A stretch of DNA of 64,000 bases. It comes from Hypericibacter adhaerens (lineage in GTDB: Bacteria > Pseudomonadota > Alphaproteobacteria > Dongiales > Dongiaceae). Below the pieces are notes generated by a model. It was not told the origin of the DNA. It did no database searches and was given only the letters and a program-made list of their open reading frames with translations. Each line of letters starts with the position of its first letter. Within the stretch, counting starts at the first letter, position 1. Shown piece by piece: positions 1-64,000 of this stretch. The stretch covers positions 558,001-622,000 of the forward strand of contig NZ_CP042582.1 of assembly GCF_008728835.1 (NCBI RefSeq). The letters are read 5' to 3'. The translations under genes were made by a program, and so were the position numbers.

Positions 1-400
1 CGATCTCGGGATGCCGGGCCTTGAGCCCGGCCAGGCGCGGCAGCAGCCAGCGCTGGGCGAAAGCGGGGCGCGCATGAAGGATGAGCTGGTTGGGCTTGCG
101 ATACTGCTCGAGCCGCTTCAATCCCAGCTCGAGCCGCTCGAAACAATCGCGCAGCGTGATCTCGAGATCGCGGCCGGCATCGGTCAGCACCGCGTTGCGG
201 TGGAGCCTGTTGAAGAGCGGCTGGCCCAGCTGTTCCTCGAGCATGCGGATCTGGTGGCTCACGGCCGACTGCGTCATGCCCAGCTCGGCGCCCGCCTTCG
301 AGAAGCTGCCGAGCTTCGCCGTGGTGGCGAAGGCACCGAGCGCCCGCATCGAGGGCAGGGCGCGCAGCGAGGCCGGGCGATCGGGAGCAGGCTTACGCAT
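1..400 (-). CDS. LysR-family transcriptional regulator (GcvA-like), truncated by window edge
   Basis: The minus strand from the ATG at 400 reads without a stop to the window edge, giving about the first 133 residues. The N-terminus is a LysR winged helix-turn-helix (about residues 14-72), including FATTAKLGSFSKAGAELGMT and QSAVSHQIRMLEEQLGQPLF, followed by the start of the effector-binding domain. The 'RALPSMRALGAFATTAKLGSF' opening resembles GcvA-type regulators. It is divergent from the agmatine deiminase gene with about 110 bp between the starts, so regulation of that gene is the obvious inference. The effector domain is outside the window, so the ligand cannot be guessed. Confidence 0.9.
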   Translation of the reverse strand, partial: MRKPAPDRPASLRALPSMRALGAFATTAKLGSFSKAGAELGMTQSAVSHQIRMLEEQLGQPLFNRLHRNAVLTDAGRDLEITLRDCFERLELGLKRLEQYRKPNQLILHARPAFAQRWLLPRLAGLKARHPEI

Positions 401-510
401 GAGGAATTTCGATCAGAATGAGAAGAAATCCGCGGCTGCCGGAAACGCAAGGAGCCCCATATAATCAGCAACGGGGCAGGACGGCAAGAAAACCTGGAGG
501 GGCTCGTCGC

Positions 511-1524
511 ATGAGCGAATTGAATGATGTGCGGATGCCGGCGGAATGGGAGCCGCATCGCGGCTGCTTCATGGCCTGGCCGCGCAGCGGCGAGGCCTGG
601 GACCGGCCGGTGGCCGAGATCCGCCGCGACTATGCCGCGGTGGCCCGGGCGATCCGCCGCTTCGAGCCCGTCTTCATGGCGGTCGATCCGGGGCAGGTTC
701 CGGAGGCGCAGAGCGAGCTCGGGCAGGAGATCGAGATCCTGGCGCTGCCCTTCGACGAGCCCTGGATGCGCGACATGGGACCGAGCTTCGTCAAGCGCGG
801 CGACGGCGCCGTCTGTGCCGTTTCCTGGCGCTTCAACGGCTGGGGCGGCTATGCGCCGGCCTTCTCGCAGGATGCGCATCTGGGCCGCAAGCTCGCCCGC
901 AAGATCGAAGCGCCCCTCATCAGCTCGGCGCTCGCGATGGAAGGCGGCGCGCTCCATGTCGACGGCGCGGGCACGCTGCTCACGACCGAGACGGTGGTGC
1001 TCAACAAGAACCGCAATCCCGGCATCACCAAGGAGGCGGCCGAGGCGGAGTTCGCCCGCGCGCTCGGGATCGCCAAGACGATCTGGCTACCGGGCAACCC
1101 CTACGAGAAAGGCACGGACGGCCATATCGACGGCATCGCCTGCTTCGTGCGGCCGGGCGTCCTGCTGTTCGAGGCCAGCGCCTCCAGCCGCGCCGAGATG
1201 CGCGAGACCACGGAGCGCAACCGCCGCGCGCTCGACGGCCAGAGCGACGCCCAGGGAAGGCCGCTCGAGATCCTCACCCTCCGCGAAGCGCCGGACGTCC
1301 GTCCCGGCGCCCATGGCTGGGGCTACTCGACCTCTTACGTGAATTTCTACATCGCCAATGGCGGCGTGGTGATGCCGAGCTTCGGACTGCCGAAGGAGGA
1401 CGCGATCGCCCGCGAGACCGTCGCCGCCGCCTTCCCCGACCGCGAGGTGGTTCAGGTCGACATCTCGACGCTGGCCGCCGGCGGCGGCGGGATCCATTGC
1501 ATCACGCAGCAATGGCCGATGTGA
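511..1524 (+). CDS. aguA: Agmatine deiminase family protein
   Basis: Predicted 337-residue cytosolic enzyme of the peptidyl-arginine/agmatine deiminase family, converting agmatine to N-carbamoylputrescine and ammonia in the arginine-to-putrescine route. Family landmarks are visible: EWEPHRGCFMAWP near the N-terminus, the PWMRDMGPSF segment, EGGALHVDG, the DGHID motif with the catalytic His/Asp, and GGGGIHCITQQ at the C-terminus with the nucleophilic cysteine at residue 330. The ATG at 511 is preceded by CTGGAGGGG, a good ribosome site; a longer in-frame start at 418 has none. It is divergent from a LysR gene. The N-carbamoylputrescine amidase partner is not seen nearby. Confidence 0.9.
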   Translation: MSELNDVRMPAEWEPHRGCFMAWPRSGEAWDRPVAEIRRDYAAVARAIRRFEPVFMAVDPGQVPEAQSELGQEIEILALPFDEPWMRDMGPSFVKRGDGAVCAVSWRFNGWGGYAPAFSQDAHLGRKLARKIEAPLISSALAMEGGALHVDGAGTLLTTETVVLNKNRNPGITKEAAEAEFARALGIAKTIWLPGNPYEKGTDGHIDGIACFVRPGVLLFEASASSRAEMRETTERNRRALDGQSDAQGRPLEILTLREAPDVRPGAHGWGYSTSYVNFYIANGGVVMPSFGLPKEDAIARETVAAAFPDREVVQVDISTLAAGGGGIHCITQQWPM

Positions 1525-1565
1525 GGGGGCCTTCAATTCCGGCCGGTTCGAGCCGTTGCCTTTGT

Positions 1566-1649
1566 CGTCATCCCCGCGAAAGCGGGGATCCAACGTCAAG
1601 CTTGCCGTGCTGGATCAGGATGGATCCCCGCTTTCGCGGGGAAGACAAA
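1566..1649. repeat. Palindromic intergenic repeat, family 1 (inverted pair)
   Basis: Two inverted copies of a self-complementary core, ATCCCCGCGAAAGCGGGGAT, face each other at about 1566-1592 and 1622-1648, separated by about 30 bases. The same core pair occurs between def and fmt (9968-10068). The element fills most of the 335-bp gap between aguA and the DUF4139 gene; nothing else is visible there. It probably forms a strong hairpin in RNA and may act as a terminator for aguA. Confidence 0.8.
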
Positions 1650-1859
1650 AGAGCATGCGGGCCCGCCCCTTCTGTAGGGGGTGATTTCGATAACGGGCCA
1701 TCCCGCGCCCTTAAAATCCCTTGCCCGCGCCCTTAATTGGCCTTAATGGCGCGTCATCTAGGCGCCCGTGGGACATATCCGCCGCTCCTGTTGCAGGCCC
1801 GTGACGATGGTGGTCGTCCGGCCGCAACCCTCGAGGACCGGCCTTTGGGGAGTTCATCG

Positions 1860-3332
1860 ATGAGCCTTCGTTCGAGCTTGCTGCGCGCCTCGGCCTTGAA
1901 GCCGGTGGCGGCTTTGTCGCTGGCCGCGATCCTGTTGCTGGGCCCGGCGGCGATTTCCTCCGCGGCCTGGGCCGAGACCGCGCCCGCCGAGACGCAGGTC
2001 TCGCTCGACGACCAGACCGGCGTCGCCATCACCATCTACAACCAGGACCTCGCCCTGGTGCGCGACCAGCGCAAGATCCCGCTGACCGCCGGGCTCAACG
2101 ACCTCGCCTTCATCGATGTGAGCGGGCAGATGCGCCCCGAGACGGCGCTGCTGCGCGTCGACGGCGCCAAGGTCACGGTGCGCGAGCAGAACTTCAATTT
2201 CGACCTGCTGACGCCCGAGAAGCTCCTGGAGAAGTCGGTGGGCCGCAAGGTGCGCGTCATCACCACCAACTACGCCACCGGCGCCGAGACGACCGAGGAG
2301 GCGACGGTCTTGAGCGTCGCCGGCGGCGTGGTGCTCAAGATCGGCGACCGGATCGAGACCGCGTCCCCCGGCCGCATCGTGTTCGACGAGGTGCCGCCCA
2401 ACCTGCGCGCGCGGCCGACGCTGGTGATCGACGCCGACAGCGACAAGGCCGGCGACGCGACGGCGCAGCTTTCCTACCTGACCGGCGGCCTGAGCTGGGC
2501 CGCCGACTATGTGGCCTCGCTCAGCCCGGACGAGAAGACGCTCGATATCGACGGCTGGGTCACGCTCACCAACCAGAGCGGCACCACCTATCGCGACGCC
2601 AAGCTGCAGCTCGTGGCGGGCGACGTGCATCGCGTCCAGCAGGAGATGATGAAGGACATGACGGTGGCCACGGCCATGCCGGCGCCGGCGGCCGAGCAGG
2701 CGATGAGCGAGCAGTCGCTGTTCGAGTATCACCTCTATACGCTGAACCGCCCGACCACGATCGCCGAGAACCAGACCAAGCAGGTGGCGCTCTTGAGCGC
2801 CGCCTCGGTGCCGGTCGAGAAGGAGTTCCGCTTCACCGACCTGACGGCGCGCGGCTATACCTACGATATCGGCGAGCAGGAGCGGGTCAACGCCACCGTC
2901 TATGTCAGCTTCGTCAATGACGACAAGTCGCATCTGGGCCTGCCGCTGCCCAAGGGCACGGTCAGGGTCTACAAGGCCGACAATGACGGGCAGGTGCAGT
3001 TCGTGGGCGAGGACGCGATCGACCATACGCCCAAGAACGAGGATGTCCGGCTCACGCTGGGCCAGGCCTTCGACGTGACCGCCCGCGCGCGCCAGACCAA
3101 ATACGAGAAGATCTCGGACTCGGTCTATGAGAGCGCCTACGAGATCGAGCTCAAGAACGCCAAGAAGGAGCCGGTCACGGTCGTGCTGATCGAGGACGTC
3201 CCCGGTACTTGGAAGATCCTGAGCGAGAGCGCGAAGCACGAAGAGGTGAACTCGAACCGCCTGCGCTGGGAAGTCCAGGTCCCGGCCGAGGGTTCGGCGA
3301 AGTTCAGCTACGCGGTGCGGGTGCGGTACTAG
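1860..3332 (+). CDS. Exported DUF4139 domain-containing protein
   Basis: Predicted 490-residue exported protein of unknown role. The start at 1860 is chosen because it begins a clean signal peptide: basic MSLRSSLLRASALK, a hydrophobic core AALSLAAILLLGPAA, and a cleavage region around AWAETA. The mature part begins with a conserved strand VAITIYNQDLALVRDQRKI, typical of the N-terminal region of DUF4139 proteins, followed by the beta-rich DUF4139 domain from about residue 190 to the end (LSYLTGGLSWAADYVASLSP, then alternating strands to FSYAVRVRY). Function of the family is not established. Both flanks carry palindromic repeats, so it is probably a single-gene unit. Confidence 0.85.
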   Translation: MSLRSSLLRASALKPVAALSLAAILLLGPAAISSAAWAETAPAETQVSLDDQTGVAITIYNQDLALVRDQRKIPLTAGLNDLAFIDVSGQMRPETALLRVDGAKVTVREQNFNFDLLTPEKLLEKSVGRKVRVITTNYATGAETTEEATVLSVAGGVVLKIGDRIETASPGRIVFDEVPPNLRARPTLVIDADSDKAGDATAQLSYLTGGLSWAADYVASLSPDEKTLDIDGWVTLTNQSGTTYRDAKLQLVAGDVHRVQQEMMKDMTVATAMPAPAAEQAMSEQSLFEYHLYTLNRPTTIAENQTKQVALLSAASVPVEKEFRFTDLTARGYTYDIGEQERVNATVYVSFVNDDKSHLGLPLPKGTVRVYKADNDGQVQFVGEDAIDHTPKNEDVRLTLGQAFDVTARARQTKYEKISDSVYESAYEIELKNAKKEPVTVVLIEDVPGTWKILSESAKHEEVNSNRLRWEVQVPAEGSAKFSYAVRVRY

Positions 3333-3354
3333 GCGGCATCGCGTTTCGCGATCA

Positions 3355-3476
3355 CCCTCCCCCCACCCCCTCCCGCATCCTCCTTCGCCCGGTGGGCTTC
3401 GGAGGACAGGAGGGGAGGGGGCGAGATGTTGGTTGTTCCAGCCCCCTCCCCTGGCGGGAGGGGGTAGGGGGAGGGG
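3355..3476. repeat. Palindromic intergenic repeat, family 2 (C/G-tract inverted repeat)
   Basis: A C-tract arm (CCCTCCCCCCACCCCCTCCC) and a complementary G-tract arm (GGGAGGGGGTAGGGGGAGGG) flank the spacer GCGAGATGTTGGTTGTTCCA. A shorter, nearly identical copy with almost the same spacer is at 30620-30709. It lies in the 323-bp gap between two genes that converge here. No gene or promoter is visible in the rest of the gap (3477-3655). Confidence 0.8.
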
Positions 3477-3655
3477 CCGCTTCCAGGAAGAGCGAAGCCG
3501 CCGGCCATCAATCTCGCTCGACGCTCGGAAGTCGAGCAAAGCGATCCTATCCGAGGGCATGGCGATCGCTGATCCGCGGCCCTGTAATGCCACGGCGGGA
3601 CCGCCCGGTCGCCAGAGCCGGGTTCGTCGCTGCGGGGCTGTCGCGAGCTTCTCGG

Positions 3656-4597
3656 CTAGGGCGTCGCTTTGCCGAGCTTGCCGAAGCGCTCCATGAGATA
3701 GGCCTGCGCGCCGTCGGCGAGAAAATCCCGGTCCATGCGCATCTCGTCGTCGAAGACGATGGCGGCGATGGAGCGGTCGGTCAGGATGGTGCCCAGGAGC
3801 GCGATGGCGCCGTCGTCGTCGAAGATGTTCTCGCCATAGATCAACCGCTTGTCCACGGCGTCGTCGCCCATCAGGAAGCGGAAATAGTTGAACTGCAGGT
3901 AGCCGTTCCGCGGCATGCGCGGACCGAGGACGAACACGCGGATATTGTTCCATTCGTCCGGCGTCATGCCGGCACGCCATTTCTGGACGATCGAATCCAG
4001 CAGGTCGATCTGGTCGCGCGCCGCCGCGGCGGCGTTCGCCAGGAGGAAAGGCGCGACCTCGTGTCCCGCCGCGGTCAGTTCCTCCCGCGTATAGCTGCCC
4101 TTCTGCAGCACGGAGTCCATGAACGCCAGCAGGTGCTGCACGATGAACCGGTCGCGGGCGAGAGCGTCGTCGCCCAGCCCCAGCGTGTCGAGAATGGGTT
4201 CGACCGCTTTCGTCTGCACCTCCAGCTTTTCCAGATAGGGGCGCCATTTGGAGGCGCCGCCGGCCGGATCGTCGAGATAAGCCTGCAGCAGGCCCACCGT
4301 GCCCAGCGCGATATGGGACATCGTCTTCAGGCTGGTGTAGCTGTCGGGCGTGTAGTTGGCCCGGGTCTCGCTGCCGTTCGCCATCAGGACGATGTCGCTT
4401 CCGACGATGATGATCGGTCCCCGGTGCGACAGCGTTTCGGCCTTGCCGGCCGCATAGGCCGCCCGGGCGGTGTCGTTGAGCGCCTTGAGCTGCTCCTCGT
4501 TGGAGAGCGCATGGGCGGGCCCGCCGAGCAACAGCAGGAACAAGCCCAGCAGCAGCGGAAAGGCCACGCGAAATGGCGCGGTCGAGAATCCGATCAT
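3656..4597 (-). CDS. Exported protein of unknown function
   Basis: Predicted 313-residue protein that I do not recognise. The start at 4597 is preferred over a longer frame because GGGGGA lies just upstream and the N-terminus becomes a signal peptide (MIGFSTAPFRVAFPLLLGLF followed by LLLLGGPAHALS, cleavage likely after AHA). The mature protein is rich in helices, without further membrane segments or cysteines. The C-terminal third contains acidic clusters (FDDDGAI, FDDEMRMDRDFLADGAQ). No neighbour on the same strand is close enough to suggest an operon. Confidence 0.7.
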   Translation of the reverse strand: MIGFSTAPFRVAFPLLLGLFLLLLGGPAHALSNEEQLKALNDTARAAYAAGKAETLSHRGPIIIVGSDIVLMANGSETRANYTPDSYTSLKTMSHIALGTVGLLQAYLDDPAGGASKWRPYLEKLEVQTKAVEPILDTLGLGDDALARDRFIVQHLLAFMDSVLQKGSYTREELTAAGHEVAPFLLANAAAAARDQIDLLDSIVQKWRAGMTPDEWNNIRVFVLGPRMPRNGYLQFNYFRFLMGDDAVDKRLIYGENIFDDDGAIALLGTILTDRSIAAIVFDDEMRMDRDFLADGAQAYLMERFGKLGKATP

Positions 4598-4807
4598 GAT
4601 ATCCCCCTGACAATAGGCAGCCCGCGCAAAGTATCGGTCAGGAGGGCCGCTCCTCGCTACCTCTCTCTCTGCGCGCCGAAGGGCAGGCCGGGTCGCTGAA
4701 TCCGGGGTGGAACGGGTTTGTGAACCTTTGCTCATCCCGGCGCCTGCGTCCGAAAGGGGAGGGATGTGGTCGGCGTCGGACTCGCTCCGGGCTTCGAAGC
4801 GATCGCC

Positions 4808-6325
4808 CTAATAGGTTGCGCCGTAATTCCACGGCACGAACTCCTCGTCGCCATAGCCGAGGCGCTCGCTGCTTGTCTTCTCGCCCGAGGCGGTGCGCAG
4901 CATCAGATCGAAGATACGCTCGCCCATCTCGTCCAGCGTCGCGGTGCCGTCGGCGATCTCGCCGCAATTGATGTCCATGTCGCCCTTCATGCGCTGGTAC
5001 ATCGGCGTATTGGTGGCGAGCTTGAGGCTCGGCGCCGGCTTGCAGCCGAAGCAGGAGCCGCGGCCGGTGGTGAAGCAGACGAGATTGGCGCCGGCCGCGA
5101 CCTGGCCCGTGGCCGAGACCGGATCGTAACCCGGCGAATCCATGTAGACCGCGCCCTTGGCCGTGATCGGCTCGGCATAGCGGTAGACGGCGGTGAGCGG
5201 CGAGCTGCCGCTCTTGGCGACGGCGCCCAGCGACTTCTCGAGGATGGTGGTGATGCCGCCGGCCTTGTTGCCGGGCGAGGGATTGTTGTCGAGGCTGCCA
5301 TCGTCCTTCCGGGCATGCTCCTCCCACCAGCGGATCAGCTCGATCAGCGTCTCGCCCACGGCCGGTTCGGTCACGCGCGCGAGCAGCAGGCTCTCGGCGC
5401 CATAGATCTCCGGCGTCTCGCTGAGGATGCCGGTGCCGCCCGCCGCCGCCAGCAGGTCCACCGCCCTGCCCAGCGCCGGATTGGCCGTCAGGCCCGAGAA
5501 GCCGTCGGAGCCGCCGCATTGGAGGCCCACCGTCAGATGCTCGGCGCCGACCGGCGTGCGCGTGGCCGCGGCGGCCGGCTCGATCATGGTCTTGAGCGCA
5601 TCGATCGCGGCGCGGACCGTCGCCTCGGTGCCGCCTTCCTCCTGGATGACGAGGGGCTTCAGCCGCTCGCTCGGATGAAGGCCCGCCTTCGCCATGAAGT
5701 CATGGACCTGGTTGTCCTCGCAGCCGAGCGCCACGACCAGCACGCCGGCGAAGTTCGGATGGTTGGCGTAGCCCGCGAGCGTGCGGCGCAGGAGAGTGAT
5801 GTTGGGGCCGTCGCCGCGCGCGCCGCAGCCTTGCTGGTGGGTGAGGGAGGCGATGCCGTCGATGGTGGGGTAAGCCGCGAGATCCACCTCGCGGCGGAAG
5901 CGGTCGGCGATGAGCCGCGCCACGGTCGCCGAGCAGTTCACCGTCGTCAGCACGCCCAGATAGTTGCGCGTGCCGACGCGCCCGTCGGCGCGGCGAAAGC
6001 CTTCGAAGGAGGCCGACCGGCGCGCGGGCTGCGGCAGCGCCGCGCCGCCCAGGCGCCAGTTCACCTTCATCGGCTGGAAGGCGAGATTCTGCGTGTGGAC
6101 ATGAGCGCCGGCCGCGATCGGCCGGGTCGCGACCCCGATGGGGATGCCGAACTTCAGCACGGGCTCGCCTTGCGCGATCGCATGGCGCGCCAACTTGTGC
6201 CCGCGCGGGATCGCCTCGCCGAGCACGAGCCCGTCCTCGATGCGGGTGCCGGCCGGCAGGTCGTTCAAGGCAACCAGGACGGAGTCCCGATCGTTCAGCT
6301 TGAGCCAGTCCTGTCCCGCCGCCAC
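4808..6325 (-). CDS. uxaA: UxaA-family altronate dehydratase
   Basis: Predicted 505-residue sugar-acid dehydratase. It has an N-terminal SAF-like domain (about residues 1-90; WLKLNDRDSVLVALNDLPAG) followed by the D-galactarate/altronate dehydratase core, with RVGTRNYLGVLTTVNCSATV, GCGARGDGPN, and the cysteine-containing CFTTGRGSCFGCKPAPS near the C-terminus. These fit the Fe(II)-dependent altronate dehydratase that makes 2-keto-3-deoxygluconate. Length matches UxaA (about 495) better than GarD (about 523), but an altronate/galactarate assignment from sequence alone is uncertain. No uronate or KDG-pathway partner is adjacent, so the substrate remains inferred. Confidence 0.8.
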   Translation of the reverse strand: MAAGQDWLKLNDRDSVLVALNDLPAGTRIEDGLVLGEAIPRGHKLARHAIAQGEPVLKFGIPIGVATRPIAAGAHVHTQNLAFQPMKVNWRLGGAALPQPARRSASFEGFRRADGRVGTRNYLGVLTTVNCSATVARLIADRFRREVDLAAYPTIDGIASLTHQQGCGARGDGPNITLLRRTLAGYANHPNFAGVLVVALGCEDNQVHDFMAKAGLHPSERLKPLVIQEEGGTEATVRAAIDALKTMIEPAAAATRTPVGAEHLTVGLQCGGSDGFSGLTANPALGRAVDLLAAAGGTGILSETPEIYGAESLLLARVTEPAVGETLIELIRWWEEHARKDDGSLDNNPSPGNKAGGITTILEKSLGAVAKSGSSPLTAVYRYAEPITAKGAVYMDSPGYDPVSATGQVAAGANLVCFTTGRGSCFGCKPAPSLKLATNTPMYQRMKGDMDINCGEIADGTATLDEMGERIFDLMLRTASGEKTSSERLGYGDEEFVPWNYGATY

Positions 6326-6410
6326 GCGCGCTCTCCCTTGGTCAGGCGAAGAGCTTAGCCGATCTCAGCGACGGCAACGGCAGGAAAGGAAGACGGCGTT
6401 TTTCCTGCTT

Positions 6411-6444
6411 TTCCCTCTCCGCCCGCGACGCGGGGGAGAGGGAA
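6411..6444. repeat. Short palindrome downstream of nfeD (family 2-like)
   Basis: TTCCCTCTCCGCCCGCGACG and its partner CGGGGGAGAGGGAA form an 8-9 bp stem just past the nfeD stop codon. In the minus-strand transcript it could act as a factor-dependent terminator; there is no T-tract. Confidence 0.5.
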
Positions 6445-6452
6445 GAACAAGC

Positions 6453-6913
6453 CTACGCCGCTTCGACCTTCAGCGTCGTGCCTTCGACGGCGATCACGCG
6501 GACGCGGGCGCCCTTGGGGAGGTCGGGGCCTTCGGCGCGCCAGACGGTGTCGCCGACCTTGACCGCGCCGCGGCCGACATGGATGGCCTCGGCCAGGGTA
6601 TAGATCTGGCCCACCAGTGCGTCGGCGCGGCGGTTGAGGCCGGTATCCTCGGTCTTGATCGGATGGCGCTTGAGCCAGGCCCGGCCGGCGAAGACCGCGA
6701 CCACCGACAGCACGGCGAAGATCAGGACCTGGAGCTGCCAGCCGAGATCGGGGAGGATCACCAGCAGCAGTCCCACGACGCCGGCGGCGAGCCCCAGCCA
6801 GAGGAAGAAGGTGCCGGGCGCCAACACCTCCAGCAGGAGCAGGAGGACGCCCAGGATCCACCAATGCCAGAACTCGACGTTCCCCTGCAGGAACGCGGTC
6901 ACCGCGTCGCCCA

Positions 6914-6914
<1 letters not shown>
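6453..6914 (-). CDS. NfeD-like membrane protein
   Basis: Predicted 153-residue NfeD-family protein with two to three N-terminal membrane segments (WHWWILGVLLLLLEVLAPGT, LWLGLAAGVVGLLL, LIFAVLSVVAVFAGRAW) and a C-terminal soluble OB-fold-like domain (about 85-150; ALVGQIYTLAEAIHVGRGAV then KVGDTVWRAEGPDLPKGARV). NfeD proteins partner with SPFH/stomatin proteins in membrane microdomains. It starts with GTG whose first base overlaps the last base of the upstream SPFH gene's TAG stop, a one-base overlap that implies translational coupling. Confidence 0.88.
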
Positions 6915-7861
<947 letters not shown>

Positions 7862-8028
7862 GTTCGTCTGCTCCCCTGTTTCCTGCGGCGCCGGCCGGGC
7901 CCACTCCCCGATCCGCCGGAACGCCGTCAGCCGCCACCAACTTGTTCCTGCCGCCAAACCGTCACCATGACGAAGCGGCGACTAATACCCCCGGCTGCAA
8001 CCGGCAATGGCGCCTAGGAATATGGCCC

Positions 8029-9171
8029 TTACCGCTTGGCAATCAAGAGATCGGCTGCCGGCAGTGGCGCCGGCGTTGGCGTCGCGCCGCTTTCCTCGAT
8101 CTCCACTTCCTGGATGCGCTCACCGCGCTTCTGGATCTGCTCGGACGATGTGGCGATGTCCTTCAGGTCCTTGCCCACCTGTTCGTGATGCTTCTGCAGG
8201 TTGCTGACGCGCTCGGAGAGGCGGCGCACATCCTCGAGCAGCAGGCCCACGATGCGCTGGATCACATGCGCCTGCTCGCGCATGCGAACGTCGCGCAGCA
8301 CGGCGCGGATCGTGGTCAGGAGCGCCATCAGCGTCGAGGGCGAGGCGATCGAGACCCGCCGCCGCAGGGCTTCCTCGACCAGCGCCGTGAAGCCGCCATG
8401 GAGCTCGGCATAGACCGCCTCGGAGGGCAGGAACATCACCGCCCAGTCGGCGGTCTCGCCCGCGAGGATGTATTTCCCGGCGATGTCGAGCACGTGATTG
8501 CGCACCGCGGTCTGGAAGTCGCGCTGCGCCAGCTTGAGCGCCGCCTCGTCCTTGGCCTCCTTGAGCGCGCGATAGGCCTCGAGCGGGAACTTCGAATCGA
8601 TCGCGATCGGGCCCGGCGGCTGGGGCAGCTTCAGCAGGCAGTCGACCCGCTTGCCGTTGGAGAGCGTCGCCTGGAACTCGAAGCTCGCGGCCGGCATCGC
8701 ATCGCGCACCAAGGCCTCGAGCTGGACCTCGCCGAAGGCGCCGCGCGCCTGCTTGTTCGAGAGGATGTCCTGGAGCCCGACCACCTGGGTCGAGAGTTCG
8801 GTGATGTTCTTCTGCGCGGCGTCGATGACGGCGAGACGCTCCTTGAGCTCGGTCAGGGATTGCTGCGCCTGGGTGGAGGATTCCTGGAGCCGAAGTCCCA
8901 CCCGGTCGCCGAGCTGGGCCAGGCGCTGCTCGACCGTGGCGGCGAGTGCCCGCTCCTGCGTCTGCAGCCCCTCGGCCAGCCGCGCCTGGGCCTCGCTCTG
9001 GGCCCGGGCCATCTGGTCGAAGCGGCCGGTGAGCTCCGCCATCCGGCCGGCATCGGCGCCCGACCGGCGCATCAGGGCGATGCCGAATCCGACCGCCACC
9101 AGGAGCGCGACGAGGGCCAGGAGCGCCACGCCGGTCAGGATCAGGGTGGGGTCGAGCGGCCAGGCAGCCAT
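8029..9171 (-). CDS. rmuC: DNA recombination protein RmuC
   Basis: Predicted 380-residue RmuC homologue: an N-terminal membrane anchor (DPTLILTGVALLALVALLVA), a long coiled coil (about residues 45-130, Gln/Glu/Ala-rich), then the nuclease-like RmuC domain (about 135-350) with GAFGEVQLEALVRDAMPAAS, DCLLKLPQPPGPIAIDSKFP and ADWAVMFLPSEAVYAEL. The I-D-S-K and nearby acidic residues correspond to the PD-(D/E)xK-like core of the family, which limits inversions or suppresses mobile DNA. It stands alone on the minus strand, divergent from def. Confidence 0.93.
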   Translation of the reverse strand: MAAWPLDPTLILTGVALLALVALLVAVGFGIALMRRSGADAGRMAELTGRFDQMARAQSEAQARLAEGLQTQERALAATVEQRLAQLGDRVGLRLQESSTQAQQSLTELKERLAVIDAAQKNITELSTQVVGLQDILSNKQARGAFGEVQLEALVRDAMPAASFEFQATLSNGKRVDCLLKLPQPPGPIAIDSKFPLEAYRALKEAKDEAALKLAQRDFQTAVRNHVLDIAGKYILAGETADWAVMFLPSEAVYAELHGGFTALVEEALRRRVSIASPSTLMALLTTIRAVLRDVRMREQAHVIQRIVGLLLEDVRRLSERVSNLQKHHEQVGKDLKDIATSSEQIQKRGERIQEVEIEESGATPTPAPLPAADLLIAKR

Positions 9172-9325
9172 GACGGGAGGAGGCCTCGAATCGGGGGACG
9201 GGGAACGACCCTAGCATGGGCCGGGAAAGCGGCCAAACCCGCGGAAATCCGCGGCTTGACGCGGGTCCCGGCGATCCATACCTAGAGGGTGCACCAAGCT
9301 CCGTTTTCCATCTTTTCCAGCCCCC

Positions 9326-9862
9326 ATGGCCCTGCTTCCCATCATCGTCGCTCCCGACCCGCGCCTGAACAAGAAGGCCAAGCCCGTGGCCGAGGTCGAC
9401 GCGCGCGTCCGCAAGCTCATGGGCGACATGCTGGAGACCATGTATCTGGCGCCCGGCATCGGGCTGGCGGCGCCGCAGGTCGGCGTGCTGGAGCGCGTGA
9501 TCGTGCTCGACCTCGCGCATGAGGGCGAGGAGCCGCGGCCGCTGCGCATGGCCAATCCCGAGCTGCTCTGGGTCTCGGACGAGGACGCGGTCTATAACGA
9601 GGGCTGCCTGTCGGTGCCCGAGCATTATGCCGACGTGACGCGGCCCGCGAAGATCAAGGTCCGCTATCTCGACGAGAACAACAAGGAAGTCGAGCTCGAG
9701 GCCGAGGGGCTGCTCGCGACCTGCATCCAGCACGAGATGGACCATCTCGACGGCATCCTCTTCATCGACCACCTGACCGCGCTCAAGCGCAACATCATCC
9801 TGCGCAAGCTCCTCAAGGCGAAGAAAGCCGCCCCCCAGCCCGCCCGCGACCACGCGCTCTGA
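9326..9862 (+). CDS. def: Peptide deformylase
   Basis: Predicted 178-residue Fe2+-dependent peptide deformylase that removes the N-formyl group from new proteins. All three family motifs are present: [10 protein letters not shown] (motif 1), EGCLSVPE with the metal-binding cysteine (motif 2), and HEMDHLDG with the two metal-binding histidines and catalytic glutamate (motif 3). The ATG at 9326 opens directly with the canonical [17 protein letters not shown]. It is followed, after a repeat-filled gap of 302 bp, by fmt, the enzyme that adds the formyl group. Confidence 0.97.
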
Positions 9863-9967
9863 GCGGTGGCGGGGGTGGGGGACGCGATGGGCTTTCAATC
9901 GAGCGCGGCGGCGAACACCCGCAGTTCCGTCACTTCCGCTCTCTCTTCCGTCGTCTCCGCCCCCACT

Positions 9968-10068
9968 GTCATCCCCGCGACCTGTACCGTCATCCCCGCG
10001 AAAGCGGGGATCCATCCTTCAGCATGCGCCGCTGGATCGAGTTGGATCCCCGCTTTCGCGGGGATGAC
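9968..10068. repeat. Palindromic intergenic repeat, family 1 (between def and fmt)
   Basis: Contains a half copy (GTCATCCCCGCG at 9968), then two inverted full cores ATCCCCGCGAAAGCGGGGAT separated by about 25 bases, matching the element at 1566-1649. Flanking it are several short direct copies of the motif (A)TGACAGTGGGG(GC/AC)G. It accounts for most of the def-fmt spacer and may terminate or attenuate transcription into fmt. Confidence 0.8.
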
Positions 10069-10164
10069 AGTGGGGACGGGAATGACAGTGGGGGCGAAGA
10101 CGACGGTACAGGCGGTGGAGCCGAGAACAGCGATCGCCCGCCTGGCCCGGGAAGCCGCCCGTCC

Positions 10165-11109
10165 ATGACCCCGCTCACCCTCGCCTTCATGGGCACGCCC
10201 GAGTTCGCCTGTCCGGCGCTGAAGGCGCTGGTGGAGGCGGGGCATCGGATCGCGGCCGTCTACAGCCAGCCGCCGCGACCCGCGGGACGCGGCCAGCGCG
10301 ACCAGCCTTCGCCGGTGCAGCGCCTGGCCGAGCATCACGGGCTCGAGGTCCGCACGCCCGCGAGCCTGAAGAGCGAATCCGAGCAGGCCGCCTTCCGGGC
10401 GCTGGGGCTTGATGCCGCGGTGGTGGTGGCCTACGGGCTGATCCTGCCGCCGGCCGTCCTGACGGCCCCGCGCCGGGGCTGCCTCAACATCCATGCCTCG
10501 CTGTTGCCGCGCTGGCGGGGGGCCGCGCCGATCCAGCGCGCGATCCTCGCGGGCGACGCCGAGACCGGCATCACCATCATGCAGATGGACAAGGGGCTCG
10601 ATACCGGCGCGATCTTGACCCAGGAGCGCAGCGCGATCGAGCCCGACGACACGGCGGCGACGCTCCATGACCGGCTCTCGCTGATGGGCGCCCGCCTGAT
10701 TCTCGAGGCGCTCGACGCCTTGGCCGCGGGCCGCCTCGAGGCGAAGCCGCAGCCGGCCGAGGGCGTCACCTATGCGGCCAAGCTCGAGCGGCAGGAGGCG
10801 CGCATCGATTGGCGCGAGCCCGCGTCCCTGATCCATCGCCGCCTGCGCGCCTTCACGCCCTGGCCCGGCCTCTGGTTCGAGGCCAAGGGCGAGCGGCTGC
10901 GCGTCCTCGATATGCGACCGCTCCCGATCGGGACCGGCGAAGCGCCGGGCACGATCCTCGGCCCTGCCGGCCAGGCGGCGCTGGCGGTCGCCTGCGGCGA
11001 GGGGACGGTGCTGGCGGTCGAGCAGCTGCAGCGGCCGGGCAAGAAGCCGGTCGCCGCAGCCGATCTGCTGCGCGGATTCCCGCTCGAGGCGGGCACGCGC
11101 CTGACCTGA
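10165..11109 (+). CDS. fmt: Methionyl-tRNA formyltransferase
   Basis: Predicted 314-residue enzyme transferring a formyl group from 10-formyl-tetrahydrofolate to Met-tRNAfMet. The start at 10165 is chosen because [20 protein letters not shown] is the family's standard N-terminus; the open frame extends upstream only through repeat sequence. Visible motifs are [18 protein letters not shown] (formyl-folate binding and catalytic Asn/His region) and [16 protein letters not shown], then the C-terminal OB-like tRNA-binding domain from about residue 205. It lies 13 bases upstream of truA, with which it is probably co-transcribed. Confidence 0.96.
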
Positions 11110-11122
11110 TAGAATCCCCACC

Positions 11123-11860
11123 ATGCCGCGCTACAAGCTCACGCTCGAATATGACGGCGGGCCCTTCGTGGGCTGGCAGCGCCAAGCCAACGGGCTCTCG
11201 GTGCAGGAGGCGCTGGAGGACGCGATCTTCGCCTTCTGCGGCGAGCGGCCGAACGCCTTCGCCGCGGGCCGCACCGATGCCGGCGTCCATGCGCTGGGCC
11301 AGGTGGTCCATGTCGATCTCCTGCGCGAGGCCGAGCCCGACACGGTGCGCAATGCCGTCAACTACCACCTGAAGCCGCATCCGGTCGCGGTGCTGCGGGT
11401 CGAGATCGTCGGCGAGGATTTCCACGCGCGTTTCTCGGCGAAATGGCGCGCCTATCGCTACCGCATCCTCGCCCGCCGCGCGCCGCTGACGATCGATCGC
11501 CGCCATGTCTGGCTGGTGACGGTGCCGCTCGACGACGCCGCGATGCGCGAGGGCGCCGCCCATCTCGTCGGGCATCACGATTTCACCAGCTTCCGCAGCT
11601 CGATCTGCCAGGCGGCCTCGCCGATGAAGACGCTCGATCTTCTCGAGATCGAGCGTCGGGGCGAGGCGATCGAGATCCGCGCCAAGGCGCGCTCCTTCCT
11701 CCATCACCAGGTCCGCAACATGGTGGGCACGCTGAAGCTGGTCGGCGAGGGCAAATGGACGCCCGCCGACGTGGCCCGGGCGCTCGCCGCCCGGGACCGC
11801 AGCGCCGCCGGCCCGACGGCACCGCCGGACGGGCTTTATCTGACGGAAGTGGGGTATTGA
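11123..11860 (+). CDS. truA: tRNA pseudouridine(38-40) synthase
   Basis: Predicted 245-residue TruA, which isomerises uridines 38-40 in the tRNA anticodon arm. The catalytic aspartate sits in [20 protein letters not shown]. Other family blocks are [12 protein letters not shown] at the N-terminus, [16 protein letters not shown], and the C-terminal [13 protein letters not shown]. Normal family length. Follows fmt after 13 bp and is followed by a palindromic repeat that probably ends the operon. Confidence 0.97.
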
Positions 11861-11875
11861 GGCTTCATCGTCTTG

Positions 11876-11974
11876 TCCCTTCCCCCGGCTTCGGGGGAAG
11901 GCTAGGAAGGGGGCTGCACAGTCATCGACAGCGAGCAGCCCCTTCCCTCGCCCTCCCCCGTTCCGGGGGAGGGG
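11876..11974. repeat. Palindromic intergenic repeat between truA and a LysE gene
   Basis: Nested inverted repeats: inner hairpins CTTCCCCCGGCTTCGGGGG and CCCTCCCCCGTTCCGGGGGA lie inside an outer pair AAGGGGGCTGC / GCAGCCCCTT. C/G-tract arms are like family 2 but the spacer differs. It fills the 127-bp gap and could terminate the fmt-truA transcript. Confidence 0.7.
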
Positions 11975-11987
11975 ATTAGGTCACCTC

Positions 11988-12602
11988 ATGTCCCTCCATG
12001 TCCTCCTGATCTTCGCCGCAACCTACCTGGTCGCCTGCGCCCTGCCGGGCCCGACCGTCACGGCGCTGGTGGCGCGCGTGATCGGCAAGGGCACGCACGG
12101 TGCCTTCGCCTTCTGCACGGGCCTCATGGCGGGCGAGCTGATCTGGGTCGCGAGCGCGATGTTCGGGCTGGCGCTGCTGGCGGCCCTGTTCCAGCCGGTC
12201 TTTGTCGCGATCCGCTATCTCGGCGCCGCCTATCTGCTCTATCTCGCCTGGAAGCTCTGGACGGCGCCGGCGGCCGAGCCCGGCGAGGGCCGCGTCTCCG
12301 GTGGCGAGGGCGTCAGGCTCTTCCTCGGCGGCTTCGCCCTCACCATGGGCAATCCCAAGACCATGCTGTTCTATCTGGCGCTGCTGCCGACCCTGATCGA
12401 CCTCGCGCATGTCACGGTGGGCGGCTTCCTCGAGATCGCGTTGACGGTGAGCGCGATCTACAGCGTCGTGATGGCGGGCTACGTGCTGCTGGCGGCCCGC
12501 GCGCGCCGCGCCTTCCGCAGCCGCCGCGCCATGCGCCTCGTCAACCGCGTCACCGGCGGCGTGATGGCCGGTGCCGCCGTCGCGGTGGCGACGCGGAACT
12601 GA
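11988..12602 (+). CDS. LysE-family amino-acid exporter (RhtB type)
   Basis: Predicted 204-residue inner-membrane protein with about six hydrophobic segments. The first carries the family motif ACALPGPTVTALVARVIGKG (equivalent to PGP near the N-terminus of RhtB/LysE proteins), followed by AYLLYLAWKLW and GFALTMGNPKTMLFYLALLP with the conserved NPK. These mark the LysE/RhtB amino-acid or homoserine-lactone exporter superfamily; the substrate cannot be told from sequence. It starts just after the truA repeat and is probably an independent unit. Confidence 0.88.
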   Translation: MSLHVLLIFAATYLVACALPGPTVTALVARVIGKGTHGAFAFCTGLMAGELIWVASAMFGLALLAALFQPVFVAIRYLGAAYLLYLAWKLWTAPAAEPGEGRVSGGEGVRLFLGGFALTMGNPKTMLFYLALLPTLIDLAHVTVGGFLEIALTVSAIYSVVMAGYVLLAARARRAFRSRRAMRLVNRVTGGVMAGAAVAVATRN

Positions 12603-12689
12603 CTTCCATCTCCACAACCCAAGATTGACGGGAGCGCGGCTTGGCGGCACGCTCTCCTGCGTCAGAGCGATTTTGGGGAGCCGCTGATC

Positions 12690-13571
12690 TTGCAAGAGAC
12701 AATCCGAATTCGCCGACCCTGGTTGGCGGTGCTCCTGTCATTCCTGGTAAGCGGCTTGGGCCAACTTTATTGCGGCCGGCCGGGTCGGGCGCTGCTGCTC
12801 GTCGTTGTTACCGTCCTTCTTGTACCCCTCGTCTACCTGCCCACGCTTGTCGACCGGCAAGCGTACGGCCATTTCTCCTGGATATTCCTGGCGCTCGTCG
12901 CGCTGGTGATCATGAGACTCTATGTGATGGTCGACGCCTGGCTTGTCGCGCGGCACACCGGGGCGCTGCGGCTTCGCTGGTATAATCGGTGGTACATCTA
13001 TGCCGGGATCGCTCTCATCGGCAGTGCGCTGGGGCTGGTGACGCCCTTTCATAGCTACTCCATTCCTTCCGCATCGATGGCACCTGCTCTCCTGCCGGGC
13101 GACTTCGTTCTCACGAAGCCGTATTGGAGCGACAGCCGGAAGCCCCTGGTCGGCGACATCGCCATCGTCAAGCACGACGGGACTTTCTTTGTGAAGCGGA
13201 TCGTCGCCGTGGGCGGTGACCGCGTTCAGATGATTGGCGGCCGGCTGACGATCAACGGAGTGGCCCTGCCGCGTGATATGGTTGGCAATCTGCGCTTCAA
13301 CGATGTCGATATGACGCTCTATCGTGAATCCCTGCCCGACGGCCGCAATTACCGGATCATGGAGCTGTCGGATCACGAATTTCTGGACGATACGGCGGCG
13401 TTCACCGTGCCGCTCGCTTCATACTTCGTGCTGGGCGACAATCGGGACAACAGCAGGGACAGCCGCGTGATGAAGGAATTCGGCTACATGCCGGCTGAAT
13501 CCATGGTCGCGCGGGTTCTTGTTGTATGGTGGGCGAAGGACTGGGGCCGAATCGGCACCACGCCGGAATAG
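12690..13571 (+). CDS. Signal peptidase I paralogue with N-terminal membrane domain (copy 1)
   Basis: Predicted 293-residue S26-family leader peptidase with a TTG start. Catalytic Ser129 lies in IPSASMAPALLPGD and catalytic Lys169 in FFVKRIVAVGGDRVQ; GDNRDNSRDSR is box E. The first 115 residues are not standard for LepB: they hold three to four membrane helices beginning LAVLLSFLVSGLGQLYCGRP, a TM2-domain-like GxGQLYxGRP motif. The gene is visibly less GC-rich at third positions than its paralogue 45 bp downstream. Only TTG precedes the conserved region; the GGGGAG upstream is about 10 bases away. Substrate specificity unknown. Confidence 0.88.
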   Translation: MQETIRIRRPWLAVLLSFLVSGLGQLYCGRPGRALLLVVVTVLLVPLVYLPTLVDRQAYGHFSWIFLALVALVIMRLYVMVDAWLVARHTGALRLRWYNRWYIYAGIALIGSALGLVTPFHSYSIPSASMAPALLPGDFVLTKPYWSDSRKPLVGDIAIVKHDGTFFVKRIVAVGGDRVQMIGGRLTINGVALPRDMVGNLRFNDVDMTLYRESLPDGRNYRIMELSDHEFLDDTAAFTVPLASYFVLGDNRDNSRDSRVMKEFGYMPAESMVARVLVVWWAKDWGRIGTTPE

Positions 13572-13616
13572 ATCGCCGCTCGTTGAATCGCCGTCGACTC
13601 CTTGGAGAATTTCGCT

Positions 13617-14531
13617 TTGACCGAGACTCCCCAGCGCCGGCTGCCCTGGCTGGCGGCCCTGCTTTCGCTGCTCACGCCGGGCCTGGGCCAGCTCTATAGC
13701 GGCCGGCCGAAGCGGGCCGTCGCCTGGTTCCTGGTGGCGGCCGTGGCGGGCGGCGCCTTCTATGGGGCGCGGGCGCTGGGGCTCATCGCGGAGAATCCGG
13801 GCATCCTGCCGGCGGTCTATGCGCTCCTCGTCGCGATCTGGATCGGCGCGATCGTCGATGCCTGGCGTGTCGCGGCACAGGCCGGCTCGATCGCGCTCGC
13901 CTGGTATAACCGCTGGTATCTCTATCTCGCCATTGTGCTGCTGTCGGGCCTCGCCGGTCTGGCCGTGCCGACGCCCTCGGCGCAGACCCAGCCCTTCTCC
14001 ATGCCCTCGGGCTCGATGATCCCGACCCTGGTGGTGGGCGATATCTTCCAGGTCCAGACCGACGCCTATCGTTCGGCGCCGCCGCAGCCGGGCGACGTGG
14101 TGGTGGTGACGAAGGAGGCCGGCGGCCGCAGCTTCGTCAAGCGCGTGATCGGCGTCGCCGGCGACCGGGTGCAGATGAAGGAGGGCCGGCTCTATATCAA
14201 CGGCGCGATGGTGGAACGGAAGGATGAGGGCCCGTTCACCGATCCGGACAACGGCACCGGCACGGCGACCTTGACCCAGTATGAGGAAATCCTGCCCAAC
14301 GGCCGCCGCTACCGGATCGTCGAGCTCTCGGACAAGGAATTCTTCGACAACACGCCGGAGTTCCTGGTGCCGCCGGGCGAGCTCTTCTTGCTCGGCGACA
14401 ACCGCGACAGCAGCATGGACAGCCGCGCCATCGGCGAGTTCGGCTTCATCCCGCTGGGCCATGTGCTCGGCCGCGTGCTCTTCATCTCGGGCTCGCTCGA
14501 CCCGACCCGGATCGGGATGAAGATCGATTGA
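13617..14531 (+). CDS. Signal peptidase I paralogue with N-terminal membrane domain (copy 2)
   Basis: Predicted 304-residue S26 leader peptidase, paralogous to the preceding gene throughout. Catalytic Ser133 lies in FSMPSGSMIPTLVVGD and Lys175 in SFVKRVIGVAGDRVQ; box E reads GDNRDSSMDSR. The N-terminal 115 residues again form several membrane helices and contain LTPGLGQLYSGRPKRA. I place the start at the TTG at 13617 because GGAGAAT sits nine bases upstream; an in-frame TTG at 13602 overlaps that ribosome site. Composition is very GC-rich, unlike copy 1. Both copies have intact active sites, so neither looks decayed. Confidence 0.9.
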   Translation: MTETPQRRLPWLAALLSLLTPGLGQLYSGRPKRAVAWFLVAAVAGGAFYGARALGLIAENPGILPAVYALLVAIWIGAIVDAWRVAAQAGSIALAWYNRWYLYLAIVLLSGLAGLAVPTPSAQTQPFSMPSGSMIPTLVVGDIFQVQTDAYRSAPPQPGDVVVVTKEAGGRSFVKRVIGVAGDRVQMKEGRLYINGAMVERKDEGPFTDPDNGTGTATLTQYEEILPNGRRYRIVELSDKEFFDNTPEFLVPPGELFLLGDNRDSSMDSRAIGEFGFIPLGHVLGRVLFISGSLDPTRIGMKID

Positions 14532-14537
14532 GGCGCG

Positions 14538-15104
14538 TCAGCGCATCAGCGCGTCGGTCAGCTGGTTGAGGGCGACCGAGAGCACGAAATCGCCGAGCTC
14601 GAAGGCGGCGGCCGCCAGCGGCGACAGGCGGAGCGCGAAGCGGAAGATGTTCCAGCCATAGAACAGCACGAGCCCATCCAGGATGAGCTGGAGCAGAACG
14701 ACGAAATCCATCGAGACGCCGATGGCGACCAGCAGCACGATGGGCAATGCCAGCAGTATGAGGACCAGCGTCGACCAGTTATAGGCGACGATGAAGCCGA
14801 CGAACTCCTTCTCGCGCTGGATCAGCGGCACCAGATAGAGCATCGCCAGCGGCAGCAGGCACCAACTGATGGCGTAGCTGCTGAGCTCGACGAAGAGGAT
14901 CTGCAGCAACGGCGCCTGGGTTCCGGTGAGATCGATATCGAGCCAGATGAAGGGCAGATAGAGCGGCAGGATCAGGAAGGCGAGGCGGAAGGAGCGCCAG
15001 GCGCCGCTGGGAGTCCGGTCGAGCCATTCCATGCCGCGAGGATCGGCCAGAAGAAGCCGCCAGGCGCCGTAGCTGTTGTTGGCGATTTCCCGGGCCGTGA
15101 GCAT
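14538..15104 (-). CDS. Integral membrane protein of unknown function
   Basis: Predicted 188-residue protein with four to five hydrophobic helices (FRLAFLILPLYLPFIWLDI, YAISWCLLPLAMLYLVPLI, TLVLILLALPIVLLVAIGVS, VVLLQLILDGLVLFYGWNIF). The N-terminus (MLTAREIANNSYGAWRLLLA) is soluble. I do not recognise a named family; the layout resembles small Yip1-like membrane proteins but that is only an impression. It lies 17 bp downstream of dapE on the same strand and may be co-transcribed, with no evident role in lysine synthesis. Confidence 0.75.
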   Translation of the reverse strand: MLTAREIANNSYGAWRLLLADPRGMEWLDRTPSGAWRSFRLAFLILPLYLPFIWLDIDLTGTQAPLLQILFVELSSYAISWCLLPLAMLYLVPLIQREKEFVGFIVAYNWSTLVLILLALPIVLLVAIGVSMDFVVLLQLILDGLVLFYGWNIFRFALRLSPLAAAAFELGDFVLSVALNQLTDALMR

Positions 15105-15121
15105 GGGGAACGCGGATGCCC

Positions 15122-16285
15122 TCAGGCCGCCGCGAAATAGCCCTCGAGCACGCCCTCGTAGATGCGCGTCAGCGTCTCGAGATCCTGGACCGGCACGCGC
15201 TCGTCGACCTTGTGCATGGTGCTGCCGGCCATGCCGAACTCGGCGACCGGGCAGAAATCCTTGATGAAGCGGGCGTCCGAGGTGCCGCCCGTGGTGCTGA
15301 GTTCGGGCTTCAAGCCCGTCTCGCGCTCGACCGCCCGAGCGATCAGGTCCGAGAGCGGGCCCGGCGGCGTCAGGAAGGAGTCGCCGCTGACATGGATGCG
15401 CAGATCGTAGCTGGCGCCGGAGCCGGTGCAGACCGCGCGCAGCCAGCGCTCGATCGAGGCCGAGCTGTGCAGGTCGTTGAAGCGGATATTGAAGACGGCG
15501 CGCGCCTCGGCCGGGATCACGTTGGTCGCGGGATTGCCGACATCGACGGAGACGATCTGGAAGGTCGAGGGCTGGAAATGGGCGCTGCCTTTGTCCATCG
15601 GCTCGGCGATGAAGCGCTCGAGGATGCCGATCAGCCGATGCACCGGGTTGTCCGCCAGATGCGGATAGGCCGAATGGCCTTGGACACCTTTGATCGTCAG
15701 CCAGCCGGTCATGCTGCCGCGCCGGCCGATCTTGATCATCTGGCCGAGCCTCTCGGGGTTGGTCGGCTCGCCGACGATGCAGGCGTCGAGCCTCTCGCCG
15801 CGCTCCTTGAGCCAGCCCAGCACCGGCTTGGTGCCGTTGATCGAGGGACCTTCCTCGTCGCCCGTGATCAGCAGGCTGATGGAGCCGTCGAAGCCGTTCT
15901 TGCGCCTCGCCAGGAACCGCGCGGCCGCCGCGGTGAAGCAGGCGATGGCGCCCTTCATGTCGGCGGCGCCGCGCCCGATCAGCTCGCCATCGATCACGGC
16001 CGCTTCATAGGGATCGACCCGCCAATGGGCCTTGTCGCCATGCGGCACCACGTCGGTATGGCCGGCGAAGCAGAAATTGCGGCCGCTCTTGCCGAGGCGC
16101 GCGTAGAGATTCTCGACGCGCGGGCTGTTGCCGAGCGCGAAGGGCAGGCGATGGCACTCGAAGCCCAGCGGCTTCAAGGCGCCTTCCAGCACGCCGAGCG
16201 CCCCGGCATCCGCCGGGGTGACGCTGGGGCAGCGGATCAGGGCCTGGGTGAGGGCGAGCGGGTCGAGGGGCGCCGGTGCGGGCAA
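15122..16285 (-). CDS. dapE: Succinyl-diaminopimelate desuccinylase
   Basis: Predicted 387-residue M20-family zinc amidohydrolase that converts N-succinyl-LL-diaminopimelate to LL-diaminopimelate in lysine and peptidoglycan synthesis. Visible metal and catalytic motifs: [14 protein letters not shown] (His and Asp), [13 protein letters not shown] (bridging Asp), ITGDEEGPS (catalytic Glu pair), and the C-terminal [11 protein letters not shown] (His). Length is typical. It begins three bases after the dapD stop codon, forming a dapD-dapE operon. Confidence 0.96.
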
Positions 16286-16288
16286 GAG

Positions 16289-17146
<858 letters not shown>

Positions 17147-17265
17147 CGGTAAAGGTCCGTCCTTATGGGAAAAAGCCGGCATCGCGGCCCCTGGAAAGCG
17201 GCCCGAAGATGGGGCAGCCCGGGGCGCCAGTCAACCGGCGGCCCTTGAGGGCGGAGCCGCGGCCA

Positions 17266-18006
17266 TCAGCGCGGCGGCAGGCGCTCCAGCATCCCGGCCA
17301 GCCAGCCGGCCAGGTCGTCGGTCACGTGATGGATATGGTCGCCGTCGCTGCCGGCCTGGGCCCAGGGGGAATCCGTGCGCACCAGCACCGTGACCATGCC
17401 CATCGCCGCCGCCGGCTCGAGGTTCTGCGGCAGGTCCTCGAACAGGGCGGCGCGCCGGGGCTCGATGCCATGGCGCTCGATCAGCGCGCGGTAGCTGGGC
17501 GCCTGCGGCTTCGGCACGAAATTGCCGGCGACGATGTCGAAGACATCGAAGAAATGCTCGCGCACGCCGAGCCGGTCCATGACGCGCTCGGCATGGGCGA
17601 CCGAGCCGTTGGTATAGATCAGCTTGCGTCCGGGCAGCCCGGCCAGGGCCGCCGCCAGCGCCGGGCTCGGCAGCACCGGCGACAGATCGATCTCATGCAC
17701 GAAATCGAGAAAGTCGTGCGGGTCGACGCCGTGGCGCAGCATCAGCCCGTTCATCGTGGTCCCGTATTCCCGGAAATAGAGCTTCTGCAGCCGGTAGGCC
17801 TCGGCCGCGTCGACCTTGAGATGGCGGGCGACATAGGCGCCGATCAGGCGCTCGACCTGGTCGAACAGCCGGCAGCTCGCAGGATAGAGCGTGTTGTCGA
17901 GATCGAAGATCCAGGTGTCGATATGCTCGAAACCGGAAGCCTCGCCGGGCCTGGCTTGCGGCGCGGTCTCGGCTTGGTTCGGGGCGTTTGTGTCAGGGGT
18001 CGTCAT
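17266..18006 (-). CDS. HAD-family pyrimidine 5'-nucleotidase
   Basis: Predicted 246-residue HAD hydrolase. Motif I is FDLDNTLYPASCRLF (nucleophilic and acid/base Asp), motif II YTNGSVAHAERVMDRL, motif III Lys in NFVPKPQAPSYRAL, and motif IV FEDLPQNLEPAAAMG. The FDLDNTLYP signature with these motifs fits the SDT1/PHM8-like pyrimidine 5'-nucleotidase group. The start at 18006 omits a 17-residue extension from 18057; neither has a strong ribosome site. It lies upstream of dapD on the same strand, separated by about 120 bp, a neighbourhood commonly seen in alphaproteobacteria. Physiological substrate not determined. Confidence 0.88.
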   Translation of the reverse strand: MTTPDTNAPNQAETAPQARPGEASGFEHIDTWIFDLDNTLYPASCRLFDQVERLIGAYVARHLKVDAAEAYRLQKLYFREYGTTMNGLMLRHGVDPHDFLDFVHEIDLSPVLPSPALAAALAGLPGRKLIYTNGSVAHAERVMDRLGVREHFFDVFDIVAGNFVPKPQAPSYRALIERHGIEPRRAALFEDLPQNLEPAAAMGMVTVLVRTDSPWAQAGSDGDHIHHVTDDLAGWLAGMLERLPPR

Positions 18007-18194
18007 GGCGCGGAAGATGGCCGCGACGCGGGGTCCGCGCAAGCCTCTTGCGGCCAAGCGTCTCCGCGGGGGCGGCCGGACTGGCGGCGCCCCCGCGGCC
18101 CAGGCGACGATTCGACGATGGGCCCGCCCGGGCGGGCGAGGCTGGCGGCGGGCCGTCGGGAGCGGGGACGGGTTCCCGAGCTGGTGAAACCGGC

Positions 18195-18335
18195 CTAGCG
18201 CTTGCTCCCGCTGTCGGGACCGTGGCGATGCGCGATCGGCGCGGGCTCCCGGTCCGTGAAGGAGGAATCGGCGGCACAGGCGCCGATGCCGCTCGCGAGC
18301 GACAAAAGGAAGAAGGCGGTCACGATTTTCTGCAT
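18195..18335 (-). CDS. Tiny putative lipoprotein A
   Basis: A 46-codon frame from the ATG at 18335. It reads as a lipoprotein: MQKIVTAFFLLSLASGIGAC with a near-lipobox (GIGAC, Cys20), then a short polar tail (AADSSFTDREPAPIAHRHGP) ending in basic residues. GGAG lies directly before the ATG and AAAGG a little further upstream. No family recognised; it is too short for homology judgement. First of three similar-sized lipoprotein-like frames in a row on this strand. Confidence 0.5.
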   Translation of the reverse strand: MQKIVTAFFLLSLASGIGACAADSSFTDREPAPIAHRHGPDSGSKR

Positions 18336-18438
18336 TCTCCGAGCCTTTCAGTGATCTTGCGGAAGGGCGGGCCGCGGAACCGCTTTCGTCCGAAGCCCGC
18401 AGAGGCCAGACGGGGCCGGTGTTGCGAAAGGCGGGCGG

Positions 18439-18588
18439 TCAGTATCCGCCGCCGCCACCGCCGGAGCCGCCGCCCATATTGTCGCCGTTCTGCGTCTGGC
18501 TGTGCTGATCGGCCATGGGTTTGTTGGTGCAGGCGCTGACACCCGCCAGCAGAGCCAGCAGCAGCGCCGCGATGGCATACCGTTTCAT
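18439..18588 (-). CDS. Tiny putative lipoprotein B with Gly-rich tail
   Basis: A 49-codon frame starting at 18588 (an adjacent in-frame ATG at 18591 gives one more residue). MKRYAIAALLLALLAGVSAC is a good lipoprotein signal with Cys20, then TNKPMADQHSQTQNGDNMGG and a run of glycines ending in Tyr. GGGGAGGCG precedes the ATG pair at usable spacing, favouring a real gene. Function unknown. The Gly-rich tail may be a disordered surface segment. Confidence 0.55.
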   Translation of the reverse strand: MKRYAIAALLLALLAGVSACTNKPMADQHSQTQNGDNMGGGSGGGGGGY

Positions 18589-18721
18589 CATCGCCTCCCC
18601 GGTTCGAAGGACGGCGCCATCGGCGCCGCCATCTTTCGGACATGGGACGGGGATGGCCCGTCACAAGCGATCCGGCGGCGCGTCCCGATCAAAGTTCCGT
18701 GAGCCGTCCGCGAGCGGGGGC

Positions 18722-18759
18722 GCGGGGAAAGCGTCAATCCGCGGGGAAAGCGTCAATCC
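18722..18759. repeat. 19-bp perfect tandem duplication
   Basis: The 19-mer GCGGGGAAAGCGTCAATCC occurs twice head to tail at 18722-18740 and 18741-18759. The second copy spans the stop codon of tiny lipoprotein C; the first lies just beyond it. It looks like a recent slippage duplication. Confidence 0.85.
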
Positions 18760-18875
18760 TCGAAGCCGCCGCGGATGCCGTGGCTGGGGCTTTCGTAGGC
18801 CTTTTGAGATGCGCAGCCCGGCAGAATGACTGCCGAAATCACGAAGGCCAACAACGCCAGAAGGATCTTCTTCAT
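18753..18875 (-). CDS. Tiny putative lipoprotein C
   Basis: A 40-codon frame starting at ATG 18875. The N-terminus MKKILLALLAFVISAVILPG is followed by Cys21, a classical lipobox (LPGC), and a 19-residue polar tail ending GIRGGFED. GGGAG lies eight bases upstream of the ATG, an excellent ribosome site. Its stop codon falls inside a 19-bp tandem duplication. No family recognised; length and signal resemble entericidin-like small lipoproteins but without sequence support for that name. Confidence 0.6.
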   Translation of the reverse strand: MKKILLALLAFVISAVILPGCASQKAYESPSHGIRGGFED

Positions 18876-19010
18876 GGGGCACACTCCCAAGCTGGGCCGC
18901 TCCAGCAGGAATCGCGGCGCGAGCGACGCTCTAGGATTTTAAGCTTAGAGCGCGCGGCAGGCAATCCACCCCCGCCGAGGCGGGGCGGATCTTCCGGGAG
19001 AGGCCGGGTC

Positions 19011-19901
19011 TCAGCCCTTATGGACCAGGGTGCCCAGGCCGTGCGGGGTGAAGATCTCGAGCAGCAGCGCATGCGGGATGCGCCCGTCGAGGATGACCGA
19101 GGCTTCGACGCCCTGCTCGACGGCATCGACGCAGGTATCGAGCTTGGGGATCATGCCGCCGCTGATGGTGCCGTCGCTCATGAGCTGGCGCACCTGGCTC
19201 ACGCTCAGGTCCTCGATCAGCTTCCCGGTCTTGTCGAGCACGCCCGCCACGTCGGTCAGCATCAGGAGGCGCGTCGCCTTGGCCGCGGCCGCGATGGCGC
19301 CGGCAGCGGTGTCGGCGTTGACGTTGTAGGTCTGGCCGTCGGCGCCGAAGGCCACCGGCGCGATCACGGGGATGAAGTGCGAGTTCTGCAGCAGGTCGAT
19401 CACCGTGGGATCGACCTTGGCCGGATCGCCCACCAGGCCGATATCGATCTGCTTGCCGTTCTTCTCGAGGAACAGCCGGCGCGCCTCCATGAGGCCCGCA
19501 TCCTTGCCCGAGATGCCGATGGCGCTGCCGCCGGCCGCGTTGATCGCGGCGACGATCTGCTTGTTGATGGTGCCGGCCAGCACCATCTCGACCACCTCGA
19601 CCGTGGCGGCGTCGGTGACGCGCAGCCCGTCGATGAAATCGCTCTTGATCTGCAGCCGGTCGAGCATGTGGCCGATCTGGGGGCCGCCGCCATGGACCAC
19701 GATCGGATGGATGCCGATCTGCTTCATCAGCACGATGTCCTGGGCGAACACCTTGGCGAGCTCCGGATCGACCATCGCGTGCCCGCCATACTTGACGACG
19801 AAACGCTTGCCGGCATAGCGCTGCATGTAGGGCAGCGCCTCGGAGATCGTATGCGCGGTGCGCAGCCAGTATTTGGTTTCGCTGAAATTGCTCTGGGACA
19901 T
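19011..19901 (-). CDS. argB: Acetylglutamate kinase
   Basis: Predicted 296-residue kinase phosphorylating N-acetyl-L-glutamate, the second step of arginine synthesis. Family motifs: [10 protein letters not shown] near the N-terminus (phosphate-binding Lys and Gly), [32 protein letters not shown] (acetylglutamate binding), [13 protein letters not shown], and [10 protein letters not shown] near the C-terminus. The start at 19901 gives the standard length; the open frame continues upstream only as antisense-type noise. Last gene of the rpmH-to-argB minus-strand array, 11 bp after engB. Confidence 0.96.
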
Positions 19902-19912
19902 GGCGGCGGACT

Positions 19913-20599
19913 TTACCTCAAAGGGGCGGGGCTCGCCAGCGCGGCCAACAGCGCGCGCAGGAGGGGAATGCCTTCGCCGGAGACGGAACTGGTGGCGACG
20001 ATCTCCGGGTGGGCGGCGGGATGGCGCGCGGCGCGGGCGGCGATCTCCGCGCGCAGCGCCGCCAGGGCCTCCGGCTTCAGCTTGTCGGCCTTGGTCAGGA
20101 CGATCTGGTAGGACTGCGCCGATTCGTCGAGCTGCTTCATGACGCGCTCGTCGATCTCCTTCAGCCCCTGGCGGGCGTCGACCAGCAGGAGCGCGCGGCG
20201 CAGCGAAGGGCGACCCTTGAGATAGAGCGTCGCCAGCCCCTGCCACTCCTTGACCTCCTTGCGCGAAGCCTTGGCGTAGCCGTAGCCCGGCATGTCGACC
20301 AGCATCAGCCGGCCGCCGAGATCGAAGAAATTGAGCTGCTGGGTGCGGCCCGGGGTGTTCGAGGTGCGGGCCAGCGTCTTGCGGCCGGTGAGCGCGTTGA
20401 TGAGGCTCGACTTGCCGACGTTCGAGCGGCCGGCGAAGGCGACCTCGGGCAATCCCACCGGCGGCAGGATCGACGGGCTGGTGACGCCGGCGACGAACTC
20501 GCAAGGGGCCGCGAACAGCAGCCGGCCCGCCTCGATCGCCGCCGGGTCGATTTCCTCAGCCATCGCTTGGCGCCGTTCTCCGCCGGCCGGGGCGTCCAT
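19913..20599 (-). CDS. engB: Ribosome biogenesis GTP-binding protein EngB (YihA/YsxC)
   Basis: Predicted 228-residue essential GTPase of 50S subunit assembly. G motifs: [14 protein letters not shown] (G1), [11 protein letters not shown] (G2 region), DMPGYGYAK (G3, with the family-typical PGYG), TKADKL (G4) and TSSVSGEGI (G5). The start at 20599 has AAGGGG about eight bases upstream; an internal ATG at 20563 is an alternative giving 216 residues. Located between yidC and argB on the same strand. Confidence 0.95.
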
Positions 20600-20632
20600 G
20601 GCTCAACCCCTTCTCCCGCGCCTCGAAGCCGC

Positions 20633-22357
20633 TCAGACCTTCACGCCCATCCGCCACATGATGAAGCGCTGCTGGGCGACCGAGAGCGTGTTGTTCCAGG
20701 CCCAGTAGATCACCAGCCCCGCCGGGAAGGAGCCCAGCATGAAGGTGAAGATGATCGGCAGCAGCGACATGATGCGCGCCTGCACCGGATCGGGCGGCGC
20801 CGGGTTCAGGCGCTGCTGCAGCCACATGGTGAAGCCCATGATGATCGGCCAGACGCCGATGCTGAGGATGTGGAGCGGCCCGAGATTGGGGACCGTGTAG
20901 GGCAGGAGCCCGAAGAGATTGAGGATCGTGGTGGGGTCCGGCGCCGAGAGATCCCTGATCCAGCCGAAGAAGGGCGCGTGGCGCATCTCGATGGTGACGA
21001 ACAACACCTTGTAGAGCGAGAAGAAGATCGGGATCTGCACCACGATGGGCAGGCAGCCCGCGGCCGGATTGACCTTCTCCTTCTTGTAGAGCGCCATGAT
21101 CTCCTGCTGCATGCGCGCCTTGTCGTCCTTGAAGCGCTCCTTGAGCTTGGTCATCTCCGGCCCCAGCGCCTTCATCTTGCTCATGGCCTTGTAGGACTTG
21201 TTGGCGAGCGGGAAGAGCAGCAGGCGGATGAAGACCGTCAGCAGCAGGATCGAGATGCCGAAATTGCCGATCTGGTGATAGAGGAAGTCCAGCACCTTGA
21301 AGATCGGCTTGGTGAGGAAATAGAACCAGCCGAAATCGACCGCGCGGTCGAACAGCGGCACGCCGTTCTGCTCGTCATAGCGGTCGAGCAGGCGGACCTC
21401 CTTGGCGCCGGCGAAGAGCTGGGTCGCGGTCTCGACCGACTGGCCCGCGGCCAGCGGCATCGCGTCGCCGCGATAGTCCGCCTGGTAGAGGTCGGTGGTG
21501 CCCTGGAGCGCGTGGCTGAAGCGCGCGCTGAGCTTGGTGCCCTGGTCGGGGATCAGCGCCACCAGCCAGTATTTGTCGGTGATGCCGAGCCAGCCGCCGG
21601 TCGAGCTGTAATCGACCTTCTGCTTCTCGCGCAGGTCCTTGTATTTGACCTCGTCGAGCTTGCCGTCGAGCACGCCGAGGAGCCCCTCATGCAGGATGTA
21701 GTAGTTGAGGAGGTGCGGCGTGCCGTAGCGCGCGACGAGGCCGTAGGGGAACAGCGTGACGGCCTGTCCGCTGCTGTTCTCGACGCGCTGCGTCACCTTG
21801 AACATGAAGTTCTCGTCGAGCTCGAAGCGGCGCTCGAACTTGAGCCCCTGGCCGTTGTCCCAGGCGAGCGTCACCGGATGGCCCGGCGCCAGCTGATCGC
21901 CTTCGGCCTGCCAGACCGTGTTGGCGTTGGGCAGCACCACGCCCTCCTCCTGCGCCACCCAGCCGAAATCCGCGTAATAGGCGTTGGCGGCGCCCACGGG
22001 CGACAGCAGCACGATGTTGGGCGAGGTGGGGTCCACCGTCTCGCGATAATCGTTGAGGATCAGATCGTCGAGACGCCCGCCCTTGAGGTCGATCGAGCCC
22101 GAGAGCCGCGGCGAATGGATGGCGATGCGGGTCGTGGTGGCCAGCACCTGCGAGCGGTCGGCGAGCGGCTGTTCGGTCGCAGTGGCGGGCGCGCTGGGCG
22201 CCGTGCCGTTGCTCGGCGCCGCTGGCGCGCCGGTCGAGGCGGTCTGCGTGACCGTGGCCGCGGGCTTCGGCGGGAAGAAGACCTGCGTGATCACCGAGGA
22301 GCCGATCAGGATCACCACCGAGACGGCGATCGCGATGATGAGGTTGCGTTGTTCCAT
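20633..22357 (-). CDS. yidC: Membrane protein insertase YidC
   Basis: Predicted 574-residue insertase of the Gram-negative type. An N-terminal signal-anchor (NLIIAIAVSVVILIGSSVIT) is followed by a large periplasmic domain (about residues 70-350) and five C-terminal membrane helices carrying the conserved core (FGISILLLTVFIRLLLFPLA with the key hydrophilic-groove Arg, then KMKALGPEMTKLKERFKDDK, NPAAGCLPIVVQIPIFFSLY). It inserts inner-membrane proteins alone or with Sec. It lies 29 bp after yidD and 33 bp before engB. Confidence 0.97.
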   Translation of the reverse strand: MEQRNLIIAIAVSVVILIGSSVITQVFFPPKPAATVTQTASTGAPAAPSNGTAPSAPATATEQPLADRSQVLATTTRIAIHSPRLSGSIDLKGGRLDDLILNDYRETVDPTSPNIVLLSPVGAANAYYADFGWVAQEEGVVLPNANTVWQAEGDQLAPGHPVTLAWDNGQGLKFERRFELDENFMFKVTQRVENSSGQAVTLFPYGLVARYGTPHLLNYYILHEGLLGVLDGKLDEVKYKDLREKQKVDYSSTGGWLGITDKYWLVALIPDQGTKLSARFSHALQGTTDLYQADYRGDAMPLAAGQSVETATQLFAGAKEVRLLDRYDEQNGVPLFDRAVDFGWFYFLTKPIFKVLDFLYHQIGNFGISILLLTVFIRLLLFPLANKSYKAMSKMKALGPEMTKLKERFKDDKARMQQEIMALYKKEKVNPAAGCLPIVVQIPIFFSLYKVLFVTIEMRHAPFFGWIRDLSAPDPTTILNLFGLLPYTVPNLGPLHILSIGVWPIIMGFTMWLQQRLNPAPPDPVQARIMSLLPIIFTFMLGSFPAGLVIYWAWNNTLSVAQQRFIMWRMGVKV

Positions 22358-22386
22358 GAGGGGCCGGGCCAGGACTCGCTAGAAGG

Positions 22387-22671
22387 TCAGAAGGAGGGAG
22401 AGCGGCGCTCGGGGCGCGCCAGGCGCCCGGCGAGCTGCCGCCACGAAAACTGCGGGGGCACGGGGTCGTAACCATGGCCGCCCCAGGGATGGCAGCGCAG
22501 CAGCCGCCAGGCCGTGAGGACGAAGCCGGCCGGCACGCCGTGATGCCGGAAGGCGTCCATGCCATAGGCGGAGCAGCTCGGCTCGAAGCGGCAGGAGCGC
22601 GGCAGCAGGGGCGCCACCAGGAGCTGGTAAGCCCGGATCATGCCGATGCACAGCCAGCGCGCCGCCTTCAT
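22387..22671 (-). CDS. yidD: Membrane protein insertion efficiency factor YidD
   Basis: Predicted 94-residue YidD (DUF37/Haemolytic) protein, a small membrane-associated partner of YidC. It shows the family core IRAYQLLVAPLLPRSCRFEP followed by SCSAYGMDAFRHHGVPAG and RLLRCHPWGGHGYDPVP, with three conserved cysteines. I take the ATG at 22671; an in-frame GTG three codons upstream (22680) is the alternative. It sits between rnpA and yidC, the canonical position. Confidence 0.95.
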   Translation of the reverse strand: MKAARWLCIGMIRAYQLLVAPLLPRSCRFEPSCSAYGMDAFRHHGVPAGFVLTAWRLLRCHPWGGHGYDPVPPQFSWRQLAGRLARPERRSPSF

Positions 22672-22713
22672 CCGTTCCACCCCGCCTTGGTTCGGCTCAT
22701 CGGGCCCCGCCCG

Positions 22714-23103
22714 TCAGTGCCGGGTCCGATAGAGCTTCAGATGCTTCAATCCCGCCGCCAGGTCGGCCAGGAGATCCACATAGGCTCTCGTCAGCGTGCC
22801 GGCCCTTGCCACCAGCACATAGTCATGATCGGCCGCCGCGTAAGCCCGCATGACCGTTTCGCTCGCCGACTTGAGGCGACGCCGCGCCCGGTTGCGCGCC
22901 ACCGCATTGCCGACCTTGCGGCTGGCGGTGAAGCCGATCCGTAACGCCGCCGTGCCGGGCGAATCGACCGCGCCGGCGGCAGGACTGCCGTCGGTCGGTT
23001 GCTTGCGGGCCTGCAGGATCAATCCCGGCGCGACGAACTTCCGTCCGCTCGCCGCGACTGCCAGGAACTCCTGGCGCCGCTTCAGTCTGGCGAGCTGCGC
23101 CAA
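22714..23103 (-). CDS. rnpA: Ribonuclease P protein component
   Basis: Predicted 129-residue protein subunit of RNase P, which matures tRNA 5' ends. The core reads LKRRQEFLAVAASG at the N-terminus and the RNA-binding RNR signature appears as VGNAVARNRARRRLKSA. There is an alphaproteobacterial-type insertion around QPTDGSPAAGAVDSPGTA. Its start appears to be TTG at 23103, 16 bp after the rpmH stop; no better start is visible. Confidence 0.93.
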   Translation of the reverse strand: MAQLARLKRRQEFLAVAASGRKFVAPGLILQARKQPTDGSPAAGAVDSPGTAALRIGFTASRKVGNAVARNRARRRLKSASETVMRAYAAADHDYVLVARAGTLTRAYVDLLADLAAGLKHLKLYRTRH

Positions 23104-23119
23104 AGGAGGCTCGAAGGCC

Positions 23120-23254
23120 TTAAGCGCTCAGGCGCTTGCGGCCCTTGGCGCGGCGCGACGCGATGACCTTGCGGCCGCCCACGGTCGCCATGCGGGCCCG
23201 GAAGCCATGCCGGCGCTTGCGGACGAGCACACTGGGTTGGTAGGTGCGCTTCAC
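23120..23254 (-). CDS. rpmH: 50S ribosomal protein L34
   Basis: Predicted 44-residue L34, starting with GTG at 23254 (read as Met): [20 protein letters not shown], ending [18 protein letters not shown], the invariant L34 pattern and exact family length. GGAGA lies seven bases upstream. It is first in the rpmH-rnpA-yidD-yidC-engB-argB array and is preceded by a near-consensus promoter. Confidence 0.97.
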
Positions 23255-23300
23255 GATGAAGTCTCCGAAATCTCGGGAAAGCTTGGGAAATTGCCGGCGC

Positions 23301-23329
23301 TGTATAAGGGTTGGACGCGCCCGAGTCAA
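23301..23329 (-). promoter_or_regulatory. Sigma-70-type promoter of rpmH
   Basis: On the minus strand TTGACT (23324-23329) and TATACA (23301-23306) are separated by exactly 17 bases, a near-perfect housekeeping promoter about 50 bp upstream of the rpmH start. It is oriented to drive rpmH-rnpA and the downstream genes. The quality fits a highly expressed ribosomal-protein gene. Confidence 0.75.
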
Positions 23330-23649
23330 CGACAGCGGAGGCCTCGATGGCGGTTCCCGCCCCTGAAACCCGACTGAAACACTCGGTTGTTATAGGGGCG
23401 CGGCCGGCCGGGGCCGGCAAACAGGCGGCTTCGGCCTTGCATCCGAGGCCGCAACGGCGCGGGTAGAGGCCGGGACGGGAGCACCCCATTTTTGCAGTGG
23501 GGCCGCCACTTGGCAGCTGCCTGAAGATCGGGCGATGCGGCGAGGCTGCTCTATGGCCTTCGGAGGCGAGAGAATGTTAGAGGGGCGCCCAGGGATCTCC
23601 CGCCGGGTGGCGATTCGGGGCCGTCGGCCTTTCCGGGACAGGATGACGC
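23330..23649. other. Intergenic region between the divergent rpmH and TVP38 genes
   Basis: About 320 bp without a supportable gene. Apart from the rpmH promoter at its left edge, I see a small palindrome CCCCATTTTTGCAGTGGGG at about 23485-23503. No DnaA-box cluster or AT-rich unwinding region typical of a replication origin was recognised. Confidence 0.5.
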
Positions 23650-24468
23650 ATGGCCGACGATCGCGAGCCGCCTGACATGACGCCGTCCGCCGGTCCGGCG
23701 CCGGGCGTGCCGACCCATCTCGAGCTGGATGAGCGGGCGCTGGCGCGGATGGAACGCCCCCTCTGGCATCGGGTGGCGGCGCTGGGCGCCGGGCTCCTGC
23801 TGCTGGCGCTCGCCGTCGGTTTCGGTCTCAACCGCTATTTCGACTGGAACACGCTGCAGACGCATCGCGACGAGCTGCGGATGCTGGTCGATTCCTATTG
23901 GTATCTCGTGATCCCGGTTTATCTCCTGCTCTACGCCGTGATCGTGGTGAGCTCGGTGCCGGGCTGCGTGGTGATGACGATCGTCGGCGGGTTCCTGTTC
24001 GGCCAGCTCTGGGGCAGCCTGCTTGCCGCGACCGGGGCCACGCTGGGGGCGACGATCGTTTTCGTCGTGGCGCGGGGCGCGCTCGCTCCCTGGATCCGCC
24101 GTCGCGCCGGCCCCTGGATCCTCAAGATCGAGCGCGGCTTTGCCGAGAATGGCTTGAGCTTCCTCCTGGTGCTGCGGCTGATCCCGATCTTCCCCTTCTT
24201 CATCCTGAACCTGGTGCTGCCCTTCGTCGGGCTGCCGCTGCGCCGCTATGTGCTGGGAACCTTCTTCGGCATCCTGCCGGCCAACTTCATCTATGGCAGC
24301 TTCGGCGCCGGCCTCGGCGCGCTCTTCGACCGCGGCGGCACGGTGACGCTGCGCTCGATCCTGACGCCGGAGATGGTGATGGCGCTCAGCGGGCTGGCGC
24401 TCCTGGCCCTGCTGCCGGTGGCCTACAAGTTCTGGCAGCACCGCCGCCGGTCGCGCAGCCGGGCCTGA
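23650..24468 (+). CDS. TVP38/TMEM64 family membrane protein
   Basis: Predicted 272-residue inner-membrane protein of the DedA/TVP38 (VTT domain) superfamily. Five to six hydrophobic segments include LVIPVYLLLYAVIVVSSVPG, the VTT core VMTIVGGFLFGQLWGSLLAA and TGATLGATIVFVVARG, and RLIPIFPFFILNLVLPFVGL with the conserved R-x-x-P-x-x-P-F. The family is linked to lipid scrambling or small-molecule transport. It lies 11 bp upstream of a flavoprotein disulfide reductase, a frequent pairing in bacteria, which suggests an operon. Confidence 0.9.
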   Translation: MADDREPPDMTPSAGPAPGVPTHLELDERALARMERPLWHRVAALGAGLLLLALAVGFGLNRYFDWNTLQTHRDELRMLVDSYWYLVIPVYLLLYAVIVVSSVPGCVVMTIVGGFLFGQLWGSLLAATGATLGATIVFVVARGALAPWIRRRAGPWILKIERGFAENGLSFLLVLRLIPIFPFFILNLVLPFVGLPLRRYVLGTFFGILPANFIYGSFGAGLGALFDRGGTVTLRSILTPEMVMALSGLALLALLPVAYKFWQHRRRSRSRA

Positions 24469-24479
24469 AGGCGGTCGCC

Positions 24480-25907
24480 ATGCCCGAACCCCTCCGTGCG
24501 GATCTCTGTGTCATTGGCGCCGGCTCGGGCGGGCTCAATGTCGCCGCGGCCGGTGCCCAGCTCGGTCTGTCGACCGTGCTGATCGAAGGCGGCGAGATGG
24601 GCGGCGATTGCCTGAACAGCGGCTGCGTGCCCTCCAAGGCCTTGATCGCCGCGGCGCGGGTCGCGACCCAGCACCGCCTGAGCGCCGCTTTCGGCGTCGA
24701 CTATGCGCCGCCGCGGATCGATTTCGCACGGGTGCGCGCGCATGTGAAGGAAGCGATCGCTGCGATCGAGCCGCACGATTCGCAGGCGCGTTATGAAGGG
24801 CTGGGTGTCCGCGTGGTCCGCGCCATGGCGCGCTTCACCGGTCCCGACCGGCTGATCGCCGGCGAGCAGGAGATCGCGGCACGGCGCTTCTGCATCGCCA
24901 CGGGCGCCAATCCGGCAATCCCCGATATCGTCGGCCTCGATCAGGTTCCCTTCCGCACGCTCAACGACATCTTCGATCTCGAGACGCTGCCCTCGCATCT
25001 GCTGATCATCGGCGGCGGCTCGGGCGGCTGCGAGCTCGGCCAGGCCTTTCGCCGGCTGGGTGCCCGGGTCACGATCCTGGAGATGAAGTGCCTGTTGGGC
25101 GATGCGGACCCCGAGCTGGTCGAGGTGGTGCGCCGCCGCCTCTGCGCCGAGGGTGTCGTCTTGCGCGAGGGTGCGCAGGCGATCTCGGTCTCGCGCCAGG
25201 GCGCCAATCTGCGGCTGACGCTGCAGGAGGATTCGAAGCGCGATACGATCGAAGGCAGCCATCTGCTGGTGGCCGCGGGGCGGGTGCCGGCCAGCGACGG
25301 GCTCGGGCTCGAGGCGGCCGGCATCGCCCGCCAGGGCAAGGCCATCACGATCGACGGGCGTTGCCGCACCTCGAACCGGCGCGTCTGGGCGATCGGCGAC
25401 GTGACCGGCGGGCCGCAATTCACCCATTGGGCGAGCCACCAGGCCCTGGTGGTCATCAAGTCGATGATGCTCCGCCTGCCGGCGCGCACGCGGCCCCTGA
25501 TCCTGCCGCGGGTGACCTTCACCGATCCCGAGCTGGCCCAGGTGGGAATGACGGAGGTCGAGGCCCGCGCCGCCGGCCACGACCGGCTGGTCGTGCGGCG
25601 CTGGCCCTTCGCCGAGAACGATCGTGCGGAAACCGACCGGACGACAGCCGGATTCGTCAAGCTGGTGGCGACCCCGAAGGGCAGGATATTGGGTGCCGGG
25701 ATCGCGGGCGTCTCGGCCGGCGAGCTGATCCAGAGCTGGTCCCTGGCGCTAGCTGCGGGGCTCTCCTTGCGCGCCTTTACCGAGATGATCACGGTCTATC
25801 CGACCTTGGGCGACGCCAGCAAGCGCGCGGCCTCGGGTTTCTATGCCGAGCGCCTGCTCAACGACCGCACGCGGCGATGGGTGAGGTGGATGGCGCGATG
25901 GTCATGA
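24480..25907 (+). CDS. FAD-dependent disulfide oxidoreductase (mercuric reductase/dihydrolipoyl dehydrogenase-like)
   Basis: Predicted 475-residue pyridine-nucleotide-disulfide oxidoreductase. FAD site DLCVIGAGSGGLNVAAAGAQ, redox-active disulfide Cys44/Cys49 in GGDCLNSGCVPSK, NAD(P)H site LLIIGGGSGGCELGQAF, second FAD motif VWAIGDVTGG, and a C-terminal dimerisation domain. The usual catalytic HPT motif near the C-terminus is replaced by VYPTLGDAS, with Tyr in the His position. This argues against a true lipoamide dehydrogenase and for the TVP38-associated reductase group of unknown substrate. It follows the TVP38 gene by 11 bp and overlaps the next kinase gene. Confidence 0.9.
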   Translation: MPEPLRADLCVIGAGSGGLNVAAAGAQLGLSTVLIEGGEMGGDCLNSGCVPSKALIAAARVATQHRLSAAFGVDYAPPRIDFARVRAHVKEAIAAIEPHDSQARYEGLGVRVVRAMARFTGPDRLIAGEQEIAARRFCIATGANPAIPDIVGLDQVPFRTLNDIFDLETLPSHLLIIGGGSGGCELGQAFRRLGARVTILEMKCLLGDADPELVEVVRRRLCAEGVVLREGAQAISVSRQGANLRLTLQEDSKRDTIEGSHLLVAAGRVPASDGLGLEAAGIARQGKAITIDGRCRTSNRRVWAIGDVTGGPQFTHWASHQALVVIKSMMLRLPARTRPLILPRVTFTDPELAQVGMTEVEARAAGHDRLVVRRWPFAENDRAETDRTTAGFVKLVATPKGRILGAGIAGVSAGELIQSWSLALAAGLSLRAFTEMITVYPTLGDASKRAASGFYAERLLNDRTRRWVRWMARWS

Positions 25908-27304
25908 TCCGGCCCCGCCGCACGCTGCCGGCGCTTTGGCGCAGCCTCTCGGCGCGCCTCCTGGTGCTGACGATCGCCTTCGTGATGGTGAGCGAGGTGC
26001 TGATCTTCGTGCCCTCGATCGCCTCCTTCCGGCTCAAATATCTGGAGGAGCGGATCGCGGCGGCCAACATCGCCGTGCTGGCGCTGCTGGCCACGCCCGA
26101 CGCCATGGTGAGCGACGAGCTCGAAATGGAGCTCCTGTCCCAGGCGGGCGCCTATGTGGTGGGCATGCGGCGCCCCGACGGCAAGAAGCTGATGCTGGGC
26201 ATGGAGGACAGCATCCCCGCCATCGACGCGCAATTCGACCTGCGCCAGCACAACCCGCTGAAATCCGTCGGCGACGCGGTCATGGCGCTGCTTCACACGC
26301 ACAACCGGATCATCCGCGTGGTCGGGGTCTCGCCGCGCCACAACGAGACCGAGGTCGAGATCGTCATCGACGAGGCGCCGCTCCATGCGGCGATGCTCGA
26401 CTACGGCGTGCAGGTGCTGACCGTCTCGATCGTGATCTCGCTGGTAACGGCGAGTCTCGTCTACTTGGCATTACAGTGGTGGATGGTGCGGCCGATCCGG
26501 CGCATGACCGAGAGCATGATCGCCTTCCGCGGCGATCCCGAGGATCTGTCGCGGCCGCTCAAGGTCGAGCGCCGCTCGGACGAGATCGGCGTGGCCCAGG
26601 CCGAGCTCGCGGAGATGCAGGCGGGCCTGCGCGCCTCGCTGCAGCAGAAGACCCGGCTCGCGGCGCTGGGCACCGCCGTCACCAAGATCAGCCACGATCT
26701 GCGCAACATGCTGGCGACGGCGCAGCTCGTCTCCGACCGCCTGGTCGCGAGCGCCGATCCGCAGGTGAAGCGCGCGGCCCCGACCCTGGTGGCGGCGATC
26801 GACCGCGCGGTCGAGCTCTGCACCCGCACGCTCGATTTCACGCGCGAGGGTCCCCCGCGTCTCGATTACCGCCGCTTCGCGCTCAAGGGCCTGGTCTACG
26901 AGATCGGCCAGGGCGGCCTCGCCAACGGCAAGACCCGGCTGGTCGATGCCGTGGGGGAGATCGAGCTCGAGGCCGACCGCGACCAGTTCTATCGCGTGCT
27001 CTCCAATCTGGTGCGTAACGCCGCCGAGGCCGGGGCGGTCGAGGTGACGGTGTCGGCCGCGATCCAGGGCGACCGGGCCATCATCGAGGTCCGCGACGAC
27101 GGCCCGGGCCTGCCGCCGCGCGCCCGGCAGAACCTGTTCACGCCCTTCGCGGGCTCGGCGCGCGCCGGCGGTTCCGGCCTCGGCCTCGCTATCGCCCGCG
27201 AGCTGACCCATGCCCATGGCGGCGAGCTCACGCTGGTCCAGAGCGACCAGGCCGGCACGGTCTTCCGCATCGACCTGCCGGCCCGCCGCCGGGCGGCGGC
27301 CTGA
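25898..27304 (+). CDS. Membrane-bound sensor histidine kinase (orphan)
   Basis: Predicted 468-residue histidine kinase. Membrane segments at about residues 19-40 (ARLLVLTIAFVMVSEVLIFV) and 171-192 bracket a roughly 130-residue periplasmic sensor. A HAMP region starts at RPIRRMTESM. The H-box is ISHDLRN (His266), the N-box NLVRNAAEAGA, the G-boxes DDGPGLPP and GGSGLGLAIARE. The first ATG (25898) has AGGTGG eight bases upstream and overlaps the reductase gene by 10 bases; a second ATG at 25904 gives a 4-base ATGA overlap. No response regulator is adjacent. Coupling suggests it senses a condition relevant to the upstream reductase. Confidence 0.92.
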   Translation: MVMIRPRRTLPALWRSLSARLLVLTIAFVMVSEVLIFVPSIASFRLKYLEERIAAANIAVLALLATPDAMVSDELEMELLSQAGAYVVGMRRPDGKKLMLGMEDSIPAIDAQFDLRQHNPLKSVGDAVMALLHTHNRIIRVVGVSPRHNETEVEIVIDEAPLHAAMLDYGVQVLTVSIVISLVTASLVYLALQWWMVRPIRRMTESMIAFRGDPEDLSRPLKVERRSDEIGVAQAELAEMQAGLRASLQQKTRLAALGTAVTKISHDLRNMLATAQLVSDRLVASADPQVKRAAPTLVAAIDRAVELCTRTLDFTREGPPRLDYRRFALKGLVYEIGQGGLANGKTRLVDAVGEIELEADRDQFYRVLSNLVRNAAEAGAVEVTVSAAIQGDRAIIEVRDDGPGLPPRARQNLFTPFAGSARAGGSGLGLAIARELTHAHGGELTLVQSDQAGTVFRIDLPARRRAAA

Positions 27305-27318
27305 TCCCGGGTGCCGGG

Positions 27319-28848
27319 CTAGGGCATCTCTTCGATATCGCCCAGCTGCCAGGACTTGTCGAAGTAAGCCTGTTTCGGGCCGTAGAGACGGAAATAAGTG
27401 AACCACCCCTTTCCCGGCACCGTTTGCACGAAATTGGCATTGGCGCCGGGCGGCGGGTTCGGACCGAAATAGAGATCGACCGTTCCGTCCGGGTTGACGG
27501 CCAGCCCTTCCTTTCGCGACGAGATGTCGGCCGCACCTTGCGGGGTGATCAAGGGGCCGCGCGTCATGTTGTCGTAAAGCGTGAAGGACCAGAACTGCTC
27601 GACCGGCGCATCGGCCGGCACGCGCAGATGATAGCTCTTGCCACCATCGAGCCAAGCGCCGTCCTTGTCCTTCTGCGCTTCCAGATAGACTTGGCCGAAA
27701 CCAAGCGTGCGGCCTTGCATGCCGACGGTGTTGCCGATCGCCTCGTAGTACCAGGAGCCGCGCTCGTCGATCTGACCATAGCCCCTGAAGGTCTGATCGA
27801 GCTCGACCATGTTGGCATATTCCCAGTGCTTGCCGTCCCAGACCTCGTTGCCCTCGACCCGCTTCGCATAGGCCGTGGCGCGGCCGAGCATGTCGCCGAG
27901 GACGGCCGCTTCGGTGAGTATCTTCTTTTGGCGCTCGTCGGGAGCGAACGGCTTTCCATGCTCGATGCCGAGCGGTAGCAGCATGCCGTAGAAGAAACGG
28001 TCCCGCTCCTCGGGTTCTTCGGGTTCCAGCACGTCATGGAGCCATTGCCAGTAGCGCAGGTCGCGGGGCTGCTCCGACGTCCAGTCCTTGCCGCCGACGG
28101 GGATGAATTTCGTCTGCGGCGGTCGCTGCCGATCGTCATAGGCGTAGAGCTGATAGCCGCGAACGACGGCCTCCGCCGCCACGGGGTCGGACCCGAGGCC
28201 GCGGGTCGCAAACCAGATCTGGTTGGTGGGCGAGCGCAGGACGTTGAACTCCGGATTGACGATGGCGTCCCCCGTGGGTGGAAGGATCAGGTATTTGCCG
28301 CCTTGCCCCTTGTCCGGTCCGGTCTGGCCGACATCGGTGATCGGCCGCTGCCAGATATCCAGCACGCCGCCGGCCGAGGCGCCTTTCGGCACGATGACGA
28401 CCAGGGGCCCCTGCGTCGCCAGGTTCCAGAAGCTCATCGCATAGATCGTGGTCAGGTTGGGCGTGAGCATCCCGGTCTTGTCCTTCAGCGTCACGTAAAG
28501 CACGACATCGCCGTCCTTGGCCCCGAAGATGTTCAGCTGGGCAAGATGCAGACCGTGGAATCCGACCGCGGGCAGCCCCCAGAGATAGGCCTGGGTGGCG
28601 CGCTGGAAATCGCTCTCGTCGAAGATCTTCTGCGTCGCTTCGGGCGTCGGGTAGCCGTTGACGATCTCGAGCGGCCCGATATGCGTTTCGACCGTTTCCG
28701 CTCTCACGGAACTGGTAAGACCCGTTGCGAGGAGGATGCCGGCGGCGAGCGCGTTGTACGCGACGGACTTCATGCTGGACCGGGCCATGGCAGGTCCGGC
28801 GAAACCGGCAAGAGGGCCGAGCAGGCATGCGACACGGAAGGCCTTCAT
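27319..28848 (-). CDS. Exported DUF1254/DUF1214 domain protein
   Basis: Predicted 509-residue exported protein. A DUF1254 domain occupies about residues 75-200 (FQRATQAYLWGLPAVGFHGL, LTPNLTTIYAMSFWNLATQG) and DUF1214 the C-terminal third (SYHLRVPADAPVEQFWSFTL, DGTVDLYFGPNPPPG). Family function is unknown. The N-terminus is odd: two signal-like segments in tandem, MKAFRVACLLGPLAGFAGPA and MKSVAYNALAAGILLATGLT. The true start may be the internal ATG at 28773, but only the upstream one has a G-rich ribosome site (GGGGGTGG). It stands alone on the strand and is less GC-biased than its neighbours. Confidence 0.87.
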   Translation of the reverse strand: MKAFRVACLLGPLAGFAGPAMARSSMKSVAYNALAAGILLATGLTSSVRAETVETHIGPLEIVNGYPTPEATQKIFDESDFQRATQAYLWGLPAVGFHGLHLAQLNIFGAKDGDVVLYVTLKDKTGMLTPNLTTIYAMSFWNLATQGPLVVIVPKGASAGGVLDIWQRPITDVGQTGPDKGQGGKYLILPPTGDAIVNPEFNVLRSPTNQIWFATRGLGSDPVAAEAVVRGYQLYAYDDRQRPPQTKFIPVGGKDWTSEQPRDLRYWQWLHDVLEPEEPEERDRFFYGMLLPLGIEHGKPFAPDERQKKILTEAAVLGDMLGRATAYAKRVEGNEVWDGKHWEYANMVELDQTFRGYGQIDERGSWYYEAIGNTVGMQGRTLGFGQVYLEAQKDKDGAWLDGGKSYHLRVPADAPVEQFWSFTLYDNMTRGPLITPQGAADISSRKEGLAVNPDGTVDLYFGPNPPPGANANFVQTVPGKGWFTYFRLYGPKQAYFDKSWQLGDIEEMP

Positions 28849-29134
28849 GACGTCCACCCCCGGGCAACCTGGCGGCCATCATCGCATGCGGCACGACAGG
28901 CGGCCAGATTGGCGGCGGCCCGACGCACATCCGTCATAAGCGCAAGGCCAAGCCTCGCGGCTGGGAGGGCTTGGGGCTCGGCCCGGGGCTTTCCGGCATC
29001 TCGGCGTCGGCCTCGGCCCGCTTTACCCAAGGGCCGCGGTCGGTGAAAACCGCTTGCGAAAGGTGCGAAGTCCCTTATCTTTCGCCCACTTGGCGCGGCG
29101 GAAGGCCGGCGCCAGAGGTCATGGAGCGAGAGCG

Positions 29135-29329
29135 ATGGGTAATGCGGGAAACTGGATTCTGTCCGGCCTGGTGGCGCTGATGGGCCTCATCGGCCTGTTC
29201 GTGGCGGCCCGCGGCGGCCATTCGATGCCCTATTGGGGCGGCCTCGTGTTCTTCGCCTTCGCCGTGCTGTTCGTGTTCTTCATGATCAAGCGCGGCTTCG
29301 ATCACGCCGAGCGCCACAAGTCGCACTGA
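29135..29329 (+). CDS. Small two-helix membrane protein
   Basis: Predicted 64-residue protein with two membrane helices (NWILSGLVALMGLIGLFVAA and GGLVFFAFAVLFVFFMI) and a basic, His-containing tail (KRGFDHAERHKSH). GGAGCGAG precedes the ATG at 29135. Function unknown. It converges with the rRNA methyltransferase gene; 26 bases separate the two stops. Confidence 0.75.
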   Translation: MGNAGNWILSGLVALMGLIGLFVAARGGHSMPYWGGLVFFAFAVLFVFFMIKRGFDHAERHKSH

Positions 29330-29355
29330 TCGCTTGCGCGACGGCGGTTCCGCCG

Positions 29356-30558
29356 TCAGTCGATCTGCAGCAACAGCCCTTTGAGATAGGCGGTCTCCGG
29401 CAGGGCCGGATGGACCGGGTGGTCGGGTGCGGCCCCGGTCGAGGCCAGGATGCGCGCCGTCCGCGCCAGATCGTGGATGCCGCGGCGCACCTCCTCGGCG
29501 AAGGCCGCGGCCTCCATGTTGTGCGAGCAGGAGGCGATGAAGAGGAATCCGCCGGGACGAACGCAGGCGGCGGAAAGCCGTGCCAGCTTGCGGTAGGCGC
29601 GCGAGCCCTGGCCCAGATCCTTCTTCGATTTGACGAAAGCCGGCGGGTCGGCCACCACGATGTCGAAATCCTGATGCGCCGCGGCCAGGGTCTCGAGCTC
29701 GGTGAAGGCATCGGCGCGGCGGAAACGGCAGCGAGACCCAAGCCCGTTCAGGGCCGCCGCCTGTTCGGCCAGCGCCAGCGCCGCCTCCGAGCGGTCGACC
29801 GCGGTCACCTCCTCGGCCCCGGCCGCCGCCGCGGTCAGCGCGAAGCCGCCGCAATAGCTGTAGACGTCGAGCACGCGCAGCCCCTTGGCCAGTGACGCGA
29901 CGCGCGCGCGGTTCTCGCGCTGATCGAAGAACCAGCCGGTCTTCTGTCCTTCGCGCGGATCGGCCAGGAGACGCACGCCGTTCTCCTCGAGCGCGAGCGG
30001 ACCCTCCAGCGCGCCCGCGATCGGCCGCACATAGGTCTCGAGACCTTCGAGCTTGCGGGTCGGGCTGTCGTTGCGCAGCAGCAGCGATTGCGGTTTCAGC
30101 ACGGTGTCGATGGCCTCGACCAGCGGATCGAGCAGCCGCTCCATGCCGGCGCTGTTGGTCTGCAGTACCAGATGGCCGTCGAAACGGTCGAGCACCACGC
30201 CCGGCAGCCCGTCCGCCTCGGCATGGACGAGGCGATAGAACGGCTTGTCGTAGAGCCGCTCGCGCAGGGCCAGCGCATGCTCCAGCCGGCGCGCGAAGAA
30301 GAGGGCGTCGAGGGCGAGCTCCGGGTCCGGATCGAGCAGCCGGCCCGCGATCAGGCTGTGCGGGTTGAAGATCGCCGTGCCCAGCGCGCGCCCATCCTCG
30401 GCCTTGATCCGTACCACGCTCCCCGGCGGCAGCGCCTTCACTGCCGGCGCCATCTCGATCTCGTTCGAATAGATCCAGGGATGACCCGCCAGCGCACGCC
30501 GCTGCGCGCCCTTGCGGAGCTGGACGGTGGGGCGGTCGGTGGTTGGGGTGGCGCTCAT
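29356..30558 (-). CDS. rlmI: Class I SAM-dependent rRNA methyltransferase (RlmI-like)
   Basis: Predicted 400-residue methyltransferase. An N-terminal PUA domain (about residues 10-85; LRKGAQRRALAGHPWIYSNE) and a central RlmI-type domain (FYRLVHAEADGLPGVVLDRF) lead to the Rossmann core with the SAM site VLDVYSYCGGFALTAAAAGA, followed by DIVVADPPAFVKSKKDL and FIASCSHNM. RlmI methylates C1962 of 23S rRNA in E. coli; the exact target here is inferred. I use the ATG at 30558; a 16-residue extension from a GTG at 30606 is possible. Confidence 0.88.
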   Translation of the reverse strand: MSATPTTDRPTVQLRKGAQRRALAGHPWIYSNEIEMAPAVKALPPGSVVRIKAEDGRALGTAIFNPHSLIAGRLLDPDPELALDALFFARRLEHALALRERLYDKPFYRLVHAEADGLPGVVLDRFDGHLVLQTNSAGMERLLDPLVEAIDTVLKPQSLLLRNDSPTRKLEGLETYVRPIAGALEGPLALEENGVRLLADPREGQKTGWFFDQRENRARVASLAKGLRVLDVYSYCGGFALTAAAAGAEEVTAVDRSEAALALAEQAAALNGLGSRCRFRRADAFTELETLAAAHQDFDIVVADPPAFVKSKKDLGQGSRAYRKLARLSAACVRPGGFLFIASCSHNMEAAAFAEEVRRGIHDLARTARILASTGAAPDHPVHPALPETAYLKGLLLQID

Positions 30559-30619
30559 GGCGCGCGCACTCTGCCGCGCGGGATGCGGTGGGGCAAGCGT
30601 CGACACTGAGTCTGTGGCT

Positions 30620-30709
30620 CCCCTCCCCCTACCCCCTCCCGCAAGGGGAGGGGGCGAGATGTTTGTTGTTCCAGCCCCCTCCCCTTGCGGGAGGGGGTAG
30701 GGGGAGGGG
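30620..30709. repeat. Palindromic intergenic repeat, family 2 (second copy)
   Basis: Left arm CCCTCCCCCTACCCCCTCCC and right arm GGGAGGGGGTAGGGGGAGGG are perfect complements over about 20 bases, with the spacer GCGAGATGTTTGTTGTTCCA, almost the same spacer as in the copy at 3355-3476. It lies between the ggt stop codon and the rRNA methyltransferase start. Confidence 0.85.
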
Positions 30710-30735
30710 TGATCGAAGAGCGCGATATGTCCGCT

Positions 30736-32580
30736 CTAATCCCCCAGCACCGCGCTCTCCCGCCGCGGGTCGCCGCCGCCGAGGAGGCCGTCGGGAGTAA
30801 GGCGGATCGAGTTGAGGCCGCTGGTCATGTCGGTGAAGCGCACGTCATGGCCGAGCTTCGCGAGATCGGGCGCGATGGTGCTCAATTCCGTCCCGGCCTC
30901 GAGCTCGGTGGCGCCGTTGCGGTTGACGAAGTTGGGCAGGGCCGCGGCCGAGGCCGGATCGAGCCCGCCATCGAGCATCGCGATCACGGCCTTCGTCACA
31001 TAGCCGATGATGGCGCTGCCGCCGGGTGAGCCGGTGACGAGAACGAGCCGGCCCTCGCGGTCGAGCACCATCACCGGCGTGATCGAGCTGCGCGGGCGCT
31101 TGCCGGGCTCGACCCGGTTGGCCACGGGCTTGCCGTCGCTCTCCGGCGTCGCGGCGAAATCGGTGAGCTCGTTGTTGAGCAGGAAGCCGCGCACCATGAG
31201 CTTGGAGCCGAAAGCGCTCTCGATCGTCTGGGTGAGGCTGACGGCATTGCCCTCGTCGTCGACGATGCTGAGCTGGGTGGTGCCGGCGGGATCGTACTGC
31301 GCCGTCGGCAGCGCGTAGGCCTGCGCCGAGGGCGGCGTGCCGGGCAGGGCCTTGCCCATGCTGCAGCTGGTCTCGATCTGCCGCGCGCGCTCGGCGAGAT
31401 AGGTGCGGTTGAGCAAGCCCTCGGTCGGCACCTTCACGAAATCGGGATCGCCCAGATAGGCCGCGCGATCGGCATAGGCGAGCTTTTCGGCCTGGGTCAC
31501 GAGATGCAGGCTTGGGAGATCGCCCGTTCCCGGCGCGCCCATCTCATGCGGTTCGAGCATGGTGAGGATCTGCAGCAGCGCCACCCCGCCGGAGCTGGGC
31601 GGCGGCACGCTGCAGACCTGCCAGTCGCGATAGGGCCGGCAGAGCGCCCCGGTCGCATGGGCGCGATAGGCGGCGAGATCCGCCATCGTCATGGGCACGG
31701 GATGACGCCAGGCCTGGCTGACCGTGGCGGCGATGTCGGCGGCGATGGGGCCGCGATAGAACGCGTCCGGACCTTCGGCCGCGATCGTCTTCAGCGTCTC
31801 GGCGAATTCGGGATTGCGCAGCAGCGTGCCGACGGGCTTGGGCTTGCCGTCGGGCTGATAGAAATAGCGCGCGGCCGTGGGCGATTGCGGCAGATAGGTA
31901 TCGTCCGCCAGGAGCTGCACCAGGCGCGGCGACATCGCGAAGCCGCTTTCGGCGAGCTTGATCGCGGGCTGGAACAGAGTGGACCAGGGCAGCTTGCCGA
32001 GCTGCTGATGCGCCTGCTCGTACAGGGCGAGAATGCCGGGCACGCCGACCGAGAGTCCGCTCGCCTGCGCATCCTCGAACCCGAGCGGCTTGCCGTCGGG
32101 CCCGAGGAAACGATCGGGCTTGGCCGCGGCCGGCGCCGTCTCGCGGCCTTCGAAGGCCTGGACGGTCTTCCGCTTCGCGTCATAGGCGAGCATGAAGCCG
32201 CCGCCGCCCAATCCCGAGGATTGCGGCTCGACCAGGTTGAGCACGAGCGCGGCGGCGATGGCCGCGTCGACGGCGCTGCCGCCCTGGCGAAGAATCTCGC
32301 GCCCGGCTTCGGCCGCCAGCGGATTGGCGGCGACGATGAGGTGACGCTTCGCCAGGACGGCCGGGCTCGATTGCCGGCCGGTGGCGGCTTCCGGCGCTGC
32401 AACCTCGCTGCCGGCGGTCTCGATTTTGCCGGTCGAGCAGGGCGCCAGCGGCCCGTTGCAGGCCGCCAGCCCCATGACGAGGATCAAGGACAGAAACGGG
32501 AAAAGCCGCGCCAGGATGCCACCGGGCGATTTACGCCCGTCACGGGAAAGAGGCAGTGTTATCCGGTGCGCGGGCGGCAC
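30736..32580 (-). CDS. ggt: Gamma-glutamyltransferase
   Basis: Predicted 614-residue precursor of the Ntn-hydrolase gamma-glutamyltranspeptidase, which breaks down glutathione and gamma-glutamyl peptides in the periplasm. A lipoprotein-type leader is visible (LFPFLSLILVMGLAAC, Cys41). The large-subunit region has GGSAVDAAIAAALVLNLVEP, SGLGGGGFMLAYD and a Pro/Ser-rich SVPPPSSGGVALLQ. The autocleavage site and nucleophilic Thr lie in PAGTTQLSIVDDEGNAVSLT, and the small subunit contains the GSPGGSAIIGYV oxyanion segment. The start is GTG at 32580 after CGGAAG. Single-gene unit. Confidence 0.94.
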   Translation of the reverse strand: MPPAHRITLPLSRDGRKSPGGILARLFPFLSLILVMGLAACNGPLAPCSTGKIETAGSEVAAPEAATGRQSSPAVLAKRHLIVAANPLAAEAGREILRQGGSAVDAAIAAALVLNLVEPQSSGLGGGGFMLAYDAKRKTVQAFEGRETAPAAAKPDRFLGPDGKPLGFEDAQASGLSVGVPGILALYEQAHQQLGKLPWSTLFQPAIKLAESGFAMSPRLVQLLADDTYLPQSPTAARYFYQPDGKPKPVGTLLRNPEFAETLKTIAAEGPDAFYRGPIAADIAATVSQAWRHPVPMTMADLAAYRAHATGALCRPYRDWQVCSVPPPSSGGVALLQILTMLEPHEMGAPGTGDLPSLHLVTQAEKLAYADRAAYLGDPDFVKVPTEGLLNRTYLAERARQIETSCSMGKALPGTPPSAQAYALPTAQYDPAGTTQLSIVDDEGNAVSLTQTIESAFGSKLMVRGFLLNNELTDFAATPESDGKPVANRVEPGKRPRSSITPVMVLDREGRLVLVTGSPGGSAIIGYVTKAVIAMLDGGLDPASAAALPNFVNRNGATELEAGTELSTIAPDLAKLGHDVRFTDMTSGLNSIRLTPDGLLGGGDPRRESAVLGD

Positions 32581-32618
32581 CGCTTCCGGTAGAAGCGCCC
32601 GCGGGTAAAGGAGATTTC

Positions 32619-33122
32619 ATGTTCATCGGCATGGCCGTGAGCAGCCTGCTCGTTCTGGTTTGCATCCTGATTCATTACGAGGTTTTGCGGGTCGTGTCCT
32701 CGCTGTTGCCAGGCCCCGACTGGATGGGCCTGCGCGGCCGCATGGGACTCGTGGTGCTGGCCTGCTTCGCCGCCCATACGGTGGAGGTCTGGGTCTTCGC
32801 CGGCGGCTACTACTTCCTCGCCGATCATTTCGCGCTGAGCGGCGTCGCCGGCGAGAAGGAGATCGATTTTCCGGACCTGGTCTATTTCTCGGTGGTGACC
32901 TACAGCACCATCGGCTTCGGCGATCTCTATCCGGTCGGGGGCGCGCGTCTTCTGGCCGGCGTCGAAGCGGTGGTGGGCCTGCTGATGATCGGCTGGTCGG
33001 CTTCCTTCACCTATCTGGTGATGGAGCGGTTCTGGCCCCTGCATCGGGTCCGGCCGCGGTCGAGGGTGGCCGACGAAGAGCTGCCGGCTCCCCGGCGCCT
33101 CTGGCACCGCCTGCCGGAGTGA
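32619..33122 (+). CDS. Two-helix potassium channel family protein
   Basis: Predicted 167-residue ion-channel protein. Membrane helices MFIGMAVSSLLVLVCILIHY and GLVVLACFAAHTVEVWVFAG precede a pore helix plus selectivity filter VTYSTIGFGDLYP (TIGFGD is the K+ filter), and a last helix VEAVVGLLMIGWSASFTYLV. AAAGGAGA upstream of ATG 32619 is a consensus ribosome site. There is no cytoplasmic RCK/NAD-binding domain. Located divergently from ggt with only about 38 bp between the starts. Confidence 0.9.
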   Translation: MFIGMAVSSLLVLVCILIHYEVLRVVSSLLPGPDWMGLRGRMGLVVLACFAAHTVEVWVFAGGYYFLADHFALSGVAGEKEIDFPDLVYFSVVTYSTIGFGDLYPVGGARLLAGVEAVVGLLMIGWSASFTYLVMERFWPLHRVRPRSRVADEELPAPRRLWHRLPE

Positions 33123-33364
33123 GCCGTTAAGCCATTGGTTCAAGGATTGAAAAGGTCGTAGGCCCCGATATCTGGAAGGAATTTTGCAACGGCGAAGGCC
33201 GTTGTGCGTTGCACCATTATTGGCGTAAAACCATTGGCGCAAATGTGCCGACCCTGACGGGGCGGGATCGGCCGCTGAATGTCGAAGCGGTTGGTGGCAG
33301 GGACCTTCAGACCGGCGGGCAACACAGGCTCGCCAGGCTCCGCTGCCGCCAGGAGGGTTCACGG

Positions 33365-34186
33365 ATGAGCACCGTACGGCGGATCGGGCGGGTCTCGACG
33401 CCCGAGATCAAGGCACGCAAGGGCGGAGACCCGATCGTCTGTCTCACCGCCTACACCGCGCCCATGGCGCGACGGCTCGATTCCCATGTCGATCTGCTGC
33501 TGGTCGGCGATTCCCTGGGCGTGGTGCTCTACGGGTTCGACAACACCTTGCCGGTGACGCTGGAGATGATGATCGCGCACGGCGCCGCGGTGCGCCGCGG
33601 CAGCGAGCGCGCCTGCCTCGTGGTCGATCTGCCCTTCGGCAGCTATCAGGAATCGCCCGCGGTCGCCTATCGCGCGGCGGCGCGGCTGATGGCCGAGACC
33701 GGCTGCTCGGGCGTCAAGCTCGAGGGCGGGCGCGAGATGGCGGCGACCGTGGCCTTCCTGGTCGAGCGCGGCATCCCGGTGATGGGTCATGTCGGGCTGA
33801 CGCCGCAATCGGTCAATGCGCTGGGCGGCTATCGCGCGCGCGGGCGCGACCCCGAGCAGCGCCAGGCGATCATGGCGGATGCGGAAGCGATCGCGGCGGC
33901 CGGTGCCTTTTCGATGGTGATCGAAGGGGTGATCGAGCCCCTGGCGCGCGCCATCACCGAGCGGGTCGCGGTGCCGACCATCGGCATCGGCGGTTCGCCC
34001 GCCTGCGATGGCCAGGTGCTGGTGATCGACGACCTGATCGGCATGTTCGACGGCTTCACGCCGAAATTCGTCAAGCGCTATGCCGAGATCGGCGATCAGG
34101 TGGCGGCCGCGGCGGCGGCCTATGCCGCCGACGTCAAGGCGCGGCGCTTTCCCGCCAAGGAACATCTCTACGGCGTCGAAAGCTGA
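33365..34186 (+). CDS. panB: 3-methyl-2-oxobutanoate hydroxymethyltransferase
   Basis: Predicted 273-residue TIM-barrel enzyme making ketopantoate from alpha-ketoisovalerate and methylene-tetrahydrofolate, the first step of pantothenate synthesis. Family motifs: [68 protein letters not shown] and [20 protein letters not shown]. The start at 33365 follows AGGAGGG by seven bases. It precedes panC by 24 bp. The 240-bp upstream gap is less GC-rich and holds a hairpin (CAACGGC-GAAG-GCCGTTG at 33187-33204) of unknown role. Confidence 0.96.
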
Positions 34187-34210
34187 CCGGGTCCTCCTTC
34201 GGACAACAGC

Positions 34211-35098
34211 ATGGCGGCCCCGGCTCAACCCTCGACGGCAGGCGAGACACCCGTGCTGCGCACGGTGGCGGAGCTGCGCGCGCAGGTCGCCCAGTGGCGC
34301 GGCGCCGGCGAGACGGTCGGGCTGGTGCCGACCATGGGCGCGCTCCATGAAGGCCATCTGACGCTGGTGCGCCGGGCCAAGGCGGAGTGCCGCCGCGCGG
34401 TGGCGACGCTCTTCGTCAACCCGACCCAGTTCGCGCCGACCGAGGATTTCGACGCCTATCCCCGCGACGAGGCGAAGGACCGCGCGCTCCTGGCCACGGC
34501 CGGCTGCGATCTGCTCTTCGCGCCCTCGGTCGAGGCCGTCTATCCGCCGGGCTTCTCGACGGTGGTCGAGGTGAAGGGCCTGACGCGCCATCTCGACGGA
34601 CCCTTCCGGCCCGGCCATTTCGCCGGCGTCGCGACCGTGGTCTCGAAGCTGTTGCTGATGGCGGCGCCGACCCACGCCTATTTCGGCGAGAAGGATTTCC
34701 AGCAGCTCCAGGTGATCCGCCGTCTGGCGGGCGATCTCGACATTCCCGTCCGGATCGTGGGCGTGCCGACGGTTCGGGAAGCGGACAAGCTGGCCCTCTC
34801 GTCGCGCAACCGCTACATGACGCCCGCCCAGCGCGAGATCGCGGCCCGGCTGCCGCCGCTGATGCAGGCCCTGGTGACAAGGCTCGAAGGCGGCGCCAAT
34901 GTCGAGGCGGTGCTGAATGAGGCGCGCGGGCAGTTCCCGGGGCTGGGCTTCGACCGGCTCGACTATCTCGAGCTGGCGGACGAGGCGACGCTGACGCCCT
35001 CGCCGCATCCGGCGGGGCCGGCCCGGCTCTTCGTCGCCGTCTGGCTCGGCCGCACCCGCCTCATCGACAACTGGCCGGTGCGGCTGCCTCAAAAGTGA
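34211..35098 (+). CDS. panC: Pantothenate synthetase (pantoate-beta-alanine ligase)
   Basis: Predicted 295-residue ligase joining pantoate and beta-alanine with ATP. The nucleotide-binding class I aaRS-like signatures are PTMGALHEGHLTLV (HxGH) and LALSSRNRYMTP (KMSKS-equivalent), with FVNPTQFAPTEDFDAYPR and FGEKDFQQLQVIRR between them. The first 14 residues are poorly conserved; a GTG at 34253 could be the real start. Second gene of the panB-panC operon and followed by a hairpin terminator. Confidence 0.96.
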   Translation: MAAPAQPSTAGETPVLRTVAELRAQVAQWRGAGETVGLVPTMGALHEGHLTLVRRAKAECRRAVATLFVNPTQFAPTEDFDAYPRDEAKDRALLATAGCDLLFAPSVEAVYPPGFSTVVEVKGLTRHLDGPFRPGHFAGVATVVSKLLLMAAPTHAYFGEKDFQQLQVIRRLAGDLDIPVRIVGVPTVREADKLALSSRNRYMTPAQREIAARLPPLMQALVTRLEGGANVEAVLNEARGQFPGLGFDRLDYLELADEATLTPSPHPAGPARLFVAVWLGRTRLIDNWPVRLPQK

Positions 35099-35132
35099 AA
35101 GCCTCCCGCAGGCGCTGGCCCGCAGGAGGCTT
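35099..35132. terminator. Hairpin terminator between panC and cbtA
   Basis: AAGCCTCC and GGAGGCTT form an eight-base-pair stem, with a further internal CCCGCAGG/CGCAGG segment in the loop. It begins right at the panC stop. The stem's A/T ends give it weak bidirectional terminator character for the convergent panC and cbtA units. Confidence 0.6.
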
Positions 35133-35162
35133 TGGAAGGCGATGCCGTCCTTCGCCGGCGCT

Positions 35163-35924
35163 TCAGGCCGGCTTGACGAAGCGCTGGTAGAAATAGCCCG
35201 AGAGCGTGCCCAGCGCCGCCCAGAACACCAGGCTGGTGATCACGACCGCGACGATGAACTCGTGCGCGATCGATTCCGGAGCGGCACTTTCGGCATGGTC
35301 GAGCTGCGGTGCGCCGATGATATGCGGGATCACCAGCAAGGCCAGGCCCGCCACGCACCAGAGCGCCGTGCGGCCGAGGAACAGGCAGGCGAGCCCGCCA
35401 CAGGCCGCGGCGACGGTGAAGACCCACCATATCTGGCGAGCGAGCAGGGGCGCCGCCTGCGTGCCGGGCACCTCGGGCGGCAGGCCCAGGCCCGGCGCCA
35501 GGGTGAAGGCGGCGAAGCCGGCCAGTCCCCAGAACAGGCCCTTTCGCCAGTTCATCTCGCCCCCGCGCAGCGCGAAGGCCGAGACCAGCAGCAGCGAGAA
35601 GCCGATGCCGGTCAGGAGATCGGCCAGCACGGTGAAGGCGTTGCGCTCGAAGCCGTCGGCCGGCTCCCACTCCGCCGCGCCATGCTCATGCTCGTCATGG
35701 CTCATGCCGGGCATGTTTTCCATGCTGTCGGACGTAGCAGCCGAAGAGTCGGTCGTCGCTGCCGTCGCGGTGTTCGCGGCGGCGGCTTCGTCGGCCGCCT
35801 TCTCATAGACCTCGGCCTTCAGGATCACCGGCACCGTGGCGAACTGATGCACCACCGTCACGAAGACGCCGGCAATCAGCCCCGCGAGGGCGGCAACGAA
35901 AATCAGCTTGCGAAACAATTCCAT
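35163..35924 (-). CDS. cbtA: CbtA family cobalt transporter subunit
   Basis: Predicted 253-residue integral membrane protein with about five hydrophobic segments (LIFVAALAGLIAGVFVTVVH, VLADLLTGIGFSLLLVSAFA, ALWCVAGLALLVIPHIIGAP with the conserved PHIIGAP). A Met/His/Asp-rich extracytoplasmic stretch, MENMPGMSHDEHEHGAAEWE, may bind cobalt. The second ATG (35924) is used because GGGAGG is too close to the first (35930). It follows cbtB by 29 bp and lies in the transcript led by the cobalamin riboswitch at 36612-36790, so it probably imports cobalt for B12 synthesis and is shut off by B12. Confidence 0.92.
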   Translation of the reverse strand: MELFRKLIFVAALAGLIAGVFVTVVHQFATVPVILKAEVYEKAADEAAAANTATAATTDSSAATSDSMENMPGMSHDEHEHGAAEWEPADGFERNAFTVLADLLTGIGFSLLLVSAFALRGGEMNWRKGLFWGLAGFAAFTLAPGLGLPPEVPGTQAAPLLARQIWWVFTVAAACGGLACLFLGRTALWCVAGLALLVIPHIIGAPQLDHAESAAPESIAHEFIVAVVITSLVFWAALGTLSGYFYQRFVKPA

Positions 35925-35953
35925 GGTCATGCCTCCCGAGGGAGCGCCGCGGC

Positions 35954-36145
35954 TCAGTGGCAGGGGAAGGCGTTGGAGTGGCGCACGTCATGGGCGGCGT
36001 TGTGGAACGCGCTGACATGCGAGAAGCCGACGCCGAAGATCAGGAAGACGCCGAGCAGGGCGGCCATGGCGACGGGAAGCGCACGGCTGGCGACGGAGCT
36101 CGTCGTGGTGTCATGGGCGGCGGTCTGGTGACGGTTGGTGCTCAT
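35954..36145 (-). CDS. cbtB: CbtB family cobalt transporter subunit
   Basis: Predicted 63-residue single-helix protein (ALPVAMAALLGVFLIFGVGF) ending in the family's histidine-containing C-terminus HNAAHDVRHSNAFPCH, a likely metal site. CbtB accompanies CbtA. Its start codon overlaps the stop of the small upstream gene (sequence ATGA), implying translational coupling within the riboswitch-controlled operon. Confidence 0.92.
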   Translation of the reverse strand: MSTNRHQTAAHDTTTSSVASRALPVAMAALLGVFLIFGVGFSHVSAFHNAAHDVRHSNAFPCH

Positions 36146-36492
36146 ATGAGGGACTCCTCGAACGATGACGATGGATGAAGACGGGAACGCCGCCGCTCGC
36201 CGGCGAAGCGGGCGAGACGGCTCGGCGAGAACTGGCTGACGATATCGAGCAGGCGATGCAGGGGGGCCGACAGGACCGGTCCCGGATGGCCGCTCTGATA
36301 GTCGAGCACGGCACGGGCAGCCAGGGCAGGATCGAGATCCGCCGGCAGCGCCATCACCCAGTCGAACAGGTTGAGGCGGTCCTCCTCCTGGCGATGGGTG
36401 TCGAGCGTCAGCAGCAGATCGAACAAGGCCGCCGCCGGAATCCCGGCGCCAACCCTCGAGCCCGCAGAGGCGAAAACGGTATCAGCGACCAA
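36142..36492 (-). CDS. Small unknown protein, first gene of the B12-riboswitch operon
   Basis: Predicted 116-residue soluble protein that I do not recognise. It is mostly helical (ALFDLLLTLDTHRQEEDRLN, FDWVMALPADLDPALAARAV, HRLLDIVSQFSPSRLARFAG) with a basic C-terminus. The start is probably TTG at 36492, because GGAGG lies eight bases upstream; an in-frame GTG at 36501 overlaps that ribosome site. It is the first frame after the cobalamin riboswitch and its stop overlaps the cbtB start, so it belongs to the cobalt/B12 regulon. A role in cobalt uptake or cobalamin synthesis is an inference from position only. Confidence 0.65.
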   Translation of the reverse strand: MVADTVFASAGSRVGAGIPAAALFDLLLTLDTHRQEEDRLNLFDWVMALPADLDPALAARAVLDYQSGHPGPVLSAPLHRLLDIVSQFSPSRLARFAGERRRSRLHPSSSFEESLI

Positions 36493-36611
36493 GGCATCCA
36501 CCTCCGGCCATAGCCGGCATCGGCGTTGCCCCGGTTGGTCTGAACCGGAGAATCGGGATGGTGATCATGGCTTCCTCCAGGGCACCCCGCCCCGATGTTG
36601 AAATCCAAACC

Positions 36612-36790
36612 CTCGATGGCAGGTCTCCTGGCTTCGCGGGTCTCCGCCTGGCGCCGACCTTCCCGGTTTCCCAGTGGTCGTGAGGGCGACAGGCTCGCCG
36701 CTGACAGTTGCGGGGGCAGCCACGGTTTTGGCCCCGATTGGGTCGTCCGCACCGTGTTCCCTTTTGATCCCCTGGAATTCATCCGTCGGG
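36612..36790 (-). ncRNA. Cobalamin (adenosylcobalamin/B12) riboswitch
   Basis: On the minus strand the conserved blocks of the B12 riboswitch follow in order: AAAAGGGAACACGGTG near 36750-36764, GCTGCCCCCGCAACTGT (the core box), GCCCTCACGACCACTGGG, and GAAGCCAGGAGACCTGCC at the 3' side near 36617-36636. It lies about 120 bases upstream of the small unknown gene followed by cbtB and cbtA, the expected placement for repression of cobalt uptake when B12 is sufficient. Edges are approximate. Confidence 0.92.
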
Positions 36791-36996
36791 GAACCATCGA
36801 GAATCGGACGGTGCCACCCTGAATCACCGGGTGTCAAGCGAGCGGAGGGAAGGGCCCCCAAGCGGCGCGGGAGCGACCGGTTTGGGAATGGATGCGACTC
36901 CCAGAACCGGCCCGGCGGCCGCTTGACTTGCGTCAAGGTGAGCGCCGCCGGAAGGCTCATTGTCGAAGCAGGTCACTCGATCCGGAGGAGGCGTCG

Positions 36997-37623
36997 ATGA
37001 AATCGAAGATACGCAGTTGCCTGGCAGCGCTGGCCCTCGTTTGCACCTCGGCGGTCGCAGCCGGCGCGGCGGCGCCGTCCAGCACGGTGCGCGTTGCGCT
37101 CCTCGACATGACGGCCGTGGCGGGAGGCGGGGCCGGGGTCGGGATGATGGGCTACGGCCCCGGGATGATGGGTCCCTGGGGGGCAGGACCCGGGGCGGGC
37201 GGCATGATGGGTTACGGCCCGGGGATGATGGGCGCCTGGGGCAACGGGCCCAGTGGCGGGATGATGGGCGGTGGGATGATGGGTGGCGGGATGATGGGGC
37301 ACGGCATGATGACGGTTCGCGCCGACCAGGACAGCGTGCCCGCCGGGACGGTGACGCTCGACATCACCAATTGGTCGCGCAGCGTCGTGCACGAGGTCCT
37401 GGTTGTCGCCGTGGACAGCCCGACGGCGCCCTTGCCCTATGACTACAACAGCTGGCGCGTGGTCGAGGACCAGATCAAGGTCGCCGGCGACAGCGGCGAG
37501 CTCTCGCCGAATGTGAGCAAGACCCTGGAGCTCAACCTGTCCCCCGGCACCTATCTCCTGATCTGCAATGTAGCGGGCCACTACGCCGCCGGCATGGCGC
37601 TGCCCTTGACCGTCACGCCCTAG
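36997..37623 (+). CDS. Exported cupredoxin-like copper protein with Met-rich insertion
   Basis: Predicted 208-residue exported protein. Signal peptide SKIRSCLAALALVCTSAVAA; start at ATG 36997 preceded by GGAGGAG. After one beta strand (STVRVALLDMTAV) comes a low-complexity insertion, residues about 44-105, with eight Met-Met pairs in units such as GMMGYGPGMMGPWG. Then the cupredoxin fold resumes (VPAGTVTLDITNWSRSVVHE). Type 1 copper ligands are recognisable: His132, Cys190, His195, Met200 in LLICNVAGHYAAGM. Likely a periplasmic copper-binding or electron-transfer protein. It diverges from the B12 riboswitch operon. Confidence 0.85.
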   Translation: MKSKIRSCLAALALVCTSAVAAGAAAPSSTVRVALLDMTAVAGGGAGVGMMGYGPGMMGPWGAGPGAGGMMGYGPGMMGAWGNGPSGGMMGGGMMGGGMMGHGMMTVRADQDSVPAGTVTLDITNWSRSVVHEVLVVAVDSPTAPLPYDYNSWRVVEDQIKVAGDSGELSPNVSKTLELNLSPGTYLLICNVAGHYAAGMALPLTVTP

Positions 37624-37656
37624 CGAACCGCTTCTCTCGGCGGCCCCGACAAGGCT

Positions 37657-38136
37657 TCACCCGTTTCGCCGCTTGGCGATCGGCTGGATGAATTGGGGCT
37701 CGATGTCCCAGGGGAACAGGATCCAGGTGTCCTGGCTGACCTCGGTGACGTAGGTGTCGACCAAGGGCTTGCCGGCGGGCTTGGCATAGATGGTTGCGAA
37801 ATGCGCCTTGGGCAGCATCTCGCGCACCGCCCGCGCGGTGCGGCCGGTATCGACCAGATCGTCCACAATGAGCCAGCCTTCGCCGTCGCTGGGCACGCCC
37901 TTCAGCACCTTGAGCTGGCCCTGGCTGAACTCGTCATAGCTGACGATGCAGACGGTATCGATGAGCCGGATATCGAGCTCGCGCGCCACGATGGCGGCCG
38001 GCACCAGTCCGCCGCGAGTGACGGCGGCGATGCCCTTGAAGGGGCCCATTTCCGAAAGGCGCCAGGCGAGCGCCTTGGCGTTGCGGTGCAGCTCCTCCCA
38101 GGTGACGGGGAAGCTCTTGTCCGGCGGTATTGTCAT
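37657..38136 (-). CDS. gpt: Xanthine-guanine phosphoribosyltransferase
   Basis: Predicted 159-residue purine-salvage enzyme converting xanthine, guanine or hypoxanthine to the nucleotide with PRPP. The PRPP-binding loop is [20 protein letters not shown]. Upstream [20 protein letters not shown] is the usual Gpt segment, and the C-terminus [17 protein letters not shown] contains the base-binding WD. The ATG at 38136 has GGAGAA about ten bases upstream; a GTG at 38145 is too close to it. Normal length for the family. Confidence 0.95.
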
Positions 38137-38204
38137 GGCCGGCACTTCTCCCGCGCCCGGCCCGGTGTCGTCAAGAGCGGGGCCGTCAAGAGCGGGAACG
38201 AGGA

Positions 38205-38645
38205 TCAGGCGCTGAGATCGGGCATCCGGGTCATATAGACGCCGTTGATTCGCCAGGAGCCGTCGGGCTGCTTCTGCATCAGATAGATCATCAGGACGGG
38301 GATGCCGTCGGGACCCACCACCAGGACGTTCTGGGCCGGCCCCATCTCCTCGACCGACAGCTCCTCGAACTCGACCGTGCGCGGCCGGTAGACCTGGGGG
38401 TAGCCGCTGCGGACCATGGCCATGAAGTTGTTGGGGTTCTGGAACTTCTGCTGGATCGCCGGCGAGGCGAAGCCGAAGGCCGTCACGCCATCGTCATGGC
38501 GGAAGGCGTCGATCTGGTCCTCGATCACCTGTCGGATGGCGGTGGCATCGGCCGGTGCCAGGGCGCTGTCGCCGGCCAGGGCCGGCACCGAGAAGAGGCC
38601 GCCCAGCGCCAGGGCAGCCAGTGCCGCGAGGAAGCGAGCCCGCAT
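38205..38645 (-). CDS. Exported DUF4864 domain protein
   Basis: Predicted 146-residue exported protein. Signal peptide [20 protein letters not shown] ending around PALAGD; ATG 38645 with AAGGAAGGG upstream. The mature domain matches DUF4864: [40 protein letters not shown], and a C-terminal [13 protein letters not shown], an NTF2-like fold pattern. Function unknown. Probably monocistronic. Confidence 0.85.
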
Positions 38646-38739
38646 CTGTCCCTTCCTTCCAGGCGCGGGATCGAGCGCCGCACCCTCCATCGAGACTAGG
38701 TCGCGGGGCTGGGGCTTCCAAGGGCTCGGGGGCGGGGCC

Positions 38740-38772
38740 AAAAAGAAACCGGCGCCCCCAGGGGCGCCGGTT
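38740..38772 (-). terminator. Rho-independent terminator of the OmpA-like lipoprotein gene
   Basis: On the minus strand the GC-rich inverted repeat AACCGGCGCCCC/GGGGCGCCGGTT (38747-38772) is followed by TTTCTTTTT. It lies 34 bases past the stop codon at 38806, so it very probably ends that transcript. Confidence 0.85.
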
Positions 38773-38805
38773 CCGTCGTCGGGTTATGAGGTTGGGTGTA
38801 GAGGG

Positions 38806-39957
38806 TTATCGGACGTAAAGGTGGACTTCGTTGGTCTGGGCCGTCGGGCTCGTCATGGTGGAGAGGCTGACGCGGTCGGCCGACAGGCCCATGGAGGTGA
38901 GCGAGCGCATCACCTTGTCGGCGGCGCGGCGCGCAGCGCTGGTGTTGAGCGAGACCTGGGCCGGCGAGCCGGCCGAGGGGGCCACGCCCACCAGATCGAA
39001 GGCGGCGTTGGGACGGCGATCCAGGGTCGCGCTGACGGCGGCGAACAGCGCCTGCTCGTAATCCGGGTTGTCGCGGTCGAACCGGATCACCACCAGCGGG
39101 CGGCCCGTGGCGATGCCGGCGCCGGGCGGCAGGGCCTGCGACATCGCCGGCGCATAGCTGCGCGTGGCGAAGCTCTGGCCATAGAGCTCGCCGTTGTTCA
39201 CGGCCAGCGCCAGGGTGTTGAGGTTGGAGCGCTCGGCGGCGAGATAGTTGGTCTGCCGCGCGACATCCTCGGTCAGCTCGGTCAGGAGGCGGTCCACCAG
39301 CACGGTGGTCTTGTTGGTCTCGTCCTCGAGCACGGTGAGCTGCTCATGATCCTCGTCGACCGCACCGGAAAGACCGAAGGCCGCGCGCGTGGCCTCGAGC
39401 AGGTAGCTCGCGAGGCCCGCATTGCTGGCGACCTCGTTGGCGAGCGAGTTCATCCGGCCGAGGTCGGTGTTCACCTGCTCGAGCTGGGCCTGGGCCTGGT
39501 TCCAGGCGGCGACCAGGATCGGGTTGCCCTTGGTGGTGCCGACCTGCAGCTTGGCTTCGATGGCGCCGACCGTGTTGTGGTAGTTGTTCGCGTTGGCGAT
39601 CGCCTGCTGACGCAACTGCTGCAGCTGGCTGTTTTCATCCGTGACCGAGGTCTGCAGCCGCGTCAGATCGCCGCGCAACTCCTCGACCTTCTTGCCGACG
39701 ACCGTGCCGGTCGGCTGGCCCGGCGTGACCCCTTCAGGCTTGAAGCTGCCACTGCCGAGCTGCTGCAGATTGGCATTGCTCGTCGTGGGCGTGGTGGTGG
39801 CGGGCGTGGCGGAAGCGGTCTGGGTCGAGCTGCTGGGGCTGGCCGGGGTGGAGCCCTGCGCCGTTTGCGAAGAAGCCGCAGGCTGATTGCTGACCGTGCA
39901 TCCCGACAGGATGAGAAGGGCGCCTGCGATGGCTGCGCAAAAAGGCTTCATGCTCAT
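38806..39957 (-). CDS. Lipoprotein with coiled coil and OmpA-like C-terminal domain
   Basis: Predicted 383-residue lipoprotein. Lipobox LILSGC (Cys20), a long Ser/Thr/Ala/Gln-rich linker (residues about 24-65), a central helical region with coiled-coil character (about 85-270; VGKKVEELRGDLTRLQTSVT), and a C-terminal domain (about 285-383; PLVVIRFDRDNPDYEQALFA, AARRAADKVMRSLTSMGLSA) with the layout of an OmpA peptidoglycan-associated domain, although the canonical NxxLSxxRAxxV helix is diverged. Likely a cell-envelope structural lipoprotein. The start may be 39957 or the second ATG at 39951. A strong terminator follows the gene. Confidence 0.75.
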   Translation of the reverse strand: MSMKPFCAAIAGALLILSGCTVSNQPAASSQTAQGSTPASPSSSTQTASATPATTTPTTSNANLQQLGSGSFKPEGVTPGQPTGTVVGKKVEELRGDLTRLQTSVTDENSQLQQLRQQAIANANNYHNTVGAIEAKLQVGTTKGNPILVAAWNQAQAQLEQVNTDLGRMNSLANEVASNAGLASYLLEATRAAFGLSGAVDEDHEQLTVLEDETNKTTVLVDRLLTELTEDVARQTNYLAAERSNLNTLALAVNNGELYGQSFATRSYAPAMSQALPPGAGIATGRPLVVIRFDRDNPDYEQALFAAVSATLDRRPNAAFDLVGVAPSAGSPAQVSLNTSAARRAADKVMRSLTSMGLSADRVSLSTMTSPTAQTNEVHLYVR

Positions 39958-40151
39958 GCGATGGCTCGACCCTGCATTGCTTCATCGTAGGGAATCGCCG
40001 ACCGGCAGACGCCAGTCCGCATGCACACGCCACTTCCCCGCGATCCCCCATTTTGGCGCCGGAATCATAACGAAGCCCTACCAGTGCCACAAGCGGGTTT
40101 TCCCGCTAGACTGCGAAGAATTCAGCCCTTTTTGACGTTTGGTTGGTGCCC

Positions 40152-40180
40152 TTGCCAGCGTCGCGGGCTTCCTGTAGGTT
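40152..40180 (+). promoter_or_regulatory. Candidate promoter of tRNA-Arg
   Basis: TTGCCA (40152-40157) and TAGGTT (40175-40180) are separated by 17 bases and end 50 bases before the tRNA. The -10 is imperfect, so this is only the best-placed candidate. Confidence 0.4.
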
Positions 40181-40230
40181 CCGCCGCCTGTCGCGGGGCG
40201 CCCTGGCGCTTCACACGCGACAACAGGCTT

Positions 40231-40307
40231 GCGCCCGTAGCTCAACTGGATAGAGCACCAGACTACGAATCTGGGGGTTGGGAGTTCGAGTCTCTCCGGG
40301 CGCGCCA
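40231..40307 (+). tRNA. tRNA-Arg (anticodon ACG)
   Basis: A complete cloverleaf: acceptor arms GCGCCCG (40231-40237) and CGGGCGC (40297-40303), D-arm around AGCTCAACTGGATAGAGC, anticodon stem-loop CCAGA-CTACGAA-TCTGG with anticodon ACG, T-arm GGGAGTTCGAGTCTCTCC region, and encoded CCA at 40305-40307. ACG-tRNA-Arg reads CGN codons after wobble deamination. Its 3' side borders the decayed, compositionally distinct segment that follows. Confidence 0.97.
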
Positions 40308-40774
40308 ATTCCCCCCAACTTCAATAGATTGCTAGAACGCCTTCTACGGCGCAGGTGGAATCATGCCCTTGGGGTAGCGCCCGGGGTAGTAACAGCGCTT
40401 TCGGGAGGCCCTTTGTGCTCTCGATCGCTCATTCCAAAGTGGCTCGGATCGGTCACCATCACGTGTCGCTTGCCCGTCACGTCCCTGTCGCGGCGTTGTC
40501 CACCAGATTCCGCTCACTGATCGGAAATCAAGTCTCGATCATGGATGCGCGACGGCTGCGCCTCAGGGCCAGAGGGCGGGAACGTCACTGTATCGATCCC
40601 TGGAGCATGGCAGCAGGGCGAAGGAGGCGATCAAGGATCTGCCGCTGGCCCTCTCGCACCCGGGCTCGTCGATACCGAGCCCCGGAAGCTGCTGCATCCC
40701 GCCCTCCGGGAGGGCGATCCGGGCGCTTGCCAAGCTCCTAATCGTAGAACATTACCACGACAAGGAGGCAGCAG
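40308..40774. other. Gene-poor segment downstream of tRNA-Arg
   Basis: About 470 bp with no confident gene. A minus-strand open stretch of about 50 codons (40361-40517) reads DVTGKRHVMVTDPSHFGMSD without a usable start. On the plus strand, near 40690-40800, a protein-like stretch AIRALAKLLIVEHYHDKEAA lacks a start and runs out of frame. Both look like decayed gene fragments. A small palindrome GCCCTCCGGGAGGGC lies at 40701-40715. I found no second copy of the tRNA 3' end that would mark an attachment site. Confidence 0.5.
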
Positions 40775-40960
40775 ATGCGCGCGAAGCGATCCGAAAGCCC
40801 CACCAATATGGCCTACACCATCGAACTGAAACTCGAAATTCGTGATGGTTCGGGGATAGCAGATTCGGAACTTATCGAGCAGGTAATGGATGCAGTCCGG
40901 GCATATCACAACCGGGGGCGGTTGTTTTCGGGGCGGCGGATGCCCGACGGCGATTCGTGA
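40775..40960 (+). CDS. Small hypothetical protein
   Basis: A 61-residue frame with a perfect AAGGAGG six bases before its ATG. The sequence TNMAYTIELKLEIRDGSGIA then ELIEQVMDAVRAYHNRGRLF looks like a genuine short alpha/beta protein, ending in a basic/acidic tail. No family recognised. However, another frame across the same ribosome site also looks protein-like (see preceding segment), so the ribosome site may be coincidental. It is followed after three bases by an interrupted ORF. Confidence 0.4.
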   Translation: MRAKRSESPTNMAYTIELKLEIRDGSGIADSELIEQVMDAVRAYHNRGRLFSGRRMPDGDS

Positions 40961-40963
40961 TTC

Positions 40964-41296
40964 TTGAATACGTCAGCAGGAACTACCGAAGTCGAGAGGA
41001 GGACCGATGAGCGGCTAAAGCCCGTCGACGAAGAAGCATTCCAGAATCGTTTCCCGATGTGGGATGAGGTTCGGCCCGACATCTCTCTAGCTCTCGATAT
41101 TTAATGGGCGATCGATAAGCGGATAGAGGAACTGCGGGAGTTGGAGGCCGCCCTCGGCAATGCCAGCGATGATCTCAGCAAGACTCAGAGTCGGAAAAGC
41201 ATGTCTTCGGCGCGGCGCAAGCTGCGCGGCTTAATGGACCGGCCCCGCAGGAAACTGGCTGAGCCCATCCCAATTGAGGGATGTGGCGAGGACTAA
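40964..41296 (+). pseudogene. ORF interrupted by an in-frame stop, product unknown
   Basis: From a TTG at 40964 the frame reads a plausible protein (RLKPVDEEAFQNRFPMWDEV, then RPDISLALDI), meets TAA at 41102-41104, and continues in the same frame with coiled-coil-like DKRIEELRELEAALGNASDD to a final TAA at 41294. The continuity of protein-like sequence on both sides suggests a point-mutated gene of about 110 codons. No family recognised. Confidence 0.45.
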
Positions 41297-41540
41297 TGTT
41301 GCTTCCGCCAATCCCAGGGGTAAGTGAACTCCTTCGCCCATAGCCCGCGCCGGCCTTCCGGGCCTCGTCCTCGGCCGAGACATAGGTCTCGGTGAAATGC
41401 CGATACGCAAGGGTCTGACCCTGCCTCACCATCCACCGGTTCAGATCCTCGCCGGCCATATAGCAGACGGCGACGATGCGTCTGTACTGGTCGCGGTCTT
41501 TCCCCTACGGGCGAGCCTTGCCTCAGCCGCAAAGATCGAG
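41293..41540 (-). pseudogene. Thermonuclease (SNase-like) gene remnant, frameshifted
   Basis: The minus strand encodes the C-terminal part of a staphylococcal-nuclease-like protein: DRDQYRRIVAVCYMAGEDLN, RWMVRQGQTLAYRHFTETYV, SAEDEARKAG, which is the typical C-terminal half of bacterial thermonuclease-family proteins. The reading frame then shifts and the expected ending GLWAKEFTYPWDWRKQH appears in another frame, ending at TAG 41293. Upstream (towards 41540) the frame is also broken and the catalytic N-terminal half is missing. Clearly a decayed gene fragment. Confidence 0.7.
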
Positions 41541-41553
41541 TTAGTCTCGCCGA

Positions 41554-42279
41554 GTGCGGGGGAAATATCTAATTATTATGCTCGTTATCATTGTCGCCGC
41601 CTGTGAGGCGCGACAGCTTCCTCCATCGTCGACGGCGTCAGCATCTTCGACGACAGCATGGTCCGACGAGGAGGTCGACCGCGAGTTCGTCAAGAGGGCG
41701 ATCCGCGGCTGCATCGACGCCGGCCAACTAGGCGACACAGCAGAGAGCTTACTGTCGAACTGCAGATGCGCAGGGCAAGAAAAGCTGCGTGCTACGCCAG
41801 CCAATATCAGGCGCTTGATCGTCGAAAAGAATCTGCACCTGACCGCCATGGAGATGCAAAAGCTCTATGATTATGAGGCGCTGATGGCCGGGTTGCGCAT
41901 GAATTGTCCCGCAGCCTACAATTTTATGAGTGGCAATTCGGATGCACCAGTCCCCCAGGCCTCATCGCCGACCGATGCCGATGCGATGACTGACGTGGAG
42001 GTCAGGCAGAAATTCATTGAGATATTCACGCGAAAGTGCGTCGCGGGAGAAAAGGCGGAAACGAGTCTCACGCCTGCTGAACTTTCGACCAACTGCAACT
42101 GTGCGGGCCGCCAAGTCTTCACGCTGATGTCGAGATCCATGAGACGGCAAATGGTGGAAGGGCAACTGCCGGAACCTGAAAGCCGCCAATATCTGGAGCG
42201 CCGATCTCCCTCGCTCATGGCTCTCTTGAGCACCAACTGTCCCCAAACCACGCGACTTTTCACGTACGGCAGCCCATAG
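41554..42279 (+). CDS. Putative lipoprotein with two copies of a four-cysteine module
   Basis: Predicted 241-residue lipoprotein; GTG start supported by similarity to the convergent paralogue, which begins identically (MRGK). Lipobox VAAC (Cys17). Module 1 spans about residues 38-122 with Cys53, Cys70, Cys72 and Cys118 (LSNCRCAGQEKL ... LRMNCPAAY). Module 2 spans about 147-235 with Cys162, Cys181, Cys183 and Cys229 (STNCNCAGRQVF ... LSTNCPQTT). The spacing C-x-C-x45-C is the same in both. Function unknown; even cysteine number suggests two disulfides per module in the periplasm. Composition is less GC-rich than the chromosome around it. Confidence 0.65.
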   Translation: MRGKYLIIMLVIIVAACEARQLPPSSTASASSTTAWSDEEVDREFVKRAIRGCIDAGQLGDTAESLLSNCRCAGQEKLRATPANIRRLIVEKNLHLTAMEMQKLYDYEALMAGLRMNCPAAYNFMSGNSDAPVPQASSPTDADAMTDVEVRQKFIEIFTRKCVAGEKAETSLTPAELSTNCNCAGRQVFTLMSRSMRRQMVEGQLPEPESRQYLERRSPSLMALLSTNCPQTTRLFTYGSP

Positions 42280-42496
42280 CCTTCTCGGGCGCCTTAAAGC
42301 AACAGCTCGCGCCCTCTGACCTTGCCCCATATCCAGGAAGCATTGTGCCACGCAACGGCCCGACGGGTCGAAGCGCAGGCGCCGCCGGTGCTCAATGTGC
42401 TGGTCGAGGTGATGAACGATTTAACCGCGCTTGAGCCCGAGAAAGGCTGCCCTCGGGAGCCGACTGTCAGCACCGACTTTCTCGGGCGCGAATCGG

Positions 42497-42853
42497 CTAG
42501 CCTCCCCCCGTAGATTGGGACCACGCCTTATAGGCTGCTGGACAGTTCATCCTGATTCCGGCGTTAACTCTGTCCGAATCGTAGATATTCGCGAATTCCT
42601 CGGCCGTGAGCGTCATACGGTGCTCGACAAGTAACCGCCTTATATTAGGGGGCGTACCAAGTAGCTCCTCATGGGCAACGCATTGGCAGTTTTTGCGGAG
42701 CGCCTCTGGCGTGGTGCCGTGTTTACCGTGGCTAACGCAACCCAGCACGGCTTGCCGCGTAAATTCGGCATCAATCTCTTCGTCGGATCTGTTCACTGCA
42801 GAACAGGCGACGACAACGACCCCGAGCAAAATCGTTAATATTTTCCCCCGCAT
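42497..42853 (-). CDS. Putative lipoprotein with one four-cysteine module (paralogue)
   Basis: Predicted 118-residue lipoprotein, paralogous to the gene at 41554-42279 but on the opposite strand. Start MRGKILTILLGVVVVAC with lipobox Cys17, then one module with Cys39, Cys56, Cys58 and Cys104 (LRKNCQCVAHEELL, GTPPNIRRLLVEHRMTLTAE, IRMNCPAAYKAW). Alignment to module 1 of the paralogue is clear (GTPPNIRRLLVE against ATPANIRRLIVE; MNCPAAY in both). The Cys spacing C-x16-C-x-C-x45-C is identical to module 1. Function unknown. Confidence 0.65.
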   Translation of the reverse strand: MRGKILTILLGVVVVACSAVNRSDEEIDAEFTRQAVLGCVSHGKHGTTPEALRKNCQCVAHEELLGTPPNIRRLLVEHRMTLTAEEFANIYDSDRVNAGIRMNCPAAYKAWSQSTGGG

Positions 42854-42987
42854 CGGTTGATGCTACTGCCGGCTGCGAACAAAGAAAAGGGGCCGGAGGC
42901 TTCGGGTGTCATCCCGCGGCCGGTCGGCGGTGTGAATGGGAGCTGTTGCTGGACGCGGGCGGGATCCTGTCGCCGCGGTCCGGAACC

Positions 42988-43929
42988 TTAGAGGGTCCGG
43001 AGGTAAGTCTCCCAGCGCCAGTCACGTAAGTGAAACCGTCCGCGCAGGTTGAGCCAGGCGCCGTATTTCGCATAGTCGAAGCGAAGGGTGGAAAGGCGCC
43101 GTTGGACCGAGGTCCATAAGGTCCATTTGATGCAGATCAGAGCCTTGTAGACGGCGATGCGCGCCTTCAGCTCGGGACGGCAGGCGCCGAAATAGGCTTC
43201 GATCAGCTCGTCCTCGATCGCCTCGGGAAAGAACAGCTCGAAGAACCAGATGGCGAGGTCGGCGCAGCGGTCGTTGTTGGAGGCATACTCGAAATCGACG
43301 AGCTTGATCTCCTTCCGGTCGTTGACCATGAAGTCGGTGACGTAGGTATCGTTGATGCAAGGCACGATATCCAAGCCCGCCGCGGTGAGCGCGCGGCGGA
43401 TCCGGCCGTAGTGCCATTGCAGCGCTTCCCAGTCCCGCGGGAGCGCCGCGGCGAGCTCGCCGACCTGCCGGCGATGCTCCTCGATCATGTCGAAATAGGT
43501 CTTGGTCAGGCTCAGCGCCGGCCCCTGATGGAGCTGCTTCAGGGCGGCCAGGGAATTCATGCGGACATCGCGATCCCGGAAATCGATGCTGTTGCAGCTC
43601 CGGTATCCGGCCAGATACTCGAACACCTCGACGCCGCTGTCCTCCAGATAGTGGAGGACGCGCGGGCCCACGCCGACCAGCGCCGCCTTGAGGTTGGCGT
43701 CATGCGCGGCCTTGCGGTCGATGAACATCTCCGTTCCCGTTCCGGGCACCTTCAGGAACAGCAGCTCGTTGCCGGGCTCGCGGCGAATCCGCCAGTTCGC
43801 GTTGGTGATGCCGGCGGCGATGCGCTCATAGGCGAGATCCTGCCCCTGCAGCTCGGGGATCCGGCGCAACGCGGTCTCGACGGCCGCCTCGTCCGCGGTG
43901 GAGGCCTGGCCCAGCCGTTTCTCGGGCAT
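42988..43929 (-). CDS. Choline/ethanolamine kinase-like phosphotransferase, atypical active site
   Basis: Predicted 313-residue protein of the aminoglycoside phosphotransferase/choline kinase fold. ITNANWRI and LLFLKVPGTGTEMFIDRKAA fit the ATP-binding N-lobe of LicA/choline kinases, and VDFEYASNNDRCADLAIWFF fits the Mg-binding DFE region (Asp212). The catalytic loop is unusual: the HxDxxxxN motif reads INDTYVTD (192-199), so catalytic Asp194 is kept but His is Ile and the metal-binding Asn is Asp199. ATG 43929 has GGAGG seven bases upstream and sits one base after the stop of the upstream paralogous kinase. Confidence 0.85.
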   Translation of the reverse strand: MPEKRLGQASTADEAAVETALRRIPELQGQDLAYERIAAGITNANWRIRREPGNELLFLKVPGTGTEMFIDRKAAHDANLKAALVGVGPRVLHYLEDSGVEVFEYLAGYRSCNSIDFRDRDVRMNSLAALKQLHQGPALSLTKTYFDMIEEHRRQVGELAAALPRDWEALQWHYGRIRRALTAAGLDIVPCINDTYVTDFMVNDRKEIKLVDFEYASNNDRCADLAIWFFELFFPEAIEDELIEAYFGACRPELKARIAVYKALICIKWTLWTSVQRRLSTLRFDYAKYGAWLNLRGRFHLRDWRWETYLRTL

Positions 43930-43930
43930 C

Positions 43931-44890
43931 TCAGAGCCTCCGCAGCATCTCGTCCACCGGCCAGGTGCGCAGGTGATAGCGGCATCGCAGCAGCCGGAAC
44001 TCGCCATATTTCAGGAACTCGACGTGACGGCGCGGCGAGGATTGCGCGGCGATCAAGGCCAGCCGGGCCCATAGCATGTCGTCGAGGATCATGTGCAGCT
44101 TGACCCGGTTCGCCAGCTTCCGGTCGAAGCTCCCGCGATAGATCTCGATCGCTTCTTCGATGCCGTCGTCCCACGGCTCGATATCGAGCAGCGCGGCGGC
44201 GAGGTCGTAGAGCGGATCGTTGTTGGCCGCGAAGTCGAAATCGACGAGGAGGAGGGCGTCGTTCGGCCCCAGCAGAACATTGGAGCTGTGGCCGTCCCCA
44301 TGGCACGGCCGCAGCTCGTATCCCGATGCGGCGAAGGCGGCGGCGATGCGATCGGCATAATCGACGAACGTGCGGTGATCGTCGGGCCAGATCGTGCCGA
44401 GACGATCGCCCAGCGCGGTCAGCTCCTGAAGATGGCTGAAGATCGTGCGGTGACGGGGAAACGGGCGGCCGTCGTGAAGCCGCTTCTTCAGCCCGATCAG
44501 GGCCTCTCGGCGCGGCCCCCGCGGCAGCTCGTCCATATAGGCGCCGCGCCAGCCCTCTCCGAGCCAGGTCAGCGCGATGGCGCCGCTGGTCTCGTCGTAG
44601 GCGATGGCGGCCGGCGTCACGCCGATGGCGGCGGCGGCCTCGATGGCGCCATGCGCGGCGGCGGGGTCCAGGAAGGGCGCCATGTCGGGGCTCGGCACCT
44701 TCAGGAAGGCCTGCGTCTCCCCGGCTTCCACCAGCCAGCAATCATGGTCGACGGCCGAGAACATCGGCACGGCGATCGTTGCGGCAGCGGGATGCAGGCC
44801 GATCGCGCCGCCGCCCCAGCAGGCCATCCGCCGGGCCGCCGCCTCGGCGCGCTCGCGCGGGGAAGCCGGTCCGGTAGCTTCGATGGCCAT
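43931..44890 (-). CDS. Choline/ethanolamine kinase-like phosphotransferase, canonical active site
   Basis: Predicted 319-residue kinase of the same fold as the next gene but only distantly similar. The catalytic loop is canonical, CHGDGHSSNVLL with His197, Asp199 and Asn204, and the Mg-binding Asp217 lies in LLVDFDFAANNDPLYDLAAA. Such enzymes phosphorylate choline, ethanolamine, homoserine or other small hydroxyl/amino-alcohol substrates. It follows the amidase by 16 bp and is translationally coupled (one-base gap) to the downstream atypical kinase, placing both in the amidase operon. Confidence 0.85.
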   Translation of the reverse strand: MAIEATGPASPRERAEAAARRMACWGGGAIGLHPAAATIAVPMFSAVDHDCWLVEAGETQAFLKVPSPDMAPFLDPAAAHGAIEAAAAIGVTPAAIAYDETSGAIALTWLGEGWRGAYMDELPRGPRREALIGLKKRLHDGRPFPRHRTIFSHLQELTALGDRLGTIWPDDHRTFVDYADRIAAAFAASGYELRPCHGDGHSSNVLLGPNDALLLVDFDFAANNDPLYDLAAALLDIEPWDDGIEEAIEIYRGSFDRKLANRVKLHMILDDMLWARLALIAAQSSPRRHVEFLKYGEFRLLRCRYHLRTWPVDEMLRRL

Positions 44891-44906
44891 CGACAGGGCG
44901 CCCCTG

Positions 44907-46364
44907 TCAGAGAACCGGCAGGTCCGCCCGCAACCCGCGGAGCGTCTCGAAGGCGGCGGCCAGCCGCAGCAAGGCGTGGTCGGCAAATCGCTGCCCGACG
45001 ATCTGCAGGCCGATCGGCAGCCCGTCCCGGTCGAAGCCGCAGGGAACGGACAGCGCCGGCTGCTGCGTCTGGTTGTAGGTGGCGGTGAAGAGAAGATGGG
45101 ACCAGGCGCGCTCCCGGTCCGGGAAGGCGAGATCGGCGGCGTAGGCCGTCATCGGCATGACGGGGGACAGCACGAAATCGAAGCCGGCGAAAGCGTCGTT
45201 GACCTGCACCCGCAGCCGGTCGAGGCCGTTCATGGCCTCGAGCAGCTCCGCGGCGGAGAGACCCTTGGCGGCCTCGCACCAGCTCCGCACGTCGGGATGG
45301 GCCTCTGCCTGGAGATCGGCCGGCAGGTGCTGCAGCTCCGAGAGCACGCGCGCCCTGAAATAGGTCTCCACCGCCCCCTCAGGATCCTCAGTGAACAGGG
45401 CAGGCAGGGGTTCCACCGTCGCCCCCTGGGCCGCCAGCAACAGGGCCGCCTGCTCGATCGCCGCGCGGGTCTCGGGGCCGGCGGGCGTGCCGGCGCCCAG
45501 ATCCAGCAGCAGGCCGATGCGCGCCCCGCGGATCACCGCCTCCGGTTCTGCCGGGGGCGGGGCGGGGGGTGCCGGAAAAGGCAGCGACAGGCAGTCTCGC
45601 CGGTCGGGCTGCGACAGGACCGCGGTCAGCAGCACGGCGTCGGCCACGGAGCGGGCGAGGGGGCCGGCCGATCGCATGCTGCTGGCGGGAAGGTGGGGAA
45701 TCCGGCCCTGGGTCGGCTTGAGCCCGACGAGGCCGCAGAAAGCGGCGGGGATGCGAACCGATCCGCCGAGATCGGTGCCGATCGTCAGGGGACCGAGGCC
45801 GGCGGCAACGGCGGCCGCGCCGCCCGACGTCGACCCGCCCGGCGTGCGGGCGAGGTTCCAGGGGTTGCGCGCCGTCCCGTGCTGGCTGCTGAGGCCCGAC
45901 GCCAGGCAGCCGAGATCGGGCATCGTGGTCTTGCCGAGGAGGATGGCGCCCGCTTCCCGCAGCCGGGCCGCCGGCGGCGCATCGACCGATGACGGCGCCG
46001 CCGGCGCATAGGCCTTGCTGCCGCGATACATCGGCAACCCGGCCACGGCGATGCTGTCCTTGATCGAGACCGGCACGCCGTCGAGCGGGCCTACCGGCGC
46101 GCCGCGCATCCAGCGGGCCTCCGACGCGTAGGCGGCCGTCATGGCGCCCTCATGCTCGACCCGATAGAAGGCCAGGAGTCGAGGATTGAGACGGTGGATC
46201 CGGTCGAGGATGGCCGCCGTGACATCGACCGGCGAAAGCCGGCGCGCCTTGTAGGCCGCGATCAGCTCGGTCGCGGTCAGGCGGCACAATTCGTCGGTTT
46301 TGCCTTTGGCAGGCTCACCCGCAGGCGGCGCGCCGGCCATCGATGATGAGCTGCCCCGTGTCAT
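44907..46364 (-). CDS. Amidase-signature family amidase
   Basis: Predicted 485-residue amidase signature enzyme with the complete catalytic triad: Lys102 (GVPVSIKDSIAVAG), cis-Ser178 (TPGGSTSGG) and nucleophile Ser202 (IGTDLGGSVRIPA). It hydrolyses a carboxamide or aryl/alkyl amide; the substrate is not predictable, and GatA is unlikely in the absence of GatC/GatB. First gene of a three-gene operon with two phosphotransferases. An 18-bp motif at 46401-46418, shared with the ABC-importer promoter region, lies about 37 bp upstream of its ATG, so LuxR control is inferred. Confidence 0.92.
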   Translation of the reverse strand: MTRGSSSSMAGAPPAGEPAKGKTDELCRLTATELIAAYKARRLSPVDVTAAILDRIHRLNPRLLAFYRVEHEGAMTAAYASEARWMRGAPVGPLDGVPVSIKDSIAVAGLPMYRGSKAYAPAAPSSVDAPPAARLREAGAILLGKTTMPDLGCLASGLSSQHGTARNPWNLARTPGGSTSGGAAAVAAGLGPLTIGTDLGGSVRIPAAFCGLVGLKPTQGRIPHLPASSMRSAGPLARSVADAVLLTAVLSQPDRRDCLSLPFPAPPAPPPAEPEAVIRGARIGLLLDLGAGTPAGPETRAAIEQAALLLAAQGATVEPLPALFTEDPEGAVETYFRARVLSELQHLPADLQAEAHPDVRSWCEAAKGLSAAELLEAMNGLDRLRVQVNDAFAGFDFVLSPVMPMTAYAADLAFPDRERAWSHLLFTATYNQTQQPALSVPCGFDRDGLPIGLQIVGQRFADHALLRLAAAFETLRGLRADLPVL

Positions 46365-46400
46365 GGCCCGACCTTAGGTCGGTGCCGGCGGCGCGCGACA

Positions 46401-46418
46401 GCTAGCAAAATCGTTAGG
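46401..46418. promoter_or_regulatory. Candidate LuxR-type operator upstream of the amidase operon
   Basis: GCTAGCAAAATCGTTAGG, read on the minus strand as CCTAACGATTTTGCTAGC. It matches 14 of 18 positions of the site at 47383-47400, in the same orientation relative to its downstream operon. It lies between the luxR stop and the amidase start, about 37 bp before that start. The length and partial dyad resemble a lux-type box; no binding evidence exists. Confidence 0.5.
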
Positions 46419-46453
46419 TGAGATTCCGCCCGGCCCCGCGGGCGAAGCGGATG

Positions 46454-47221
46454 TCAGATGCCGTCGATCAACTGGCGCTGGACGGCGAGGGACACGGCGT
46501 GCGTGCGGTTCCGTGCGCCCAGCTTGCGCGTGGCGTTCTGCAGATGGAGGGTCGCGGTGCCGATGGAACGGCCGAGCCTCGCCGCGATCTGCTTGGCCGA
46601 GTAACCCTGCGCGCTCAGCCTCAGGCACTCGACCTCGCGCCGGGTCAGGCGCACCGGCGCCGGAGAGCCTGTGGCCGGGCGCAGCTTCGGCATGGCGAAA
46701 TTGTGGAACATGTAGGCCGCCAGGCCGATCTCGCTCAGATGCTGCTCGAGGTCGCGGTGGAAGTGCCGCTCCGGATCGACATGGATGCCGGTGAAGGTCG
46801 CGAGCGAGCCGTTTCCATAGCGGATCGGCACGGTGACGCCGACCGTCAGGCGGGTGTCGTGCAGGTATTGCGCGACGGGGCGCGCCCGGTCGTCCATGAT
46901 GGGCGTGAGCGATGATCGCGCGTTCTCGAAATAGGACCAGGTGAACGGCACCGTCCGGGAATTGGCGACCCGCATGACCGGGTCGATCTGGTAGTAGCCG
47001 GCGTTGCGCCACAGATCGATCATGCTGTCCGGGGCGTTGCGCGTCACCAGAAGGACGGGCGTGACGATCTCCCGGTCCTTCGTCAACGGCACCGGGGCGT
47101 AGTCGTAGTTGACGCTGCTGAGGCCGAAGCGGGAGAGGGCGCCGACCATGACGTCCAGCCCGGCATCGATGCCGGCCGCCCCGTTCAATCCCTCTTCGAG
47201 AGCGAGGAACCAGTCTTCCAT
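46454..47221 (-). CDS. LuxR-type regulator, plant-associated LuxR-solo subgroup (OryR/PipR-like)
   Basis: Predicted 255-residue regulator with an N-terminal autoinducer-binding domain (about 15-165) and a C-terminal LuxR helix-turn-helix (LTRREVECLRLSAQGYSAKQ, residues about 185-250). By spacing from the invariant Asp80-Pro81 (TraR D70-P71) and Trp95 (W85), the positions of TraR W57 and Y61 are Met67 and Trp71. That W57M/Y61W pair is the hallmark of the OryR/XccR/PsoR/NesR/PipR group, which responds to plant compounds instead of acyl-homoserine lactones. No luxI is present in the window. It lies between an amidase/kinase operon and a peptide ABC importer. Confidence 0.88.
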   Translation of the reverse strand: MEDWFLALEEGLNGAAGIDAGLDVMVGALSRFGLSSVNYDYAPVPLTKDREIVTPVLLVTRNAPDSMIDLWRNAGYYQIDPVMRVANSRTVPFTWSYFENARSSLTPIMDDRARPVAQYLHDTRLTVGVTVPIRYGNGSLATFTGIHVDPERHFHRDLEQHLSEIGLAAYMFHNFAMPKLRPATGSPAPVRLTRREVECLRLSAQGYSAKQIAARLGRSIGTATLHLQNATRKLGARNRTHAVSLAVQRQLIDGI

Positions 47222-47382
47222 CGCAAAAGTCTAGCCCATCATCTCGGGCAGTCAACGTCCCGGGCCGTCAATGTCTTGGGCGGAGGAGAGGCGGGGCTGT
47301 CTCCGGCTGAACCGGTTATGCCGATCCCGTCCGGACCTTGGGCGCGTCTGACGCGATCGGCGGCCGGCGATGGCCCCCACAG

Positions 47383-47400
47383 CCTAGGAGTTTTGCTAGC
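47383..47400. promoter_or_regulatory. Candidate LuxR-type operator upstream of the ABC importer operon
   Basis: CCTAGGAGTTTTGCTAGC, about 140 bp before the substrate-binding-protein start. It carries CTAG at both ends (CTAG-N8-CTAG) and is extended by TAGG, giving a partial dyad CCTAG...CTAGG over 47383-47404. It matches 14 of 18 bases of the site upstream of the amidase operon. The remaining 300 bp between luxR and the importer show nothing else I recognise. Confidence 0.5.
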
Positions 47401-47540
47401 TAGGCCCGCCGTCGAGGGCGACGGTACCTTCCGCAGACTACGCATCGGCTCCCCGGGAGGGGGAGCGGGCCGCGATGCCGGCGCCTTCGATCGGGAAGGA
47501 TGCGCAAGTCGTTGCAACCCAGCCATCGGAGAACTGGCAA

Positions 47541-49226
47541 ATGAAACCGAACAGATGGAAGGCGTCACAGCTGGCGGCCGCTTGCGTGATCGCCGGCCTG
47601 GCCTCCGCCGCGACGATCGGCGGCGACGTCCGGGCCGACGACATGACCGCGCACAGGGGCGGGACGTTGCGCCTGGTGGCCCGCTCGGCGGCGGGCACCC
47701 TCGACCCCCACGTCAACTACACCCTGCAATATTGGCAGTTGTTCCAGCCCCTCTATGACGGGCTGCTCGCCTTCAAGAAGGTTGCCGGCCCCGACAGCTT
47801 CACCATCGTGCCGGACATCGCCGAAGCCATTCCGGAGGCCCAGGACGGCGGCAAGACCTATGTCTTCAAGATCCGGCCGGGCATCAAGTTCTCCAATGGG
47901 CAGGAAGTCGGCGTGAAGGACGTGGTCGCCTCCTATCAGCGCATCTTCAAGGTGGCCGGGCCGACCGCCGGCACCTTCTATTCCGTGCTGGTGGGCGCCG
48001 ACGCCTGCCTGAAGTCGCCGGCGGATTGCACCCTGGAAGGCGGTGTCGTGGGCGACGAGGCGGCGCGCACCGTCACCTTCCACCTGACGCGCCCCGACGC
48101 CGAGTTCTTCAACAAGCTCGCCATTCCGCATGCGGCGATCCTCCCGGCCGACACGCCGGGCAGCGATGCCGGCACGACGCCCATTCCCGGCACCGGCCCC
48201 TATCACATCGTCTCCTACGATCCGAACCAGCAGATGAAGCTGGCGCGCAATCCCAACTTCAAGGAATGGAGCAAGGACGCCCAGCCGGACGGCTATGCGG
48301 ACGAGATCGTCTATGATTTCGGCCTGACGGAGCAGGCGGAGGTGAATGCCGTTCAGAACGGCCAGGCCGACTGGATGTTCGACCAGCCGCCGCCCGACCG
48401 CTTGAGCGAGCTGGGCACGAAATATGCCGACCGCGTCCATATCACCCCGCTCACCGCGATGTGGTACGTGCCGATGAACACGAACCTGCCGCCCTTCAAC
48501 AACGAGAAGGCGCGACAGGCGGTCAACTACGCCATCGACAGGAAGGCCCTGGTGAAGCTGTTCGGCGGCCCCAACCTTGCGACGCCGACCTGCCAGCTTC
48601 TGCCGCCCAACTTCCCGGGCCATGAAGACTACTGCCCCTACACGCTCAATCCCGGCAAGACCTGGTCGGCACCGGACCTGGAGAAAGCCCGGAAGCTGGT
48701 CGCGGAATCGGGGACGGCAGGACAGGAGATCACGATCATCGCCGAGGACACGACGATCTCGCGCAGCATCGGCGCCTATCTGCAGAGCGTGCTGAACGAT
48801 CTCGGCTACGTCGCCAGCGTCAAGGCCATCTCGCCCGACATCCAGTTCACCTACATCCAGAACACCAACAACAAGGTGCAGATGAGCATCTCGCAGTGGT
48901 ACCAGGATTATCCGTCAGGCTCGGATTTCCTCTACACCCTGCTGAGCTGCGACTCGTTCCATCCGGGATCGGATGCCTCGGTCAACATCTCAGGCTTCTG
49001 CGATCCCGCGATCGACGCCGAGATGAAGAAGGCCATGGACCTGCAGATCACCGATCTCAAGGCCGCCAACGCCAAGTGGGCCGAGATCGACCGCATGGTG
49101 GTCGACAAGGCCCCGGTCGCGGTGCTGTTCACGCCGAAGCATCTCGACTTCGTCTCGCAGAGGGTTGGCGACTTCAGTTTCAGCCTGCAATACTACTTCT
49201 TGTTCGCCAACGCCTGGGTTCAGTAG
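47541..49226 (+). CDS. Peptide-type ABC importer, substrate-binding protein (SBP family 5)
   Basis: Predicted 561-residue periplasmic binding protein of the DppA/OppA/NikA class. Signal peptide WKASQLAAACVIAGLASAAT with a cleavage region near VRADD. The mature protein shows GGTLRLVARSAAGTLDPHVN, YVFKIRPGIKFSNGQEVGVK DVVASYQRIF and RQAVNYAIDRKALVKLFGG, all typical of SBP_bac_5. Start at ATG 47541 with GGAGAA upstream. It heads a five-gene importer operon and would determine the imported ligand: a peptide, opine or amide-like compound are the usual choices. The candidate LuxR site lies upstream. Confidence 0.93.
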   Translation: MKPNRWKASQLAAACVIAGLASAATIGGDVRADDMTAHRGGTLRLVARSAAGTLDPHVNYTLQYWQLFQPLYDGLLAFKKVAGPDSFTIVPDIAEAIPEAQDGGKTYVFKIRPGIKFSNGQEVGVKDVVASYQRIFKVAGPTAGTFYSVLVGADACLKSPADCTLEGGVVGDEAARTVTFHLTRPDAEFFNKLAIPHAAILPADTPGSDAGTTPIPGTGPYHIVSYDPNQQMKLARNPNFKEWSKDAQPDGYADEIVYDFGLTEQAEVNAVQNGQADWMFDQPPPDRLSELGTKYADRVHITPLTAMWYVPMNTNLPPFNNEKARQAVNYAIDRKALVKLFGGPNLATPTCQLLPPNFPGHEDYCPYTLNPGKTWSAPDLEKARKLVAESGTAGQEITIIAEDTTISRSIGAYLQSVLNDLGYVASVKAISPDIQFTYIQNTNNKVQMSISQWYQDYPSGSDFLYTLLSCDSFHPGSDASVNISGFCDPAIDAEMKKAMDLQITDLKAANAKWAEIDRMVVDKAPVAVLFTPKHLDFVSQRVGDFSFSLQYYFLFANAWVQ

Positions 49227-49258
49227 CCGTCGGAGCGTGACCGGTCCCTCGGCCGACT

Positions 49259-49276
49259 CCCCGGCGCTTGCCGGGG
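49259..49276 (+). other. Stem-loop between binding-protein and permease genes
   Basis: CCCCGGC-GCTT-GCCGGGG forms a perfect seven-base-pair stem in the 75-bp gap, without a T-tract. Such structures often protect the upstream binding-protein mRNA and keep it in excess over the membrane components. Confidence 0.55.
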
Positions 49277-49301
49277 GTCCGGCGAGGAGCACGAACGAGA
49301 G

Positions 49302-50351
49302 ATGACAGCGAACCTCTTTCCGGCCGCGCCATCGTCGGAGCGGGCGGCCGGATCCGTGGGGACGGTGCGGGCACCCGGGCCATGGCGCGTTGCCATGGCC
49401 CGTCTCGCGCGAAATCCGTCCGCCTGGGCCGCGTCGGCGCTGCTGCTGGCGATCGTGTCGCTGTGCCTGATGGCTCCGCTCTATGTCGAGCATGTGACCG
49501 GCGTCGATCCCTTCCAGTCGAACATCGAGGGGACCGTCGCGATCGACGGTCAGGTAAGGAACCTTCTGGAGCCGAATACCGAGGGGCTCGGGATCGGCTC
49601 GACGCCGATCGGCCCGACCTGGAATCCCGCCCTCTATTTCCTCGGCGCCGACGCCCAGGGCCGCGATGTCGCCGGGCGGCTGCTCTACGGCGGCCGCAAT
49701 TCGCTGCTGATCGGCGCGGCGGCGACGGTCATCACCCTGGCGCTCGCCTGCTTCGTCGGCATCGCCGCGGGCTATTTCGGCGGCGTGACCGACACGATCA
49801 TTTCGCGCGGCCTCGACGTGCTCTGGGCCTTCCCGGTCTATCTCCTGGCCATATCGCTGTCGATCGTGCTCCTCAGCGGCGGATTCGAGATCGGGCCGTT
49901 TACCTTGACGGCCGGCAGCCTCTGGCTGCCGATCTGGATCGTCGGCATCGTCTACGTGCCCTACGTGGCCAGGCCCATCCGCGGCCGTGTCCTCACGCTG
50001 CGCGAAAGCGAGTTCGTCCTCGCCTCGATCTGCCTCGGCGTGCCGCCGCATCGCATCCTGCTGCGCGACATCCTTCCCAATGTCGCGACCACGGTGATCG
50101 TCTTCGCGCCCCTGATGATGGCGCTCAGCGTGCTTGCGGAATCGGCACTGTCGTTCCTCTCCATCGGCGTGCAGCCGCCGGAGGCGAGCTGGGGCACGAT
50201 CATCCAGGACGGGCTGGAGCTCCTCTACAGCCGGCCGACCGTGGTGCTGGCGCCCGGCGTGGCGCTGGGGCTGACGGTGCTGGCGCTCAATGTCCTGGGC
50301 GAGGCCCTGCGCGAGGCGATCGACCCCCGCGCCAAGCTCAGGGTCGCGTGA
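49302..50351 (+). CDS. Peptide-type ABC importer, permease (DppC type)
   Basis: Predicted 349-residue inner-membrane permease with an N-terminal helix (AASALLLAIVSLCLMAPLYV), the FLGADAQGRDVAGRLLYGGR segment found before the transmembrane core of DppC/OppC, and the EAA-like loop (LASICLGVPPHRILLRDILP) that contacts the ATPases. The extended periplasmic stretch (about 50-100) is longer than in DppC of enterobacteria. Second gene of the importer operon, separated from the next permease by three bases. Confidence 0.93.
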   Translation: MTANLFPAAPSSERAAGSVGTVRAPGPWRVAMARLARNPSAWAASALLLAIVSLCLMAPLYVEHVTGVDPFQSNIEGTVAIDGQVRNLLEPNTEGLGIGSTPIGPTWNPALYFLGADAQGRDVAGRLLYGGRNSLLIGAAATVITLALACFVGIAAGYFGGVTDTIISRGLDVLWAFPVYLLAISLSIVLLSGGFEIGPFTLTAGSLWLPIWIVGIVYVPYVARPIRGRVLTLRESEFVLASICLGVPPHRILLRDILPNVATTVIVFAPLMMALSVLAESALSFLSIGVQPPEASWGTIIQDGLELLYSRPTVVLAPGVALGLTVLALNVLGEALREAIDPRAKLRVA

Positions 50352-50354
50352 GCG

Positions 50355-51326
50355 ATGCTGACGCTGCTCCTGCGACGCGTCGCCCAGATGCTCTTCGTGA
50401 TGTTCGGCATCAGCGTGCTGTCCTTCCTGATCTTCTTCGCCACGCCCGGGTCGGATCCGGCGGCGCGCATCGCCGGACGCAATGCCGCGCCTGAGACGCT
50501 GGCCGAGGTGCGCAAGGATTTCGGCCTCGATCGGCCGCTCTACATCCAGTACGCGCTGATGATGAAGCGGCTGTTTGTCACCCGCGACCTCACCTCGTTC
50601 GTCAATCGCGGCCACAAGGTGATCCCCCAGATCGTCGACGCGACGCCGGTGACGCTGTCGCTCGTGTTCGCCGCGGCCGTGTTCTGGATCGTCGGCGGCG
50701 TCTCGATCGGCGTGCTGTCCGCCGCGTTCAAGGGCAGCCTTCTCGATGCCCTGCTGATGGGTTTCTGTCTCCTCTGCATCTCGATGCCCGTCTATTGGCT
50801 GGGCGAGGTCCTCAACCTTGTCACCCAGAGCCGGATGCATGACAGCTGGCTCTTTTCCTGGGTGCCGCCCCTGGGATATGTCGCGCTGACCGCGGATCCC
50901 TGGGGATGGTTCAAGGCGCTGGTCATCCCCGCGCTGACCCTGTCGGCGCTCTATGTCGGCCTCTATGGCCGGGTCCTGCGGGCCGCCATCATCGAATCGA
51001 ACCAGGAGGACTTCATCCGCACCGCGCACGCGAAAGGCCTGAGCGCGACGCGGGTCATGCTCCATCACTCGCTGCGGGTCTCGCTGGTCGGCATCGTCAC
51101 CATGTTCGGGCTCGACTTCGGCGCGCTGGTCGGCGGCGCCGCGCTCCTGACCGAGGTGGTGTTCGGCCTGCACGGCATCGGCAAGCTGACCTATGACAGC
51201 CTTCGCACGCTCGATCTGCCGGTCATCATGGCCACCGTGCTTTACGCCTCGTTCTTCGTCGTTGCCGCCAATTTCATCGTAGACGTCATCTATGCAGCCA
51301 TCGACCCTCGCGTCCGCCTCGACTGA
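50355..51326 (+). CDS. Peptide-type ABC importer, permease (DppB type)
   Basis: Predicted 323-residue permease. It has the N-terminal helix LRRVAQMLFVMFGISVLSFL with FATPGSDPAARIAG (DppB-family beginning), about six membrane segments, and the EAA loop FIRTAHAKGLSATRVMLHHS. It pairs with the DppC-type permease. Its coding end overlaps the first ATPase gene by 35 bases, indicating tight translational coupling. Confidence 0.93.
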   Translation: MLTLLLRRVAQMLFVMFGISVLSFLIFFATPGSDPAARIAGRNAAPETLAEVRKDFGLDRPLYIQYALMMKRLFVTRDLTSFVNRGHKVIPQIVDATPVTLSLVFAAAVFWIVGGVSIGVLSAAFKGSLLDALLMGFCLLCISMPVYWLGEVLNLVTQSRMHDSWLFSWVPPLGYVALTADPWGWFKALVIPALTLSALYVGLYGRVLRAAIIESNQEDFIRTAHAKGLSATRVMLHHSLRVSLVGIVTMFGLDFGALVGGAALLTEVVFGLHGIGKLTYDSLRTLDLPVIMATVLYASFFVVAANFIVDVIYAAIDPRVRLD

Positions 51327-52344
51327 CGCCGGTGCGGGAGCCCTGCTCGAGGTCCGGGACCTGAGCATCTCCTTCCGGACCGGGCGCGGCCTGGCCCGCG
51401 TGGTCGACGGCGTCTCGTTCGCCATCGCGCCGCGGGAGATCGTCGGATTGATCGGCGAATCCGGGTCCGGCAAGACCATGACCCTGATGAGCCTGATCGG
51501 GCTGATCGACGATCCGAACGTCGTCATCGAGGGATCGATCAGGTTCAAGGGCCGTGAGCTCGTCGGCGCGGGGAAACCGGTGCTGCGGGCGATGCGCGGC
51601 AACGAAATGTCCATCGTCTTCCAGGATCCGATGACCGCCCTGACGCCGGTGCTGAAGATCGGCGGGCAGATCGAGGAGCAGATCCGGGCGCATGAGCCGA
51701 TCGGCCGGAAGGCCGCGCGCCGGCGGGCCATAGACCTGCTCGCCGCGGTGGGCATCGCCGATCCCGCCGCGGCGGCCGAGCGTTATCCCCATCAGCTGTC
51801 GGGCGGCATGCGGCAGCGGGTGTGCATCGCGATGGCGCTGTCCTGCCGGCCCTCGCTTCTGCTGGCCGACGAGCCGACGACGGCGCTCGACGTGACGGTG
51901 CAGGCGCAGATCCTCGACCTCATCCGGCATCTTCGAACGGAGTTCGGGTCGTCGATCATCTTCGTCTCGCACGATCTGGGCGTGGTCGCCGAGGTGGCGG
52001 ACCGCATCGTGGTCATGTATGGCGGCACCATCGTGGAGAGCGGCACGACCGAGGAGCTGTTCGTCCGGCCGCTGCATCCCTACAGCCGGGCCCTCAAGGC
52101 GTCGATCCCGCCGCTCTCGGGCGAGCGGCCGAAGCGTCTCTGGTCGATCCCCGGGGCCCCGCCGTCGCCGCTGCTGGCGCCCATGCCGGGCTGCGCTTTC
52201 GCGCCGCGCTGCCAGCATCGTTTCGAGGCCTGCGGCGCCCGCCCACGGCTGTCGGGCGTGGCGGCGCACCTCGCCGCCTGCCATCTCGTGGCCGGCGGGC
52301 GGCAGGCCGTTGACGGGGCCGACATGCCGGAAGGGCGCCCGTGA
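51292..52344 (+). CDS. Peptide-type ABC importer, ATP-binding protein (DppD type)
   Basis: Predicted 350-residue ATPase. Walker A GLIGESGSGKTMTLMSLIGL, Q-loop VFQDPMTALTP, signature LSGGMRQRVCIAMAL, Walker B LLLADEPTTALDVT, H-loop FVSHDLGVVAEV, and the C-terminal oligopeptide-transporter domain with a cysteine-containing iron-sulfur-like motif (PGCAFAPRCQHRFEACGARP, later ACH). The start overlaps the permease gene by 35 bases; there is no better start after its stop. Stop TGA overlaps the next gene's ATG. Confidence 0.94.
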   Translation: MQPSTLASASTDAGAGALLEVRDLSISFRTGRGLARVVDGVSFAIAPREIVGLIGESGSGKTMTLMSLIGLIDDPNVVIEGSIRFKGRELVGAGKPVLRAMRGNEMSIVFQDPMTALTPVLKIGGQIEEQIRAHEPIGRKAARRRAIDLLAAVGIADPAAAAERYPHQLSGGMRQRVCIAMALSCRPSLLLADEPTTALDVTVQAQILDLIRHLRTEFGSSIIFVSHDLGVVAEVADRIVVMYGGTIVESGTTEELFVRPLHPYSRALKASIPPLSGERPKRLWSIPGAPPSPLLAPMPGCAFAPRCQHRFEACGARPRLSGVAAHLAACHLVAGGRQAVDGADMPEGRP

Positions 52345-53360
52345 TGCCGCCGCTTCGGCAAGATCCGCCCTTGGTGGAGGCGATCGACGTGCGCAAGGAG
52401 TTCGCGGTCGGCCGCCACTCCTGGCGCAGCCCGCGACGGCAGAAAGTCACCGCCGTGGCCGGCGTCACGCTGTCGATCTCGGCGGGCGAAACGCTCTCGC
52501 TGGTGGGCGAAAGCGGTTGCGGCAAGTCGACACTGGCCCGCTGCCTGGTTCGTCTCCACGACATCACGGCCGGGCGGATCCTGATCGACGGCGTCGATAT
52601 CGCCGGCCTGTCGCGGCGCCGGATGCAAGGCGTGCGCCGGCGCATCCAGATGGTGTTCCAGGATCCCGGCGCGTCGCTCAATCCGCGCCGGCGCATCGGC
52701 GATCTCATCGCCGAGCCGCTGCGGATCCATTTCAAGGCCGCCCCCGCGCAGATCGAGGCGCGCGTGGCCGAGCTCATGGAGCAGGTCGGCCTCTCGGCGC
52801 ATCAGCGCGACCGCTTTCCGCACGAGCTCTCCGGCGGGCAGCGGCAGCGCGCCAGCATCGCGCGGGCCTTGGCCGTGCGGCCCGCCGTGATCGTGGCGGA
52901 CGAGCCGGTCTCCGCCCTCGACGTCTCGGTGCGGGCGCAGATCATCAACCTCCTCGCCGAGCTTCAGGAAACGCTGGGCCTGGCCTACATCTTCATTTCC
53001 CACGATCTGTCCGTCGTTCGCCAGGTGTCGCACCGGGTGGCCGTCATGTATCTCGGCTCGATCGTGGAGACGGGAACGACCGGCCAGCTCTACGAGGCGC
53101 CGGCGCATCCCTACACGCAGGCCCTGCTTTCCGCCGTGCCGGTGCCGGCCTACGGCGCTCGCCGCGAGCGGATCGTGCTGAAGGGCGACGTCCCCAGCCC
53201 CATGAATCCGCCGCAGGGATGCGGGTTCCATCCGCGCTGCCGCCATGCGACCCGGCTTTGCCGCGAGGTTCGTCCGGCGCTCGAGACCTTGCCGGACGGC
53301 CGGAACGTCGCATGCCACCACCCTCTGCCGCCGCCGTTGCGGGCTGAGGCAAGTCATTGA
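52344..53360 (+). CDS. Peptide-type ABC importer, ATP-binding protein (DppF type)
   Basis: Predicted 338-residue ATPase, last component of the importer. Walker A SLVGESGCGKSTLARCLVRL, Q-loop VFQDPGASLNPRRRIGDLI, signature LSGGQRQRASIARAL, Walker B VIVADEPVSALDVS, H-loop FISHDLSVVRQV, and the C-terminal Cys-containing segment GCGFHPRCRHATRLC. The ATG at 52344 shares a base with the previous TGA; a GTG one codon earlier is an alternative. With both ATPases intact the importer appears complete. Confidence 0.94.
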   Translation: MPPLRQDPPLVEAIDVRKEFAVGRHSWRSPRRQKVTAVAGVTLSISAGETLSLVGESGCGKSTLARCLVRLHDITAGRILIDGVDIAGLSRRRMQGVRRRIQMVFQDPGASLNPRRRIGDLIAEPLRIHFKAAPAQIEARVAELMEQVGLSAHQRDRFPHELSGGQRQRASIARALAVRPAVIVADEPVSALDVSVRAQIINLLAELQETLGLAYIFISHDLSVVRQVSHRVAVMYLGSIVETGTTGQLYEAPAHPYTQALLSAVPVPAYGARRERIVLKGDVPSPMNPPQGCGFHPRCRHATRLCREVRPALETLPDGRNVACHHPLPPPLRAEASH

Positions 53361-53718
53361 TTTTGAATATCTTATTTTGTCGGGGCGGCGCTTCTTTCCC
53401 GACCCGCCTCGCGCCGATGCGCACCTGTCGGCGCCGCCGCAGGCGTTTCCTCGATCAGCCGGGCATAGGGTTCGTTAAGAGACGCGCGGCGATGATGGGC
53501 CGATCGGCAGTGCCGGTCCTGGCCCTTCGGGCTCCGATCGACGACGTCAAATCGCAACATCACGCCAGGCCCGCTCGATTGAGCCGCTCGCCATCGGACT
53601 GTATGGTCGATGACGCTTCTTTCCCCGATTCAAGTCCCATCGAACGGATGCGATTGCCGAGCCTGTTCGATCGCAAGGATCGCCAACACGGTGCGAACCG
53701 GATCGAGACAATAGGAAC
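53361..53718. other. Intergenic region upstream of the ATP-grasp cluster
   Basis: About 360 bp. The first 40 bases (around 53357-53385, TTGATTTTGAATATCTTATT) are strikingly AT-rich for this genome and could hold a promoter for the downstream cluster. A long frame running through here is out of frame with, and antisense-like to, the real ATP-grasp gene and is not credible. No repeat or RNA gene was recognised. Confidence 0.45.
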
Positions 53719-54675
53719 ATGCCGCGCGTCGCGATCGTCGTTCATCCCCTGGCCCCGCTGCGTGCCGACAGCTACTGGCTGCGCGCGCTCGCGGAATGCT
53801 GGATCGAGAGCGGCATCCGCGTCGGCGTGGTCAGCGATCCCAAGGCCCGCATCAAGGCCGATCTCGCGATCCTGCATGTCGACCTCACGGTGGTGCCCCG
53901 GGACTATCTCGCCTGCGTCCGGCGCTGCGCTGTGACCGTCAACGGCGCGGTCGCCGACATCTCCAAACGGGTGATCAGCACGCATCTGTTGCGCCGTCAG
54001 GATCGCTATGAGGGTCTGGTCATCGTCAAGACCAACCGGAACTGCGCGGGGCTTCCCGAGGTGCGCGTGGCCAACAATGGCTGGAAGAAGCATCAGCGCG
54101 GCGCCAGCGACCAGGAGGCCCGCGATTACTACAACAACGAGCTGGAACTCCACATCGCGCGCCGGGACCGATACGGTTCCGAGCAGGGCTTCGGCGACTA
54201 TCGCGTCTTCGATTCGATATCCGAGGTTCCCGACGCGGTCTGGAGCGACAGCGAGCTGGTGGTGGAGCGCTTCCTGCCCGAGAGGAGCAAGGGCTTCTAC
54301 TGCATCCGCACCTGGCTGTTCTTCGGCGACCAGGATCGCCATGCGATGTTCTACTCCCACGATCCGGTCATCAAATCGCACAACGTCGTCGATTTCGAAC
54401 GGCTGTCCGAGGTTCCCGACGAGCTGCGGCAGATCCGCCGCAAGCTGAAGTTCGATTTCGGCAAGTTCGACTACACGATGGTGGATGGTCGCCCGGTCCT
54501 GTTCGATGCCAACCGCACGCCCACGATCGGGGACTTCCCGAAGGAACGCTATCTTCCCATGGCCCAGTCGCTGGCCAGCGGCATCGGCGCCTTCCTGAAG
54601 AATCCTCCCGCGCTCGAGCCACGGCCGCCGGCCTCGCCGGTACCGGCAGGCGAAGGCGGAGCGGAGGACGCATGA
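53719..54675 (+). CDS. ATP-grasp-like protein of unknown specificity
   Basis: Predicted 318-residue cytosolic protein. The C-terminal region carries an ATP-grasp-type active-site block: KFDFGKFDYTMVDGRPVLFD followed by ANRTPTIGDF (metal-binding Asp/Asn pattern), with VVERFLPER and a basic FYCIRTWLFFGDQDRH stretch upstream. The N-terminus (MPRVAIVVHPLAPLRADSYW) resembles a pre-ATP-grasp Rossmann-like domain. ATP-grasp enzymes join a carboxylate to an amine or thiol; substrate unknown. Its stop overlaps the next methyltransferase start (ATGA), so they form an operon. Confidence 0.7.
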   Translation: MPRVAIVVHPLAPLRADSYWLRALAECWIESGIRVGVVSDPKARIKADLAILHVDLTVVPRDYLACVRRCAVTVNGAVADISKRVISTHLLRRQDRYEGLVIVKTNRNCAGLPEVRVANNGWKKHQRGASDQEARDYYNNELELHIARRDRYGSEQGFGDYRVFDSISEVPDAVWSDSELVVERFLPERSKGFYCIRTWLFFGDQDRHAMFYSHDPVIKSHNVVDFERLSEVPDELRQIRRKLKFDFGKFDYTMVDGRPVLFDANRTPTIGDFPKERYLPMAQSLASGIGAFLKNPPALEPRPPASPVPAGEGGAEDA

Positions 54676-55373
54676 CGCGCGGGATGTCCCAGGAATGGAT
54701 CGCCGGTCTCTTCGCGGATCCGGAGCTGCTCCGCATGGGCCATCACCAGCGGGCGGAGGACCAGAATCTGGGGCTGGGCTGGCTCTATTACGCCTTCGGG
54801 CGCATCGTCCGGCCGCGGCTGGCCGTGGTCGTCGGCTCCTGGCGCGGCTTCGCGCCGATCATGTTCGCCAAGGCGCTCCAGGACAATCTGGAGCAAGGCG
54901 AGGTGGTCTTCATCGATCCTTCCCTGGCGGACGATTTCTGGAAGGATGCGGGCCGGGTGAAGGACTATTTCCGCCAGCACGGCGTGGGGAACATCAGGCA
55001 CTTCCCCATGACCACGCAGCAATTCGTCACCACCGCCGATTATCGGGCGCTTGGCAAGCTCGGCCTGGTCTTCATCGACGGGCTCCACACCGAAGCGCAG
55101 GCGAGCTTCGACTATGCGGCCTTCTCGCCGCTGCTGGAGACGCGCGGCTTCGTCATGCTCCATGACAGCATGATCGTGCGCCCCGACAAGGTCTATGGCA
55201 GCGAGAAGGCCTACGGCATGAGCGTCAAGCTCTTCGTCGACCGGCTGAAGCAGGATCCGTCGCTGCAGCTCCTGGACCTGCCCTTCGGCCATACCGGCGT
55301 GACCCTGCTGCGCAAGCTCGACGAGGAAGCGACGCGCGACCCTTACGACTGGCTCGATGGAGGGCCGCGCTGA
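54672..55373 (+). CDS. Class I SAM-dependent methyltransferase (Methyltransf_24-like)
   Basis: Predicted 233-residue methyltransferase. LAVVVGSWRGFAPIMFAKAL takes the place of the glycine-rich SAM loop, EVVFIDPSLADDFWKD the acidic ribose-binding end of strand 2, and LGLVFIDGLHTEAQASFDYA, with FVMLHDSM, matches the FIDGxHxYE...HD pattern of the Methyltransf_24 family, often acting on sugars or natural-product intermediates. It overlaps the ATP-grasp gene by four bases and is followed closely by a glycosyltransferase. Confidence 0.82.
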   Translation: MTRGMSQEWIAGLFADPELLRMGHHQRAEDQNLGLGWLYYAFGRIVRPRLAVVVGSWRGFAPIMFAKALQDNLEQGEVVFIDPSLADDFWKDAGRVKDYFRQHGVGNIRHFPMTTQQFVTTADYRALGKLGLVFIDGLHTEAQASFDYAAFSPLLETRGFVMLHDSMIVRPDKVYGSEKAYGMSVKLFVDRLKQDPSLQLLDLPFGHTGVTLLRKLDEEATRDPYDWLDGGPR

Positions 55374-55374
55374 G

Positions 55375-56658
55375 ATGGGAACCGCGTTGAGACCCGACAT
55401 GGAAAGGCCCGTCGTCGCCGTCTTCTGCATGCCGGAGCATGGGCATTTTCAGCAGCTTCGCGCCCTCATCGGCGATCTCGCGCGATCGGGATTCGCCGTC
55501 CATGTCTTCACTCATCGACGCTACGCGGCCGAGGTCGAGCGTCTCGGCGCGCGGCTCGTCGATCTCTTCACGCCCTGGCCGATCGAGCAGGCCGACAGCG
55601 AATCCATCCCGGTCCCCTGCCGCTATGTCAGCTTCGCGGCCGCCTATGCCGAGGAGGTGCTGGCGTCGCTGCGGCGCCTCAAGCCGGCTCTGGTGGTCGC
55701 GGAGACCTTCGCGGTGATCGGCCGGCTGGCCGCCCGGCTCCTGGACCTGCCCCTCGTCAATGTCATGCCGGGGCATAATTTCCATCCGGCCCTCTACCTC
55801 CCGGCCCTGCGCACCGACCCGCGCGTCGCGATCTCCGAGCGCTGCCACCGCGCGGTCGAGATCCTGCGCGAGCGCTACGGCCTGCCCGACGCTTCGCCCT
55901 TCTCCTACATCGCGGGCCTCAGCCCCGATCTCAATATCTGCTGCGAGCCGGCCGCGTTCCTCACCGAGGCGGAGCGCAAGAGTTTCGAGCCGGTCGCCTT
56001 CTATGGCTGCATCCCCGCGTCGGCGGAGGAAAGCGCGCATCCCGAGACGGCGGATGCTCTTTTCGGCGATGGATCGAGCGAACTCAAGATCTATGCCTGC
56101 CTGGGCACCGTCGCCTTCCGCTACTATGCCGATGTGGCCACCCGCGTGCTCGAGGCGCTGTCGGATTGCGTCGCCGGCATGAAGGAAGCCCGCGCGCTGG
56201 TCAGCCTGGGCGGGGCGTCGGTCGCGGATGGGGTCGTGCAGGGGCTCCGGCGGCCCAATGTGGAGATCGTCGGCTATGCCGATCAGTGGCGTGCGCTGGG
56301 CGAGGCCGATCTGTTCCTCACCCATCATGGCCTGAACTCGACCCACGAGGCCGTGTTCCGCGACGTGCCCATGCTGTCCTATCCCATCTTCACGGATCAG
56401 CCCGCACTGGCGGAGAGATGCCAGCAGCTCGGGATTGCCCTGCCGCTGTCGGATTCGCTGCGCGGTCCCGTCGATGCGGAGCAGATTCGCGCGGGCCTGG
56501 AGAAGATCTCCCGCGAAAGGGCTTCCCTCATGGCGAAGCTGGAGCGGGTGAGGACCTGGGAGCTCGAGGTGATGGCGCAGCGGCCGGCGGTTCTCGCCCG
56601 GGTCTGCGACTTGGCCTCGGTCAGCGCGGCGGCACTCAGGCCGGTCGACACTCGATGA
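55375..56658 (+). CDS. GT1-family glycosyltransferase (UGT/MGT-like)
   Basis: Predicted 427-residue GT-B glycosyltransferase. The N-terminal acceptor domain opens VVAVFCMPEHGHFQQLRALI (the HGH motif, with His as catalytic base in this family). The C-terminal donor domain holds VEIVGYADQWRALGEADLFL followed by THHGLNSTHEAVFRDVPMLS and YPIFTDQPALAERCQQLG, the UGT signature with HxGxxSxxEA and DQ. Such enzymes glycosylate small molecules such as macrolides, carotenoids or lipids. The ATG at 55375 lies two bases after the methyltransferase stop. Its 3' end overlaps the convergent O-methyltransferase by 23 bases. Confidence 0.88.
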   Translation: MGTALRPDMERPVVAVFCMPEHGHFQQLRALIGDLARSGFAVHVFTHRRYAAEVERLGARLVDLFTPWPIEQADSESIPVPCRYVSFAAAYAEEVLASLRRLKPALVVAETFAVIGRLAARLLDLPLVNVMPGHNFHPALYLPALRTDPRVAISERCHRAVEILRERYGLPDASPFSYIAGLSPDLNICCEPAAFLTEAERKSFEPVAFYGCIPASAEESAHPETADALFGDGSSELKIYACLGTVAFRYYADVATRVLEALSDCVAGMKEARALVSLGGASVADGVVQGLRRPNVEIVGYADQWRALGEADLFLTHHGLNSTHEAVFRDVPMLSYPIFTDQPALAERCQQLGIALPLSDSLRGPVDAEQIRAGLEKISRERASLMAKLERVRTWELEVMAQRPAVLARVCDLASVSAAALRPVDTR

Positions 56659-57685
56659 TGCTGTAGACCGGTCCGGCGGAAGCGATCTTCGCGATCTGGA
56701 GACCCGCCGAAGCCAGCAGGGCCGAGAACTCGCGTTGCGTGCGTTCCTGCGCCGCCAGGGCCACCAGCATGGTCAGGTCATGCTGCGACAAAGTCGCATG
56801 CAGGGCGGTCGCTTCGTTACGTTCCGGCAGGATCGGCTCGATGATCAGGAGGCGCGCGTCCGCCGTCATCGCCCGCCGGCAGTTTACCAGGATCCGGCCT
56901 GCCTGCTCGTCGTCCCAGTCATGGATGACGCTCTTGAGGATATAGGCGTCGGCACCGGGCGGCACCGATTCGAAGAAATCGCCGGCCATGAAGGCGCAGC
57001 GCCCGTCGAGACCGGGATGGTTCTTGCGGAAATTCTCTGCAGCGCCCTCGACCGCCACGGCGAGATCGAACAGCAGGCCCGAGGCACCGGGATTCGCCTC
57101 CAGCACATAGGCCAGCATCTCGCCATGGCCGCCGCCGATATCCGCGATCCGTTTCAACCCCGAGAAGTCGTAGGCTTGCAGGACCGCCTGCGCCGTCAGG
57201 CGGGTCAGCTCGATCGTGACGCGGTAGAAGGTGGCGGCCGCCTTGGGGTCCTTCTGCAGATGCGCGAACCCGTCCGTGCCCAGGAGCAGCTTCCGGGCGC
57301 TCTGGCCGGTTTTGATGCTGTAGAGCAGGTTGCCCCAGACCGGCCAGAGATGGTGTCCCCACCACAGCGTCCAGGCCCGTAAGGAGTGCGGCGAACCTTC
57401 CTGCAGCAAGGCGCCCAGCGGCGTCAGCGCGAAACGGCCATCCTCGCGCTCTTCGCAGAGGCCGAGCGCGCTCAAGGCCCGCAGGAGGCGATGCAGGGAA
57501 GGTGCGTCGGCGCCCGCGGCGGCGGCGAGCTCGGCGCTGGTCCGGGCTCCCGTGGCCAGGAGATCGGCGATCTTGAGCTCGGCGGCGACATAGAGCGCCT
57601 GCGTCTTCCAGCTGCCCGTGAGGATCGACTGGAATCGCTCCGTCAATTCCAGGATGTCGGCGCCTGGTGCCGTTTCCGAACCCAT
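56636..57685 (-). CDS. O-methyltransferase (hydroxyneurosporene/acetylserotonin type)
   Basis: Predicted 349-residue methyltransferase with an N-terminal winged-helix dimerisation domain (about 15-100; LYVAAELKIADLLATGARTS) and a C-terminal Rossmann domain: SAM loop RIADIGGGHGEMLAYVLEAN, then CAFMAGDFFESVPPGADAYI, LKSVIHDWDDEQAGRILVNC with the catalytic-type HDW. This family methylates hydroxyls on natural products and carotenoids. It is transcribed towards the glycosyltransferase and overlaps its end by 23 bases. Together with the ATP-grasp, methyltransferase and glycosyltransferase genes it suggests a small biosynthetic cluster. Confidence 0.87.
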   Translation of the reverse strand: MGSETAPGADILELTERFQSILTGSWKTQALYVAAELKIADLLATGARTSAELAAAAGADAPSLHRLLRALSALGLCEEREDGRFALTPLGALLQEGSPHSLRAWTLWWGHHLWPVWGNLLYSIKTGQSARKLLLGTDGFAHLQKDPKAAATFYRVTIELTRLTAQAVLQAYDFSGLKRIADIGGGHGEMLAYVLEANPGASGLLFDLAVAVEGAAENFRKNHPGLDGRCAFMAGDFFESVPPGADAYILKSVIHDWDDEQAGRILVNCRRAMTADARLLIIEPILPERNEATALHATLSQHDLTMLVALAAQERTQREFSALLASAGLQIAKIASAGPVYSIIECRPA

Positions 57686-57805
57686 CCGAGATCAGCTTCC
57701 TGCGATCGACGCAATGAAAACAGCGATCGATGCCCCGCTTGCCGGCCCTGGATAGCATACCGATCCCCGGATCGCCAATCGCAGCGGGGCAGCCCTCCTT
57801 TCCCG

Positions 57806-58027
57806 TCAGCGCCAGAACGGCATCCTGGATTCCCGATCGGCTTCGCTGCGCGTGATGCCGATGTCCTTGAGCATGTCGTCGCCGAGGTCGATGAGGGCGC
57901 GGCGCTGCCGCGACCGCTCGATGGAACGGGCGACGAAGGCCACGGCCTTGAAAACGATGGCGCGAAACCCTTCGCGTCCATGCTTCCGGACGCCGTCTGC
58001 CTTCCTCGCTGGGATCGCGCTCTGCAT
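57806..58027 (-). CDS. DUF1127 small protein
   Basis: Predicted 73-residue basic protein. The C-terminal half is the DUF1127 domain: SRQRRALIDLGDDMLKDIGI followed by TRSEADRESRMPFWR. In alphaproteobacteria short DUF1127 proteins are small arginine-rich proteins linked to stress, phosphate/RNA metabolism and other regulation; the role here is not known. GGGAG lies eight bases before the ATG at 58027. Confidence 0.88.
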   Translation of the reverse strand: MQSAIPARKADGVRKHGREGFRAIVFKAVAFVARSIERSRQRRALIDLGDDMLKDIGITRSEADRESRMPFWR

Positions 58028-58174
58028 GTTGGTGCTCCCGTCTGGTGAGGGAGCAGTAGACAGGCAGGTGGCGGCCGCGTCACGGTCGAACGCTACGGTT
58101 CCGGCCGAACTGTCAGTGCTGCAGGCGGCTTTGTTTCGTCCGGCCGACCGTTTCTGCCGCGTCGCCCAGGACGG

Positions 58175-59449
58175 CTAGGAACGCCCCGACCGCATGTCGG
58201 CGAGGATCTGCTGCGCGCGGTCGAGGCGGACATGGCCGCCCTGCTTGAGGCGCGTGACCAGGGCGTCGACCTCGTCATCCCTGGCGCCGGCCGCGATCGC
58301 GACATTGCGCGCATGCAGCGACATGTGCCCCTTCTGGATTCCTTCCGCGGCCAACGCCCGCAAGGCGCCCGTGTTCTGGGCCAGTCCCACGGCGACGATG
58401 ATCTCGGCCAGCTCCTGGGCGCTCGAGACGCCCAGCAGCTTCACGGCCGCCTGCGCCACCGGGTGCGTCTTGGTGGCGCCGCCGACCAGACCCACCGCCA
58501 TCGGCAGTTCCATCGTGCCGATCAGGTTGCCGGCGGCGTCCTTCTCATAGTGCGAGAGAGAGGTATAGCGCCCGCGCGCCGCGGCGTGCGAGTGCGCCCC
58601 GGCCTCGACGGCGCGGGTGTCGTTCCCGGTCGCCAGCACGACGGCCGTGATCCCGTTCATGATGCCCTTGTTGTGCGTGGCGGCCCGATAGGGGTCCGCG
58701 GCGGCGAAGGCATAGGCGTCCAGAATGCCATCCACCACGTCCTCGCCGCCGAGCGCCTCGCGATCATAGACCGCGCGCACGCGCGCCAGCCGGAGATCGG
58801 CCTTGTTGGAAAGAATGCGAAGGCGGACACGGCCGCCGGCGATCCCGGCGACGAGCGGCGCCACGGCCTCGGCCATGGTGTTGACCGCGTTGGCGCCCAT
58901 CGCGTCGCGGACATCGACGATCAGATGCACCACCACATAGGTGGAGGTCGCGGCTTCCACGATGCGGACCTGGAGGTCCTTGGCGCCGCCGCCGAGCTTG
59001 ACGAGGAAGGGGTCCTGCTCGTTGGCGAGATCGAGCAGCTCCCGACGGCGCTCATAGATCCGCAAGCGGGCCGCCTGCGGATCGCGCAGGCCGACGACCT
59101 GGATCTGCGAGATCATGACGGGCTGGTCGCTGGAGGTATGAAACCCGCCATGGAGGCGCGCGACCGACGCCATGTTGCTCGCCGCCGCGACCACGGAAGG
59201 CTCCTCCGTCGCCATGGGGACGAGATAGTCGCGGCCGTTGATGGTGAAGTTCGCCGCGATGCCGAGGGGTATCGGCAGCATGCCCACCACATTCTCGATC
59301 ATGCGGTCGGCAATTGCCATCATGCCATCGCCCGGAGACGTAAAGGCACCAAGCTGGCTCTCGGCCAGCCCGGATGCATCGACGATCTTCCGGAAGCGCT
59401 CGGATGGCGAAAGCTTGTAGAAGCCTGGCAGTCGGCTGTTGACGGGCAT
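58175..59449 (-). CDS. mvaA: Class II (degradative-type) hydroxymethylglutaryl-CoA reductase
   Basis: Predicted 424-residue class II HMG-CoA reductase, interconverting mevalonate and HMG-CoA. All catalytic residues of the Pseudomonas mevalonii enzyme can be placed: Glu83 (MATEEPSVVAAAS), Lys261 (ATHNKGIMNG), Asp277 (TGNDTRAVEA) and the C-terminal His379 (SLHARNVAIAAG). The DAMGANAVNTM nucleotide/CoA motif is intact. The start at 59449 gives the standard MPVNSRLPGFYKLSPSERF beginning. No other mevalonate-pathway biosynthetic gene is in the window, and the neighbours are CoA-ester catabolic enzymes. Use of mevalonate as carbon source is therefore the better guess. Confidence 0.94.
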   Translation of the reverse strand: MPVNSRLPGFYKLSPSERFRKIVDASGLAESQLGAFTSPGDGMMAIADRMIENVVGMLPIPLGIAANFTINGRDYLVPMATEEPSVVAAASNMASVARLHGGFHTSSDQPVMISQIQVVGLRDPQAARLRIYERRRELLDLANEQDPFLVKLGGGAKDLQVRIVEAATSTYVVVHLIVDVRDAMGANAVNTMAEAVAPLVAGIAGGRVRLRILSNKADLRLARVRAVYDREALGGEDVVDGILDAYAFAAADPYRAATHNKGIMNGITAVVLATGNDTRAVEAGAHSHAAARGRYTSLSHYEKDAAGNLIGTMELPMAVGLVGGATKTHPVAQAAVKLLGVSSAQELAEIIVAVGLAQNTGALRALAAEGIQKGHMSLHARNVAIAAGARDDEVDALVTRLKQGGHVRLDRAQQILADMRSGRS

Positions 59450-59508
59450 CGGGGCAAACACTCCAACGGCAGTTCGTGAAACCCTGCCCGATGGAGACCG
59501 TGCCAACA

Positions 59509-59525
59509 ATGTACGGGCCTTACAC
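59509..59525. promoter_or_regulatory. Candidate operator ATGTA-N7-TACAC upstream of the HMG-CoA reductase gene
   Basis: ATGTACGGGCCTTACAC, 60 bp before the reductase start. It has the same arms and spacing as the site at 61608-61624 upstream of the regulator gene. It is probably a binding site for the adjacent PucR-type regulator, but this rests on two occurrences. Confidence 0.4.
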
Positions 59526-59570
59526 TCCATCACCGGAGAAAGGTGGAATTGTCACAAGGCCGGCTCGGGC

Positions 59571-61520
59571 TCACTCGGGCCGGGCCAGGGAGCGCAACCG
59601 CAAGGCCATGTGCACCTCGAGGCTGCGCGCGGGATCGATGGAGTCCGGGCTGAGCTCGCCGATCGCCGCCAGGCGCTGGCGCATCGTATTGACATGGATC
59701 CCCAGCGCGTCCGCGGCCTTCTGGATGTGACGGCCGTTGTCGAGATAGGCCAGGAGCGTCGCCGCCAGCTGGCTGCCGCGCTTGCGGTCATGCTCGACGA
59801 TGCGGCCGACCGATGCGGTCACGAAGCCGTCGAGGGCGTCGGCCTCCCGGTCGGAGAAGACCAGGGCGTAGAGCGACAGGGTCTTCTCGAACACGACGCG
59901 TCCCTGCTGCTTCAGGCCGCGGAGCAGGGCCAGGCCGCGCCGCAGGGCTTCGTACTCCGACCGGACCCGGTCGATGGCCGGAATTCTGTCGGAGATCACG
60001 ATGCTGACCGGCTGGCCGAAAGCCTCGTCGAGTTTCCGCCAGAGCCTGTCGGCGAGCTGGTCGGGATGCGGGTTGCTCGTCACCACCGCCAGATCGCCGT
60101 TATATTCCGCGAAGATCGTGTCGCGGCCCGGCAGGACGGTGCGGGCCACCGAGGAAGCCTGCATGGCCGAGAGATCGTTGATTTCCACCAGCATCACGGT
60201 CAGGGGCCAGGTCACGGACATGCCCTGCGGCAGCTGGCGCCCGCTTCCGGCCGAGAGCGGATCGGTCGTCCCGCGCAGCAGCGCCGAAACGGCGTCGGCG
60301 ACGTTCCGGTAGGCGGTTTGCGCCACCCGTTCCATCGACAGCAGGACGATCCCGGTCACGATGGCGCTGCGCTCGAGCGTGCGGATCTCGGAGTCCGACA
60401 GGGGCTGCTTGCGGGTGAAGACGAGGGCGCCGAGGCGCGCGGGGCCGCCCGTCGTCGCGGCCACATGGATCATCGTGTCCTCGGCGGCGAGCAGCGGGAC
60501 CGAACGGCCCAGGTTGCAGCTTTCCCGCACCGCCTTGGCGAGCTGCTCGTCCGTGGCCTGTTCCGGCAGGGTCCCGCTGACGAGCTTCCGGCGGTCGTCG
60601 ATGACCGCCGCCTGGCCCCGCAGCAGCTTCGACACCCGGCTGGTCAGGTCGTCGAGCGTGCCGCCGCGCGCGATCAGCTCCGTCAGCTGCTCGTGGGCCG
60701 TTGCGGCCTCCTCGACGGCATCCGCCTTGGCCTTGAGCGCGGCGTTGGCGAGCTTCGCCATGCGCAGGGCGCGCTGGGCTTCCTCGAGGAGGCGCGCATT
60801 CTCGATCGCCAGCGCGGCGAAAGTGCCCAGCGAAGACAAGGCCGCCATCTCCTGCGGGGTGTAGGAGCGCACATAGCGGTCGCCCACGAACAGCACGCCG
60901 ATGACATGCGCCTCGATTTCCAGGGGAATGCCCAGGATCGAGACGATGCCCTCGCTCTGGATCGCGCCGTCGATGAAGGCATCGTGATCGAATTGATGAT
61001 CGACGAGGTAGTTGTTGGAATAGAAGGGGCGCCGGGTCCGGGCGACACCGCCGCAGACCCCGACGCTCCGGGAGACGCGGATGCGGGCGAAGTCCGCCGA
61101 GACCACACCTTCCGTCGCCCGTACATAGAAATCGTCGCGCTCCTCGTCGGCCGCCGAGAGGTAGGCGATGTCGCTGCCGACGAGCTGCTTGGCGCGCTGG
61201 ACGATGGCCTGCAGGACCTGGTCGGTATCCCTCAGGGCCGAAAGATCGCGCGCCGTTTCGTAGAGGGCCGACAGCTCGACCTCCCGCTTGCGCTTATGCT
61301 CGAAGTTCTCGCGCAGCCGGACGGCAATGGCGATGTCCTTGAGCATCGACTGCGGCAAGCTGCCGGCGGCGACCGCCTCCCGGATGCCGGTGACGACCCG
61401 GTCGAAGCTCGACAGGGGTGCGTTGTCATCGAGGAGCTGCAGCAGCTGCCGATAGGTCTTCTGTTCGGCGCGGTAGTTCGGAAACGGGCCGAGCGGCACC
61501 GCCGCGACGGGGTTCCCCAT
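59571..61520 (-). CDS. GAF-domain, PucR/CdaR-type transcriptional regulator
   Basis: Predicted 649-residue regulator. A helical N-terminal part is followed by a GAF sensor domain (about 85-265; LSALYETARDLSALRDTDQV, IVSILGIPLEIEAHVIGVLF), a coiled linker, a middle CdaR-like region (about 300-570), and a C-terminal PucR helix-turn-helix (about 595-640; AATLLAYLDNGRHIQKAADA, LGIHVNTMRQRLAAIGEL). The ATG at 61520 has GGGAG eight bases upstream. It lies upstream of the HMG-CoA reductase on the same strand and diverges from the CoA-transferase operon, so it probably regulates both. Confidence 0.88.
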   Translation of the reverse strand: MGNPVAAVPLGPFPNYRAEQKTYRQLLQLLDDNAPLSSFDRVVTGIREAVAAGSLPQSMLKDIAIAVRLRENFEHKRKREVELSALYETARDLSALRDTDQVLQAIVQRAKQLVGSDIAYLSAADEERDDFYVRATEGVVSADFARIRVSRSVGVCGGVARTRRPFYSNNYLVDHQFDHDAFIDGAIQSEGIVSILGIPLEIEAHVIGVLFVGDRYVRSYTPQEMAALSSLGTFAALAIENARLLEEAQRALRMAKLANAALKAKADAVEEAATAHEQLTELIARGGTLDDLTSRVSKLLRGQAAVIDDRRKLVSGTLPEQATDEQLAKAVRESCNLGRSVPLLAAEDTMIHVAATTGGPARLGALVFTRKQPLSDSEIRTLERSAIVTGIVLLSMERVAQTAYRNVADAVSALLRGTTDPLSAGSGRQLPQGMSVTWPLTVMLVEINDLSAMQASSVARTVLPGRDTIFAEYNGDLAVVTSNPHPDQLADRLWRKLDEAFGQPVSIVISDRIPAIDRVRSEYEALRRGLALLRGLKQQGRVVFEKTLSLYALVFSDREADALDGFVTASVGRIVEHDRKRGSQLAATLLAYLDNGRHIQKAADALGIHVNTMRQRLAAIGELSPDSIDPARSLEVHMALRLRSLARPE

Positions 61521-61948
61521 GGCTTTCTCCCTGGAATTGGCCGTCTTCTTGTGATTGTGGCGCTGGGACAGTCTGCGGATATTTTGAGCATTCTTCGGCC
61601 GGCGAAAATGTAGCTTTCCTACATAAAGAACGTCAAATCCTGTCATAAACCGATATTCAGCGCCGTCGGCCGGTGGTATCGCCCGGTCATTTCGCCAGAC
61701 GGGAAGACCGGGAAAAGGCGCCGGGCCGAGCCTCTGCATCACCGCTTCGTTCGCGCGGCCGGACGCGGCTCGGAGGTCATCTCTATCGGTGCGAGCGGCC
61801 CCGCATCCGCCAGGGGCTCGAGTTGTTCGCCAGCGGCGGCATTCCGTCGGTTATGTGACGAATCCACGCAGCAACCCGTCTTCGATGTGGCGAGGCGACG
61901 TTGTTTGCTATGCGGCGATCACGAACAATCGATGCCGGGAGGAATGGC
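61521..61948. other. Divergent promoter region between regulator and CoA-transferase operon
   Basis: About 430 bp with no supportable gene. The part nearest the regulator (61540-61680) is AT-richer and contains the candidate operator at 61608-61624. The rest looks like ordinary GC-rich spacer with broken frames in all directions. Confidence 0.5.
61608..61624. promoter_or_regulatory. Candidate operator ATGTAG-N5-CTACAT
   Basis: A perfect inverted repeat with six-base arms, ATGTAGCTTTCCTACAT, 88 bp upstream of the regulator start in the divergent promoter region. A variant with the same spacing (ATGTA-N7-TACAC) lies upstream of the HMG-CoA reductase gene. Consistent with autoregulation by the PucR-type protein. 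Confidence 0.45.
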
Positions 61949-63193
61949 ATGGTGAACGAAAAACAGGCAACGGGCTCCGGCATATCGGGCTCGGGGCCGC
62001 TCAAGGGTCTTACCGTGCTCGATATCACGCGGGTGGTTGCCGGTCCCTTCTGCTCGATGCTGCTCGCCGATCTGGGCGCGACGGTCATCAAGGTCGAGCA
62101 TCCGGACGATCCGGACTATGCGCGCACCTTTCCCCCCTTCGTCAGCGGCGACGACCAGCAGGAGCTCAGCGCGTTCTTCGCCCAGTTCAATCGCAACAAG
62201 CTGGGAATCACGCTGAACATGAAGTCGGAGGAGGGAAAGACCCTCCTCAAGAAGCTGGTGCGGCGGACCGACGTGCTGGTGGAGAACTTCCGGCCCGGGA
62301 CCATGGACAAGCTGGGCCTCGGCTACGAAGTCCTGAAGCAGGAGAATCCGCGGCTGATCTATACGGCCATCAGCGGGTTCGGCCGCACGGGGCCGAACGC
62401 CTCGCGTCCCGGCTTCGACAATTCCGGCCAGGCCGTCGGCGGGCTCTGGTCGATGAACGGCTATCCCGACCGGCCGCCGGTGCGGGTCGGCACCATCATC
62501 GGCGATCTGGCGGCTTCGCTCTATGCGGCGATCGGCACGCTGGCGGCCCTGCGCGAAGCCGAACGCAGCGGCGAAGGCCAGGTGGTCGACATATCGCAGC
62601 AGGATTCGATCCTGACCCTGACCGAGAACGCGGTGGTCCGATACACCACCAAGGGCGAGGTCGCGTCCCCCTTGGGCAACGAGCACCCGTTTGTCCGGCC
62701 CTATGGGCAGTTCCCCTGCAAGGACGGGTATGTCTTCTTCGGCGGCTACACCGACAAGTTCTGGAAGATCACCTGCGAGATCTTCGGCGAGCCGGAGATC
62801 GCCTCCGATCCCGAGATCGACACGATGGAGAAGCGCTTCGACAAGGCGGTGTCAGAGCGCCGGGTCAGGCCCATCCTCGAGCGCTGGTTCAGCCGATACA
62901 CCAAGGCCGAGCTCGAAGCGCTCGCCGGCGATCGCATTCCGCTGAGCGCCATCAAGACCATCGCGGAGGTGGTCGAGGATCCGCATATCGCCGCGCGCGA
63001 GATGATCGTCAAGGTGCCCATCGCCGGAAAGCTGGTGCGGATGTTCGGCCTGCCGATCAAGCTGTCGCGCACGCCCGGCAACGCCTACGCCAAGGCGCCC
63101 GCCCCCGGCGAGCATAACGGGTTCGTCTATTCGCGGCTGGTCGGGCTCACGTCCGAGGAAGTGGGCGAGCTCGCCGAGCGCGGGGTCATCTGA
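61949..63193 (+). CDS. CaiB/BaiF family CoA-transferase
   Basis: Predicted 414-residue class III CoA-transferase moving CoA between carboxylic acids. Family motifs: LKGLTVLDITRVVAGPFCSM, LADLGATVIKVEHP, NRNKLGITLNMKSEEGK, ENFRPGTMDKLGLGYE, SGFGRTGP, and PGFDNSGQAVGG with the predicted catalytic Asp157. GGGAGG lies seven bases before ATG 61949. The acyl substrate is not predictable. It is one base upstream of an enoyl-CoA hydratase gene and is probably co-transcribed with it. Confidence 0.93.
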   Translation: MVNEKQATGSGISGSGPLKGLTVLDITRVVAGPFCSMLLADLGATVIKVEHPDDPDYARTFPPFVSGDDQQELSAFFAQFNRNKLGITLNMKSEEGKTLLKKLVRRTDVLVENFRPGTMDKLGLGYEVLKQENPRLIYTAISGFGRTGPNASRPGFDNSGQAVGGLWSMNGYPDRPPVRVGTIIGDLAASLYAAIGTLAALREAERSGEGQVVDISQQDSILTLTENAVVRYTTKGEVASPLGNEHPFVRPYGQFPCKDGYVFFGGYTDKFWKITCEIFGEPEIASDPEIDTMEKRFDKAVSERRVRPILERWFSRYTKAELEALAGDRIPLSAIKTIAEVVEDPHIAAREMIVKVPIAGKLVRMFGLPIKLSRTPGNAYAKAPAPGEHNGFVYSRLVGLTSEEVGELAERGVI

Positions 63194-63194
63194 G

Positions 63195-63968
63195 ATGTCG
63201 ATCGAGCTCCATCGCTCGGGCGCCGTCGCGACCATCAGGATCGCGAGGCCGGAAAAGCTCAATGCCTTGACGCTGCGGATGTACGAGGATCTCGGCCGCG
63301 CCTTTGCCGAGGTGAGGGAGGACGACAGGGTCCATGCCGTCCTGCTGACCGGGGCCGGCGACCGCGCTTTCTGCGTCGGCGCCGACATGACCGAATCGAT
63401 TCCGGCCCTGGCCGAGAACCGCTTCGACATCAGCGCCTGGGACCCGGCCCATCTCAAGCGGGTGGCCTTCTACAAGCCCATCGTCTGCGCCATCCGGGGC
63501 CTCTGCATCGGCGGCGGATTCGAGCTCATGCTGGGCACGGATATCCGCATCGCCTCGACCCAGGCGGTCTTCCAATTGCCGGAGCCTACCCACGGGTTCG
63601 TGCCCGCCGGCGGCACGCTGGTCCGGCTGGTCCGTCAGATCGGCTACGCCGATGCGATGGAGATCCTGCTGACCGCCCGCCGGTTTTCAGCGGACGAGAT
63701 GCTGGCGAAGGGTGTGATCAATCAGGCGGTCGAGCCATCCATCGTGGAATCGACGGCTCTTGAGATCGCGGAGCGGATCGCCAGCCTCAGCCCGACGGCG
63801 ATCCAGACCATCAAGGAAGCGGCCCTGACATTGCAGGACTATGGCTGGGACGAGGCCTTCGCGCGGGAAGCCGCCCTCGGCCAGAGGACCTTCACCAGCG
63901 ACGATGCCAGGCGGGGACTGGCGGCCTTTGCGAGCCGATCCGCCGGTTCGGGCGGGAAGAAGCCATGA
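63195..63968 (+). CDS. Enoyl-CoA hydratase/isomerase family protein
   Basis: Predicted 257-residue crotonase-fold enzyme. N-terminal SIELHRSGAVATIRIARPEK LNALTLRMYEDL, first oxyanion-hole segment AFCVGADMTE, second AIRGLCIGGGFELMLGTDIR, and a Glu in FQLPEPTHGFVPAGGT, consistent with hydratase activity. Substrate specificity is unclear. It starts one base after the CoA-transferase stop and its own stop overlaps the next start (ATGA), so it is the middle gene of an operon that runs off the window. Confidence 0.92.
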   Translation: MSIELHRSGAVATIRIARPEKLNALTLRMYEDLGRAFAEVREDDRVHAVLLTGAGDRAFCVGADMTESIPALAENRFDISAWDPAHLKRVAFYKPIVCAIRGLCIGGGFELMLGTDIRIASTQAVFQLPEPTHGFVPAGGTLVRLVRQIGYADAMEILLTARRFSADEMLAKGVINQAVEPSIVESTALEIAERIASLSPTAIQTIKEAALTLQDYGWDEAFAREAALGQRTFTSDDARRGLAAFASRSAGSGGKKP

Positions 63969-64000
63969 CGCAGCCGGAACCGGCCGCCTCGGTACCCCGG
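63965..64000 (+). CDS. Start of next operon gene, truncated by window edge
   Basis: An ATG at 63965 overlaps the hydratase stop codon (ATGA) and opens a frame MTQPEPAASVPR to the window end. Only 12 codons are visible, so no product can be named. The overlap suggests it continues the CoA-ester operon. Confidence 0.5.
   Translation, partial: MTQPEPAASVPR

Follow-up and report, generated by a model that had tools for sequence, protein, structure and literature searches.

Which genes does a LuxR-type regulator serve when it is encoded between an Opp/Dpp-type importer operon on one side and an operon for an amidase and two kinase-like proteins on the other? This arrangement is found in Hypericibacter adhaerens, in a stretch of 64 kb that we call the window. 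A preliminary description had pointed to two similar 18-bp sequences there, one in front of each operon, and had proposed that they join both operons into one regulon. The features of the locus are as follows.

42988..43938, minus strand: kinase-like protein 2, choline/ethanolamine-kinase group (Pfam)
43931..44917, minus strand: kinase-like protein 1, APH/choline-kinase group (Pfam)
44907..46364, minus strand: amidase-signature enzyme (PF01425; NF005450 above cut-off), standing where related loci have pip
46371..46376, minus strand: -10-like element TAAGGT, 24 nt past the amidase-side box, with the amidase ATG 6 nt further
46401..46418, minus strand: lux-type box CCTAACGATTTTGCTAGC, 18 bp, preceding the amidase/kinase operon, in the gap that separates the luxR stop from the amidase start
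46454..47221, minus strand: LuxR-type regulator (PF03472 and PF00196), M57 W61 D70 P71 in TraR numbering
47228..47255, minus strand: probable luxR promoter, TTGACT-16-TAGACT, read by eye
47383..47400, plus strand: lux-type box CCTAGGAGTTTTGCTAGC, 18 bp, preceding the importer operon
47425..47430, plus strand: -10-like element TACCTT, 24 nt past the importer-side box
47541..49226, plus strand: SBP_bac_5 substrate-binding protein (Pfam), of what we call the type A importer
49302..51326, plus strand: two Opp/Dpp-type permeases (49302-50351 and 50355-51326; Pfam)
51292..53360, plus strand: two Opp/Dpp-type ATPases (51292-52344 and 52341-53360; Pfam)

Both sequences lie on the strands and at the positions listed above, as the preliminary description had it, and its count of 14 identical positions out of 18 was reproduced by eye (positions 1-4 and 9-18). 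The lux-type geometry and the partial dyad claimed for them were likewise found: both boxes fit CT-N12-AG, named as the typical lux-box pattern in the available text of PMC4338825, and 5 of 8 pairs match within each. A pattern joining the two sites returned zero further places in the 64 kb with up to three mismatches, in keeping with the claim that the window holds no other copy. A CTAG...TTTTGC look-alike near the luxR start (47222-47240, minus strand) was rejected by eye as a third box, because the probable luxR promoter lies there and the stretch is better read as its -10 element.

Could two AT-rich intergenic stretches resemble each other by chance? The joint pattern would leave room for this, being derived from the two boxes themselves and so circular: at least two matches with up to three mismatches occurred in 9 of 100 shuffles of the window. 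Since this loose pattern is unconvincing alone, we used an independent weight matrix, trained on 11 sites close to luxR genes of the same kind at seven other loci; the window locus and its sister-species counterpart were left out, and one training site belonged to the luxR paralogue in this genome (L039). The matrix ranked the boxes first and second in the 64 kb, at 23.2 bits and, on the amidase side, 20.1 bits, the third match being one of 15.8 bits at 24422, within a 272-aa open reading frame. Across 200 dinucleotide shuffles of the window the mean best score was 12.8 bits, with one shuffle at 23.0, and scores of at least 20.05 bits arose at a rate of 0.005 per 64 kb. Strong copies were also rare elsewhere in the 5.87-Mb genome, where the preliminary description had advised looking for them. 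A consensus fitted to both boxes gave 60 matches there with up to two mismatches, against 344 for the reversed control, and 5 of these 60, a list limited by the pattern and not a whole-genome matrix scan, reached at least 16 bits. Three of the five belong to the window luxR and its paralogue; the other two fall within predicted open reading frames of 543 aa and 130 aa (the latter a doubtful gene). Exact matches to the fitted consensus numbered two, both of them the window boxes, and one of the two matches with a single mismatch lies directly 3′ of the luxR paralogue. The first pattern run genome-wide, with up to two mismatches, gave 3 matches against 24 for its reversed control, namely both boxes and one site directly 3′ of the paralogous luxR (host genome, contig C1, 1928390-1929127). 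A symmetric 16-base pattern with one mismatch gave 9 rows against 20, three at luxR loci and six elsewhere, the amidase-side box being absent from the nine. Set against the independent matrix, this genome-wide rarity and the conservation in other genera of the phylum described below, chance resemblance has a negligible probability.

The boxes share their architecture with sites at related loci. The consensus over 30 distinct sites is approximately CCTATMANTTNTGATAGC, with arms CTATCA and TGATAG around 4 bases; CT-N12-AG is present in 26 of the 30, and the dyad averages 5.00 of 8 pairs compared with 2.26 after shuffling (maximum 3.07). Position 7 of the amidase-side box is G, where 27 of the 30 sites have A. 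Downstream, a TAnnnT hexamer begins at an offset of 22, 23 or 24 nt past the box in 24 of 33 sites (a set from which L057, L058 and L097-L104 are excluded), and 12 sites share the best single offset, against no more than 4 when the bases past the box were shuffled 2000 times. LuxR-type activators contact polymerase at the -35 position, and the fixed distance from box to TAnnnT suggests that the box abuts the predicted place of a -35 element. On the amidase side, the TAAGGT element is so close to the ATG that transcription would start at the ATG itself, and the amidase/kinase mRNA may therefore be leaderless. Box and fixed -10 distance together offer a means of finding further targets of such regulators in bacteria from Rhizobium to Rahnella.

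What kind of regulator would use such sites? Both an autoinducer-binding and a GerE domain were found by Pfam in the window LuxR, and the alignment, counted back from the DP pair, shows M and W in place of TraR W57 and Y61, with D70 and P71 kept. According to the accessible portions of PMC10134790 and PMC3821632, W57M and Y61W are the substitutions of the LuxR solos of plant-associated bacteria (PAB; OryR/PipR/NesR). Over 32 aligned rows, residues 57/61 are M/W in 25, F/W in L038-L041, W/W in PipR-like L098 and L104, and W/Y in L042. In the LuxR tree, the window and sister-species proteins group with those of L034, L036, L037 and L048 (support 96/97), the joining of L037 to the window pair being a possible long-branch effect according to the tree program's warning. 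The window LuxR thereby falls among proteins of pip-linked loci, PipR-like L098 included, in a tree built without OryR, NesR and PipR themselves and with a single long-branched LuxR as outgroup. L034, L036 and L048 also have the window's importer subtype; L100 does likewise, yet its LuxR groups elsewhere in the tree. The designation as a LuxR "solo" in the preliminary description agrees with the neighbourhood, where no LuxI was found among the 10 proteins scanned; for the genome as a whole the term is provisional, as the LuxI search that gave no match there gave none in the control genomes either. Judged by residues and domains, the window LuxR is a relative of the PAB LuxR solos, and because the window has no pip we file it as a variant rather than a standard member.

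If the boxes serve this regulator, they should accompany it elsewhere, and orthologous loci had indeed been named in the preliminary description as the place to look. We examined 28 loci having luxR, pip or amidase, and importer genes in one stretch (tblastn; the importer of L038 is clear by its substrate-binding protein). In every one of the 28, a site scoring 16 bits or more lies no more than 400 bp from luxR, and the same holds for 20 of 20 once the seven training loci and L041, whose site is identical to a training one, are dropped. Such sites lie on both sides of luxR in 21 of the 28 loci and on one side only in seven; the pip and importer genes of L039-L041 are on one strand, so that one box may be enough there. 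TIGR01250, the pip model, scored above cut-off in all three neighbour proteins scanned. The loci span further genera of the same family and two more families of its class, together with Oceanicella, Aureimonas, numerous Rhizobiaceae, Rahnella and additional genomes of the phylum. They were drawn from 11 of the 155 plasmid records matched by LuxR and 9 of 13 other genomes (G491, G581, G625 and G655 left out); the LuxR homologue search covers the same 17 genomes at the family and order levels, the related-locus search amounts to one locus, and two weak LuxR matches of G005 (30-32%) lie outside the survey. As many of the rhizobial loci are near copies and the loci were a selection, the counts do not represent independent events, and the spread over several families is the stronger argument.

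The survey also bears on the possibility that the boxes are recognized by a different regulator or a sigma factor and not by the window LuxR, a notion encouraged by their lying at what we take to be the -35 region. Boxes of this kind were not found where the regulator or its targets are missing. Three PAB-type luxR genes without pip or importer (L037, L096 and L103, the latter two near kin) have no site of at least 16 bits, their best scores being 5.9, 6.6 and 10.4 bits. Conversely, no match of at least 16 bits was present at L105, L107, L108 and L109, where pip and/or a type A importer operon occur with no PAB luxR, nor at the second pip/importer operon of the sister species (L119). A further locus without a PAB luxR, L106, has matches of 16.9 and 16.1 bits, one within pip and one far from the importer start, so that pip or importer operons lacking a PAB luxR have no box in front. 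All 22 control loci with other GerE genes were also without a box (maximum 13.9 bits). The available text on the PipR system adds that the site is required for PipR-dependent activation. We thus regard recognition by another factor as very improbable. The matrix is not exclusive to PAB-type LuxR proteins, since a CTG-N10-CAG site at L042, beside a more distant LuxR with W57/Y61, reaches 17.7 bits. Directly 3′ of the luxR of that locus, at L042:9453-9470, the sequence CCTGTCAGATCTGACAGT resembles a textbook lux box. As a separate observation, L037, L096 and L103 encode M57/W61 LuxR proteins with no pip relative and, apart from a weak ATPase match, no Opp/Dpp-importer relatives, and so also break the rule that such regulators adjoin pip.

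The PipR/AapABCDEF system of Pseudomonas sp. GM79 offers a direct comparison. As set out in the accessible part of PMC4981722, a LuxR-type regulator there is likewise flanked by a hydrolase gene and a peptide-type ABC importer, with a predicted regulator site before each flanking operon, at -71.5 for pipA and -91.5 for aapA. When CT was changed to TA in the pipA site, PipR-dependent transcription was abolished, and mutation of the ABC transporter abolished induction, so that the importer is needed for the response; the effect of PipR on the aapA, or importer, side was small. Among our loci, L098 encodes a substrate-binding protein nearly identical in alignment to AapF (PDB 7kz8; 1008.7 bits), and the matrix places the centres of its boxes at -72.5 relative to the start codon of pipA and -93.5 relative to the assumed aapA start. 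Its boxes are therefore within 1 and 2 bp of the published PipR sites, as far as that text gives them, a match by position and not by letters. The window differs in having an amidase and two kinase-like proteins where the PipR system has a proline iminopeptidase, and its LuxR has M at position 57, where PipR-like L098 has W. NesR, OryR and XccR share W57M/Y61W and the domain layout with the window LuxR, and the portions of PMC10134790, PMC7301841 and PMC3909224 available to us report boxes before the neighbouring pip gene, which the window lacks. The putative pip box given for Kosakonia PsrR in the available text of PMC7301841 is, by eye, unlike our consensus, whereas the site on the importer side of L052, the locus of the enterobacterial Rahnella, reaches 22.2 bits; the published box may mark the wrong stretch.

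Given the identity, position and conservation of the boxes and their co-occurrence with the regulator, as brought out by these comparisons, both sites are very probably operators of the LuxR-type regulator encoded between them, which would bind them and so jointly activate the importer and the amidase/kinase operon. Conservation of the motif at orthologous loci and the rarity of strong copies elsewhere in the genome, the two sequence-based checks named in the preliminary description, both favour its proposal, and comparison with the PipR system makes one regulon for both operons the preferred reading. An imported small molecule would bind the regulator, whose dimer would sit on each box next to the -35 region and recruit RNA polymerase to the -10 element, which lies some 24 nt further on. 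This would turn on the plus-strand importer together with the minus-strand operon of amidase and two kinases, in a feed-forward loop like that proposed for PipR, with the usual proline iminopeptidase exchanged in this genus for amidase and kinases under the same kind of promoter.

That exchange is where the locus departs from its relatives. An adjacent, regulated pip is called universal in the subfamily in the accessible text of PMC10134790, PMC7301841 and PMC3909224, and what is available of the subfamily papers gives its mode of action as unknown. No pip was found in the window by tblastn with two pip queries (best weak match E 0.017), and the pip model matches the genome at three places, all outside the window, which rules out that a pip was merely overlooked. 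Two of these three genes lie beside the luxR paralogue and one has neither luxR nor box nearby. In the host-genome stretch L118 (G000), a pip gene alone was seen, at 7812-8687. The paralogue locus encodes an AapF-like protein (E 6e-158 for L041 of the sister species, to which that of L039 is 92.7% identical), so that the cell seems to hold one standard and one altered circuit. Among the 28 loci, an amidase and kinases at luxR occur only in the window and the sister species, that is, in this genus. The luxR-pip-type A importer loci of G005:C20 (L036), Oceanicella (L034) and Aureimonas AU20 (L048) make up, with L037, the closest luxR set; their substrate-binding proteins are 63-68% identical to that of the window, and they have pip, with no amidase or kinases found there. 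Since the same-family relative L036 combines luxR, pip, the same importer subtype and both boxes, replacement of pip by the amidase and kinases in this genus would be the simplest history. What is new, as read from these gene contents, is the swap of pip for an amidase and two choline/ethanolamine-kinase-like proteins, with sensor, importer and both predicted operators kept. No locus combining a LuxR solo with an amidase is described in the available text of the open-access literature searched.

An exchange of this kind invites the question of whether the amidase-side box still works. It could be a relic of the lost pip promoter, with only the importer box functional and the amidase/kinase operon read from elsewhere: the amidase and kinases are confined to 2 of the 28 loci, so the box could predate them, and it is the weaker of the two. 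Comparison with the sister species (L035) makes this improbable. There, the amidase-side box is 18/18 identical, and 1 of the next 30 bases differs, against 8 of the 20 preceding bases, which would hardly be expected of a relic. The importer-side box is 17/18 identical, with differences at 3 of the next 30 and 11 of the preceding 20 bases.

What might the exchanged enzymes do? Over residues 36-476 the amidase has a match in a solved fatty acid amide hydrolase; its family is broad, and GatA gives a higher score. Among solved proteins, those closest to kinase 2 are choline/ethanolamine kinases. The catalytic loop of kinase 2, CINDTYVTDFMV, has Asp in the host and the sister species (L035) where 7 of 7 other homologues have Asn, which we take to be a metal ligand, and its activity is possibly altered or lost. 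Matches to kinase 2 occur in 85 plasmid records. The four inspected (L110-L113) all pair homologous kinases with a Zn hydrolase and an annotated DeoR-type regulator, and three of them, from Rhizobium, Agrobacterium and Acidisoma (L110, L112 and L113), add Opp/Dpp-type importer genes; in the fourth, from Pseudomonas oryzihabitans (L111), an amidase-family gene lies upstream instead of the importer. These cassettes resemble the window in setting a kinase pair beside an amide- or peptide-hydrolase, and differ from it in that no LuxR is annotated and no site of 16 bits was found. In G280 and G322 the kinase pair adjoins an M20-family hydrolase, with importer genes in the same stretch. By its gene neighbours, the kinase-pair module thus reads as import, then amide or peptide hydrolysis, then phosphorylation; in the window its predicted control lies instead with a regulator of the plant-signal type. 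Cassettes of a homologous kinase pair with a Zn or M20 hydrolase were seen overall in L110-L113, L093, L094 and L095, mostly with Opp/Dpp importer genes. Separately, a tRNA-Arg gene lies at 40231-40307 of the window, some 2.7 kb past where the kinase operon ends, and may be an integration spot.

These enzymes raise the thought that a plant-signal circuit has been re-targeted, with the amidase and two kinases breaking down and phosphorylating the very signal that is imported, which would be an ethanolamine amide (HEHEAA, for example) or a related N-acyl-ethanolamine. HEHEAA, the ligand of PipR, derives from ethanolamine, and its name marks it as an amide, according to the accessible text of PMC10134790 and PMC7301841. 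That PipR answers to HEHEAA makes a shared ethanolamine-amide theme attractive, and the Asp in place of the conserved Asn of kinase 2 calls for caution on an ethanolamine-kinase role; we consider the idea tentative and rather doubtful. If true, the signal would also be food, and pip would not be an essential output of such circuits. A circuit that kept its sensor, importer and predicted operators while pip was exchanged suggests that the conserved core is to import and process the signal, and the exchange of pip for amidase and kinases offers a natural experiment on the role of pip.

The importer, for its part, is of a different subtype from the AapF-like one, its substrate-binding protein being 25.4% identical to the AapF-like query. 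A 318-aa open reading frame with no Pfam match follows directly past the importer, at 53719-54675 of the window. The sister species (G014) has a second type A importer and pip operon, without luxR or box, at L119:1676-8461. Near the luxR-pip locus of G005, a RiPP-modification enzyme of the MbnB/TglH/ChrH family is encoded at L036:11465-12295.
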